Shown: in pieces, positions 1 to 42,319 of the stretch
Layout: each line of letters starts with the position of its first letter
How positions within the stretch are numbered: the stretch's first letter is position 1
NCBI GenBank assembly: GCA_006508105.1
Contig: QKPP01000171.1
Coordinates: forward strand, 1 to 42,319
From: Myxococcales bacterium FL481
GTDB taxonomy: Bacteria; Myxococcota_A; Polyangia; Nannocystales; Nannocystaceae
DNA length: 42,319 nt
Direction: 5' to 3'
The notes under the pieces: generated by a model
Database searches by the model: none
Told to the model about the DNA's origin: nothing
Seen by the model: the letters and a program-made list of their open reading frames with translations, nothing else
Program-made: the position numbers and the translations under genes

Positions 1-612
1 GCCGAACTTGCGCTCTATACGTTCGGCCATGCCGACCTGGCCGTCGATTTCGACGACGCCACGCAATCTCTTGTCGCGGCCGTGAACTTCGACAACGCCA
101 CCGTGGATGGTGTCGCAGGATTTACGGGTGAGCTCGCACCGGCGGATGTAGAGGTGTGGACCGACGCCTATTTCACCCGCCCAGCGGAGGATATGGGCTT
201 TTTCGAGGCGCTCTGCATCGCGCCCGAGGAAAGCGTCGCGTGGTTGCCGCAGGGAAACGGTGACGCCTCGGACAACGAGGTCCCGTTTCTCGGAGTGTCA
301 AACGATGTGCCGGGCGGGATGTTCGTGGGGGACTCCATCGATCTCGAGCTCGTGAGTGCCGAGCCTCCGAGCGTCGACGGGCACTACTTCGTGTGGGTAG
401 ACGGTTTCCCACCGAGGTTTCTGATCTCCAGCTGCGACGGGATCGATGCCACGGATCGCGTACCCCTCGCGCTGGGGCACGACCATTTCAACATGGGGTT
501 TTCTGGAGCCGCTGGCGACTGGCTGGTCCACTACCGCGTACGAGGTCGTAGAATGGGCGAAGAAGAGGACACGACCGCCGAGTTCTCGCTGAGGTATCGT
601 GTCGGCGAGTGA
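1..612 (+). CDS. Choice-of-anchor M domain secreted protein (C-terminal part, 5' end outside window)
   Basis: The reading frame is open from the first base, so the start lies upstream of the window; an internal GTG at 82 is not needed. Visible residues begin with YTFGHADLAVDFDD, which matches the Gly-His-x-Asp opening of choice-of-anchor M domains (TIGR03769 group of surface-anchored proteins, often linked to zinc uptake loci in actinobacteria). The middle reads VAWLPQG and VPFLGVSNDVPGG. The C-terminal third has LGHDHFNMGFSGAAGDWLVHY, the usual His-x-His, aromatic, then Gly-x-Tyr/Trp end of the domain. The end of the neighbouring minus-strand protein at 3186 shows the same pattern, so this is a paralogue. 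It overlaps the next gene by 14 bp. The extracellular location and metal binding are inferred; the anchor and signal peptide cannot be seen. Confidence 0.75.
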   Translation, partial: AELALYTFGHADLAVDFDDATQSLVAAVNFDNATVDGVAGFTGELAPADVEVWTDAYFTRPAEDMGFFEALCIAPEESVAWLPQGNGDASDNEVPFLGVSNDVPGGMFVGDSIDLELVSAEPPSVDGHYFVWVDGFPPRFLISSCDGIDATDRVPLALGHDHFNMGFSGAAGDWLVHYRVRGRRMGEEEDTTAEFSLRYRVGE

Positions 613-3202
613 ACGGGTTTCGGCTCGCGCATCACGACGCTTGGGATGGATGATCGCGGCGCTAGCCGTGGTCAGCGGTACGGCCGGCCTCGGCCACGAG
701 CTTTTGTGGACCCGCCGTCTCCTCGACGTGCTGGGCGGCAGCAGCGAGGTTGTGGCGCAGGTCTTCGGCGCGTTCTTCCTCGGATTGAGCCTCGGCGCCG
801 CGGCGGCCTCGAAGCTGCTGCCGCGGTCGCAGGGGCGAGCGTGGCACAAATTGGCGGTTCTCGAGTCCGGGGTGGTCGCGCTCGCCATTCCGGCGATGAC
901 CCTCCCCCTGTGGTCGGAGCCACTGTGGCCAGGGCTCGGTCCCGAAGCATTGAGATCGGGGGTGGTGGGGACTGGGGTTAAGCTGGCGATGTGTTTGGTC
1001 ACCGTGTTCCCGCCAGCGTTGCTGATGGGAGCCACGCTTCCCGTCATGCTGTTCGCGGCTCGTCTTCGTGGTGGCGAGCAGATCAACGAAACGACGGTGT
1101 ACGCGGCCAACACGCTAGGCGGCGTATTGGGGATCGGGCTTGTCGCCGGCGTGCTGCTGCCGTGGCTGGGTACGACCGCGTCGATGCAGCTGGTCTGCGC
1201 GGGCAACCTCTTCGTCGCCGTGGCGGCACTGATCATCGGTGCACAAGCGGAGCGAGCCGGCACGGCTCGGCCGGGTGAGTTGCCGTCCGACGATGCGGGT
1301 GGCGCCGGCGTGCGCCTCGGGCCGGGGTCCCGCGACGGATTCGCCATCGGCTGGCTGGCGTTTGCTTCGGGGTTCGGCGTGCTGGCGTGCGAGGTCGTCG
1401 GGCTGCGGATGCTGATGCTTGTCGCCACGATCTCGTTGTACGCCCCGGCGGTGATTTTGGGAGTCGTGGTGCTGGCTTTGGGCCTGGCCGCCGGGGCGGT
1501 GGCGCGGTGGCTGCGTCCAAGCCAGTCGCCGTTTGTCGCCGTCGGAGCGGCGGCCGCGGTCGCGTCGGTCGGGTTTGTGTTGGCACCGCTGGTCTTTTTG
1601 TCGGCGACCACGAGCGGTTACGACTGGGTCACGGCGACGTCGTCGTTGGAGTTCGCGGGCAAACTCGCGGGATTGGTCGCGCTGACGCTCGGCTTGCCCC
1701 TGATCGCGGCGGGCGTGGTGTTTCCCGCTTTGCTCCGCGTCGCGCAATCTCACGGCGCCGCGGCTTCGGGAGCTCGCTTTGCCCGCCTGTTGGCCCTCAA
1801 CGGGTTGGGGGCGCTCGTTGGAGCTGAGGTTGCGCATCGCTGGTGGCTTGCGGCCTACGGGCCGCACACCGCGTTGGGGATCGTCGGCCTACTCTACGCG
1901 CTGCTGGCCGTGCTTTGCTCGTTCTCTTCGGGCGGCCGCGCGAGGCATCGGGTGGTCGCGGTGGGATGTGTCGCCGCGGTCGGAGGTTTGACCTACGGCT
2001 GGTTGCCCGGGCTGCCGCTTGTGAACCCGCACGCGGGTTTTCGCGTGCTATCGGAGGAGAGCTCACGAACGGGAACGCTGGCGGTGGTGGAGCACGACGA
2101 TTTTGGTCGCGCGATGATTGTCGACAACCAGTACATCCTCGGCAGTACGAGGGCGCGCTACGACCAGGAGCGCCAGGCTCATCTGCCCTTGCTACTCCAT
2201 GCCGATCCGAGACACGTGGCCTTTGTCGGAGTCGCCACCGGGGTCACCCCGGGTGCCGCCTTGGCCCATCGGTCGGTCGAGTCGATCGAGGCGATCGAGA
2301 TCTCTCGCCCCGTCGTACGGGCCGCCGCTGCGTTCTTCGAGACGTACAATCGTGGCGTTGTGGACAACGAGCGGGTCGACTTGGTCGTGGAGGACGGTCG
2401 AATCTACCTCGGGTCTGCCCAAGAACGGTTCGATGTGGTCGTGGGTGATCTGTTTTTGCCATGGGCCCCGGGGGTGACACGATTGTATTCCCGAGAGAGT
2501 TTCGCCGCGGTCTCTCAGGCCCTGCGCCCCGGCGGGCTATACTGCCAATGGCTACCGCTTTATCAGCTGAGCGCCGAACAAGTGTTGACCGTCGGGCGCA
2601 CCATGTTAACGGCGTTTGATGAGGTCGCGGTCTTTCGCAACACGTTTAGTTCGGCTCGCCCAGTGATCGGCTTGGTCGGATTCAAGCAAGGAACCCTCGA
2701 CTGGAGAGTGGTCAAAGAGCGCGTGGCACAAGTCGCCGCGGGCTCCGAGATCGCCGACCCCACCTTGCGACACATCAAGTCGTTCGCGCTGCTCTACATC
2801 GGGCGTACTCGAGCGTTTGCCGAGTCGGATCCGGCGGACCCCGACTACAACACCCTCGACAACGCGTGGCTCGAGTACGATGCTGGGCGGATGCGTGTCG
2901 CCGGAGAGGGGACGAGTCGATTTTTGTACGACAAGCGCGGGTTCGAGTTCCAGCGTGACTTGATCGAGGCGTTCGCCGAAGAAGAATCCGTCGCGGGGTT
3001 GGCCCGGTCAGCGAAGATCGGGATGTTGCTCACCGCCTGGGAGCTCGCGGCGCGTGCTGGCTCGTCGCAGCAAAACGACTTTCGGCGACAGGTGCAGCGG
3101 GTCTTCCCGCGCGAGGTCGTTCAAGACGAACTCGCCGATTGGTCGCAATGGCCGGGCATCCGGCCGTTGGCAGACGCGGATCCGCCTACGGCTCGACAAT
3201 GA
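599..3202 (+). CDS. Fused membrane / spermidine-synthase-like protein
   Basis: 867 residues from a GTG start that overlaps the upstream gene by 14 bp. The N-terminal ~460 residues are about a dozen hydrophobic helices beginning LGHELLWTRRLLDVLGGSS, as in the membrane halves of fused MFS/spermidine synthases. The C-terminal part is a Rossmann SAM-methyltransferase-like fold: FVGVATGVTPGAAL (glycine loop), an acidic strand IEAIEIS, then VVEDGRIYL and FDVVVGDLFLPWAPG, as in SpeE-type aminopropyltransferases. Whether it makes a polyamine is unknown, because large fused homologues are rarely characterised. Its last 17 bases overlap the 3' end of the convergent operon on the other strand (3186-3202), so transcripts of the two units must collide or overlap. 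The close coupling to the choice-of-anchor M gene suggests co-transcription. Confidence 0.85.
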   Translation: MSASERVSARASRRLGWMIAALAVVSGTAGLGHELLWTRRLLDVLGGSSEVVAQVFGAFFLGLSLGAAAASKLLPRSQGRAWHKLAVLESGVVALAIPAMTLPLWSEPLWPGLGPEALRSGVVGTGVKLAMCLVTVFPPALLMGATLPVMLFAARLRGGEQINETTVYAANTLGGVLGIGLVAGVLLPWLGTTASMQLVCAGNLFVAVAALIIGAQAERAGTARPGELPSDDAGGAGVRLGPGSRDGFAIGWLAFASGFGVLACEVVGLRMLMLVATISLYAPAVILGVVVLALGLAAGAVARWLRPSQSPFVAVGAAAAVASVGFVLAPLVFLSATTSGYDWVTATSSLEFAGKLAGLVALTLGLPLIAAGVVFPALLRVAQSHGAAASGARFARLLALNGLGALVGAEVAHRWWLAAYGPHTALGIVGLLYALLAVLCSFSSGGRARHRVVAVGCVAAVGGLTYGWLPGLPLVNPHAGFRVLSEESSRTGTLAVVEHDDFGRAMIVDNQYILGSTRARYDQERQAHLPLLLHADPRHVAFVGVATGVTPGAALAHRSVESIEAIEISRPVVRAAAAFFETYNRGVVDNERVDLVVEDGRIYLGSAQERFDVVVGDLFLPWAPGVTRLYSRESFAAVSQALRPGGLYCQWLPLYQLSAEQVLTVGRTMLTAFDEVAVFRNTFSSARPVIGLVGFKQGTLDWRVVKERVAQVAAGSEIADPTLRHIKSFALLYIGRTRAFAESDPADPDYNTLDNAWLEYDAGRMRVAGEGTSRFLYDKRGFEFQRDLIEAFAEEESVAGLARSAKIGMLLTAWELAARAGSSQQNDFRRQVQRVFPREVVQDELADWSQWPGIRPLADADPPTARQ

Positions 3203-5309
3203 AGTGATACTGGACCACGTCGCTGACAACCGCGGCTTGATCGGCCGCCCGTCGGCCGGAGACCTGAACCCCGATCTTGTACGTCCCCGGGGCGGAGAAG
3301 GTCCAATGATGGTGATCGTGCCCGCCGACCGGCATCTCGAAACGGTTGGCGCCGGTTTCGGTCAGCTGCGGATGGCTCGTGGAGATGTAGAAGTGGGGCA
3401 GAAACGGCAGCTGATAGACCGAGACCTGTCCGTTGGCGGGCATGTCGAACGAGACAAACTCGAACTGCAGCGGCCCGTCGAAGATCCCGGGCGGCACGCC
3501 CTCGGTTGAGATTCCCCAAAACGGCTGGAGCATCCCCAGGTTGTTTGCGCTCAGGTACCAAAACCCCGCGCCGGCGGGCATCCCCATCGGTTCGAAGGGA
3601 TCGGGGTCCATGCCGGTGAACTGTGGTCGCCCTCCGTTTGCAACCGAGTCGAGATAGGACGACACGGGCACGATGATGCAAATGTCCTGGGCTGGGTGCA
3701 GCGTGGCAGTCGCATCCGGAGCGCCAAAATCGGTGTAAACCTCAAGGTGGAGCCCGGTGGGAGGGGCGTAGTGGGCGTGCAGATCCCCATGACCGAAGCG
3801 GTAGTCGATGGTGCACGGTTCGCAGCCATCGGGCACGCCGTTTTGGTTGTCGTCCTTGAGGTCGTCGGAGCCCGGGCACGCGTCACAGCCGTCGGGGACG
3901 GTATCGAGGTCGCCGTCGAGCGCGTCGTCGAAGCCGGGGCATGCATCGCAGCCGTCGGGCACCGCGTCGAGGTCGCCGTCGAGCGCGTCGTCAAAGCCAG
4001 GGCAGGCATCGCATCCGTCCGGGATGACGTCGAGATCCCCGTTGAGCGCATCGTCGAAGCCGGGACAAGCGTCGCATCCGTCGGGCACCGCGTCGCCGTC
4101 GTGGTCGAGCGCGTCGTTGCTACCCGGGCAGCGGTCGCAGGCGTCGTCGATGCCGTCCCCGTCTTGATCCATGCCGATGGGCCTGTCGCACGGTTCAGCG
4201 ACGCCATCGCTGCTGTCATCGGCGGGGTCGTCCCCCGACGTGTGCTCTTGGCACGAGCTCGACAGTACGACTGGCACGATACCGGCGAGCCAGCTGGCTC
4301 GCGGTTTCCGGCGACAGCGACCTGCCGCCCGGCGGCGCCGAGCCACGGCGATCAGCGGGATCAGCCAGGCGAGCGCCGACAACGACGGCGCACGTTTGGC
4401 CACGGCGCAGCCTCCTCCCTCGCCGGCGGCCCCGTCATCGTCGCCCGTCTCGGGCCCGTCGTCATCGTCCCCCAGTCCCGTGTCCTCGGTCTCGGCCGGT
4501 GGAGGCTGCGTCGGCGGCGTGGGCACGAGGTCTGGACAAGCCACGGTGTTGCCGACCACATGACACCCCGCCGCGTCCGGTGTGGCCTCACAACCCAGCT
4601 CCAACTTGCTGGCGAGACAGGCCCGTGCGGCCTCGAGTTGCCAGTCTTCAACTTGGTGCCCGAGCACGAGGTACACCGCGGGCGACAGGGCCAGCGGCGG
4701 CAATTCGAGTCGAATCGGCGCGAGCACGACACCTGCCGTCGGGGGGCCCGTCGTGGCGTCGGGGAACCCTGCGGACAGGATGGAGAATGTGACGTGCTGG
4801 TGGAGTGAGCCGTCGGGATCCGTGGTGGCGAAACTAAAGCCCGTGACGTCGCCCTCGGCACCGGAGACGATCATCTCGCTGGCCGGCCCGACGGGGGTAC
4901 TCATCGATGTCCGCAAGGACTCGCCGGCAACCGGAGGGCCGAAGTGCGGCGTGCCCTGGCCGTCCCAGTACAGCAAATTGACCCCCAACCACTCGGGCGC
5001 GTGGCCGTGGAGACTGGCCTCGACCTGACCGGGTAACGGTTGGTACGGCGCCGGAGGAGCGGGGATGGCGTTGAATCCGGGATCGTTGCCCGTCGCGAGT
5101 TGGTCGCTCGTGAATTCGAGTTGCCGTTCGAATACGCGACGAGGAAGCTCGATCGCTCCCGAGCCGAACGAGAAGGACCCGATGGCAACCGCGGCTCCGT
5201 CGTTGACGAGCAAGATATCGGTATGCCCCGCGCGTGGGGCGGGCGGCCGAGCCGGAGACGAGGCGAGCAACCAGATGGTCGCTGGCGCGATGAGCCCGGC
5301 GGGGATCAT
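3186..5309 (-). CDS. Composite secreted protein: MYXO-CTERM protein fused in frame to a choice-of-anchor M lipoprotein
   Basis: Start chosen at the ATG overlapping the upstream TGA by ATGA (5306-5309), which gives 707 residues and a signal peptide (MIPAGLIAPATIWLLASSPA). Residues ~27-245 resemble the product of the gene at 6178: HTDILLV opening, NPGFNA-like motif, PPAPY, LYWDG and a His-containing SLHQHVTF segment. Then comes an acidic linker and GGGCAVAKR plus a hydrophobic helix and Arg cluster (Cys codon 4407-4409), a canonical MYXO-CTERM tail that should end the protein. No stop follows. The frame runs on into RRKPRASWLAGIVPVVLSSSCQ, a lipoprotein signal with Cys at 4251-4253 (a GTG at 4346 could start it), then five thrombospondin type 3-like repeats and a choice-of-anchor M domain ending GGHDHHHWTFSAPGTY. 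This looks like two ancestral genes joined by stop loss; they may still yield two products. Confidence 0.8.
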   Translation of the reverse strand: MIPAGLIAPATIWLLASSPARPPAPRAGHTDILLVNDGAAVAIGSFSFGSGAIELPRRVFERQLEFTSDQLATGNDPGFNAIPAPPAPYQPLPGQVEASLHGHAPEWLGVNLLYWDGQGTPHFGPPVAGESLRTSMSTPVGPASEMIVSGAEGDVTGFSFATTDPDGSLHQHVTFSILSAGFPDATTGPPTAGVVLAPIRLELPPLALSPAVYLVLGHQVEDWQLEAARACLASKLELGCEATPDAAGCHVVGNTVACPDLVPTPPTQPPPAETEDTGLGDDDDGPETGDDDGAAGEGGGCAVAKRAPSLSALAWLIPLIAVARRRRAAGRCRRKPRASWLAGIVPVVLSSSCQEHTSGDDPADDSSDGVAEPCDRPIGMDQDGDGIDDACDRCPGSNDALDHDGDAVPDGCDACPGFDDALNGDLDVIPDGCDACPGFDDALDGDLDAVPDGCDACPGFDDALDGDLDTVPDGCDACPGSDDLKDDNQNGVPDGCEPCTIDYRFGHGDLHAHYAPPTGLHLEVYTDFGAPDATATLHPAQDICIIVPVSSYLDSVANGGRPQFTGMDPDPFEPMGMPAGAGFWYLSANNLGMLQPFWGISTEGVPPGIFDGPLQFEFVSFDMPANGQVSVYQLPFLPHFYISTSHPQLTETGANRFEMPVGGHDHHHWTFSAPGTYKIGVQVSGRRAADQAAVVSDVVQYHFIVEP
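3825..4139 (-). repeat. Five 63-bp tandem units coding thrombospondin type 3-like repeats
   Basis: Five consecutive 21-residue units of the form CDACPGFDDALDGDLDAVPDG are encoded; the central three are nearly identical at protein and DNA level. The Asp spacing and paired Cys fit calcium-binding thrombospondin type 3 repeats. The repeat forms the stalk between the lipoprotein anchor and the choice-of-anchor M head of the composite protein. The DNA identity suggests recent unit duplication and makes copy-number variation between strains likely. Confidence 0.85.
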
Positions 5310-6181
5310 CGCCGTCGACTCGCTTGGCGCCGCCGGATCCTCGCGCCGGCGAACAGGGCGAACAGGGCGGACAGCGCGAAGGCGCGGGTCGAGGTTCCCG
5401 ACGGCGAGCATCTGCAGCCCTCACTGACCGCGTCCTCGGGATCACATGCATCTTCGGCTTTGGTCACATCGTCGATCAGCCCGTTGCAATTCTCGTCGAC
5501 GCCATCGCAAATCTCGGTGGCGTCGGGGTTGATCTCGGGATCTTCATCGTTGCAGTCGCGGACGTTGGCGATCATTCCCGGCGGCGGCGTGCACGGGGTA
5601 AACACCGTGTTCTCCATTCCGCCGAATCCGTCGCCATCGAGATCGAACCCGTACTCCGTATCGAAGTCGTGCAGATTTTCGATCACGAGCGGCGTGGTCG
5701 ACAGCACCGACGCCGTGTACACCAGCGTGTAACGAGCGTGAGCGTCGAGCACGTAAAGTTGCGCCTGCGGCAGTCCGGGGCAGGCATCGGTGACGTCCTC
5801 GACCATCAGTGGGACCACGTCGGCCCCGTGCACGTCTCGCAGCTGCGGTTCGATGTCGGGGGAGCCGAAGATTACCCATGAACCGGGGCGCTTCGGTGTG
5901 TACGTGACCGATACGTTATCAGGACCCACGGTGACACTATAGTGGGTATGGACATTGTCGACGTTCGGGGTATGGGCCGCGGGCTGCTCGCCAGCGCCGG
6001 CGAGCACGTCGACAAACGGACCGTGCTGGGCGTGAAAACACGAATGCTGGATGAGGGCCCGCCCCAGTGCGGCGCACTCGTCGGGAATCGTCGCGGCGCT
6101 TGGTCGAGAAAGCATCGCGGTCGCGAGCAGAGCGCCGAGCGGCAGCACCGGGCGAGCGATTGTGCGTATTCGTGGGTTCAT
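5306..6181 (-). CDS. MYXO-CTERM protein with MopE-type metal-binding motif
   Basis: Start ATG at 6181 overlaps the upstream stop by ATGA; the longer frame to 6280 lacks a signal peptide. 291 residues. MNPRIRTIARPVLPLGALLA begins a Sec signal. Next come IQHSCFHAQHGPF and a His-rich NVHTHYSV stretch, shared in pattern with the lipoprotein at 7029 (H-x-C-x-H ... GPF). The C-terminal half has DLDGDGFGG, VRDCNDEDPEINPDA and EICDGVDENCNGLIDD. This is the Asp/Cys-rich putative metal-binding motif of the MopE family, widespread in myxobacterial secreted proteins. The end is GCRCSPSG, a hydrophobic helix and an Arg-rich tail, a MYXO-CTERM signal for outer-surface anchoring by a myxosortase. Several candidate metal sites in one protein fit a metal-capture role; the metal is not known. 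Confidence 0.8.
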   Translation of the reverse strand: MNPRIRTIARPVLPLGALLATAMLSRPSAATIPDECAALGRALIQHSCFHAQHGPFVDVLAGAGEQPAAHTPNVDNVHTHYSVTVGPDNVSVTYTPKRPGSWVIFGSPDIEPQLRDVHGADVVPLMVEDVTDACPGLPQAQLYVLDAHARYTLVYTASVLSTTPLVIENLHDFDTEYGFDLDGDGFGGMENTVFTPCTPPPGMIANVRDCNDEDPEINPDATEICDGVDENCNGLIDDVTKAEDACDPEDAVSEGCRCSPSGTSTRAFALSALFALFAGARIRRRQASRRR

Positions 6182-7053
6182 GGTCGAGCTCTGCGTCCGC
6201 GTCTTCGCGACAGCCAGACCAATACCACCACCGGCAGGGCGAGAGGGGAAGGGCCAAAACCCCCACCGGCCACGTTGCACCCGTCGTCGGCGGAGGGGTC
6301 GACCGCGAGGTCGTCTTCGATGGATTGTTGGATCGACATCGCCGCGTGCGTCGCGAGCTCGTCATTTAGGTCGGTCCCGCCGTCGGGGGCCAGGCCAAAC
6401 TGCATCGCAAAGACGGCCGGCGGCGACGATTCAAGCGTGCCTGCGTGAAAGCGCATCGCGAAGACATAGACGCCCTCGGAGGGCAGCTGACCCGAGTCGG
6501 GGCCGACGAGGACAATCTGATGGTGTTCGTGCAGCAAGCCACCCGCCGCGGTCGTGCCGATGGCGAAGCCCGGTGTCTCGGCGTTGGCTCCCATGACGTG
6601 CACCGGCTCGCCGCTCAACGCGTGTAGGATGCTGAGCGACGCGTGGCCCGTCGGGGAGACGAATGACACCTCGCCGTGACCGTCCCAATACGCCAAGTCG
6701 GACTCCAGACCGGGGACGGGCACCATCGAAAACGCCACGGGGGTGTCGCTCGGCAGGCTCTCGTACGGCGCCGGTGGTACGGGCACGGCGTTGAAACCCG
6801 GGTTCGTGGCCACCGCCGCGTTGTCCTGCACGTACTCGAAGCCACGCGAGAACGCGGCCTCCGGCAAGGATATGTCGCTCGTTCCCCAAGCGAACGTGCC
6901 GGTGACGATCTTGTCGCCTTCCGCGGCGAGCAACACGTCGACGTGCGCGGCGAGGGCCGAGCCTTCGGTCGCTGCGCTCGCTCCCACGACCAGGACGGCC
7001 GCGACGACGGCTGTCCCGCGTCCCGATGCTAGTCGTCGCACCGGCTTTCCCAC
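6178..7053 (-). CDS. MYXO-CTERM surface protein resembling Zur-repressed all3515-like proteins
   Basis: 291 residues, overlapping the upstream gene by 25 bp and the downstream gene by 4 bp. The signal peptide is TAVVAAVLVVGASAATEGSA followed by HVDVLLAAEGD. The core includes YWDGHGEVSF, a TPGFAIGTTAAGG segment, LLHEHHQIVL with four adjacent potential metal ligands, and EGVYVFAMRF followed by SSPPAVFAMQFG. From memory, this order (TPGF, D/G-x-HEH, GVY, SxP) resembles the cyanobacterial all3515 family of zinc-regulated PEP-CTERM proteins; a profile search would settle that. It ends with DGCNVAGGG, a hydrophobic helix and an Arg-rich tail, a MYXO-CTERM sorting signal. It is paralogous to the N-terminal half of the composite protein at 3186-5309. 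Role inferred: binding or buffering a divalent metal at the cell surface. Confidence 0.75.
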   Translation of the reverse strand: MGKPVRRLASGRGTAVVAAVLVVGASAATEGSALAAHVDVLLAAEGDKIVTGTFAWGTSDISLPEAAFSRGFEYVQDNAAVATNPGFNAVPVPPAPYESLPSDTPVAFSMVPVPGLESDLAYWDGHGEVSFVSPTGHASLSILHALSGEPVHVMGANAETPGFAIGTTAAGGLLHEHHQIVLVGPDSGQLPSEGVYVFAMRFHAGTLESSPPAVFAMQFGLAPDGGTDLNDELATHAAMSIQQSIEDDLAVDPSADDGCNVAGGGFGPSPLALPVVVLVWLSRRRGRRARP

Positions 7054-7688
7054 CCGCCGCGGCCGAACGTGTCCGGATGCTCGAAGAACACCCGCACGCT
7101 GGGTGCGTCCGTCGGACCGAACGCGAGCGTGTACTGGGTTCCCCGCTCAAACGTGAAGACATCGACCCGCGACATCTCGCCACAGCCGCTCGGGTTGCTG
7201 ACGACTTCTTGATGATCGCGTTCGAGCCGCTCGTCGGCGACGAACACTTCGAGGTCAATGTCTTCATCGGTCGCGCCGATGAACACCGCGTGCGCCCCGT
7301 CACGTGAGGGCCGAAACCCCACGTACCAGCGCGATGGACCCTCCGCTTCGCCAGCGTTCATGTGCACGTCGAACACGTGCTGCGTGGTGTTCGTTGCCGC
7401 CAACCACCCGTCGGGATGGGGACTGGCTTGCACGGCCTCGAACGGCCCCATGTCGCCGTGCTGGCAGGCGTGAATGTAGACATCCTCACCGAGGATCGGC
7501 TCGCACTCGTCGCCGTTGACGGTCGACGACGTGCAGGAGCCGAGGACGCAGGCCGCAAGAATCGCTCCGGCGGCGCCCTGCACCAGCTTTGAGTTGCGAC
7601 GCCGGCCTCGTCGTGACCCGGCGGCAACTCGGCCGGAGGTTCGCTTCCCGATAGACTCCGTTCGTCGGGCGCTGAGGCGGTCGGGCAT
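7029..7688 (-). CDS. Lipoprotein with H-x-C-x-H motif, second gene of the ArsR operon
   Basis: Start ATG at 7688 lies 4 bp after the stop of the repressor gene; the longer frame to 7760 would overlap it heavily. 219 residues. After a basic N-terminus, AAGAILAACVLGSC gives a lipobox (LGSC). The mature part has VYIHACQHGDMGPFEAVQASPHPDG and then HVFDVHMNAGE, so His and Cys residues are clustered. The product at 5306 has a matching HSCFHAQHGPF segment, which indicates a shared domain. The rest is a beta-rich region with DEDIDLEVFV and RGTQYTLAFG, typical of small extracellular sandwich folds. No named family is recognised. Position directly after an ArsR-type gene supports metal-responsive expression. 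Confidence 0.75.
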   Translation of the reverse strand: MPDRLSARRTESIGKRTSGRVAAGSRRGRRRNSKLVQGAAGAILAACVLGSCTSSTVNGDECEPILGEDVYIHACQHGDMGPFEAVQASPHPDGWLAATNTTQHVFDVHMNAGEAEGPSRWYVGFRPSRDGAHAVFIGATDEDIDLEVFVADERLERDHQEVVSNPSGCGEMSRVDVFTFERGTQYTLAFGPTDAPSVRVFFEHPDTFGRGGWESRCDD

Positions 7689-7692
7689 CGTT

Positions 7693-8160
7693 TCACTCGC
7701 GGGCGCGTCGTCGTTCGCCCGGCCACCACGGCTGCAGCCGGCCGGCGTGCTCGAGCGCACTCTCTAGCGCGGCTCGGATTTCCCCATTTGCCAGGGAGTA
7801 GTAGACGTGGCGTCCGTCTCGTCGTTGCCGGACCAATCCTTCGGCCCGCAAGTGGCGAAGCCGATGGGATACCGTGGACATGTGCTCGGCGCTTGCGCCG
7901 GCCAGTTCGGTGACGTTGGCTTCACCGACTAGCAGCAGGGCGAGCGTCTTGAGTCGGGCTCGGTCGCCTAGGACGCGGAAGACATGGGCGGCGCTCTCGC
8001 AAGTATGATCGTCCACAAACGCTGAGAGCACGCGGCGTCGAGGCGGTTGGGCCGGTGGGGCGTCGTTCGGCGACGTCGTCTCGGGAACGGGCGCAATCAG
8101 GTTGCGGGTGTACGGTAGCGTCCACGTGCGCGCACCATTGGTCTCTTCCGGGCCGCTCAT
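7693..8160 (-). CDS. ArsR/SmtB-family metalloregulatory repressor
   Basis: 155 residues with a winged helix-turn-helix: FRVLGDRARLKTLALLL, ELAGASAEHMSTVSHRLRHL as recognition region, and RRDGRHVYYSLANGEI as wing. These are hallmarks of ArsR/SmtB repressors that leave DNA when a metal binds. The N-terminal extension carries DDHTCES, a candidate ligand set. The C-terminal alpha-5 zinc site of SmtB/CzrA (Asp-x-His ... His-x-x-Glu) is only partly kept: LANGEIRAALESALEHAGR has Asn and Glu in the first half and only one His in the second. The metal specificity may therefore differ, or the N-terminal Cys/His may serve instead. It is first in the operon, so it probably represses itself and the four surface-protein genes. 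Confidence 0.88.
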   Translation of the reverse strand: MSGPEETNGARTWTLPYTRNLIAPVPETTSPNDAPPAQPPRRRVLSAFVDDHTCESAAHVFRVLGDRARLKTLALLLVGEANVTELAGASAEHMSTVSHRLRHLRAEGLVRQRRDGRHVYYSLANGEIRAALESALEHAGRLQPWWPGERRRARE

Positions 8161-8181
8161 AACTCGACACTAATGTAAGTC

Positions 8182-8197
8182 ACTTGCAAAAGCAAGT
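8182..8197. promoter_or_regulatory. Candidate operator: perfect palindrome upstream of the ArsR-type gene
   Basis: The sequence ACTTGC-AAAA-GCAAGT is a perfect 6-4-6 inverted repeat, 22-37 bases upstream of the repressor start. On the minus strand it is followed by TACATT, a possible -10 element, so a bound repressor would cover the promoter. The region is unusually AT-rich for this genome. Operator function is inferred from position and symmetry. Confidence 0.6.
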
Positions 8198-8273
8198 TAG
8201 GTTCAGAAACGGCGGCTGGCTGCACCTATGGCCGGTTTCGCCATCCGGCGGGGGCGCTGGCCCGCGACTATGG

Positions 8274-9494
8274 TCAGTCGTCCCGAGGCTCGACCGCGTT
8301 GGCGGAAACGAGCATCTCGACGCCGGCGTGGGCTCGCCGATCGATTCCGTCCTGGCCCGCGGGCACGGCCGGCGGGACCGCATCGCGTTGGGCTTGGCGG
8401 TGACGCAACGAGAAACGGGCCGCGGCGCGGAGCGCTTCATCGGCGTGCTGGTCGGCCGCAACCTGTTCGAGTGCGGCGTCGATGTTGCGGTTGTCGAGCT
8501 GGACGTGAGCCAGGGCAACCGCGGCGTTGCGCCGCAGGGTCCGACGCGGGATCCGGTTCAACGGGGTGTGCCGGACGAACCCCCGGTGCTGGTTGTTCCC
8601 CACGTGCAGCAGGCGCAACAGGTCGGGACGACGATCGCGGGGCGGCGGTGGGGGCAACCAGGCCGCCACGGGCACCCGAGCCTCGCGCTCGGGGCTGTGG
8701 TTGTGCGGGCAGACCTCTTGGCACACGTCGCATCCGGCGATCCGTGGTCCCACGAGCGAGGCGAGTGCTTCCGGCACCGCGGCCCTGGACTCGATGGTCA
8801 GGTACGAGATGCACCGGCGTGGGTCGAGCTCTCCCGGCGCCGGGAACGCCTGGGTCGGGCAGGCATCGAGACACGCGGTACACGAGCCACATACGGCAAA
8901 CGAGCGCTCCGAGGGTGACGGGAGGGTGGGTCCACTGGGGCCAACGCGGGGAAGCGACGGGGCGGCTTGCTCGAGTGCGGCGGTCGTGAGCAATACGCCC
9001 AACAACACGTAGCTACCCAACCCGGGGACGAGGACACAGCCGTTCTTGCCGATGCGGCCCAGCCCGGCGATCTCCGCCAAAGCGCGTTCCGGAACCGGTT
9101 TGGTGTCCACACAAACCAGCGCGTCCAACCCGGGTCGGCGCGCGGTCAGCCATCTGGCCAGGCTCGCCAGTCGATGATGCATCACGGTGTGGTAGTCGTG
9201 CCACTGGGCGTAGCGGGCGATGGGGCCCGGATCGCCGCGGTACGGAACCGCGACCACGATCGCCGAACGGGCGTCGGGCAGCAGTTGCTCGGGATGGCAA
9301 CGCAAGTCGAGGGTGCGTTCGAGGAAGGTCATCTCGCCGGCGCGGCCGTCGGCGACAAAACGGGTCAGGGCCTCCCGAGCGGGGCGTAGCCGGGGGTCGT
9401 CTAGCCGCGCGACGCCCAGCCGCAACAAGCCCAGCGAGTCGGCCTGCTCGCGCAGTCGGTTGACCAGCTCCTCGGTCAGCGCCGGTTCGGTCAC
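8274..9494 (-). CDS. queG: Epoxyqueuosine reductase QueG
   Basis: Start GTG at 9494 overlaps the NUDIX stop by GTGA, giving 406 residues. QueG is a cobalamin- and Fe-S-dependent reductase that turns epoxyqueuosine into queuosine in tRNA. Visible features: TFLERTLDLRCHPEQLLPDARS near the N-terminus, AEIAGLGRIGKNG (cobalamin-domain signature), the two 4Fe-4S clusters in CGSCTACLDACPTQAF and CDVCQEVCPHN, and a C-terminal HEAT-like NAAVALAHV repeat after RHTPLNR. The last ~40 residues are a charged tail. Another queuosine gene, queE, lies about 17 kb away. Confidence 0.95.
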   Translation of the reverse strand: MTEPALTEELVNRLREQADSLGLLRLGVARLDDPRLRPAREALTRFVADGRAGEMTFLERTLDLRCHPEQLLPDARSAIVVAVPYRGDPGPIARYAQWHDYHTVMHHRLASLARWLTARRPGLDALVCVDTKPVPERALAEIAGLGRIGKNGCVLVPGLGSYVLLGVLLTTAALEQAAPSLPRVGPSGPTLPSPSERSFAVCGSCTACLDACPTQAFPAPGELDPRRCISYLTIESRAAVPEALASLVGPRIAGCDVCQEVCPHNHSPEREARVPVAAWLPPPPPRDRRPDLLRLLHVGNNQHRGFVRHTPLNRIPRRTLRRNAAVALAHVQLDNRNIDAALEQVAADQHADEALRAAARFSLRHRQAQRDAVPPAVPAGQDGIDRRAHAGVEMLVSANAVEPRDD

Positions 9495-10120
9495 GCGCTT
9501 CGCCTCAATCGTTCCATCAGATCCCACACCATGCGTGCGGTGGCCCCCCAAAGCGGTGGATCGCTGATGGCGTAGCGATGTAGCCCGTAGGTCTTGCCCC
9601 GCCAGGTCCGCTCTCCGTGGCGTTGATGCACGGCCGGGTCGGCGAGCTGGTCAAGCGTGGGGAGCACGAGACGCGCGACTTCGTGGTTGAACGCAGACGG
9701 TTGCCAGCCACGCGTTTCACCGGCCACAAACGGCACGACGAAATAGCCGCTGGGGACCGGGACCGGATCGAGGCGCCCGAGCACGGTCAACTCGTCGCGG
9801 GGGACGAACACCTCTTCGTGGGCTTCTCGCAATGCGGTCGCCAGGAGGTCTTGATCGGATGCTTCGGGCTTGCCGCCCGGCAACGCAATCTGCCCCGCGT
9901 GGTGTCGCCCCGCGTTCGCGCGTTCGATGAGCAGGAGGCGCGACGAGCCGGTCAGCGGCGGGCCCCCGAGCAACACCGCGAGCACCGCCGCCGGCCGCAA
10001 TGGCGCGTGCGGTTCGAGCTCGGCGTCGAGGGGCTCGAGCGCGTCGGCCAAGCGCTCGAGCGCGATGTTTCCGGCTCCAAACGGCATGACGGGCGGGGGC
10101 CTCGAGGGACCAGGGCTCAA
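9491..10120 (-). CDS. NUDIX hydrolase, CoA-pyrophosphatase type
   Basis: 209 residues. HHAGQIALPGGKPEASDQD followed by LREAHEEV is the NUDIX box together with the HxGQ(I/F)xxPGG lead-in typical of NudL/YeaB-like coenzyme A pyrophosphatases, which cleave CoA to phosphopantetheine and 3',5'-ADP. The final Gly of the canonical box is Phe here (EEVF), a minor departure. SGYFVVPFVAG and a C-terminal WGATARMVWDLM segment also fit that family. A second ATG at 10087 would give a shorter protein starting MPFGAGNIAL and may be the true start. The gene is translationally coupled to queG downstream. Confidence 0.85.
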   Translation of the reverse strand: MSPGPSRPPPVMPFGAGNIALERLADALEPLDAELEPHAPLRPAAVLAVLLGGPPLTGSSRLLLIERANAGRHHAGQIALPGGKPEASDQDLLATALREAHEEVFVPRDELTVLGRLDPVPVPSGYFVVPFVAGETRGWQPSAFNHEVARLVLPTLDQLADPAVHQRHGERTWRGKTYGLHRYAISDPPLWGATARMVWDLMERLRRSA

Positions 10121-10366
10121 CCTCGTCGGGCGAGTCGAGCCGCGCGATCAACGGGAGCCGCGGGCCGGAGGGGTCGCGTGGGGAACCCGGGGCTCGTGGC
10201 CATGGCGTCCGCGTCGGGCGTGAGCGTTCACCGCACCGGAGCGCGTCCACACGGGCAGTCCCCGGCGTCCGCCCGGCCGTTCGAAACCTCTCTAGTCTAG
10301 GCGCGACGGATCGACCCTGGTCCGCCGGCTCGGTCGGTGCGTGGTGCGGTGCCGCGGCGTCGAACG

Positions 10367-10759
10367 CTAGACCGAAAATGAGCTCCCGCAGCCGCAACTG
10401 CCGGTCGTATTGGGGTTGTTGAACTTGAAGCCGGCGCCCTGCAAGCCCTCGACGTAGTCGATCTCGGTGCCCATCAGATACATGAAGCTCATCTGGTCAC
10501 AAACCAGTGACACGCCGTTGGACGAAAACCGCATGTCCTCGCCACCGGGCTCGTCGAAGAACAGATCGTACTGGAATCCGGAACAGCCCCCGCCGATCAC
10601 CTTGACGCGCAGATCGTAGTGAGGCTCGATGGCTTCCGCCTCGCGGATTTCGCCGATCTTGTTCGAGGCGATCTCAGTCACTTGGAGGGCACCGTCCATG
10701 CTGGGGTCGGGCTGGGGCGGCGGCGTGGCGTTTTCGGGCGTGGTGGTTTCCGTGTTCAT
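10367..10759 (-). CDS. A-type iron-sulfur cluster carrier (ErpA/IscA family)
   Basis: Start ATG at 10759 is preferred over an upstream ATG at 10804, giving 130 residues. The protein has the three conserved cysteines of HesB/IscA/ErpA proteins: one in GGGCSGFQYDL and two in GSCGCGSSF near the C-terminus. It delivers Fe-S clusters to apo-enzymes; QueG, encoded nearby, is one such enzyme type, and the cytochrome and radical SAM genes in the window add demand. The N-terminal ~25 residues are Pro/Thr-rich and not part of the fold. The 5' untranslated region has GGCGCC-TTT-GGCGCC at 10786-10800, a short inverted repeat. The name ErpA versus IscA cannot be decided by eye. Confidence 0.92.
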   Translation of the reverse strand: MNTETTTPENATPPPQPDPSMDGALQVTEIASNKIGEIREAEAIEPHYDLRVKVIGGGCSGFQYDLFFDEPGGEDMRFSSNGVSLVCDQMSFMYLMGTEIDYVEGLQGAGFKFNNPNTTGSCGCGSSFSV

Positions 10760-11053
10760 GGTGTCCTCGCGCGGATGAGCGCGCAGGCGCCTTTGGCGCC
10801 GCAAACTCTTACGTTACGTGAGGTATACACTGCGTCGTCGAGGTCGACACGTCAACCGGGCCGTCCAACTTGGACGCCGGGTCGCGGGGCGTTGACGGCG
10901 CCGATGCGCTCACTCGACGGCATGCGCTCATTGGCCGCGACTCGCCGGTTTGACAGCCCAGCAGCGGATTTCTTACCGTTTCATGCGCTTTATTCGACCT
11001 CGAGTGCTTTCGCGTTTTGGCGCGGGGGCGGGCGCCACTGGAACGGAACCTCA

Positions 11054-12547
11054 ATGACTCGCCACGCTGTCCTCGCCGCCGTCCTCGGCCTCACCGTAAC
11101 CTCTCTCGCCTGCGGCGAAAGCCGCGAAGACCAGCTCCGACGCCAGATCCAGTACGAGAAAGCTGGAAAGAAGGAAGTCGATCCCCTGGCGGAGGTCGAA
11201 AAAATCCCGCCACATCCCACCCGTGACGCTCTCGCGCCGCTGCTGACCAAAATCTTCTCCGGCGAGAACCTGCCGAACGTGGTGGAGACCGAGATCGTCG
11301 GCGTGGCCGGCGAGCGGTTTCCGTACGAGCTGACCGCCGGTGTGTTGGCGGTGGTTCGCCTCAAGTCGGGCCTCAGCGAAGCCCAGAAGGTCAAAGCCAT
11401 CGTCCGCGGCACGGCCGAGGCCGACGCCTGGGTCCACCGCGACAACGCGCGAAAAAACTACGCCGACCATATCCACAAGGTCATGCGTAGTTTCGGCGAC
11501 GAAGAAAAAGACAAGGTGCTGCGGTCGTACGCCGACCTCAAGCTCCTGAACTTCTTCAATAGCGCGGACGCAGATGCGGCGATCTCAGCGCTGCCCAGTG
11601 GGATGCAGGGCGCCGTGTCAGCCCTCAAGCAAGAGTACGTTGGGGAAAAAGACGCGGTGTGGGAGCGGTGGATGGACGTCAAGATGTACGCGCGGCGCGA
11701 GGTGGCGGGCGACCGGCCCTTCAAAGAGTTGCTCAAGGCCATCCGCGTCGACCTCGGGCACGAAGAGCCCAAACCCTACACGTGGGACGAGGCGCACGAT
11801 CCGATCTTTGCCAAGTGGGCCAAAGAGATCAACAGCGACGAGAAGCTGTTTGAGCTGATGACCAACTTGCGTGAGCTGCAGCCCCAAGAGGAGTTTCGCA
11901 ACGACACGCACGCGTTGTGGGTGATGGAAGGCTCGCCGAAGATGCCGGCCAAGGCCAAGGGCGTCAAAACCGACAAGATGCTCGGTTTCGGCGTGCACCG
12001 GGAGGACCTTGGGGGCGGCTACCAGGAGATGGTGTTTGTGTTTAGCAAGAAACTCAAAGGCGCCAAGCTCAAGCGCGCCTACTTGCAGTCGCACATCTAC
12101 CGTCACATCTTCAGCGACTTTCAGCTGCTGGCCACGGCGGGCAGCGACTTTCCAGACAAGATCGTGCCCGACAAGTACGACCCCGAGTACGCCCGGTGTG
12201 CTTCCGGGGCCGCCCTCGACACCATGCTGACCCACTACAAGGGCAAGTACCCGCTCATCGCCGATTTGTCGCCGAAGACCCGCGACGCGGGCAAGATCTT
12301 GACCGTGGCTCACGAGTGCATCATCGAGGCCTGTCGTGGCGGCGGCATCAAAATCCCCGACCCCAAGGACGAGACGGACGTCGAGGGGCCGGCGCCAGGC
12401 AGCCGACTGGCCGTGTTCCAGATGCTGGCCCGGTTTGAGACCGTCGACTACAACGCGGCCGCACTGCGCAAAGAGCCGAAGAAGAGCGCGGCGGAGATGG
12501 ACGCCGAGGCGTTTTTGAAGGCCAACCCCAACCAGCACGTGCAGTAG
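11054..12547 (+). CDS. Lipoprotein of unknown function
   Basis: Start ATG at 11054 gives 497 residues and a clear lipoprotein signal (MTRHAVLAAVLGLTVTSLAC, lipobox SLAC). The open frame extends further upstream to 10619, but that part is Arg/Pro-rich and antisense to the Fe-S carrier gene. The mature protein is rich in Lys and Glu and mostly helical, with no repeats. I recognise no domain. Segments such as DTMLTHYKGKYPLIADLSP and KILTVAHECIIEACRGGG could be checked against myxobacterial families. It is followed by a strong hairpin, so it is probably monocistronic. Confidence 0.85.
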   Translation: MTRHAVLAAVLGLTVTSLACGESREDQLRRQIQYEKAGKKEVDPLAEVEKIPPHPTRDALAPLLTKIFSGENLPNVVETEIVGVAGERFPYELTAGVLAVVRLKSGLSEAQKVKAIVRGTAEADAWVHRDNARKNYADHIHKVMRSFGDEEKDKVLRSYADLKLLNFFNSADADAAISALPSGMQGAVSALKQEYVGEKDAVWERWMDVKMYARREVAGDRPFKELLKAIRVDLGHEEPKPYTWDEAHDPIFAKWAKEINSDEKLFELMTNLRELQPQEEFRNDTHALWVMEGSPKMPAKAKGVKTDKMLGFGVHREDLGGGYQEMVFVFSKKLKGAKLKRAYLQSHIYRHIFSDFQLLATAGSDFPDKIVPDKYDPEYARCASGAALDTMLTHYKGKYPLIADLSPKTRDAGKILTVAHECIIEACRGGGIKIPDPKDETDVEGPAPGSRLAVFQMLARFETVDYNAAALRKEPKKSAAEMDAEAFLKANPNQHVQ

Positions 12548-12564
12548 TTAGGGCTAGGGTCCGA

Positions 12565-12602
12565 CGAAAGCCGCCGCTCGCAGCCCGCGAGGGCGGCTTT
12601 CG
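12565..12602 (+). terminator. Long stem-loop after the lipoprotein gene
   Basis: CGAAAGCCGCC at 12565-12575 pairs perfectly with GGCGGCTTTCG at 12592-12602, and an inner CTCGC/GCGAG pair continues the stem to about 16 bp with one bulge. There is no clear U-tract, so it may act as a GC-rich terminator or an RNA 3'-end stabiliser between this gene and ligA. Confidence 0.65.
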
Positions 12603-12638
12603 AGTTGTCGGCGCCGACCCCCTTCGGTAGTTAGGGCC

Positions 12639-14690
12639 ATGACCGACGAGCCGCTTCCAACCGACCCGGCGACGATCGCCCGTGACTTGGCGACCTTCGA
12701 TGCGGCGACGTTGGTGGCGCTAGTCCGTCGATCCAACCGGGAGTACTGGGACCAGGCTGCGCCGACGCTGCCCGACTCCCTCTACGATCGCTTGGTCAAC
12801 GAGCTGCGCCGACGTGACCCGGGGGCGCCGATTTTGGACGACCTCGGGCCCACAGTCGATCCAGCGCTCGCACTGGGTGCCAAAGAGTTGGTCAGCCTCG
12901 ACTTGGCGAGAAAGGTGGCACCGGAGCGCCGCTTGGGCCTAGGATTTGCCCACACCCGATCGATGCTCTCGCTCGAGAAGTGCTACGAGCTACAGGGACT
13001 GATCGACTGGTCGGACAAGTTCGAGGGGGGCATCTTGGTGATGCCCAAGCTCGACGGGATCGCGTGCAGTTTGCACTACGACGCGACCGGTCGCTTGCTG
13101 GTTGCCGCGACTCGTGGGTCCGGCGCCGTGGGCGAGGACATCACACAAAACGCCCAGGCCATTGCCGACATCCCGGCCCACCTCGCGTCGTCTCGCCTCG
13201 ATGGAGGCCTGGAAGTACGGGGGGAGATCTTCATGCGCCTCAGCGTGTTCCAACGTTTCGCCGATACGTACTCAAATCCGCGCAACCTGACCGCCGGGGC
13301 GATTAAGAACAAGGATGTCGAGCGCAGCCGGGAGTACGATCTGAGTTTCATGGCCTACGACGTGCTCGGCTCGGACCGGCCTGACGAGCGGCAAAAGTGC
13401 GCGCTGCTGGGCGAGCTCGGGTTTTCGGTGGACCATTTCGAGTTCGTCGATCGCGGACACATGCAAGCGGCGTTCGAGGCGATCGCCGCGTCACGGGCCG
13501 ATCTCGACTACGAGATCGATGGCGTGGTGTACCGCGCTGAGCTTGTCGCGGAGCAAGAGCGTCTTGGAGAAACGGGTCATCACCCGCGGTGGTCGATCGC
13601 GTACAAGTTCCAAGGCGACACCGGCCAAACCAAGCTCGCGGACGTGATGTGGTCGACCAGCCGTACCGGTACCATCACCCCGGTGGCTCGGCTCGAGCCG
13701 GTGGAGTTGAGCGGCGCGATGATCGGTCGGGCAAGTTTGCACAACGTCAGCCGCTTCGAGGCGTTGCAGCTGACGCGGGGCTGCACGGTCGAGGTCACCC
13801 GGCGCGGGGGGGTGATCCCCATGGTCGAGCGCGTGGTCGAGCCGGGGCCGCAAGGCGAGCCGTTTGAGCTGCCGATCGCCTGCCCGGGCTGCGGGGGTCC
13901 CGTCGAACGTCGGCGCAAGCGCGAGGGCGAGTTTTTGTACTGTGTCGACCCGACCCATTGTATCGACGCGCGGCTGGGGGAGCTCGGACACTTCGCGAAG
14001 GTGGTCGAGATCTTGGGCTTTGGGCCCAAGGTCCTGGCGAAGTCTGTCGAAAACGGCCTGTTGGACCACCCCGACGATTTTTATCGCCTCCGGCTAGAAG
14101 ACCTGCAAACGCTCGACCGCCTGGGGCGACGCAGCGCGCAGAACTTGATCGACGAGATCGCGGCGCGTCGCAAACTGACGTTGCCGGTGTTCTTACAAGC
14201 ATTGGGCATTGATCATCTCGGGCGGCAAAATGCTCAGATGCTCGCGCGTCAGTTCGCCACCCTCGATCGCATCCGAACCGCCACACGCGACGAACTGATG
14301 GCGGTGCGCGGCGTCAAAGAGGCGATCGCCGATGCCCTGGTCACCGGGCTCGCGGACAAAGCGGCCTTGATCGACCGCCTGCTCGAGCATGTCGAGGTCG
14401 AAGCGATGGCTGAACCGGATCCCCCAGCGTCCGGCCCCGGGCCGCTGGTGGGCAAGTCGTTTCTCTTCACGGGGGCCTTGGAGGGCCTCACCCGGGCCCA
14501 GGCGCAAGACCGGGTCAAGGGTGCGGGCGGAACCGCGGCGAGTGGCGTGGCCAAGACCCTCGACTACTTGGTGGTGGGAGCCGGCAAGGCCGACAAGTCC
14601 AGCAAGCAGCGCAAGGCCGAGAAGCTGATCGAGGGCGGGGCAGCGATCACGATTTTGACGGAAGCGGAGTTCTTGGCGCTGGTGCCATGA
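12639..14690 (+). CDS. ligA: NAD-dependent DNA ligase
   Basis: 683 residues, near the usual ~670. It seals nicks using NAD+. Domains in order: Ia with SLYDRLVNELRRR; adenylation domain with the active lysine in MPKLDG (Lys137); ATRGSGAVGEDITQN; NPRNLTAGAIKNKD; OB fold; zinc finger beginning CPGCGG and ending YCVDPTHC; helix-hairpin-helix region with LGRQNAQ and VRGVKEAIA; and a C-terminal BRCT domain with GKSFLFTGALEGLTRAQAQ. Two oddities: the usual RGDG is RGSG here, and the stretch between domain Ia and the adenylation domain is longer than usual, lacking a clear SPTxRVG. It may be a second, specialised ligase rather than the replicative copy. It overlaps the next gene by ATGA. Confidence 0.92.
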   Translation: MTDEPLPTDPATIARDLATFDAATLVALVRRSNREYWDQAAPTLPDSLYDRLVNELRRRDPGAPILDDLGPTVDPALALGAKELVSLDLARKVAPERRLGLGFAHTRSMLSLEKCYELQGLIDWSDKFEGGILVMPKLDGIACSLHYDATGRLLVAATRGSGAVGEDITQNAQAIADIPAHLASSRLDGGLEVRGEIFMRLSVFQRFADTYSNPRNLTAGAIKNKDVERSREYDLSFMAYDVLGSDRPDERQKCALLGELGFSVDHFEFVDRGHMQAAFEAIAASRADLDYEIDGVVYRAELVAEQERLGETGHHPRWSIAYKFQGDTGQTKLADVMWSTSRTGTITPVARLEPVELSGAMIGRASLHNVSRFEALQLTRGCTVEVTRRGGVIPMVERVVEPGPQGEPFELPIACPGCGGPVERRRKREGEFLYCVDPTHCIDARLGELGHFAKVVEILGFGPKVLAKSVENGLLDHPDDFYRLRLEDLQTLDRLGRRSAQNLIDEIAARRKLTLPVFLQALGIDHLGRQNAQMLARQFATLDRIRTATRDELMAVRGVKEAIADALVTGLADKAALIDRLLEHVEVEAMAEPDPPASGPGPLVGKSFLFTGALEGLTRAQAQDRVKGAGGTAASGVAKTLDYLVVGAGKADKSSKQRKAEKLIEGGAAITILTEAEFLALVP

Positions 14691-15886
14691 GGTTTGCTCT
14701 TATTATCTTGGTGTGGTTCGCCGGCCACTTCTACGTGCAGCGACGCCTGGTTCGAACGTTGCCTGGGAGTCGCTGGCGGCGATGGACCACGGTGGCCGTG
14801 GCGCTGGCCGCCGTCCTCCCGCTGTTGGCGATGACGCTATGGCGCACGACCCCGGACGCGTTCGGGGTCACCGCGCTGTCTTGGCTGGGCTTTTGGTCCT
14901 TCGGTCTGAGTTCCGTCGTGTTTGCGTTCGTGCTCGTTCGCGATGGGTTGTTGTCGGCCGTCGCGCTCGTCGGGCGACTCCGACGGCGCCGTGGCGGGTC
15001 GTTGTCGCCGCCCGACGTCGTGGCCGATCCCGAACGACGTCGGTTGTTCTCCAACACGGTGAACATGGGCATCGTCGGGGGAGCCGTGTCCATGAGTGCG
15101 GTCGGCGGCGCCCACGTGACGACGACCCCGGCGATCAAGCGACTTCGCGTGCCGATCGAAGGCCTGCCACGCGGGTTGGAGGGCTTTCGCATCGCGCAAC
15201 TGACCGACGTGCACATCGGCCCCACCATTCGCGGCGGCTTTTTGCGGGGGGTCGTCGAGGCGGTCAACGCCGAGGGGCCCGATCTCGTCGCGGTCACGGG
15301 AGACCTGGTCGATGGACATGTGCGCGTCCTTGGCGAGCACGTGCGGCCCCTGGCCGGGCTGCGGGCGCCCCACGGCGTGTTCTTCGTGACCGGCAACCAT
15401 GAGTACTACTGGCGGGCCGAGGAGTGGATCGCGTTCTTGCGAGAGCTCGGTCTCGAGGTCCTACTCAACGAGCATCGCGTGATCACCCACGCCGGCGAGT
15501 CGCTGGTCGTCGCGGGGGTCACCGATCTCCACGGGGGCGCGAGCGCGGGGATGCCCTCCGATCCGGCCGTGGCTGTCGCCGGTGCGCCCCGGGATGCCGT
15601 CAAGCTGCTGCTTGCTCATCAGCCGCGCAGTGTCTTCGCGGCCGAGCGGGCGGGGGTCGATCTACAGCTTTCTGGCCACACCCACGGTGGCCAGTACTTC
15701 CCGTTCAACCTGCTGATCCACCTCGTCCAGCCCTACGTCCGCGGGTTGCACCGCCACGGACGATCGTGGGTATACGTCAGCTGCGGGACGGGCTACTGGG
15801 GCCCGCCGATGCGAGTCGGCGCACCAGCCGAGATCACGCTGGTCGAGCTCGTGGCGGCTGAGGGAGCGACCGCGCGCACCGCCTGA
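14687..15886 (+). CDS. Membrane-anchored metallophosphoesterase (YkuE/YaeI type)
   Basis: 399 residues. Three or four hydrophobic helices occupy the first ~100 residues. A twin-arginine-like ERRRLFSN plus hydrophobic stretch then precedes the catalytic domain. Metal-binding motifs of calcineurin-like phosphoesterases are complete: TDVHIG, GDLVDG, GNHEYYW, LLAHQP and SGHTHGGQ. Related YkuE/YaeI enzymes act on phospholipid-like substrates at the membrane; the substrate here is unknown. The start overlaps the stop of ligA by ATGA, so translation is coupled, although no functional link to DNA repair is evident. Confidence 0.9.
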   Translation: MRFALIILVWFAGHFYVQRRLVRTLPGSRWRRWTTVAVALAAVLPLLAMTLWRTTPDAFGVTALSWLGFWSFGLSSVVFAFVLVRDGLLSAVALVGRLRRRRGGSLSPPDVVADPERRRLFSNTVNMGIVGGAVSMSAVGGAHVTTTPAIKRLRVPIEGLPRGLEGFRIAQLTDVHIGPTIRGGFLRGVVEAVNAEGPDLVAVTGDLVDGHVRVLGEHVRPLAGLRAPHGVFFVTGNHEYYWRAEEWIAFLRELGLEVLLNEHRVITHAGESLVVAGVTDLHGGASAGMPSDPAVAVAGAPRDAVKLLLAHQPRSVFAAERAGVDLQLSGHTHGGQYFPFNLLIHLVQPYVRGLHRHGRSWVYVSCGTGYWGPPMRVGAPAEITLVELVAAEGATARTA

Positions 15887-15914
15887 GGCGAGCGCGGGGC
15901 TCAGTTCAACCCGG

Positions 15915-16835
15915 CTAGCCGAGTCGTTCGCCTTCCAGCTTGAGGGTCATCGCATACGACAGATGGTCGCGGGGGGCGAGGTCGACCAGCCCGTGTCCCT
16001 CCACGCCCCGGGTGAGGAGATTCACCGCGTCGTTGACGTGCGTGACCGGTTCGAATGCGAAAAACGGTTGGTCGGCGGGCGCATACACCACGACGTGCTC
16101 GCAGGTATCCGACGCCTCAAGGGTCGCTGTCAGACCGCTGCCCGGCCACCTGATGGCGGCGCGACCATCCCAGCCGGCGAAGCAGTGATCCAGCTCGACG
16201 TCGATCTCGCGGGCGCTCGAAAAGTCCCAGTCGGGCGGCACGGCTTGTGCGGGGCCGGTGGGGATGGGCACGTCCTCGGATGGGTAGACGCCTTGACAAG
16301 CAAACTGCAGCGTCGCGCGCTCTTGTGGATCGGTGAGGGTTCGCGCGAAGTAGGGATGTAGGCCGGCGCCGGCGGGCATCGAGGCGGTGCCGATGTTGAA
16401 CAACTTGAGCTCAATGCGTAGCTGCGCGCCGCTGAGACGATACTCGAGCTCGACCACAAACGGGAACGGGAAATCCATGTCCGAGAACGCGGACGATAAG
16501 AACCGCAGCTTGCAACTAGCGGCCGAGCGTTCGACCAGGCTCCACGGCCGATTGCGAACGTGGCCATGGATGGCATGGTGCTCGGGTGAGGCCAGGGTGA
16601 CCGGTTGACCGTTATACTCGAACTTCCCGTCGCGGACTCGCCCAGAGTAGGGGGCGAGTACGTAGCAGGCGGGGGTGCGCAGATCCGAGAAGCGATCGGG
16701 GGCCGGATACCAAAGCGGCGTCCACTGACCCTCGAGCTTGACGTCAAGGTTGCGCACGCTTGCGCCGATGCCGGGGTCGATGCCGAGTCGCAAGTGGTCG
16801 GTTTGAAGTTCGAGCATGCGACGTAAGCGTAGCAA
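15915..16835 (-). CDS. Aldose 1-epimerase (galactose mutarotase family)
   Basis: 306 residues. It interconverts alpha and beta anomers of hexoses. Expected catalytic and binding positions are visible: HHAIHGHVRNRPW (first His), GAGLHPYF (second His) and FFAFEPVTHVNDAVN (the Glu base). The N-terminus starts LELQTDHLRLGIDPGIGASV, typical of the beta-supersandwich fold. An ATG seven codons in (MLELQ) is an alternative start. Specific sugar unknown; the gene stands alone between a plus-strand operon and the cytochrome/selenoprotein pair. Confidence 0.9.
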   Translation of the reverse strand: MLRLRRMLELQTDHLRLGIDPGIGASVRNLDVKLEGQWTPLWYPAPDRFSDLRTPACYVLAPYSGRVRDGKFEYNGQPVTLASPEHHAIHGHVRNRPWSLVERSAASCKLRFLSSAFSDMDFPFPFVVELEYRLSGAQLRIELKLFNIGTASMPAGAGLHPYFARTLTDPQERATLQFACQGVYPSEDVPIPTGPAQAVPPDWDFSSAREIDVELDHCFAGWDGRAAIRWPGSGLTATLEASDTCEHVVVYAPADQPFFAFEPVTHVNDAVNLLTRGVEGHGLVDLAPRDHLSYAMTLKLEGERLG

Positions 16836-17064
16836 ACGTGCTCGTGGTTCGGCGGCGACGCCAATCCGTGTCGACGGCCGTGCGGGATTGGCCGGGCGGG
16901 GTCGCTGGACTTGAACCGCGCCGGTGTCGTGCCGGCAGGCCTCGTTGGAACCGAGGACGGTCGCGCCGATCGCCGTGCCGCCGGCTCACGTGGGGCCGTC
17001 GTCCCAACCCCCGGCATACTCAGCGGCGTGGTTCGTCGGTGGTCCGAGCCGGGTCGCGGACGGC

Positions 17065-18192
17065 CTATCGTGTCCCGGCCGCGGTCGGGTAACCGCGTTC
17101 TACCCAGACGTTGAACCCCTCGTCGAGGACGCGCACGTTTGTGAACCCAGCCCCGAGCAACACGTCTGCGGCCGCTTCGGACTCGGCGTGAGGGCAGGCG
17201 CAGTAGGTCACGATCCAAACGTCGCGCGGGATCTCGTCGAGATGATCCTCAACCTCGTAGAACGGTAGCGATGCGGCGCCTTGGATGTGCCGGGTCACGA
17301 AGTCGGCTGGAGGACGAGCATCGAGAATCAGCAGCTTGGCTTCAGCGTCCAACGCAGCCTTGAGGGTATCGACCGATACGAAGCGTGGGTCGGCGTCGAA
17401 TACGGGGTCGGTTCCCATCGGGTTGACGAGCTTGTCTCCGTAGTCGCTGAGCTCCGGAGTTTGTACCCAGCTCCAAGCGCGGATCATGGCGACGACGTCG
17501 TCGAGTTCCTGGCGGGTCAGCACGTGCTCATACGCGGGCATCGGAGTGCCGGGGCGCCCCTTGGCAACGGCATACTTGAGATAGCCATCTGTCACGTGAT
17601 CGAGGAAATTGGGCGCGGTCACACTCATGAACTGACCCCCTTCCCCGTCTTCCCCGTGGCAGTCTTGGCAGTAGACCTGCCAGACTGGCCACCCGCGCGA
17701 GGCGAGGCCGTCGACTTCGATCGCCTCCGTGTCGACGGCGTCCATCGTCGCCCATGAGCGCATCAATCGGACTAGACGGTGGATCGCGCTGGGTTGCAGC
17801 GGGCCCGCCCGATTGACGCTCCACGCGGACATCGGCGTGTCGACGCGACCGTGTGCGATGGCGTCGAACAACATGCTGTCGCTGGCGCTCGCGAGGAAGT
17901 TGGGGTGGGCCAACGCGTTGGCCCCGTCAGCTTGGTAGCCCTCACCGGTTTCACCGTGGCATATCGCGCAATACTTGGCGTAGTCCGCCCGAGCGAGCGC
18001 GAGGTCGTCACTGTCGGTCCCAGGGGGGGAGCCACCGTTGGGCGCGACCAGTGGCGCGTCGGCTCCGGTGGCCGGGGTCGCACCGGCAGAGTCGTGGGCG
18101 CCTTCGGGCTGGGGGCAGCCGAGCGGGGCGGCCCCGGCCAGCAGGGTCCACGCCGTGGCGGCGGTTGCCATTGGAACTCTAGTGTTTCTCAT
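17065..18192 (-). CDS. Dihaem cytochrome c-rhodanese fusion lipoprotein
   Basis: Start ATG at 18192 overlaps the selenoprotein stop by ATGA; 375 residues. The lipoprotein signal is MATAATAWTLLAGAAPLGC. Two cytochrome c domains follow: YCAICHGETGEG and YCQDCHGEDGEGG (CxxCH haem sites), each with a downstream candidate Met axial ligand (for example TPMSAW and TPMPAYEHVL). The last ~110 residues are a rhodanese domain: LLILDARPPADFVTRHIQGA, then VTYCACPHAESE with the active-site Cys, and GFNVWVERGYP. The protein would sit in the periplasm or on the outer membrane, able to carry electrons and to transfer sulfane sulfur (or selenium). Tight coupling to a U-x-x-C thioredoxin-like selenoprotein suggests a shared redox task; this is inference. 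Confidence 0.9.
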   Translation of the reverse strand: MRNTRVPMATAATAWTLLAGAAPLGCPQPEGAHDSAGATPATGADAPLVAPNGGSPPGTDSDDLALARADYAKYCAICHGETGEGYQADGANALAHPNFLASASDSMLFDAIAHGRVDTPMSAWSVNRAGPLQPSAIHRLVRLMRSWATMDAVDTEAIEVDGLASRGWPVWQVYCQDCHGEDGEGGQFMSVTAPNFLDHVTDGYLKYAVAKGRPGTPMPAYEHVLTRQELDDVVAMIRAWSWVQTPELSDYGDKLVNPMGTDPVFDADPRFVSVDTLKAALDAEAKLLILDARPPADFVTRHIQGAASLPFYEVEDHLDEIPRDVWIVTYCACPHAESEAAADVLLGAGFTNVRVLDEGFNVWVERGYPTAAGTR

Positions 18193-19361
18193 CGCTCGAG
18201 CACCTCGATCAGGCGACCCTTGACGTAGTCGTAGCCCGCCTCGGTGGCCAGCTTGATCGACGGCCCGCCTTTGGCGGGCAGGTACGCCGCTAGCTTGCCG
18301 TCGCGGTCGTAGATGTAAAAGTCGTCCTTGTTGCCTTCGTGCATGTCCCAGCCCTCGGTCTCCGACGTGTCCTGGAACAGGGGAAACGAGCAGCGGGCCG
18401 AGAGCTTCTTGCGATCGTCGAGCGCGTCGATCGAGTTGATCGCCGCGAACTCGACGTCCTCGTAGCCGGCTTGACGAAAGTCGAGGCGCAACCGTTCCAG
18501 GCCACCGGCCTGGGCTTGGCAAAACCCTCACCAGCCTTTGAGCAAGGCGACGAGCGTCACCTGCCCGCGAAACGCCTCGAGGCCGTAGACTTGTCCTGCA
18601 CCGCAGCTGAGCGGCTGATAGTCCTTGAGTTGCCAGGTCGGTGCCGGCGTGCCCACGCAGTACGCGGGGGGATCGTCGCTCTCACACGGGTCGCCATCGC
18701 CATCGCCATCTCCGTCGCCATCTCCGTCGCCGTCGCCATCGCCGTGTCCGTCGCCATCGCCGTCGCCATCGCCGTCTCCGTCGCCATCGCCGTCGCCATG
18801 CCCGTCGGTCCCGGTCGCGGTGACCTCGGTGTCGCCGGTTCCAGTCCCACCGTCCGTGTCCCCCGAGTCAGTCCCGTCGCCATCACCGGTCGCGCTGCTC
18901 GAACCGGGCAGCGCCGTGTCCGTCTGCGGGGTGCTCGTCGCGTCTTCGCCGGTGGCCGTCGTTCCCGTCTCCGTCGAACTCGTGCCTGTCGCCGTGTCTT
19001 CGGGCCCGGGCAGGGCGTCGTTGCGCCACCACGGGAGGGTTGTTACGCCCGACTTCGACGGGTCCTGCCCACGTGTGGACGCCCTGCGTCGTGCCTTCGG
19101 ATCGACGCCCACACAGTCGTCCGCTTGCGATTCCCCGGTGGCGCTGGAGTGCGTCCCGGTTGGGTCGTTGCCGGCCGTCGACGCCGTCGGTTCGCCCAAC
19201 GCCGACTCGGCTGTGGATGATTGCGACGACGTATCATCGTCCGCGTAGATCGTGCAGGCCAGTGCGGCGCTAGTCAGGGTGACCCCTGCTAACCGGCGTG
19301 CAGACAGTCGTGCCGCCGCGCCGAAACGGGTGGAGAGGGCTCGTAGGGTCGACGGCGGCAT
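18189..19361 (-). CDS. Selenoprotein P-like lipoprotein with in-frame UGA (Sec) in a U-x-x-C thioredoxin motif
   Basis: Start ATG at 19361 gives a lipoprotein signal ending SAALAC. Then comes a Ser/Thr/Gly-rich linker with a long Gly-Asp repeat, and from about residue 245 a thioredoxin-like domain: VGTPAPTWQLKDYQP, GQVTLVALLKGW, TGA (18528-18530, residue 278), GFCQAQAGGLERL. The frame continues without a break to 18189, with GYEDVEFAAIN, FPLFQDTSETEGWD and NKDDFYIYDRDGKLAAYLP. Total 390 residues if UGA is read as selenocysteine. The same landmarks in the same order occur in the N-terminal domain of animal selenoprotein P (VTVVALLQAS-U-YLC, KDDFLIYDR), so homology is very likely. A SECIS-like hairpin follows the UGA. 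Standard gene calling would split it into a truncated lipoprotein and a 100-residue hypothetical. Likely role: extracytoplasmic thiol/peroxide redox, coupled to the overlapping cytochrome-rhodanese gene. Confidence 0.9.
18497..18530 (-). promoter_or_regulatory. Bacterial SECIS element after the Sec UGA
   Basis: On the minus strand the UGA (18530-18528) is followed by CCAGGCC-GGT-GGCCTGG, a perfect 7-bp stem with a three-base GGU loop (stem 18497-18503 and 18507-18513, loop 18504-18506). The loop starts 22 bases after the UGA and its first bases are G, which meets the described bacterial SECIS rules for SelB binding. The hairpin lies inside the coding sequence, as expected in bacteria. SelB recognition is inferred from structure alone. 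Confidence 0.8.
18690..18815 (-). repeat. Hexanucleotide microsatellite coding a Gly-Asp linker
   Basis: About twenty units of a GGCGAC/GGCGAT-type hexamer encode an almost pure Gly-Asp run with two His interruptions, just before the CESDDPPAYC start of the thioredoxin-like domain. Such repeats slip in replication, so linker length probably varies between strains. It may bind calcium or simply act as a flexible stalk. Confidence 0.85.
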
Positions 19362-19856
19362 GGCGGCGATCTGGGGACAAGAACTCCACGCACCGTAGCA
19401 GATCCACTTCGCGGCCGATCGGCGGTGGAGCTTGGCTTGAACTGCATGGTGCATGAAGGAGGTTTGAGTCTTATCGACGCCGCACATGGGAGGCGCGACC
19501 GATTCTTGGCGCCCGGCATCCCTCGGTTCGACGCCGTGCCGACGCCCATGGATGTCGTTCTCGCGGAGACGCGGTTGAGACCACGGTTGGACCGGTCGGG
19601 CGGACGCGGTCCGGGGCCGACGGGCCCGCGTGACGCGACCGCGTTGCGTCGGTCTTCGAGCGTCAGCCGATGTGCGGGCGCTGCCTCCCAAAACGGCCGC
19701 CTGGAGCCGATGCGCCGGCGGTGCTTGCACAGACCGCGCTCGCGCCGGCACGCCTCCGGCCGATCGATCGACGTTCATCTCGCGGCAGCGGTGGGCCCGC
19801 TGGTTGGGGATTGCGGTGGAAGTGGCCATGGCATAGTCGCGCCGGCACGAGGCCCT
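19362..19856. other. Divergent intergenic region, no gene seen
   Basis: This 495-bp stretch separates the divergent selenoprotein and two-repeat protein genes and should hold both promoters. It contains a perfect Shine-Dalgarno-like AAGGAGGT at 19456-19463 on the plus strand, but no suitable start codon follows at normal spacing, and the open frame that crosses the region has an Arg-rich, unprotein-like composition. I see no RNA gene. Confidence 0.5.
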
Positions 19857-20324
19857 ATGCACGGACAAGAGCTGATGGTGGGGATTTCGAGCGCCGGGCT
19901 GTGCCACTACCTCGATGGGCGGCCGGTTCACGTCGGGGCGCAGCTGATGCTGCGACGCGAGGGCACATGGGAGCCGGTGCAGTTCGACCCGATCGGGCGC
20001 ACGCGGGGATTTGTCGTGCGCACCCAAGCGGGCCACGTCTACTCCCATCGCGACGTTCCAAACGGTTCGGTGTGGCGCTGGCCCGTCGATCCCGTCGGGG
20101 ATGACCTCGTTCGCGGCTGGGACCACTATGGTCGTCGATACTTTCTGGGCGGTCGCCCGGTGTACAACGGCGCCATCGTGGAGGTGCGCTTGGCCGGTGG
20201 ATGGCAGCGCGTGCGTCTCGAGGGGTTGCCGCAGTGGCCCCACTACTATCCCGTGCACGGTCCCGAACGATGGTGGCCGGTCTCGCCGGTCCCCCAAGGG
20301 TCGGTGTGGCGCTGGCCCGAGTAG
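19857..20324 (+). CDS. Small protein made of two tandem homologous repeats, unknown function
   Basis: 155 residues from the ATG at 19857, with GAGG about nine bases upstream. The protein is a duplication. Copy 1 begins CHYLDGRPVHVGAQLMLRR and ends VPNGSVWRWP; copy 2 begins RYFLGGRPVYNGAIVEVRLA and ends VPQGSVWRWP. Each copy is about 65 residues and rich in Trp, Arg and Tyr, suggesting two small beta modules. There is no signal peptide or membrane helix, so it is probably cytoplasmic. No family recognised. The open frame continues upstream to 19425 but that extension has no protein-like features. Confidence 0.75.
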   Translation: MHGQELMVGISSAGLCHYLDGRPVHVGAQLMLRREGTWEPVQFDPIGRTRGFVVRTQAGHVYSHRDVPNGSVWRWPVDPVGDDLVRGWDHYGRRYFLGGRPVYNGAIVEVRLAGGWQRVRLEGLPQWPHYYPVHGPERWWPVSPVPQGSVWRWPE

Positions 20325-20328
20325 GCGA

Positions 20329-20359
20329 CGCGTGACGTCGCGCTGTGTGGCGTCACGCG
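20329..20359. terminator. Inverted repeat, possible bidirectional terminator
   Basis: CGCGTGACG (20329-20337) and CGTCACGCG (20351-20359) form a perfect 9-bp stem with a 13-base loop just after the two-repeat gene, and 96 bases past the 3' end of tRNA-Val on the other strand. There is no T-tract. Confidence 0.5.
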
Positions 20360-20454
20360 GGCCGGGCACACGCCGCCGGAGCAGGCGCTCCTTGGTCGCA
20401 CGGTGATTGCGGGGACGCGGACCGCAAGAGCTGCCCGCATCCGGTCGAAACGGG

Positions 20455-20526
20455 TAGGCGGAACAGGATTTGAACCTGCGACCACCGCGGTGTAAACACG
20501 GTGCTCTACCCCTGAGCTATCCGCCT
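20455..20526 (-). tRNA. tRNA-Val (anticodon TAC)
   Basis: The reverse complement folds into a full cloverleaf: acceptor AGGCGGA/TCCGCCT, D-arm GCTC/GAGC, anticodon arm CCGTG/CGCGG with loop TTTACAC (anticodon TAC), and a T-arm with loop TTCAAAT (GCAGG/CCTGT). The discriminator base is A and CCA is not encoded. The decayed folK tail upstream ends with its TAG inside this gene (20517-20519). Confidence 0.95.
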
Positions 20527-20760
20527 GGGATGGCCGTTGAGCCGGCGCGGAACGTAGCAGAAAACTGTTCGCGGGGCAGTCGGGAATCGCGCTGGGTCCG
20601 TCGCCGCGAGTGCTCCGCGTAGGGGAGGGCGGCGCGACGTTCGGCGCAGGTGCGCTGGCCGACGAGGCGCTGCGCCGCCCCGATCCGGGCGAGCTCGCGT
20701 TCGACGAGCGGAGGGGCGGGAGGGTGGACGCGGCCGTGTCCCCGTGGACGACAGGTGGTG
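20517..20760 (-). pseudogene. Decayed duplicate of the folK 3' end
   Basis: The minus-strand frame ending at 20517 reads PPAPPLVERELARIG, QRTCAERRAALPYAEHSR and SATFRAGSTAIPGG. This aligns with the intact folK tail (HPRLLERDFALLG, PRTCAEHLAALPDVERSW, SAPFRAGSTAILGG). It has lost the N-terminal HPPK core and many conserved residues. Both copies stop at the same TAG within a tRNA-Val 5' half, so the duplicated unit was folK plus tRNA. The upstream limit (about 20760) is approximate; bases 20761-20911 hold no recognisable gene. Confidence 0.75.
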
Positions 20761-20911
20761 TCGCCCCGCGAGCACGCCACGCCCGGCAACCTCGCCAGCC
20801 CGGTGGGACCCAGGTTTCGTGAGCCGCTGGCAGATCTCCGGTGGGTATCGGCCGGTCAACCGCGTGCCGGGCAGATGTTCGAGGCGGACCAAGACGACGT
20901 CGCCAAGGCTC

Positions 20912-20956
20912 GACCGCGGTGGAAACACGGGGCTCGACCCTGAGCTATCCGCCTAG
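20912..20956 (-). pseudogene. 5' remnant of a second tRNA-Val
   Basis: About 45 bases match the acceptor 5' strand, D-arm and anticodon arm of the intact tRNA-Val at 20455-20526, with a few substitutions and a one-base deletion in the D-loop. The T-arm and 3' acceptor strand are missing, so it cannot make a tRNA. The intact folK gene uses TAG at 20945-20947, inside this remnant, as its stop codon. Confidence 0.8.
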
Positions 20957-21514
20957 GATGGCGGTTGAGCCGGCGCGGAACGGGGCAGAAACGCCTTCGT
21001 GGGGGAGCAGGGAATCGCGCAAGGTTCGTAGCCACGAGCGTTCCACGTCAGGCAGGGCCGCGAGGTGCTCCGCGCAGGTGCGCGGGCCGAGGATGAGTTG
21101 CGGCGCAAGCTCGGCGAGTCCCAGTAGGGCGAAGTCGCGTTCGAGCAGCCGAGGGTGCGGGAGGGTCAACGTCGCCGTGTCGCTGCGGATGATGGTCGCG
21201 GCGCCGGACATGTACAAGATGTCGATGTCGAGCTCACGCGGGGCCCAACGTTGCGACCGCACGCGTCCGAACGCAGCCTCGAGGGCCAGGCATCGTTCGA
21301 GCAGTGGCCGGGCGTCGAGCGTGGTCGAGATCTCGAGCACGGCGTTGAGAAACGGGTACCGGCTCGGACCTACCGGGCGGGTTTCAATGATGCTCGACCA
21401 GGCGGTGACGGTGGTCTCGCGCCAGGCGTCGCTCGCGATCATACGGGCCGCCGCACGCAGGGTGGCGAGTCGATTCCCGAGGTTGGCTCCGACGCCGAGG
21501 TACGCGAGATGCAT
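20945..21514 (-). CDS. folK: HPPK, folate biosynthesis pyrophosphokinase
   Basis: 189 residues; 6-hydroxymethyl-7,8-dihydropterin pyrophosphokinase transfers pyrophosphate from ATP to the pterin in folate synthesis. Landmarks: MHLAYLGVGANLGNR at the start, then SSIIETRPVG and YPFLNAVLEI. The HPPK signature is in RWAPRELDIDILYM, followed by LTLPHPRLLERDFALLGLAEL. It is about 30 residues longer than the usual ~160 because the frame continues until the TAG in the tRNA-Val remnant. It starts 11 bp after the stop of the upstream lipoprotein gene. Confidence 0.93.
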   Translation of the reverse strand: MHLAYLGVGANLGNRLATLRAAARMIASDAWRETTVTAWSSIIETRPVGPSRYPFLNAVLEISTTLDARPLLERCLALEAAFGRVRSQRWAPRELDIDILYMSGAATIIRSDTATLTLPHPRLLERDFALLGLAELAPQLILGPRTCAEHLAALPDVERSWLRTLRDSLLPHEGVSAPFRAGSTAILGG

Positions 21515-21524
21515 GGCGCGGACG

Positions 21525-22697
21525 TTAGCGGTGCGACTGGCGAGCGTCGATGCCCGGCGGGCGATTCGGCCGGTCGTCGGGCGCCGGTGCCTCGGGCGAT
21601 TCGGCCGCTTGGCGAGGCGCAGGGGTCCCGGGAGATTCGGCCGGTTGGAGCGGCGCGAGGGTCTCGGGAGATTCGGACGGTTGGGGGGGCGCGAGGGTCT
21701 CGGGTTCGGTGGCGGCGGGCGGCCGATGTCCGCCGCGCTCGGGTGGCTCGAAGGCATCGATGCGCCCCCCCGGGGCGATCGTCGGGGAGGACTGGGGTCG
21801 AGATGGCGTGCGCAGATCGAGGCGCTCGTCGGCCGGTCCAGTGTGCGGGGGCCCGGACAACGGGTAGGGCACGCGGTAGTCGACCGCGACCGCGTGCGTC
21901 TCGTCGATGCGGACGGCGGCCCGACGCACGCGGGGTCGCGCAGACTCGGGGTCCCGGATCGTCCGTGGTGGCAGCTCGAATGCAACTCGGCCCAGCTCGT
22001 CTGTCCTCGCCGGGATCCGGTAGTCGTCGACGACGAGTTCGACGTCGGCTTGCCGCAGGGGGACCACCGGACGCGCGCAGCGACGAGGCTCGCCGATATC
22101 GACGCGGTAGGCATCAGCGTAGTAGGTGTGGTCGAACGAGCGAGTCGTGTCGTAGATCGCCGAGGCCAAGAGCAAAGCGCCGATCGACGCGAACACGGTG
22201 CCCACGCGGCGCCCGGCGGCGGTGTCATAGACCACGGCGCCCGACTGATTGCGGTAGCGCGTGCCAAACAGCTCCGGTCGGGTAAACGCAAACACCGAAA
22301 ACCCCGCCAACCCGGCCCCAATGATGTACTCCCACGCCAGTGTGCTGTCGGGACGATTGTGGATCGTCTCGATCCGTACCACTGGCGTGTGCACCAACCC
22401 TTTGCACTGCCGGTGCTCCGCCAGATCGACGGACAGCCGGTCACCCTGCTGGTGCCACGTCGCGGTGTACTGTCGGTGCGCCACGACACGGCCGGCGGGT
22501 TCGAGCTCACGGGCCGGGGCCGGTCGAGCCACGACTTGAACCGTGGAACTCACCCGGATCTGGGCACATCCGGCGGAGCTGGCCGCGGCCAAGCCAAGGG
22601 CACCAAGCCGTACGGTGAGCCGCGCGCGAGCGATGAACCGTCGCGGCCGGCCGAGTTGCCGCTGACGACCGGTGGGGCGCGGATCGTGACCACTCAC
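21525..22697 (-). CDS. Lipoprotein with Pro-rich repetitive C-terminus, unknown function
   Basis: GTG at 22697 follows the cyaY stop by 14 bp and gives 390 residues; the frame extends further upstream over cyaY but is not needed. Lipoprotein signal LGALGLAAASSAGC. Residues ~40-150 include PDSTLAWEYIIGAGLAGFSV and GTVFASIGALLLASAIYD, two hydrophobic segments, so the protein may also span a membrane. A middle domain has VPLRQADVELVVDDYRIPARTDELGRVAF, which looks like a small beta domain that accepts default values. The C-terminus has PxESPETLAP-type Pro/Glu repeats, four or so copies. No family recognised. Confidence 0.75.
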   Translation of the reverse strand: MSGHDPRPTGRQRQLGRPRRFIARARLTVRLGALGLAAASSAGCAQIRVSSTVQVVARPAPARELEPAGRVVAHRQYTATWHQQGDRLSVDLAEHRQCKGLVHTPVVRIETIHNRPDSTLAWEYIIGAGLAGFSVFAFTRPELFGTRYRNQSGAVVYDTAAGRRVGTVFASIGALLLASAIYDTTRSFDHTYYADAYRVDIGEPRRCARPVVPLRQADVELVVDDYRIPARTDELGRVAFELPPRTIRDPESARPRVRRAAVRIDETHAVAVDYRVPYPLSGPPHTGPADERLDLRTPSRPQSSPTIAPGGRIDAFEPPERGGHRPPAATEPETLAPPQPSESPETLAPLQPAESPGTPAPRQAAESPEAPAPDDRPNRPPGIDARQSHR

Positions 22698-22711
22698 CGC
22701 GGGATCCGTCG

Positions 22712-23041
22712 CTACAGCTCGAGCTGCAACTCCAGCTTGTCGCCAACCACCCGAGCGATGGTACTCAGCAACTCGTCCCCGTTTTTGCTCGCGATCCACC
22801 GGCCCTCGCCCGCTCGGTAGTCGAAGTGCCAGGCGTGGCTGCCGGCCGCAAGCCAGATCTGCCCAGCCGCCGAGTGTGCGTTGACGATGAACTTGACCCC
22901 GTCGTCGAAACTGAGGGTCAACACGTCGCCGGCCAGGTCGCAGTCGAGCTGCTCGTGCTCCAGATCGCCAAGACCTCGGTCGATCCGATTTAGTGCCGCG
23001 TGGGCGAGTTGAGCGAATTCTGAGCGATCCATCAGGCTCAC
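22712..23041 (-). CDS. cyaY: Frataxin-family iron-sulfur assembly protein CyaY
   Basis: 109 residues, from GTG at 23041 immediately after the upstream stop, or ATG at 23032. Frataxin/CyaY binds iron and modulates cysteine desulfurase activity in Fe-S assembly. Acidic N-terminal helix (RIDRGLGDLEHEQLDCDL), then VLTLSFDDGVKFIVNAHSAAGQIWLAAGSH and WHFDY match the CyaY core sheet with its Asn and Trp positions. The last helix includes LLSTIARVVGDKL. It is the only Fe-S assembly gene of its kind here, in a short operon with unrelated genes. Confidence 0.9.
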   Translation of the reverse strand: MSLMDRSEFAQLAHAALNRIDRGLGDLEHEQLDCDLAGDVLTLSFDDGVKFIVNAHSAAGQIWLAAGSHAWHFDYRAGEGRWIASKNGDELLSTIARVVGDKLELQLEL

Positions 23042-23434
23042 CTATCTTCGATTCGGCTGGGACTTGGCGTCGCCGCCAGGATCGTCCGGGGGGTTGTGAC
23101 CCGCGTCCGGGGTCGCGGGAGGCTTGGGGGGTGGCTTCGGCGCCACGGGACCGGGGGCAGACGTCGTCGCCGGTGCTTTCGCAGCGTTGGGTTCGACGGC
23201 TGGTTGCTTGGGACTAACGATGTGGCCCTCGTCGTCGACGTCGATGCCGAGCTCCCGCGCTTGCTCCGGCGTGATCTCGAAGGTCGGAATGCCACCGACT
23301 TGTTCGATCTGCTTCGCGCGTTCGCTCTGGCTTTGTTCGAGCTGGTATCGCTTCAGAGCGTGCCATCCGAAGTACGAGATCGCCGATCCGTACAGCACGA
23401 TGCGGATCAAGATGCCTTTGCGAGGGAGTCGCAT
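23042..23434 (-). CDS. Small single-pass membrane protein, Pro-rich tail
   Basis: ATG at 23434 gives 130 residues. One membrane helix near the N-terminus (ILIRIVLYGSAISYFGWHAL) is followed by a Lys/Gln/Glu-rich helix, the segment GGIPTFEITPEQARELGID, and a Pro/Ala-rich disordered tail. The stop TAG abuts the GTG of cyaY. Unknown function. Confidence 0.65.
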   Translation of the reverse strand: MRLPRKGILIRIVLYGSAISYFGWHALKRYQLEQSQSERAKQIEQVGGIPTFEITPEQARELGIDVDDEGHIVSPKQPAVEPNAAKAPATTSAPGPVAPKPPPKPPATPDAGHNPPDDPGGDAKSQPNRR

Positions 23435-23743
23435 GTTGTTCGACTCTACCGGACTGGCTCGAGCCGGCAAGCCAGGGCCGCGCAGCGCCGTTTCGGTGTT
23501 GCCCGGCGAACGACGGAGGTCGACGGCCGGGGCTGTCGAGCAGGCGGGGGCACGCTCGCGGCCTCGGGCCGCGGGCGGTCAGCTTCGTCGTGGGTCGGGC
23601 TCGATCCGCGGCGTCGGGGCGGAGGTCGAAGGGGTCCCCGACGGTGGCGGGCGACCTTTTCGCAAGGGCATGGGCGCCGCCCGGCGGCGGGTTGCGATCC
23701 GTCTCGCTGGCGCGATGGAGGTCCGGCTCGTCGAACTGACGTC
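23435..23743. other. 309-bp intergenic region, no gene seen
   Basis: Open frames crossing this stretch are Arg/Pro-rich shadows of neighbouring genes. No tRNA, hairpin pair or recognisable motif was seen. It should hold the promoter for the small membrane protein/cyaY/folK group and the 3' end region of the upstream lipoprotein gene. Confidence 0.5.
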
Positions 23744-24463
23744 CTACGGGATCGAAAGGAAGCGCGCTTTCCGCTGGACCAGCGCGGCGCCCGTCGTGTC
23801 GGGATGCAGGTTCTCGGATTCGGCGTGCTCCGAGCGCCGCACGAGCGTCAGCTCGGCCTGGCAAACCGCCTCGACGTCCGTGTTCGCGGCCGGCGGGGGC
23901 CACGGCGCCGTGAACACGGCCCGGCCGGTGTCGGGGAGTGTTCTTCGCTCGGACTCGAGGCAATGGAGTTCGTCGCTCGCCATCGACAACGTCAGGGTCT
24001 CGCCGGGTAGCGGCGGGTCCCATTCGATCGTGAACGGTTCGCGGCGTGACCGAATGGCCGCGCCGGGACGCAGGACGAACTCGGTCGCGGCGGTCAACTC
24101 GATGGTGCCTTTGGCGTTGTCGCTATCTCGATACAGCTCGAATCGGTAGCGGGATTGGGCTTGCTGAAGTGACGCCGCGTAGATGGGCTGAGAGGCGGCG
24201 ACGCGCTGCAACGCTTGGCCATTGACCTTGAGCGTGTCGCTGTTTTCGCTGCACACATCGATGGGGATCTCGACCCCGTTGCTTTGTTCGGCCCAGAGCT
24301 TGACTTCGGCGTCGATGCGTCCGTCGGCGTCGACGACGGTGGGCTCTAGCCGGATCTCTGAGAGCCCGACGTAGCACTGGAACGCATCACTGCCGCAGCC
24401 CGGGAGTGCGGCCACAGTCAGCGTGGTCGGTAGCGCGATGCTCAGCGCCTTGTGTGCGTTCAT
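23744..24463 (-). CDS. Lipoprotein of unknown function
   Basis: 239 residues. Signal LSIALPTTLTVAALPGC with lipobox LPGC. The mature protein has repeated Cys (CYVGLSEI, IDVCSEN, LHCLES, EAVCQAEL) and beta-rich segments; no family recognised. The 13-bp spacing suggests it is co-transcribed with hemJ downstream... on this strand it actually follows hemJ, since hemJ lies upstream at higher coordinates. Confidence 0.7.
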   Translation of the reverse strand: MNAHKALSIALPTTLTVAALPGCGSDAFQCYVGLSEIRLEPTVVDADGRIDAEVKLWAEQSNGVEIPIDVCSENSDTLKVNGQALQRVAASQPIYAASLQQAQSRYRFELYRDSDNAKGTIELTAATEFVLRPGAAIRSRREPFTIEWDPPLPGETLTLSMASDELHCLESERRTLPDTGRAVFTAPWPPPAANTDVEAVCQAELTLVRRSEHAESENLHPDTTGAALVQRKARFLSIP

Positions 24464-24476
24464 GGCGTTTTCGGGC

Positions 24477-24911
24477 TCAAAACGGTTTGACCACCACGAA
24501 GATGACGATGATCATCATGAGCACCGTCGGCACCTCGTTGAGCATGCGGCACTGTTTCGATGTCAGTGGATACTCACCGGCGGCCATGCGCCTCCGGATG
24601 TGCCCACAGTAGAAATGGTAGCCGATGAGCCCGATGAGGGCAGTGGCTTTGACGTGGAACCACCCTTGCGACAAGTGGCCGGGGACAAGCACCAGCATCC
24701 ACACCCCAAACAGCGCCGAGCCCACGAACCCCGGCCAGCAGATGGCGCGGTACAACCGTCGCTCCATCGTGATCAACATGGTCGTTGCATCGGGTTTGTC
24801 GCGATTTTCAACGTGGTAGACGAACAGCCGAAAGATGTAGACCAGCCCGGCAAACCACGACATGACGAAGATGACGTGCAGGGCGCGAAGCCACAGGTAG
24901 CTCACGCGCAC
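24477..24911 (-). CDS. hemJ: HemJ-type protoporphyrinogen IX oxidase
   Basis: 144 residues with four membrane helices. HemJ oxidises protoporphyrinogen IX to protoporphyrin IX in haem synthesis. Key signs: LWLRALHVIFVMSWFAGLVY and LFVYHV at the N-terminus, including the conserved His, and WFHVKATALIGLIGYHFYCG in the third helix region. The length is typical. Haem demand is consistent with the dihaem cytochrome encoded nearby. Confidence 0.93.
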   Translation of the reverse strand: MRVSYLWLRALHVIFVMSWFAGLVYIFRLFVYHVENRDKPDATTMLITMERRLYRAICWPGFVGSALFGVWMLVLVPGHLSQGWFHVKATALIGLIGYHFYCGHIRRRMAAGEYPLTSKQCRMLNEVPTVLMMIIVIFVVVKPF

Positions 24912-25040
24912 ACCCTATCACGCCACTGCTGGGGCCGCGCGGACCCCGGAGGCGCTGCGGCTGGGGGACGTTGGCTGGCGCAAACCCGCCGACGCTTGCT
25001 TGTCGCGGCACGGTCGGCGAGTGGTCCAGGCGAGGCGCCC

Positions 25041-25343
25041 CTACGCGAGCTGGGCCAGCGTGGTCCAGGCTTCGGGAGCGAGCAGCCCGGCGCGTTCGAG
25101 GTTGATCGAGCGCGGCCCGACGAACGCGGCGAGGTCCTCCCCCACCGCCCTTAGCAGTTCCACGTGCTCGCCCGACAACCAATCGCCCGCGATGACAACC
25201 GTCAGCGCGCCGTGTTCGTCGACAACTAAATCGCACTGCTGGTCATTGGGTCGATGGCGTGGGATCACAGCGGACACGTGTTGTCCATCGCAGATCGGGC
25301 CGACGGCTTGAGGAGTGCGGCCGGCCGCGGCCGCTGCGGCCAT
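25041..25343 (-). CDS. Small hypothetical protein (start uncertain)
   Basis: ATG at 25343 gives 100 residues; GTG at 25439 would add 32. Segments VVDEHGALTVVIAGDWLSGEHVELL and VGEDLAAFVGPRSINLERAGLLAPEAW look like a genuine soluble alpha/beta protein. The open frame continues far upstream but becomes Arg/Pro-rich. No family recognised. An opposite-strand frame of similar length appears to be its shadow. Confidence 0.5.
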   Translation of the reverse strand: MAAAAAAGRTPQAVGPICDGQHVSAVIPRHRPNDQQCDLVVDEHGALTVVIAGDWLSGEHVELLRAVGEDLAAFVGPRSINLERAGLLAPEAWTTLAQLA

Positions 25344-25690
25344 CCATGGGACGTAGCGCTCGCGGGCCACGGTTCGCACCGACCTGTCCCGCGCTGTGCC
25401 GGAGCCGAGCGGTACGGCGAGTTCGCGCTCGGCGTGCACCTCCCGACACGCGCTCGCCGTCGGTCCGTTCTGAGCCCGTGCGGTTCGCTCTCGTCCGGTC
25501 GCGTCGCGTCTCGCGGTGGTGACGGTGAAGTCTCGGCAAGACGGCCTACCGACGCGACACGATCGGGCCCTGAGCGCTGGTTCGAGCCGGTGGGCGCCCA
25601 AATCGGGAGTGGCCCCGAGCGGCGCAGGTCCACCTGCGCGAAAAGCAGCGCGGGGTGGGGGCTGTGGAGCCGGGCCTGACGGCGGTCGGT
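25344..25690. other. Intergenic region of about 350 bp, no clear gene
   Basis: Lies between queE and the small hypothetical gene. If the latter starts at its alternative GTG (25439), the gap shrinks to ~250 bp. All frames here are rich in Arg, Pro and Ser. No RNA gene or repeat recognised. Confidence 0.45.
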
Positions 25691-26431
25691 CTACGTACCC
25701 GGTCGATGGCCGAACGCGTGAATGTGCAGACGCGGCGCCAGTCGAAAACCGGTGCGTTGACACAGTGGCGCGAGCTTGCCGTAGGCGCGGCCCAATCGCT
25801 GGGGGTCCGTGCCCTCGGGCATCAGGAATACGCGCCAACGCTCGGCTCTGGTCAGCGCGATCTCCCCGAGGTAGTCCTCGATCTCTTGGAGGTCCCGCTC
25901 GAGTTGGTGGTCGTTGTCGGAGGCCACCACGAACTTGAGTTGCCACTCGAACGCGTCCATCAGGCGCCGCACGGTGCGTGGCGTGTGACGGCGTGCCTCG
26001 TGGCGCGCTGCCCACGTTGAGTCGCGCTGCCACGGGGTGCTGTGCGCGAGCTTGGGTGAGATCGACACCAGGTCGCACGCCAGTCCGTCGAGCCACACGC
26101 TCCCCGCGGTTTCGACCGTGACGTGGTGATCGCGCTGACGCAGTTGATGCACCAACTCAGCGACGGCCCCGAACAACAGCGGCTCGCCGCCCGTGACCAC
26201 GACGTGCCGAGGGCCTCCGAGGGCCCAGCGCACGAGTTCTTCCACCTTGGCTGACGAACCAACGGGGGCCCACGAGGTCTGGGGCGAGTCACACCAGGCG
26301 CAGCGCAGGTTGCAGCCGGAGACGCGGACAAAGCTGGATGGGACCCCCACCAGCGCGCCCTCGCCTTGCACCGAGACGAAGCGCTCTTGGACTCGCAGTC
26401 GTCCCGGGTGCGTGGAGTTCACTGGCGTCAT
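25691..26431 (-). CDS. queE: 7-carboxy-7-deazaguanine synthase QueE
   Basis: 246 residues. Radical SAM enzyme that makes 7-carboxy-7-deazaguanine from 6-carboxytetrahydropterin, a step to queuosine and preQ0. VQERFVSVQGEGALVGVPS and the 4Fe-4S motif GCNLRCAWCDSPQTSW are diagnostic, with VVTGGEPLLF and VETAGSVW further on. No queC, queD or queF is beside it, but queG is about 17 kb away. It is divergent from asnS, with 153 bp of shared promoter region. Confidence 0.95.
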   Translation of the reverse strand: MTPVNSTHPGRLRVQERFVSVQGEGALVGVPSSFVRVSGCNLRCAWCDSPQTSWAPVGSSAKVEELVRWALGGPRHVVVTGGEPLLFGAVAELVHQLRQRDHHVTVETAGSVWLDGLACDLVSISPKLAHSTPWQRDSTWAARHEARRHTPRTVRRLMDAFEWQLKFVVASDNDHQLERDLQEIEDYLGEIALTRAERWRVFLMPEGTDPQRLGRAYGKLAPLCQRTGFRLAPRLHIHAFGHRPGT

Positions 26432-26584
26432 CTACCAAAGCTCGCGGTCCCCGAGTAGGGCGGCGGGCGACCCCAGCTCCACGTTTCGCCGCGAGCGCGG
26501 GTCCGGCGATGCACCGCGGGGGTGCTCCCGGGGGGCCCTCGGCTCGGCAATGCACGGCTCGCACGGTGGTATGGTCGCGCGGGC

Positions 26585-27973
26585 ATGCAAACTCCTCGGA
26601 TCAAGATCGTCGACGCGCTGCGCCGCGACCCGTCTCCCGACGTGCGCGTCAAAGGCTGGCTTCGGACCGTTCGCGCCAGCAAAGGGGTGGCGTTTCTCGA
26701 GCTCCACGACGGTTCCTGTTTCGCCAGCCTGCAAGTCGTGGTGCCCGACGACAGTCCCGCGGCGGAGGTCGCACGCGCCGTGACCACCGGCAGCGCCGTG
26801 GCCGTCGAAGGTGATCTCGTGGAATCGCCGGCCAAGGGCCAGCGGGTCGAGTTGTCGGCGAACAAGCTCACGGTGCTCGGCCTCGCCGACACGACGTTTC
26901 CTCTGCAGAAGAAGCGGCACAGCTTCGAGTACCTGCGCACGATCGCGCACTTGCGGGTACGTTCGAACACCTACGGGGCTGTACTTCGCACCCGCAGTAC
27001 GTTGGCGCAGGGGATTCATCGATTTTTTCGCGAGCGCGGCTTCTTCTACGTGCACACGCCCATCATCACTGCCAGCGACTGCGAAGGGGCCGGTGAGATG
27101 TTTCGTGTGACCACGCTCGACGCCGACAAGCCGGCGCGGCGTCCCGACGGAGGGGTGGACTGGGAGCGAGACTTCTTCTCCCGCGAAACGCTCTTGACGG
27201 TTTCCGGCCAGCTCAACGCGGAAGCGCTGGCCCTCGGTCTGTCCGAGGTCTACACCTTCGGTCCCACGTTTCGCGCCGAGAACTCCAACACGACCCGCCA
27301 TGCCGCCGAGTTTTGGATGATCGAGCCGGAGGTGGCCTGGGCCGATCTCCAAGACAACGCCGACTTGTGCGAGGCGTTCGTCAAGTCCTGTCTCACCACC
27401 GCGCTCGAGGAGTGTGCCGAGGATTTGGCCTTTTTCGATCAGCGCATCGACAAGGGCCTCATTGCGCGGCTCCAGCGGGTGGTGTCCGCGCCGTTCGAGC
27501 GAATCACCTACGCCGAGGCGGTGGCGCTGCTGGAAAAGAGCGGGCGCAAGTTCGACTTTCCGGTCGAACACGGCGCCAACCTCCAAGCCGAGCACGAGCG
27601 CTATCTGTGTGAAGAGGCCATTGGCCGTCCGACGTTCGTGTTTGACTACCCCAAGGAGATCAAGGCGTTTTATATGCGGCGCAACGACGATGGCCGGACC
27701 GTCGCCGCGATGGACCTGTTGTTGCCCAAAATCGGCGAACTGTGCGGGGGATCGCAACGCGAGGAACGGCTCGACGAACTCCAAAACGCCATTGTGGAGA
27801 CCGGTGCCGAGCTCGCGGACTACGAGTGGTATCTCGATCTGCGCCGCTTCGGCACTGCGCCACACGCCGGGTTCGGAGCGGGGTTTGAACGTTTGGTAAT
27901 GTACGTGACGGGGATGGAGAATATCCGTGACGTTTCGGCCTTTCCTCGTACGCCACGAAACTGTGCGTTCTGA
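26585..27973 (+). CDS. asnS: Asparaginyl-tRNA synthetase
   Basis: 462 residues from ATG at 26585. Class II synthetase charging tRNA-Asn. N-terminal OB fold (VRVKGWLRTVRASKGVAFLEL), motif 2 region TFGPTFRAENSNTTRHAAEFWMIEPE, GGSQREERLDEL, and motif 3 PHAGFGAGFERLVMYVTGMENIRDVSAFPRTP. These features separate AsnRS from AspRS. The start is chosen for its fit with the family N-terminus; the open frame begins earlier without support. Confidence 0.96.
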   Translation: MQTPRIKIVDALRRDPSPDVRVKGWLRTVRASKGVAFLELHDGSCFASLQVVVPDDSPAAEVARAVTTGSAVAVEGDLVESPAKGQRVELSANKLTVLGLADTTFPLQKKRHSFEYLRTIAHLRVRSNTYGAVLRTRSTLAQGIHRFFRERGFFYVHTPIITASDCEGAGEMFRVTTLDADKPARRPDGGVDWERDFFSRETLLTVSGQLNAEALALGLSEVYTFGPTFRAENSNTTRHAAEFWMIEPEVAWADLQDNADLCEAFVKSCLTTALEECAEDLAFFDQRIDKGLIARLQRVVSAPFERITYAEAVALLEKSGRKFDFPVEHGANLQAEHERYLCEEAIGRPTFVFDYPKEIKAFYMRRNDDGRTVAAMDLLLPKIGELCGGSQREERLDELQNAIVETGAELADYEWYLDLRRFGTAPHAGFGAGFERLVMYVTGMENIRDVSAFPRTPRNCAF

Positions 27974-28460
27974 GTTGCCGCGTCATCGACCCCGACGATT
28001 GGTCGCGGAGAGTCGTGGGGAATTTCTCGCATGCGATACCCCGGCGGCACGACGAGTTGGTATGGGACCTCGGCGATGAGTCGTAGCGGAAGAAATCGCG
28101 GTTGTCGCCGCGCGGAAGCGACGGGCACGCCAGGTCGGCAGATCGGTCCGAAGTGGTGTCCAACGGAAGTCGCACGGGAAATCGCGCAACGGTCTGGTCG
28201 TCCGCGATGTCGGCTAGATCAAGTTCTCTCTCGTGACGCGGTTCGCTCCACGAGATTGGCGGGGGTCGAGGGCATCTTGGCGGGCGTCTTCGGTCCCAGC
28301 CGGGGGGAAATGGCTTCAGCTCACATTGGTTGAAGGTGGACGGCCTTCAAGTTGCGAACGACGAGCCGAGCTGAACGCGGGCGGGTCCGAGATCGGGCAG
28401 TCGCGGGAGTCAAATGGTTGAGACGCGCCGGCCGAGGCGCAGGAAACAGCGGGGAACCAT
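27974..28460. other. Gene-poor stretch with a possible decayed coding remnant
   Basis: No intact gene was found in these 487 bp. On the minus strand around 27990-28128 one frame reads LPLRLIAEVPYQLVVPPGY and REIPHDSPRP. This resembles the end of the beta domain that follows DUF3857/transglutaminase modules, but it has no start, no domain upstream and runs into the end of asnS. It may be a pseudogene scrap, consistent with the transposase fragment next door. Confidence 0.35.
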
Positions 28461-28913
28461 ATGTATTTGCGGACGAACAAGACCAAATCTGGCGGCAAGG
28501 TTCACGTCTACCGCTCGATCGCGCACAACGTCTGGTGCGGGGCCTCGACCCAGCGCAAGTCGAAGACCCGACCGGTGGTCATCGCGCGTCTGGGGGCGGC
28601 CGCCGACGTGGACGAGTGCATCGCTCGCGAGCTCGTCATCGCGCTGGAGAGTTGCTTCGGGCTTCAGCTCCAGCCCGTGCGAGGGGGCGGGCGCTGGGCC
28701 GAGCTCGAGCAGATCGCGGGCCAGGTGCGACCTCTCGAGGGGTTCTTGCGCGTGCTGGTCAATCCGAGATTGGGGCTCGCGCGCTATCTGCCCGATAACG
28801 GCAATCGTGTGACGCTTTTGGAAGACCTTGTGCGGGATCGGCTGGCCGACCCCGCCGGCGGGGAGGTCGAGGCGACGCTGTGGGAGTCGTTGCGTGCGGG
28901 CGATGACGCGTAG
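28461..28913 (+). CDS. Orphan IS1634-like transposase N-terminal domain
   Basis: 150 residues. MYLRTNKTKSGGKVHVYRS and TRPVVIARLGAAADVDE follow the pattern of the short N-terminal domain of IS1634/IS4-superfamily transposases. The DDE catalytic domain that should follow is absent. Instead the protein goes on with QIAGQVRPLEGFLRVLVNPR and stops. No inverted repeats or target duplication were noticed. It is either a truncated insertion-sequence remnant or a stand-alone, possibly domesticated, version of this domain. Confidence 0.55.
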   Translation: MYLRTNKTKSGGKVHVYRSIAHNVWCGASTQRKSKTRPVVIARLGAAADVDECIARELVIALESCFGLQLQPVRGGGRWAELEQIAGQVRPLEGFLRVLVNPRLGLARYLPDNGNRVTLLEDLVRDRLADPAGGEVEATLWESLRAGDDA

Positions 28914-29078
28914 CGTTCGGCTGTAGCCGGCGAGGCTAGCGGTTGGCCGTGAGCCAGCGCTTCGACCCGTTCTCGGTGCGAGCGGCGTTGTCGCGGGCGC
29001 ACGGCGAATCGTGCACCGGTCCCGACCGAGTTCCCCGGCCGACGCGGGGTGCCTATACTCGCGCTGAAGTCACCACCC

Positions 29079-30089
29079 ATGAACGCGCGAGTTGCCATCA
29101 ACGGGTTCGGGAGGATGGGCCGCCTGGCATTACGATCCGTGTGCACGCGGCCGGACCTTTCGATCGTCCATGTAAATGAGGTCGCGGCGACGGCCGAAAC
29201 CTCGGCCTATCTGCTCGAACACGACTCGATTCACGGCCGGTGGTCGACGTCTGTGTCATCCGAGGCGGACCAGCTGCTGGTCGGGGACGCGCGGATCGGT
29301 TACGGGCAAGCAGCGGCGCCAGCTGATGTCCCGTGGGGCGAGCTCGGCGTCGACATCGTCTTCGAGTGTACGGGCAAGTTTCGTACCGCTGAGAGTTTGG
29401 CTCCGTACTTCGAGCGGGGGGTCAAGAAAGTCATCGTGAGCGCTCCGGTCAAATCGGGGGCGCTCAATGTCGTGATGGGAATCAATCACCACCTGTACGA
29501 TCCGCGCCAGCACGATATCGTGACCGCAGCGTCGTGCACGACCAATTGTCTCGCTCCGGTGGTGAAGGTTGTGCACGAGCAGTTCGGCATTCGCCACGGT
29601 GTGATCACGACGATCCACGATGTCACGAACACCCAGCGTATTGTGGACGCCCCGCACGCGGATCCGCGGCGGGCTCGGTCGGCATTGATGTCACTGATCC
29701 CGACCACGACCGGCTCGGCCACAGCGATCGCGATGATCTACCCGGAGCTCGCCGGCAAGCTCAACGGGCTGGCGGTACGCGTGCCGGTGCTCAACGCTTC
29801 GTTGACGGATTGCGTGTTCGAAGTCGAGCGGGAAACGACGGTGGCCGAGGTCAACGCGGCGTTTTTGGCCGCGGCGGAGGGAGAGCTGCGGGGGATTTTG
29901 GGCTACGAGACCAAGCCGTTGGTGTCTGTCGACTATCGCGATGACCCGCGTTCGAGTGTGATCGATGCCCTGAGCACCATGGTCGTCGACAAGACCCAGA
30001 TCAAAGTGCTCGCCTGGTACGACAGCGAATTTGGCTACGTTGAGCGCATGGTGGAGCTGTGCGGGCTAGTCGCGCGTAGCTTGAACTGA
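29079..30089 (+). CDS. Glyceraldehyde-3-phosphate dehydrogenase of the ArsJ-associated type
   Basis: 336 residues from ATG at 29079. Type I GAPDH fold: [16 protein letters not shown] (NAD loop), [30 protein letters not shown] with the catalytic Cys, and [15 protein letters not shown] at the end. Directly upstream of arsJ. In the described ArsJ pathway, this type of GAPDH joins arsenate to glyceraldehyde-3-phosphate, forming 1-arseno-3-phosphoglycerate, which ArsJ exports. Assignment to arsenate resistance rests on the neighbour; glycolytic GAPDH activity is also possible. Confidence 0.92.
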
Positions 30090-30112
30090 TCTTCCTCGTG
30101 GCAGCTTGCCCC

Positions 30113-31354
30113 ATGGGCGAACAACCGGTCAGCGCCCGCAACTACGTCGTGGTCACCGCGGCCTATTGGTCGTTCACGCTGACGGACGGCGCACTGCGAA
30201 TGGTTGTGTTGCTGCATTTCCACGCCTTGGGCTACACGCCGCTGCAGCTCGCGACACTGTTTTTGCTCTACGAGGTCGCGGGGGTGGTCACCAACTTCTT
30301 CGGGGGGGTTGTGGCGTCGCGCGTGGGACTGCGGCCGACTCTGTTGGCGGGCCTCTCCTTGCAGGTTGCGGCCTTGGTCTTGCTGTCTGGCCTTTCGGTC
30401 GATTGGCCCACGACGACGCAGGTGATGTGGATCGTCTTCGCTCAGGGAGTGTCGGGGGTGGCCAAGGATCTCACCAAAGTCAGCGCCAAAAGTGCGATCA
30501 AGCTTGTCGTGCCGGCCGGCGCCTCGGGCACCTTGTTCCGCTGGGTCGCGCTGCTGACTGGGTCGAAAAATGCACTCAAGGGCCTCGGGTTCTTCATCGG
30601 AGGTGCCTTGCTGGCTACGTTCGGTTTCCACCCGAGCTTGTGGGGCATGGCCGCGGCGCTGGGACTCGCAACGGGGCTGGTGGCCCTGTCGCTGCCGCGG
30701 CGCTTGGGGTCGGGCCGGCCCGCGAAACCCCGCAAGCTCGCGCGACTGTGGGCCAAAAGCCGAGCCGTCAATGCTTTGTCCGCGGCGCGGGTGTTCTTGT
30801 TCGGCGCCCGTGATGTGTGGTTCGTGGTGGCATTGCCGGTGTTCCTGGGAGAGTCGCTCGGTTGGAGCTTCGAGCGCATCGGGGCCACGATGGCGGGGTG
30901 GGTGATCGGATATGGGGGCGTGCAGACGCTGGCCCCGCGATTGCTGCGCTGGCGCGGGCGGGTCGACGACACTCGGGCGCTGCGTCGACTGGGCGCCCTG
31001 CTGGCCCTGACGCCGATCGCGATCGTCGGCGGACTCTACGCGTCGTGGGAGCCGGCATCGACGGTACTCGGGGGCCTGGTGCTCTTCGGCGTACTGTTCG
31101 CGATGATGTCTTCGCTGCATTCGTACCTGATCCTCGAGTACAGCGAACACGACGACGTCGCCGCGAGCGTGGGCTTTTACTACATGGCCAACGCCGCCGG
31201 TCGGTTGCTGGGCACCGTCTTGTCGGGAGCGGTGTACCAAATGGCCGGCCTCGCGGCGTGTTTGCTGACGGCGGCCGCCATGCTGTTCGCCGCGTGGTTG
31301 GCCGGCTGGTGGCTGCCGGCCCCCGACCAAGGGGGCGCGGCGCGTCGGAGCTAG
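30113..31354 (+). CDS. arsJ: Organoarsenical efflux transporter ArsJ (MFS)
   Basis: 413 residues from ATG at 30113; a GTG at 30098 is an alternative. Twelve-helix MFS protein with the characteristic N-terminus ARNYVVVTAAYWSFTLTDGA, LRMVVLLHFHALGYTPLQL and the conserved SGVAKDLTKVSAKSAIKL, plus LTGSKNALKGLGFFIGGALL. These are ArsJ signatures. ArsJ exports 1-arseno-3-phosphoglycerate, which then breaks down to arsenate and 3-phosphoglycerate outside. No arsR, arsC or arsB was found beside it, so its regulation is not visible here. Confidence 0.93.
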   Translation: MGEQPVSARNYVVVTAAYWSFTLTDGALRMVVLLHFHALGYTPLQLATLFLLYEVAGVVTNFFGGVVASRVGLRPTLLAGLSLQVAALVLLSGLSVDWPTTTQVMWIVFAQGVSGVAKDLTKVSAKSAIKLVVPAGASGTLFRWVALLTGSKNALKGLGFFIGGALLATFGFHPSLWGMAAALGLATGLVALSLPRRLGSGRPAKPRKLARLWAKSRAVNALSAARVFLFGARDVWFVVALPVFLGESLGWSFERIGATMAGWVIGYGGVQTLAPRLLRWRGRVDDTRALRRLGALLALTPIAIVGGLYASWEPASTVLGGLVLFGVLFAMMSSLHSYLILEYSEHDDVAASVGFYYMANAAGRLLGTVLSGAVYQMAGLAACLLTAAAMLFAAWLAGWWLPAPDQGGAARRS

Positions 31355-31358
31355 GGAG

Positions 31359-32525
31359 CTAGCCTCGGGCGAGTTCGAGTAAGAGGCGCTCGGGCAGGGC
31401 TAAGTCGGCCGGACGGGAGACGAACACTCGAGCGGGACCGATCTGCACGATGGTCCCGACCCCCAAACGCGGCGCCAGCACCTCGAGGGCCATGGCCGGC
31501 TCGCCGCCCACCGTGCGCGAGGTCGCCTGCTCCGTGAATCGGGCCTTGCTCAGCGGTGCCGCCTCGACGAAGACCTCGCTGAGGAATTCCACCCGGACAG
31601 CAAAGTCGATCCTGCGTCCCGCGAGTTGCTCGCTTAGCTGGCTGGGGATGCCGGCCGGCAGGTCACGCTCGGCGTGGCGCTGCAAATAGGGGGCGAGTAA
31701 GTCCGCGTCGCCGAGCTCGGCTTCGGGGGCCACCACGATGCCGAGGTCGTCGATCTCGTGGGCCAAGCCGTCGGCCACCGCCGCGGCCTTGCTCGCGCGA
31801 GCCTTGCGTTCCTCATCTCGCTCGGTCTCGCGGCGTTTGACGTCTGCGGCCACGAGCTCCCCTTGCCCCGAGGCGCTGCGCGGCGACCCGGCGTGGGTCG
31901 GTCCATTCGGCGCGGTGACGTTGGCAGATCCGGGGCGCGACGCGTCGGGGGGTGGGGGTCCGTCCTCGTCCTCGACTTCGGGCGGCGCGCCGGCGAGGGT
32001 GCGCAGCAGCTCCTGATCGTCGCCGCTGGGTTCGAGGAGGCCAAGCTCGATGCGGGGCCCGCCTTCGAAGCCCGACGCCAGTTCATCGAGCGAAAGCTGG
32101 AGTTGCTCGCACAGGCGGGCTACTGGCCATTCTTGCGCCGTGGCGCCGGCGGGCATCGTGTCGGTGGTCGCGTCTTCTTTCGCCAGGGGTTGGCCGCGCT
32201 GCGCGACCAAAAACCCTTGGCGTTGATCGGGCGGAGGCGTGACATAAAACGAGAAGCACTGCCGTGGCACAACCTGAGACGCGAAGACGCAAAGCTCCGG
32301 GTTGCTCGACCAAAACTCCGCGGGGTCTTCTGCCACCGAGCCGTGCACCCGGACGAGTACTAGCGGGACTTCGGGGTGACGGGTCAACTCCAGCGTGGCG
32401 TCGACCACATTGCGGGCCTTGCCGACCAGGAGTTCGGCGAACGCGGCCGCGAGCATCGTGGGGCGGAAGGCGTCGAGCGGGAATAGAAGACCGCCGTAGG
32501 CGGCAGGCGAGATCGTGGGCTGCAT
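31359..32525 (-). CDS. Large unknown protein with acidic/Pro-rich middle
   Basis: 388 residues. N-terminal segment AAFAELLVGKARNVVDATLEL and LVLVRVHGSV, a central charged, Pro/Ser-rich linker (residues ~190-250), and a C-terminal part with LAPRLGVGTIVQIGPARVFVS. No signal peptide, membrane helix or known motif seen. It lies at the 3' end of the minus-strand gene run, 40 bp after the upstream lipoprotein gene. Confidence 0.75.
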   Translation of the reverse strand: MQPTISPAAYGGLLFPLDAFRPTMLAAAFAELLVGKARNVVDATLELTRHPEVPLVLVRVHGSVAEDPAEFWSSNPELCVFASQVVPRQCFSFYVTPPPDQRQGFLVAQRGQPLAKEDATTDTMPAGATAQEWPVARLCEQLQLSLDELASGFEGGPRIELGLLEPSGDDQELLRTLAGAPPEVEDEDGPPPPDASRPGSANVTAPNGPTHAGSPRSASGQGELVAADVKRRETERDEERKARASKAAAVADGLAHEIDDLGIVVAPEAELGDADLLAPYLQRHAERDLPAGIPSQLSEQLAGRRIDFAVRVEFLSEVFVEAAPLSKARFTEQATSRTVGGEPAMALEVLAPRLGVGTIVQIGPARVFVSRPADLALPERLLLELARG

Positions 32526-32565
32526 GGCGATTCGGGCCGGTTTTTGGCGCGGCTGATCGTGGCGA

Positions 32566-33246
32566 TCAACCCGGGCCGATAATGGCCAGGGAAACCTGCC
32601 ACAGGTCCGCGTCGAGATCTCGCGCGAATCGGCCGATGATCAGCGTGGGTCCTTCGCTGAGTGCGCAGCGGTGAAACTCTTCTGCGCCGACGTTCTCGAG
32701 TTCCACAAAGCTCCGGGTCTGGCACCAGGCCGACCAGCGTTCGGTGCTGGCGCGAATCAGCTCTCGACCGTCGGCGCTCGAGTAGCCGAAACCGGTGACG
32801 GAGAACAGGGCGTGGCGATCGAACTCAAGGGTCAACTCGTGCCCTCGCAGGCGTGGTGGATCGGTGATCGCACAGGCCCACACCGGCCCCGAATGGCCGG
32901 GTTGAGGGGAGGGGGGGGAGGCGCACCATCGCGACGTGATCGTGTCGACCGCGCCCGATCCCCCCTGCATGAAGTCGATGCCGTCGCGCAACAGTTCGTC
33001 GACCCGCTCCCAACCCGGCTCGAGCAGTACCGGCACCTGGCTCGGCTCGCCCGGATCTCCCGGATTCGTAGCGACGGTTTCGTTCCCGGCCACGTTGACG
33101 GGTGGATCGATGGCGCGCTCGAACAGGCACTGCTCTCGAGGCGTGCCCGACGGGCAGGGGGGTCCCGGGTGCGCGCACGAGGGCACAACCGCCACCGCCA
33201 GCGCGAGCGCGCCGATCGAGTTGGCGAGCTGCGGATGTGATCTCAC
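32566..33246 (-). CDS. Lipoprotein of unknown function
   Basis: 226 residues; signal SIGALALAVAVVPSC (lipobox VPSC). The mature part has CPSGTPREQCLFERAID, a linker, then RWCASPPSP and a C-terminal domain with ELTLEFDRHALFSVTGFGYSS and WSAWCQTRSF. Several Cys suggest disulfides. Unknown. It starts 10 bp after the hutF stop. Confidence 0.7.
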   Translation of the reverse strand: MRSHPQLANSIGALALAVAVVPSCAHPGPPCPSGTPREQCLFERAIDPPVNVAGNETVATNPGDPGEPSQVPVLLEPGWERVDELLRDGIDFMQGGSGAVDTITSRWCASPPSPQPGHSGPVWACAITDPPRLRGHELTLEFDRHALFSVTGFGYSSADGRELIRASTERWSAWCQTRSFVELENVGAEEFHRCALSEGPTLIIGRFARDLDADLWQVSLAIIGPG

Positions 33247-33256
33247 CGTAGATGTC

Positions 33257-34591
33257 TTATACCAGCTGCTCGCCGGCCACGTAGACGTGGACGATGGCAG
33301 CGCTCGAGCCTGCGAGCAGCAGGGCGTCCCCCACTCGATCGTCGGGTACGTCGCGTAGCGTCAGGTGCTCGCGGTCGACAACCGTGGCGTCGAACGGGGT
33401 GCCTACTGCGAGCCGGCCGAGGTTTGGCCACCCCAGTGAACTCGCCCCGCCGCGGGTCATGGCGTCGACGAGCACTGGAGCGACGTGGCCGTAGGCGTCC
33501 TGCAGACATAGCCGTCGGCCCAGCCGCAGGCGCTCGCCCATCTCCAGCAGTCGCGCCTCTTGCACCAGGTCGATGATCGAGTTGCTGTCGCTGCCGAGGC
33601 ACAGGGTCGCGCCGCGAGCCAGCAGATCAGCGCCCGCGACCATGCCGTCTCCTAGGTTGGCCTCCGTCGTGGGGCACGCGCAGACGTGTTGCGACGCGAG
33701 TCGTTCGCGGTCGGCGGGAGTGGTGTGGATTGCGTGCACAGCGGTGAACCGCCGCGGTCGATCGAGCAAGCCGGCGTCGGCCAGCACGCTCGTCGGTGAG
33801 CCGCCGTGTTCGGCCAGGCATTCCTCGTTTTCGCGCGGTTGCTCGGACACGTGGGCGTGCACAACCAAGTCGTGGTCCGCTGCGTACTCGGCGATCGTGG
33901 CGAGGGCGGGCTTGGGCACGGCCCGCACGCTGTGCGGGGCCAACCCCACGCGCACGCGTTCCGAGACCAAGCTGGTCCGCAGCCCGTCTATCCGGGCGAG
34001 GTACGCGTCCAGCGATGCGTCGCAGAACCGCCGCTGCTCGGCACGGGGGGGCTGCTCATGGCTCGAGCGGGCGTAGTACGCATCGAGCAGGGTCAGGCGA
34101 ACGCCTACGTCAGCCGCCGCGGCTGCAACGGCGTATCCGAGTTCGTTGGGTTGGTCGTAGGGTTGTCCATCGTGTTGGTGGTGCAGATAGTGAAACTCGC
34201 CCACGCACGTGATGCCGCCGCGCAGCATCTCGTGAAAGCAGGCTCGGGTGACGTCGAACAGTGTCTCGGGTTCGAGCCGGCCCGCCTCGTCGTACATGGC
34301 CTGCCGCCAGCCCCAAAACGACGACTGGACCCCAGGGACCATCCGCTCCGTTCGACCCCGAACGCCGCGTTGGAACGCGTGGCTGTGGGCGTTGACCAGT
34401 CCCGGGAGCACCCACGCGGCGCCGAGATCGTAGAGCGGAACGAGATCGTCTCGTGGCTCGGGAGCGGCGCGGCCGATGGCTGTGATGTCGCCGGCCTCAT
34501 CCAGCTCGACCCAGGGGCGACGCATCCACCGGGGGCCGTCGCCTGGATCGAGCCACATGGCCTCGGCCGTGAACGCGCGGCGTTGGTTCAA
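33257..34591 (-). CDS. hutF: Formimidoylglutamate deiminase HutF
   Basis: 444 residues. Converts N-formimidoyl-L-glutamate to N-formylglutamate in histidine breakdown. Amidohydrolase motifs: LPGLVNAHSHAFQRGVRGRTE (first His pair), SSFWGWRQAMY, HAHVSEQPREN and CLGSDSNSIIDLVQEAR (metal-binding Asp). The specific NAHSHAFQR and QSSFWGWR context points to HutF rather than guanine deaminase. No hutU, hutH or hutI beside it. It overlaps the HAD gene by ATGA. Confidence 0.93.
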   Translation of the reverse strand: MNQRRAFTAEAMWLDPGDGPRWMRRPWVELDEAGDITAIGRAAPEPRDDLVPLYDLGAAWVLPGLVNAHSHAFQRGVRGRTERMVPGVQSSFWGWRQAMYDEAGRLEPETLFDVTRACFHEMLRGGITCVGEFHYLHHQHDGQPYDQPNELGYAVAAAAADVGVRLTLLDAYYARSSHEQPPRAEQRRFCDASLDAYLARIDGLRTSLVSERVRVGLAPHSVRAVPKPALATIAEYAADHDLVVHAHVSEQPRENEECLAEHGGSPTSVLADAGLLDRPRRFTAVHAIHTTPADRERLASQHVCACPTTEANLGDGMVAGADLLARGATLCLGSDSNSIIDLVQEARLLEMGERLRLGRRLCLQDAYGHVAPVLVDAMTRGGASSLGWPNLGRLAVGTPFDATVVDREHLTLRDVPDDRVGDALLLAGSSAAIVHVYVAGEQLV

Positions 34592-35304
34592 CGGTGTTTC
34601 CGGGGGGTCGCGGCCGAGTTGAGCACGGCGCGATGGTGTTGGCTCAACCAGCTCGGTGTGTCGGCGGCGCTGCCGAGGACTCGGTGGTCCTCGAGTTCTC
34701 CGACCCAGGCGTAGTCAGCCTCTGGCCCGGTGCGAACGGCGACGAAGGTCAGGCCCGCTGCGTCAGCGGCGAGGCGATCTTCGTGGCGATCACCGATGTA
34801 GACCGCCGGCGCCCGGCCTCCGATCTGCTGCCAGATCGGATCGAAACACCGCGGATCGGGTTTGGGCGCGGGTTGCTGCTCGTTGGTGAAGATGCCGTCG
34901 AATAGGTCCGACGAGATGCCGGCGTTGATGAGGCGTTGGTCGAGGCGTCGGCGTGTGCGCTTGGTGACGATCCACAGTGAGTACGCCCGGGCGCGAAGCT
35001 GCGCGAGGGCCTCGGTGACGCCGGGGATGGCCGGGTACGGCAAGTCGTCGGCGATCTGTTCGTAGCGATCGAAGAACGGAGCGAGGTTCCGTTCGGGGAA
35101 TAGACGTTCGAGCGTGGCTTCCCAGGTCTGTGCGTAGGGAATCAGGGCTTGGCGAGTCGGGATCTCCCAGCCGAGGTCCGCCGCGACACGCTGGTGCAGT
35201 TCGACGTAGCCATCGAAGCTCGCGATCAGGGTGTCGTCGAGATCGAAGATGACGAGCGGCGCGTCGGAGGACGACACGCGATCGGGAAAACGTGAAAACT
35301 GCAC
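34588..35304 (-). CDS. HAD-superfamily hydrolase (phosphoglycolate-phosphatase-like)
   Basis: 238 residues with VIFDLDDTLIASFDGY (catalytic Asp pair), WIVTKRTRRRL (motif II Thr), KPDPRCFDP (motif III Lys) and YIGDRHEDRLAADAAG (motif IV). A helical cap between motifs I and II places it with the phosphoglycolate phosphatase/Gph group. Substrate unknown. It lies 6 bp after the upstream lipoprotein stop and is coupled to hutF. Confidence 0.88.
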   Translation of the reverse strand: MQFSRFPDRVSSSDAPLVIFDLDDTLIASFDGYVELHQRVAADLGWEIPTRQALIPYAQTWEATLERLFPERNLAPFFDRYEQIADDLPYPAIPGVTEALAQLRARAYSLWIVTKRTRRRLDQRLINAGISSDLFDGIFTNEQQPAPKPDPRCFDPIWQQIGGRAPAVYIGDRHEDRLAADAAGLTFVAVRTGPEADYAWVGELEDHRVLGSAADTPSWLSQHHRAVLNSAATPRKHR

Positions 35305-35310
35305 GGTGAG

Positions 35311-37554
35311 CTAGCCCTTGGGTTGGGGACTCGGTGCGGCGGGAGGTTGGCTCGGTGGATTCGGGGGGGGCGCGCTCGTGGCGGGAGCGGTCGCTGGCGC
35401 CGCGGCAGGCGCTGGGGCCGGCTGGGCCGGGGGCTGGGCTGGGGGCTCGATCGGGGTGCCGAAGTAGAGCGTGCGGGCGGGAAAATCGATCGTCACACTG
35501 CGGTCCGCGATGGCCTCGAATCCGATCATCCCGTCGAACCGGAACTGGTCGCCTGTGAGCTGCTCTTGCATGTACCCGTAGGCGGCTCGCTGCGGACGGA
35601 CGGCAACGCTGTCCCCGATGCGAAAGTCATCGATGCGCACAAACGAGGCGCGGCCGCGTTGCAGCGGCGGGGGAGCCACCCCCGCGCGCGCGTAGGCGGC
35701 ATCGTTGGCCGTCAGTCCCGCGCCGCGCATGCCCGTGTTGAACATGTACAGGCCTTCCGATGCGCCCAGGTAGGCCGGCACGTAGATGTTGTGGGTTTGG
35801 TGCATCCAAAACCCCAGCGACTGGCCTTGCCGCAGGCCGGTCGCTTCGTCTTTGCACTGGCGCGCGCCTCGGACGAAGTCGAGACGACCGCTGGGCGCGT
35901 CGATGCGGAGCACCCCGTCTTGGAACAACCGCGAGCCCAACACGCCATCGACCGGCATTCCGTTGCTCAGTTCGATGAATGCCCGTTCGGGGTAGATGTC
36001 CACGGGGACATTTTGGATGTGCAGGCTGCCGAGGGCGAGCTTCTCGATTCGCCCGTGTCCGACGCTTTCTTGTTCACTGACGGCCGTCCGACTGTCGGCC
36101 GTCAAGACCAGCCGGGTCGAGGTCTTCGGCCCGATGATCAGGTCCGGTGCCGTGGTGTCCACTAGTAGTCGAAGTCGCTCTCCATCGGCGTCGACTTCGA
36201 TGATCGCCGCTGGCATTTGCGGGAGAAGCTGAAGCGTGACTCGGCACGGGGCCTGGCGACTTTTGACGTCGAACGGGCGCCCCTCGAAGGCTGAGTAGCG
36301 CTCGGCGAGTGGGGGAACTCCGGCCGCACCGAACAGCTTAGCCGCTTGGCCGAAGTCTCGTCGATGCAGGGCGACGGTGGCCAAAACGAGGTCGCGACGT
36401 CGAGGATCGACGCCGGCCGAGGTGGACTTTTTCGCCCACTTTGTCGCGCTGTCGAGATCGCCGTCGAGCAGCGCGATCTGGGCGAGCAGCCACATCGCCT
36501 CCGGCTCACCGCGGTCGAGGGTGAGCGTCCGTTGAGCGGCGTCCGCCGCTTGCCCGAATCGCGCCGCGGTCCAGGCGGCGCGAGCAACCGCGATGGCGGC
36601 GGTCGCTTCTTTCGGCGCGGCCTTGGCTTGCCGTTGCGCCTCGGCGAGGCCGGCGAGGAACGGGTCCGGCTTCGGTTCGGGCGCGGCGAGGCGAGGAACG
36701 TTGAAGACCTCGTCGGCCACGGGCCCGTGCTTGACGGCCGTGATCGCAAACTCGAGCTTTTGTTCGGTCTCCGCCGACGTGGTGGTTTGGACAATTTGGT
36801 GCGGGACTTTCGTGCCGTCGACGTCGCGGTAGTCGGCGTAGGTCACCACCCTGCGAGTCTGCCGCTCGCCTTCGCCTTCGACCTCGACCTCCTCGACCAG
36901 CAGCCCGGTGCTGCGATCGAACCAGCGTTCACGGTGGGGGAACGCATCCGCCTTTTGCTTCCACAAGATCCCGTCGAGGGGGCGCACCTGGCCGCCGGCA
37001 TCTGTGTCGCGTGGTGTTTGCAGCTCTAGCTCGATGTCGCGGGCGTCGAAGTCAAAGTACCAGTGCAACAGGGCGTCTTCTCGGATCCGCGGGACCGCGG
37101 CGGGGTCTTCGAGCAGGACGCGAGGCGGCTGGGTTTGCAGCTGCCATGCGGTTTTGCCGTCGAATCCATGCTCATCGACCACCTCGCCGACCTTCACCTT
37201 GCGGTACATCCGGCCGTCCACGGTGTTGTGCAAAACGAAGCTGCCTTGGCTCCCGTCCGGGATGCAACCCGGTTGATCCGGTTCGCATTTTTGTCCGAGC
37301 GACAGCGTCATCTCGGCCTCGACGGTGCGGGTCGTCATCGCGTCCAGCGTCTGTTTGCCGCCAAGCGCGGTGATGTAGCGATCGAGGACGGCTTGCGCCG
37401 TGTCCGGGACTTCGCCGGCGGCCGCGTCGGGCGGGTTGGTTTCGTCGACCTTGAGGCAGCCAGTGGCCGCGGTGGCACACAACGCCAAGCCGAGCAGGCG
37501 AGAGCGGACAGGAGAGATCGAGCGAGCGAGGGAGAGGCACGTCAGCCGCGACAT
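35311..37554 (-). CDS. Lipoprotein with TPR-like and retropepsin-type aspartyl protease regions
   Basis: ATG at 37554 gives 747 residues and a lipoprotein signal SRLLGLALCATAATGC. Residues ~30-280 look like a beta-rich outer-membrane lipoprotein-sorting (LolA/LolB-like) domain: VLDRYITALGGKQTLD. The middle (~290-400) is helical, with TPR-like repeats. Next LRLLVDTTAPDLIIGPKT is a retroviral-type protease strand but has Asp-Thr-Thr-Ala where Asp-Thr/Ser-Gly-Ala/Ser is usual, so activity is doubtful. Further GVLGSRLFQDGVLRID and GMIGFEAIADRSVTIDF match the second half of such folds (aspartyl protease, PF13650 type). The tail is Pro/Ala-rich. Role unknown. Confidence 0.8.
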   Translation of the reverse strand: MSRLTCLSLARSISPVRSRLLGLALCATAATGCLKVDETNPPDAAAGEVPDTAQAVLDRYITALGGKQTLDAMTTRTVEAEMTLSLGQKCEPDQPGCIPDGSQGSFVLHNTVDGRMYRKVKVGEVVDEHGFDGKTAWQLQTQPPRVLLEDPAAVPRIREDALLHWYFDFDARDIELELQTPRDTDAGGQVRPLDGILWKQKADAFPHRERWFDRSTGLLVEEVEVEGEGERQTRRVVTYADYRDVDGTKVPHQIVQTTTSAETEQKLEFAITAVKHGPVADEVFNVPRLAAPEPKPDPFLAGLAEAQRQAKAAPKEATAAIAVARAAWTAARFGQAADAAQRTLTLDRGEPEAMWLLAQIALLDGDLDSATKWAKKSTSAGVDPRRRDLVLATVALHRRDFGQAAKLFGAAGVPPLAERYSAFEGRPFDVKSRQAPCRVTLQLLPQMPAAIIEVDADGERLRLLVDTTAPDLIIGPKTSTRLVLTADSRTAVSEQESVGHGRIEKLALGSLHIQNVPVDIYPERAFIELSNGMPVDGVLGSRLFQDGVLRIDAPSGRLDFVRGARQCKDEATGLRQGQSLGFWMHQTHNIYVPAYLGASEGLYMFNTGMRGAGLTANDAAYARAGVAPPPLQRGRASFVRIDDFRIGDSVAVRPQRAAYGYMQEQLTGDQFRFDGMIGFEAIADRSVTIDFPARTLYFGTPIEPPAQPPAQPAPAPAAAPATAPATSAPPPNPPSQPPAAPSPQPKG

Positions 37555-37601
37555 GGGCCGCAAGCTTGGCGGGCGCGGCCGGGTCTGTAAAGCGCCCCGA
37601 T

Positions 37602-38504
37602 TCACTCGCCGGGCCCGGAACGCGTCGCGGACGGCGGTGGCGTCCGTGGTACGGGGGCGGTGGCTCGGGTGGGTCGGCCGGGTGCGATCCGTCCGAGGGG
37701 ACCCGGCGGCTCGGTCGGAGCGCGACCGCGTTCGTTGTCGCCGCCGTCGCTCGCCGTGGCCGCCTGTTTTTGCCGCAAACGCATCTGCTGCAGACGCGGG
37801 TCCGCGGCCGGGATGTTGCGGCGGGTCATCTCCAAGTTGCGGCGTTTGAGCGGTGGGTGATCCGGTGGGACGTCGCCGTCCGCTACCACGATTCGCTGCA
37901 TTGGTTCGTCGACGAAGAACCCGAGATACTGCACGCGGGCTCGATCGTCTCGCATGACGAGCTCGAACACGAGGTGTTCGGTGTTGTCGGGTCGAGCGTA
38001 GTAACACCACATCGGCTCGGCGCCGGACCGGACAAACCCGCTCGCTGCCGGGGAGAGCACCGCACAACGATACGGAGAGCGTCGAGCGAACCGATCCGCG
38101 GCTCCCCGAAGTCCGGCCATGAGTTCGTCAACCCAGTTTTGATCTAGTGGGCGAGCGCCTCGCTTGGCGCGATCCGGCAAACCCCAGGTCGCATCTGGGG
38201 TGGCGAGGTGCAGCAAGGCATCCGCATCGTTGGTCATGGCGAACGAGAGGGCGGATTCCACGACCCGCTTGGCATCGCGCGTCAGTTCGTAGCGATCGAT
38301 TCGTTGTGGTGCATCGACTTCGTGCCCGATGTAGGCGTCGTACAGACTGCCTGGCGTGGGCGCGGTTATCGGTTTGTCCGGTGTCGGGTCCTCAGCGCGG
38401 TGGCTCTTGGCCGGCCCGTCGTCGTGGCGGATCTCATGCGATCCGCACGCGCTAACGGCATACAAGAGCGATGCAAAGGTGCGCACGGACAAGAATCGGA
38501 GCAT
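37602..38504 (-). CDS. Lipoprotein of unknown function
   Basis: 300 residues; signal FLSVRTFASLLYAVSAC (lipobox VSAC). SFAMTNDADALLHLATPDATWGL and WCYYARPDNTEHLVFELVMRDD suggest a small alpha/beta domain of the SnoaL/NTF2-like size, but this is only a guess. The C-terminus is basic and Pro-rich. It begins the minus-strand run that continues to 31359. Confidence 0.75.
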   Translation of the reverse strand: MLRFLSVRTFASLLYAVSACGSHEIRHDDGPAKSHRAEDPTPDKPITAPTPGSLYDAYIGHEVDAPQRIDRYELTRDAKRVVESALSFAMTNDADALLHLATPDATWGLPDRAKRGARPLDQNWVDELMAGLRGAADRFARRSPYRCAVLSPAASGFVRSGAEPMWCYYARPDNTEHLVFELVMRDDRARVQYLGFFVDEPMQRIVVADGDVPPDHPPLKRRNLEMTRRNIPAADPRLQQMRLRQKQAATASDGGDNERGRAPTEPPGPLGRIAPGRPTRATAPVPRTPPPSATRSGPGE

Positions 38505-38579
38505 TAGGGCAGTTCTAGTGAGCTCGGGGGCCGTTGCACAGTGCTTTCGCGCGCTGGTAAACCCCGGTATGATGGGGCA

Positions 38580-39317
38580 ATGCTGGGCTGGGCCGGTTGC
38601 GGTACAGGCGGACCGTCTCGCGCGCGTGCGCTCAACCGGCAGGCGGCGCGACAGCGGATCGGGGTTTTGTGGGGGTTTTGTGCCGTCGCGGCCGGTTTAT
38701 CCGGCGGTTGCGAGGCGAGCGGGGACCGCGACGCCGTGGCGTTGGCTCGTACAGACGCGCTCGAAGGGGACGGCGAATCCTCCGGTCGCGAATCGCGGGG
38801 GCCGCTCGCGCCGCGTCGCGTGCCTGACGTGGGCGCGGGGCTCACAGTTTCGGGGGGCTCCGCGGCGTCGCCCCCGGTCGACCTGCGGACGCCCCCCATG
38901 GGCACGCCGGCGGAGAATGGGCGGGCATTTCGCGAGCTCCCGGTGGCCGTCGAGGATCGTTTGCCGGTCGGGGGCGTGGCCAAGTCTGGGCTGCACGTCG
39001 ATCGAATCTCGTTGGGACGAGCTTCCGCGGCCGGGCGCTGCATCGCCGGGCAACGACGCTTTTCCATCGAGCGTCGCGCTCGGCCGACGATCTGTTTTCG
39101 CGTGGTGCACGATCGCGTGGCGGAACAAGTGGAGGTGGTCTGGCAGCAACGCCAGGGGACGCAGCGGCGAACCCGTGTCAACGTTCCACCCGTGCATGGA
39201 CACCGCACACGCGCTCACCTTGCGCTGCGACCGGAGTATGTGGGTGATTGGACCGCAACCGTGGTGTCCGATGACGCGGTCGATCTCGCGGCCGTCAGCT
39301 TTGAAGTGATAAAGTAG
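38580..39317 (+). CDS. Lipoprotein with DUF2914 domain
   Basis: ATG at 38580 gives 245 residues. Signal GVLWGFCAVAAGLSGGC, then a Pro/Arg/Ser-rich linker. From about residue 155, the domain ICFRVVHDRVAEQVEVVWQ, VHGHRTRAHLALRPEYVGDW and ATVVSDDAVDLAAVSFEV fit DUF2914 (PF11141), a small beta-sandwich common in deltaproteobacterial lipoproteins. Function unknown. It is followed 7 bp later by the SGNH-like gene. Confidence 0.8.
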   Translation: MLGWAGCGTGGPSRARALNRQAARQRIGVLWGFCAVAAGLSGGCEASGDRDAVALARTDALEGDGESSGRESRGPLAPRRVPDVGAGLTVSGGSAASPPVDLRTPPMGTPAENGRAFRELPVAVEDRLPVGGVAKSGLHVDRISLGRASAAGRCIAGQRRFSIERRARPTICFRVVHDRVAEQVEVVWQQRQGTQRRTRVNVPPVHGHRTRAHLALRPEYVGDWTATVVSDDAVDLAAVSFEVIK

Positions 39318-39324
39318 CGTTCCC

Positions 39325-40287
39325 GTGCCGTCCATCGCTGCAGTCACGCTGTCTCTTCGTCTCGTCGCCTCGAGTTTGGGCGAGCCATCCGCTCCCCCGA
39401 CCGCAGCCGAAGCCACGCCAGAACAAGAACCGGCGCCCAAGTGGCGTTTCCGGCAGGCCAACAAGCCGGTCAAGGTCGTGGTACTCGCCGGGTCCGTGGG
39501 AGCGTTCCAGGGCCAATCGTACGCGAAATGGATGGACAAGCGGTGCGAGCAGGCGGAGATTCGCAACCTCTCTCGCACCGGATTTGGCGCTTACCAACTG
39601 CGCAAAGTGTTCAAGAATCAAGTGGTTGAAAATCCGCGGGTCAATCTGCGCGACGATCGCTACAGCTATTGGTTGGTGTTTCAGGGGGGCCTCAATAGCA
39701 TCGCCGATGCTCACCGCACGAATCATCACATTCGAGCGCTGTTCGTCGCAGCGCACGCGAAGGGCATGCAGGTCGTGGGCTTGTCGCCGACGCCGTGGGG
39801 GTCGGAGTCTGATCGCCGCCGGTGGGCGGGACTCGCCGGGCTGGAGTATCGCCGTCAGACTCGCTTGGTCGTCGACTATCTCACGGGGCGAGTCTCCCCG
39901 ACGGCGGCGCTCGGTAGCTACGCGCAACGCCGTCGCGGCGTGGAGCCGGCGGCCGGGTGGCAGCCGAAGGAGTTGGCCGATGTCGGCGTGGATCTCTACG
40001 ACTCCAAGTTGCGCGACCGTGGGGCGGACTTGCGTTCGGTTGACGACATGCGCAGCTTGGTGGATCGCGACCGACGATGGAATCGACGCCATCGTGACCT
40101 GTCCGATGAGGAGCGGGCCGCCGCCCGCGAGCGCGATGCCCAGGCGGCGGCGGAGCTGCCCCGCTGGTACATGCGATCTGAACTGCGAGGGTTTGATCAT
40201 ATTCATCCCAACGCGGACGGTCATCGCGAGATGTTCAGCGTCATGTGCCCCCAGCTGCCGCCCTCGTGGGGATGCCGTTGCGAGTAG
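39325..40287 (+). CDS. SGNH/GDSL-like hydrolase, secreted
   Basis: 320 residues from GTG at 39325, 7 bp after the DUF2914 stop. The N-terminus MPSIAAVTLSLRLVASSLG is a short, weak signal peptide. VVVLAGSVGAFQGQSY corresponds to block I with the candidate nucleophile Ser; FQGGLNSIAD is a block III-like Asn segment; and FDHIHPNADGH is a convincing block V with Asp and His. These blocks give the SGNH catalytic pattern (Ser, Gly, Asn, Asp-x-x-His). The usual GDS is AGS, so it is a divergent member. Possible substrates are cell-wall or lipid esters; unknown. Confidence 0.75.
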   Translation: MPSIAAVTLSLRLVASSLGEPSAPPTAAEATPEQEPAPKWRFRQANKPVKVVVLAGSVGAFQGQSYAKWMDKRCEQAEIRNLSRTGFGAYQLRKVFKNQVVENPRVNLRDDRYSYWLVFQGGLNSIADAHRTNHHIRALFVAAHAKGMQVVGLSPTPWGSESDRRRWAGLAGLEYRRQTRLVVDYLTGRVSPTAALGSYAQRRRGVEPAAGWQPKELADVGVDLYDSKLRDRGADLRSVDDMRSLVDRDRRWNRRHRDLSDEERAAARERDAQAAAELPRWYMRSELRGFDHIHPNADGHREMFSVMCPQLPPSWGCRCE

Positions 40288-40349
40288 TCCGCCGCGTGGC
40301 ACGCGAGCCCACACGGATATGGCGAGGCAGCGCGCCATATCTGACGAGT

Positions 40350-40967
40350 ATGCCCCGAGACTCAGATTCCCCCACAATTCGAAACTCGGCTCTCGCTCCC
40401 CTCGCGGCCTGTGTCATGGTGCTCATGACGGGAGCGATGAGCGCTTGCTCCACGACAACGACCGAACGGTTGGCCCTGCCGCCCCTCCAAACCGTCGAGA
40501 GCGTGGACCTGTCGCGGTACGCCGGTACCTGGTTCGAGATCGCCAGCTACCCGCAGCGTTTTCAGGAAGGTTGTACCGGCACCACTGCCACGTACAAGCT
40601 GCGCGACGACGGCGAGGTTGACGTCATCAACCGTTGTCGCCAAGGCTCGCTTGACGGCGAAGGGGACTCGGTCAAAGGCCGGGCTCGGGTTGTCGACCCC
40701 AGCACCAACGCGAAGTTGGAAGTGACGTTTTTCTGGCCGTTTTGGGGTGACTACTGGATCATCGATCTCGGCGAAGACTACGAATTCGCCGTGGTCGGAC
40801 ATCCTGGCCGGGACTACTTGTGGATCCTGAGCCGTACCCCGACCTTGGACGAGTCGGTGTATCGCGAGATCGTTGATCGCCTACAAGCCCAGGGCTATCC
40901 GCCGGAGCGTTTGAAGAAAACCCTGCAGCCGAGCCCCGCGCCGCGCTCGGGCGGAACCCGCGAGTAG
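40350..40967 (+). CDS. blc: Lipocalin lipoprotein, Blc family
   Basis: 205 residues from ATG at 40350. Lipoprotein signal LAACVMVLMTGAMSAC. The lipocalin signature VDLSRYAGTWFEIASYPQRFQ is clear, followed by CTGTTATYKL, NRCRQG, FFWPFWGDYWIIDLGEDYEFAVVGHPGR and LWILSRTPTLDE, all typical of Blc and its relatives. It would bind a lysophospholipid or other lipid at the outer membrane. A C-terminal ~15-residue basic tail is extra. Confidence 0.93.
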   Translation: MPRDSDSPTIRNSALAPLAACVMVLMTGAMSACSTTTTERLALPPLQTVESVDLSRYAGTWFEIASYPQRFQEGCTGTTATYKLRDDGEVDVINRCRQGSLDGEGDSVKGRARVVDPSTNAKLEVTFFWPFWGDYWIIDLGEDYEFAVVGHPGRDYLWILSRTPTLDESVYREIVDRLQAQGYPPERLKKTLQPSPAPRSGGTRE

Positions 40968-41209
40968 TCCGGCGCCGCGTTGCGCGAGGTCCGTCTCGGG
41001 GGCGCGATGCCCGGCCGGGCGCGACCCCATCCACGCGGCTACACTCGATCAATGCCTCGCAGATCGTCCCTGCGATCCACAGACCTGCGCATCGGCTCGG
41101 GTCATCTTTGTTTTGTCGGCGGTACGTCGCGACCCCTGCGAGCGGCGTCGCGGCTCAGCTGCCGAGACACGATGTTCAACGTGCGGGGCGGACGGGAGCG
41201 CTCCGAGCG

Positions 41210-41395
41210 ATGAACGCATGGATCGTGATGCTGGCGGTGGCGGCCGTCCTCGTCGGGGCGTTTCTTGGCACGCGGCTTCGCGAGCGGGCGGACCAGGCCA
41301 GTGAGGGATCCATCGTGGCGTCCTGGCGTCGCAGATCGCGGCAGCTCAGTTGGGTGGTCATGCGGCGGTTGTGGTCGAAACGTCGGCGCGACTAG
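41210..41395 (+). CDS. Small single-pass membrane protein
   Basis: ATG at 41210 gives 61 residues: one membrane helix (AWIVMLAVAAVLVGAFLG), then a strongly basic tail ending WSKRRRD. The frame extends upstream without a signal. It may be genuine, as such short basic membrane proteins are common, but nothing else supports it. Confidence 0.45.
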   Translation: MNAWIVMLAVAAVLVGAFLGTRLRERADQASEGSIVASWRRRSRQLSWVVMRRLWSKRRRD

Positions 41396-41487
41396 TCGGG
41401 CCGGATCTCGGGTGCGCACGGGTCCACCCACTCGGTCCGGTGGGTCGAACCTGGGCCCGCATCACTGACTCCGTCGCAGTCGCGGAA

Positions 41488-42319
41488 CTAGTTCGAGGAG
41501 GACTCCGAGGGGCCCGTGTCTCCCAGCGCGGTGACGAGTTCGCCGGGCCGCACGTGGCCGGCGATCCCGACCATATCCTCGTCGGCGCGCACGTTGACGT
41601 CGCGCGCGAGCAGAGCCGCAACCGGCTCGATGCCGGCGCCGTCGGAGCGCGCCGACATGAACCGTCGATAGGCGAGCTCGGCGGACGCGTGATCGGCGAA
41701 CGTCGCGTACAGCGAGACGTGGACGTTCTCGTCGAAGTGCATGGTGCCCGCGATCGTCCGCGGCAGGGGGGAGGGAAGGTGTGACGAGAGCGAATCGCGG
41801 GCCGAGCGGGCATCGGCCACGTACCAGATCGGGAGTCGCGGATTCGCTTGCGTGCGCGCGTCGGCGAGGTTCGTCTCCAGCGCCGCCGCTCCTTCTCCGC
41901 GAAGACGGCGCTCGACCGCCTCGGCCCAACCCACCGAGACAAGTGCGAGATGATCGCGATCGATCGGCCACGATCTCACTGCTTCGCGGCTGGTCTCTCC
42001 GGGTCCGACCACGAGCTGTGCGACGGCGCGGTGCAGACACGTCGCCATGCTCTTTTCCGCGAGGCCGTCGCCAGAGAGGACGGCCATCCAGTTTCGCGTG
42101 GGCGTGTGCAGCCCGACAACGATGCGCTCGAACGCCGCGAGGCGAGTGTGACAAGCGTCGAGGCCGGTGTGCAACCGCGTGGCGGCTGGCCGCAGACTCG
42201 GCGCCCCGAGCAGTTCGCGCAAAGCGCTGGAGGCCCGGATTTCGGCGAGCTTGATCACTGCTACGACGTCTGCCCCCTGAGGAACCGCGTCGGCGAATCG
42301 CCGCTCTTGCGACGGCTGG
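41488..42319 (-). CDS. Unknown protein, C-terminal part (5' end outside window)
   Basis: The minus-strand frame is open to the window edge (upstream residues read PQGADVVAVIKLAEIRASSALR), so the GTG at 42258 is probably internal. About 276 residues are visible. The opening pattern, VVAVIKLAEIRAS..LRELL, looks like the start of a repeated module in myxobacterial secreted proteins that score or integrate signals. Later LRGEGAAALETNLADAR and FDENVHVSLYATFADHASAEL are helical. No named family recognised. Confidence 0.7.
   Translation of the reverse strand, partial: QPSQERRFADAVPQGADVVAVIKLAEIRASSALRELLGAPSLRPAATRLHTGLDACHTRLAAFERIVVGLHTPTRNWMAVLSGDGLAEKSMATCLHRAVAQLVVGPGETSREAVRSWPIDRDHLALVSVGWAEAVERRLRGEGAAALETNLADARTQANPRLPIWYVADARSARDSLSSHLPSPLPRTIAGTMHFDENVHVSLYATFADHASAELAYRRFMSARSDGAGIEPVAALLARDVNVRADEDMVGIAGHVRPGELVTALGDTGPSESSSN

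Follow-up and report, generated by a model that had tools for sequence, protein, structure and literature searches.

Animal selenoprotein P (SELENOP) carries selenium, and where it came from could be studied if its redox domain had relatives in bacteria. A locus in Myxococcales bacterium FL481 raises this question. The window analyzed here, a stretch of 42,319 nucleotides (contig QKPP01000171.1 of assembly GCA_006508105.1), contains two open frames joined by a single TGA, which the first-pass annotation interpreted as a selenoprotein P-like lipoprotein with one selenocysteine (Sec) and no Sec-rich tail. We therefore asked whether the joined gene is real, whether its UGA is likely to be recoded, and how close the product is to SELENOP. 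We found no report of a bacterial selenoprotein P in the literature searched, which left out most subscription journals and preprints and was judged on titles and the openings of abstracts, mostly of the best-ranked papers only.

A SelP_N frame is interrupted by a single in-frame UGA

The coordinates given in the first-pass annotation were correct, but the gene lies on the minus strand, which had not been stated. A frame of 390 residues plus stop (18189..19361, minus strand) starts with an ATG at 19361 and ends with a TGA at 18191..18189. It is broken only by a TGA at 18530..18528 (residue 278), which is the first position of a UxxC redox motif (U-G-F-C) and is followed by 112 residues. By eye we saw no strong ribosome-binding site before the ATG. 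All landmarks of SELENOP named in the first-pass annotation are present (TPAPTW, VTLVALL, U-GFC, QAGGLERLR, FPLFQ, and KDDFYIYDR). The joined frame matched Pfam SelP_N (PF04592) across the TGA with 63.8 bits (curated cut-off 23.2 bits) and an E-value of 1.9e-17, whereas the next family was at 3.1e-6. The domain (18285..18650, minus strand) covers profile positions 7-123 of 234 and hence not the whole model, and the protein ends 31 residues after the match.

The N-terminus resembles a signal peptide with a lipobox-like end (19254..19361, minus strand; ...LTSAALAC, Cys36), and a Gly-Asp tandem repeat (18690..18806, minus strand) forms a linker between lipobox and domain. The designation as a surface lipoprotein rests on this lipobox-like pattern only; a simple rule found the pattern in 40 of 68 family rows, although start sites are uncertain and some loci are cut.

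The gene is one of many. SelP_N matched 45 of 377 genomes sampled from the phylum (42 over the cut-off) and 21 of 317 genomes in another search, but 0 of 14 control genomes. In Planctomycetota 7 of 392 genomes matched, one with a TGA; the six others are TlpA-like and were kept out of the SelP-like set. Of 85 distinct rows, we counted 68, including the window gene, as SelP-like (over 100 bits, U or C at the site), 9 as TUGYCR and 6 as TlpA-like; two rows (L134 and L116) were left out. Among the 68 rows are L150, which has no SelP_N match, and its neighbor L151. At the active site 47 rows have TGA and 21 have Cys, which is not a frequency because 18 of 19 regions in one sampling step were chosen for holding a TGA. 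One place (G901:C11) was reported with two TGA, but its aligned domain has one Sec, and we take the second TGA for the terminal stop.

We considered that the resemblance to SELENOP might be only that of any thioredoxin-fold protein. SelP_N matched 26 of 26 members of our first family alignment at E<=0.01, from which two places of 28 (L040 and L041) had been left out because they matched only the C-terminal part of the model. However, the Redoxin and AhpC-TSA models each matched 25 of these 26 members. In 30 rows whose Pfam results were read singly, SelP_N was the top family in 24, and by 67.5 to 30.7 bits for the window domain, but was outscored in the other 6 and absent in one of these (L150). 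The phylogenetic placement of SELENOP, attempted after three long-branch rows (L038, L039, and L070) were dropped, was unresolved: its long branch joined the TlpA outgroup at support 59 and none of the three alternatives tested was rejected. We consider an incidental SelP_N label unlikely.

The UGA is followed by a covarying SECIS-like hairpin

We next assessed whether the UGA is recoded. The genome contains a tRNA-Sec (selC; 67.9 bits, anticodon UCA), selB (309 bits) and selA (416 bits) on one contig, and selD (334 bits), itself with an in-frame TGA. Genomes with the UGA form had selB over the cut-off in 9 of 9 cases in a first test, which used 19 of these 21 genomes with a SelP_N match among 317, and in 11 of 14 cases in a second test, which took 18 of 27 loci. 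Of the three exceptions, one genome (G324) was just under the cut-off with a C-terminal piece, and two metagenome assemblies (G332 and G333) had best matches of 188 and 131 bits.

A SECIS-like hairpin (18497..18513, minus strand) follows the UGA, with a 7 bp stem (CCAGGCC/GGCCUGG), a GGU loop starting 21 nt after the UGA, and a stability of -12.1 kcal/mol. For the window gene alone the support is modest: 32 of 2000 synonymous shuffles were as stable, and a plain fold of 69 nt after the UGA region was ordinary (z -1.1). All 47 UGA rows, but only 1 of 21 Cys rows, carry a hairpin with a three-base loop beginning with GG 17, 21, or 25 nt after the TGA, consistent with the G probably expected in the apical loop of a bacterial SECIS; the window's loop at +21 is the only such case of 47. 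The hairpin was more stable than synonymous shuffles (p<0.05) in 43 of 47 UGA rows against 1 of 21 Cys rows. The stem also covaries, with a score of 0.386 against a shuffled mean of 0.113; 0 of 500 shuffles scored as high, and the score was at most 0.122 when slid. In the pair counts, two of five measures did not exceed shuffles (pairs with double changes 334 of 500, further pair types 100 of 500), and the stretches had been cut so that their loops line up; row L001 was left out of this alignment because its hairpin lies in another register. Together these features are the signature of a bacterial SECIS and of real selenocysteine.

Could the UGA nevertheless be a real stop, in a decayed gene, a split gene, or as a sequencing error? 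The Sec machinery is also called for by other genes here (selD and a TUGYCR protein, both with TGA), and no protein-level evidence of selenocysteine exists. However, a one-off error is unlikely because the same join is present in a second copy in the genome and 45 further distinct rows have the TGA at the aligned site, with a conserved hairpin behind it. The TGA aligns with Cys in relatives, with at least 9 UGA/Cys changes on the tree, one of them inside this genome. Sequence after the TGA shows purifying selection in the 7 of 8 pairs tested whose synonymous distance there was not saturated (dN/dS 0.14-0.63). We therefore rejected a plain stop as very improbable and are highly confident that the gene encodes a Sec-containing SelP_N protein.

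A predicted thioredoxin fold and a linked cytochrome-rhodanese gene suggest a redox function

An AlphaFold model (mean pLDDT 96.6) predicted a thioredoxin-like fold. The best solved folds were ResA and other TlpA/CcmG-type proteins (Foldseek E 1.5e-10 to ResA, TM 0.71/0.80). No solved SELENOP structure was found among 60 of 171 chains inspected.

The ATG of the next gene (17065..18192, minus strand) overlaps the stop of the SelP-like gene (ATGA). It encodes two c-type cytochrome domains plus a rhodanese domain. Such a gene lies directly downstream in 21 of 63 testable loci, including all three copies in this genome. In 32 partner proteins the two CxxCH motifs and a later Met for each are invariant, and the CxC pair is kept in 31. 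However, 42 of 63 testable rows lack the partner directly downstream, and it is commoner than SelP_N (111 of 306 class genomes) and lies in other settings, so it has a function without SelP_N. We fetched 15 partner loci from genomes without SelP_N; 14 gave frames after filtering by third-position GC, and by eye no neighbor recurred in the way SelP-like genes do. A literature search on the combination gave nothing relevant by title.

We propose with good confidence that SelB, selenocysteyl-tRNA, and the hairpin recode UGA-278, and that the product, whose export is inferred, is probably anchored as a lipoprotein and holds a thioredoxin-fold domain with a U-x-x-C site on a flexible Gly-Asp linker. 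The likely chemistry is thiol/disulfide or persulfide exchange, with Sec as the inferred attacking residue and Cys-281 resolving the selenenylsulfide. Where the diheme cytochrome c-rhodanese protein is co-encoded, its rhodanese C-x-C-P-H loop or its hemes might exchange sulfur or electrons with the U-x-x-C site, linking extracytoplasmic sulfur (or selenium) redox to respiration. We read the pair as an extracytoplasmic selenium-dependent thiol/persulfide redox unit, but this partnership is about as likely as not, and any particular substrate is doubtful.

Two other functions are possible, though we consider each less likely. First, the SelP-like protein might be a dedicated maturation factor that reduces the CxxCH cysteines of the neighboring cytochrome, or the rhodanese CxC pair, during assembly rather than working with it in catalysis. 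The structural matches and the motifs of the neighbor favor this possibility, since TlpA and ResA act in cytochrome c maturation (PMC2397514), but the distribution of the two families indicates that most of these cytochromes do without this factor, and most testable SelP-like rows lack the neighbor. Second, the U-x-x-C site might reduce hydroperoxides outside the cytoplasm, as reported for N-terminal forms of animal SELENOP when coupled to thioredoxin reductase (PMC5133445). Homology to SelP_N and the AhpC-TSA and Redoxin matches are in line with this idea, whereas the best folds are disulfide oxidoreductases.

Comparison with known systems

Bacterial Redoxin/Prx-like selenoproteins with UxxC (PF08534, PF00578) share the motif and the thioredoxin fold, and some SelP-like genes could have been counted there; a 2026 catalogue names neither selenoprotein P nor PF04592 in the passages of its main text examined (PMC13188914). 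The TUGYCR motif thioredoxin fold (seleno)proteins (NF053656) are bacterial, occur in the same phylum, and have the UGA at the same active-site position in most members listed and a hairpin after it. However, the window protein scored only 53-56 bits (53.1 bits in one search) against a cut-off of 100, TUGYCR forms a separate clade with support 100, its hairpin loop is different, and the one TUGYCR protein scanned had no SelP_N match. We therefore rejected membership in this family. The TlpA/ResA/CcmG thiol-disulfide oxidoreductases are membrane-anchored C-x-x-C enzymes (PMC2397514) with the nearest solved folds, but the window protein has Sec in place of the first Cys and SelP-type motifs such as KDDFxIYD, and scored 19.2-21.5 bits against a cut-off of 230 (NF047696).

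The interpretation of the first-pass annotation is supported, but the link is to the redox N-terminal domain of SELENOP; because the Sec-rich tail is absent, selenium transport is not supported. A bacterial family with the same domain, the same Sec site, and a strong reciprocal match makes the origin of the animal protein testable, and adds a covarying recoding signal, at least nine Sec/Cys exchanges to compare, and a linked gene that hints at function. It may inform what the redox half of SELENOP does in animals. Under the standard code these genes are cut in two. A speculative possibility is that the N-terminal domain of SELENOP descends from a bacterial single-Sec extracytoplasmic redox protein of this family, acquired by an early animal with its selenocysteine kept while the recoding signal moved to the 3' UTR, and that the selenium-transport tail was added later. 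The window protein shares with SELENOP, and with its short form Sepp1b/SelPb, the U-x-x-C in a thioredoxin fold, the SelP_N match, and, by sequence pattern only, an export signal. It has one Sec, as does Sepp1b, described as the parental gene of vertebrate SELENOP (PMC5133445). It differs in having a bacterial in-frame hairpin instead of a 3' UTR SECIS, a lipobox-like signal and Gly-Asp linker, and a linked cytochrome-rhodanese gene, and in lacking the Cys-rich, His-rich (heparin-binding), and Sec-rich regions.

A single in-frame UGA interrupts a SelP_N-domain gene

The gene lies on the minus strand and runs from an ATG at 19361 to a TGA at 18191..18189, with a single in-frame TGA at 18530..18528, corresponding to residue 278 of 390. 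The domain is preceded by a lipobox-like signal (Cys36) and a long Gly-Asp repeat linker. We noticed further repeats in the window, namely a 63-bp tandem array at 3861-4146, whose minus-strand reading looks like Asp-rich DGD-VPDGCD repeats and, by inference, resembles thrombospondin type 3 repeats, and a 36-bp array of about 4 copies at 21558-21704, inside overlapping open frames. Searching Pfam with the joined protein, we found a match to SelP_N across the TGA with an E-value of 1.9e-17 and 63.8 bits (cut-off 23.2), whereas the next family, AhpC-TSA, reached 27.6 bits (cut-off 26). NCBIfam gave only a sub-threshold match to the TUGYCR (seleno)protein model (53.1 of 100 bits). The observation of the first-pass annotation, that two open frames are joined by a TGA at the redox-active site, is confirmed, and its interpretation as a bacterial selenoprotein P-like protein with one Sec is supported; selenium transport has no support on present evidence.

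The genome encodes the selenocysteine machinery

We next asked whether the genome can make selenocysteine. The assembly (6.4 Mb, 322 contigs, 93% complete) holds a tRNA-Sec at 67.9 bits with a UCA anticodon, selB (309 bits) and selA (416 bits) on one contig, and selD (334 bits). Interestingly, selD (G000:C138:16690-17625 of this genome, minus strand) itself has an in-frame TGA near its N-terminus (GGGU-AAK) and is thus probably a selenoprotein, and a separate gene of the TUGYCR family (NF053656; G000:C12:20441-20863, minus strand) with an in-frame TGA scored 150.5 bits, over the cut-off of 100, and is another likely selenoprotein. The genome has three SelP_N genes, the window gene and a second copy (L002) with TGA, and a third (L003) with Cys. 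In 19 SelP_N genomes of the class (21 less two whose only match was off-domain), all 9 with a UGA form have selB over the cut-off, against 5 of 10 with Cys forms only. In 18 further genomes reached through named loci, 11 of 14 UGA-form and 2 of 4 Cys-form genomes do; of the three UGA-form exceptions, one is just under the cut-off with a C-terminal piece, and two metagenome assemblies reach only 188 and 131 bits.

Sec and Cys forms alternate among relatives

SelP_N matched 21 of 317 genomes of the class (18 over the cut-off), 45 of 377 sampled from the phylum (42 over), and 7 of 392 of the planctomycete phylum, where six are TlpA-like. A scan of named genomes gave 27 loci, most of them titled Polyangia, Myxococcales, or Deltaproteobacteria, with two from Verrucomicrobiota (Cys) and one from Planctomycetia (UGA). 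Two loci belong to Enhygromyxa salina isolates (family Nannocystaceae); both have Cys, and their domains are identical to those of two genomes in the window genome's own family group. After removing duplicates, 68 SelP-like rows remained, the window included, of which 47 have UGA and 21 have Cys at the same aligned position, although this ratio is biased by our choice of regions. A quick tree requires at least 9 UGA/Cys changes, and the nearest relative of the window gene is the Cys copy in its own genome, with starred support. A divergent pair of loci (L150:1968-2426 and L151:1968-2426), with the motif HGY-U-PTC and no KDD motif, groups at the base of the SelP-like rows and possibly represents a further selenoprotein subfamily. 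The sequence after the UGA shows purifying selection, with dN/dS of 0.14-0.63 in the 7 of 8 pairs in which the synonymous distance was not saturated there.

A conserved hairpin follows the UGA

Notably, all 47 UGA genes carry a hairpin of at least 5 bp with a three-base loop beginning GG, which starts 17 (42 genes), 25 (4 genes), or 21 nt (1, the window gene) after the UGA, while 1 of 21 Cys genes has one. Compared with synonymous recoding of the same peptide, the best G-loop hairpin is unusually stable (p<0.05) in 43 of 47 UGA genes and 1 of 21 Cys genes; for the window gene, 32 of 2000 shuffles are as stable. In an earlier set of 26 UGA genes, cut so that the loops line up, the five inner pairs form in all 26. 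On 24 distinct sequences of that set the covariation score is 0.386, against a shuffled mean of 0.113 (0 of 500 as high) and at most 0.122 when slid. The percentage of cells paired and the number of double changes also exceed all 500 shuffles, but the number of pairs with a double change and the number of pair types do not (334 and 100 of 500, respectively). The commonest form reads TCC CAG GCT GGG, encoding S-Q-A-G, so the RNA signal appears to constrain the protein just after the active site. These features are consistent with a bacterial SECIS, which appears generally to be a stem-loop within a few tens of nucleotides with G in the apical loop. TUGYCR genes (L108-L117) show a hairpin of a different sequence (GCCAG-UUU/UUC-GGC) at about the same distance from the UGA; 7 of 9 tested are more stable than synonymous shuffles and none has a GG triloop.

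Predicted fold and a linked cytochrome-rhodanese gene

AlphaFold2 on a 26-row alignment of the family (A1) gave a mean pLDDT of 96.6, and the nearest solved structures are ResA and other TlpA/CcmG-type oxidoreductases. The U-x-x-C thus sits where the C-x-x-C of extracytoplasmic thiol-disulfide oxidoreductases sits. In the same alignment a second pair of Cys residues outside the active site (C24 and C95 of the window domain; SCG... and DRC-xFP) tends by eye, with exceptions, to be present or absent together, and possibly forms a structural disulfide.

The next gene, 18192..17065, starts inside the stop codon (ATGA) and encodes two cytochrome c domains and a rhodanese domain. It follows a SelP-like gene directly, on the same strand, in 21 of 63 rows with at least 1200 bp downstream (11 UGA and 10 Cys forms), including all three copies of this genome. 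In 32 partner proteins the two CxxCH motifs and a later Met for each, inferred to be probable heme ligands, are invariant, and the C-x-C pair of the rhodanese loop is kept in 31. However, the partner family is widespread, being found in 111 of 306 class genomes and often not beside a SelP-like gene, and by eye the loci fetched from genomes without a SelP_N match show no recurring neighbour. It therefore has its own role, into which the SelP-like protein is sometimes recruited.

We infer that the SelP-like protein is exported and tethered, that Sec-278 attacks a disulfide, persulfide, or peroxide and Cys-281 resolves it, and that the cytochrome-rhodanese protein exchanges electrons or sulfur with it. 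We favour thiol/persulfide redox coupled to the cytochrome because of the rhodanese domain, but a role in cytochrome maturation is possible, as is a peroxidase role; N-terminal forms of animal SELENOP have been reported to have peroxidase activity (PMC5133445).

Relationship to animal SELENOP

To assess the link to animal SELENOP, we compared the families in both directions. SelP_N matches 26 of 26 A1 members and is the top Pfam family in 24 of 30 family rows whose tables we read singly; in five others Redoxin or AhpC-TSA scores higher, and L150 matches Redoxin but not SelP_N. In the reverse direction, a profile of the 68 bacterial rows hits the human SELENOP N-terminal region at 77.9 bits, with an E-value of 2.9e-21 for 100,000 sequences, and none of 2000 shuffles was reported. 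BLASTP with the window domain gave 32.5% identity over 126 columns (E 8.7e-16, database size set to 100 million). A profile of 9 sister TUGYCR proteins gave no hit, and a profile of 6 planctomycete TlpA-like proteins gave 16.5 bits. A tree could not place SELENOP, as its branch is long, it joins the TlpA outgroup with support 59, and none of the alternatives tested was rejected. Together, homology of the domain is well supported, but the direction and route of descent are not.

In the literature searched, we found no report of a bacterial selenoprotein P, although Pfam may already include bacterial members of the family. The 2026 catalogue of prokaryotic selenoproteins (PMC13188914) has no 'selenoprotein P' or PF04592 in its main text, though it lists redoxin-type UxxC selenoproteins under which some of these could have been filed, and a term search of the deep-Sep paper and the 2022 review did not find the names selenoprotein P, SelP, or SELENOP. 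We regard the proteins as a new bacterial branch of the SelP_N selenoproteins rather than a new kind of system, of high interest because it makes the origin and the redox function of the N-terminal domain of SELENOP directly testable. An algal survey lists SELENOP as unique to multicellular organisms (PMC7539508). Lobanov et al. 2008 (PMC2397514) related the SELENOP N-terminal domain distantly to TlpA/ResA and called the origin of the protein unclear. A short, single-Sec Sepp1b has been described as the parental gene of vertebrate SELENOP (PMC5133445), and the bacterial proteins resemble that architecture.
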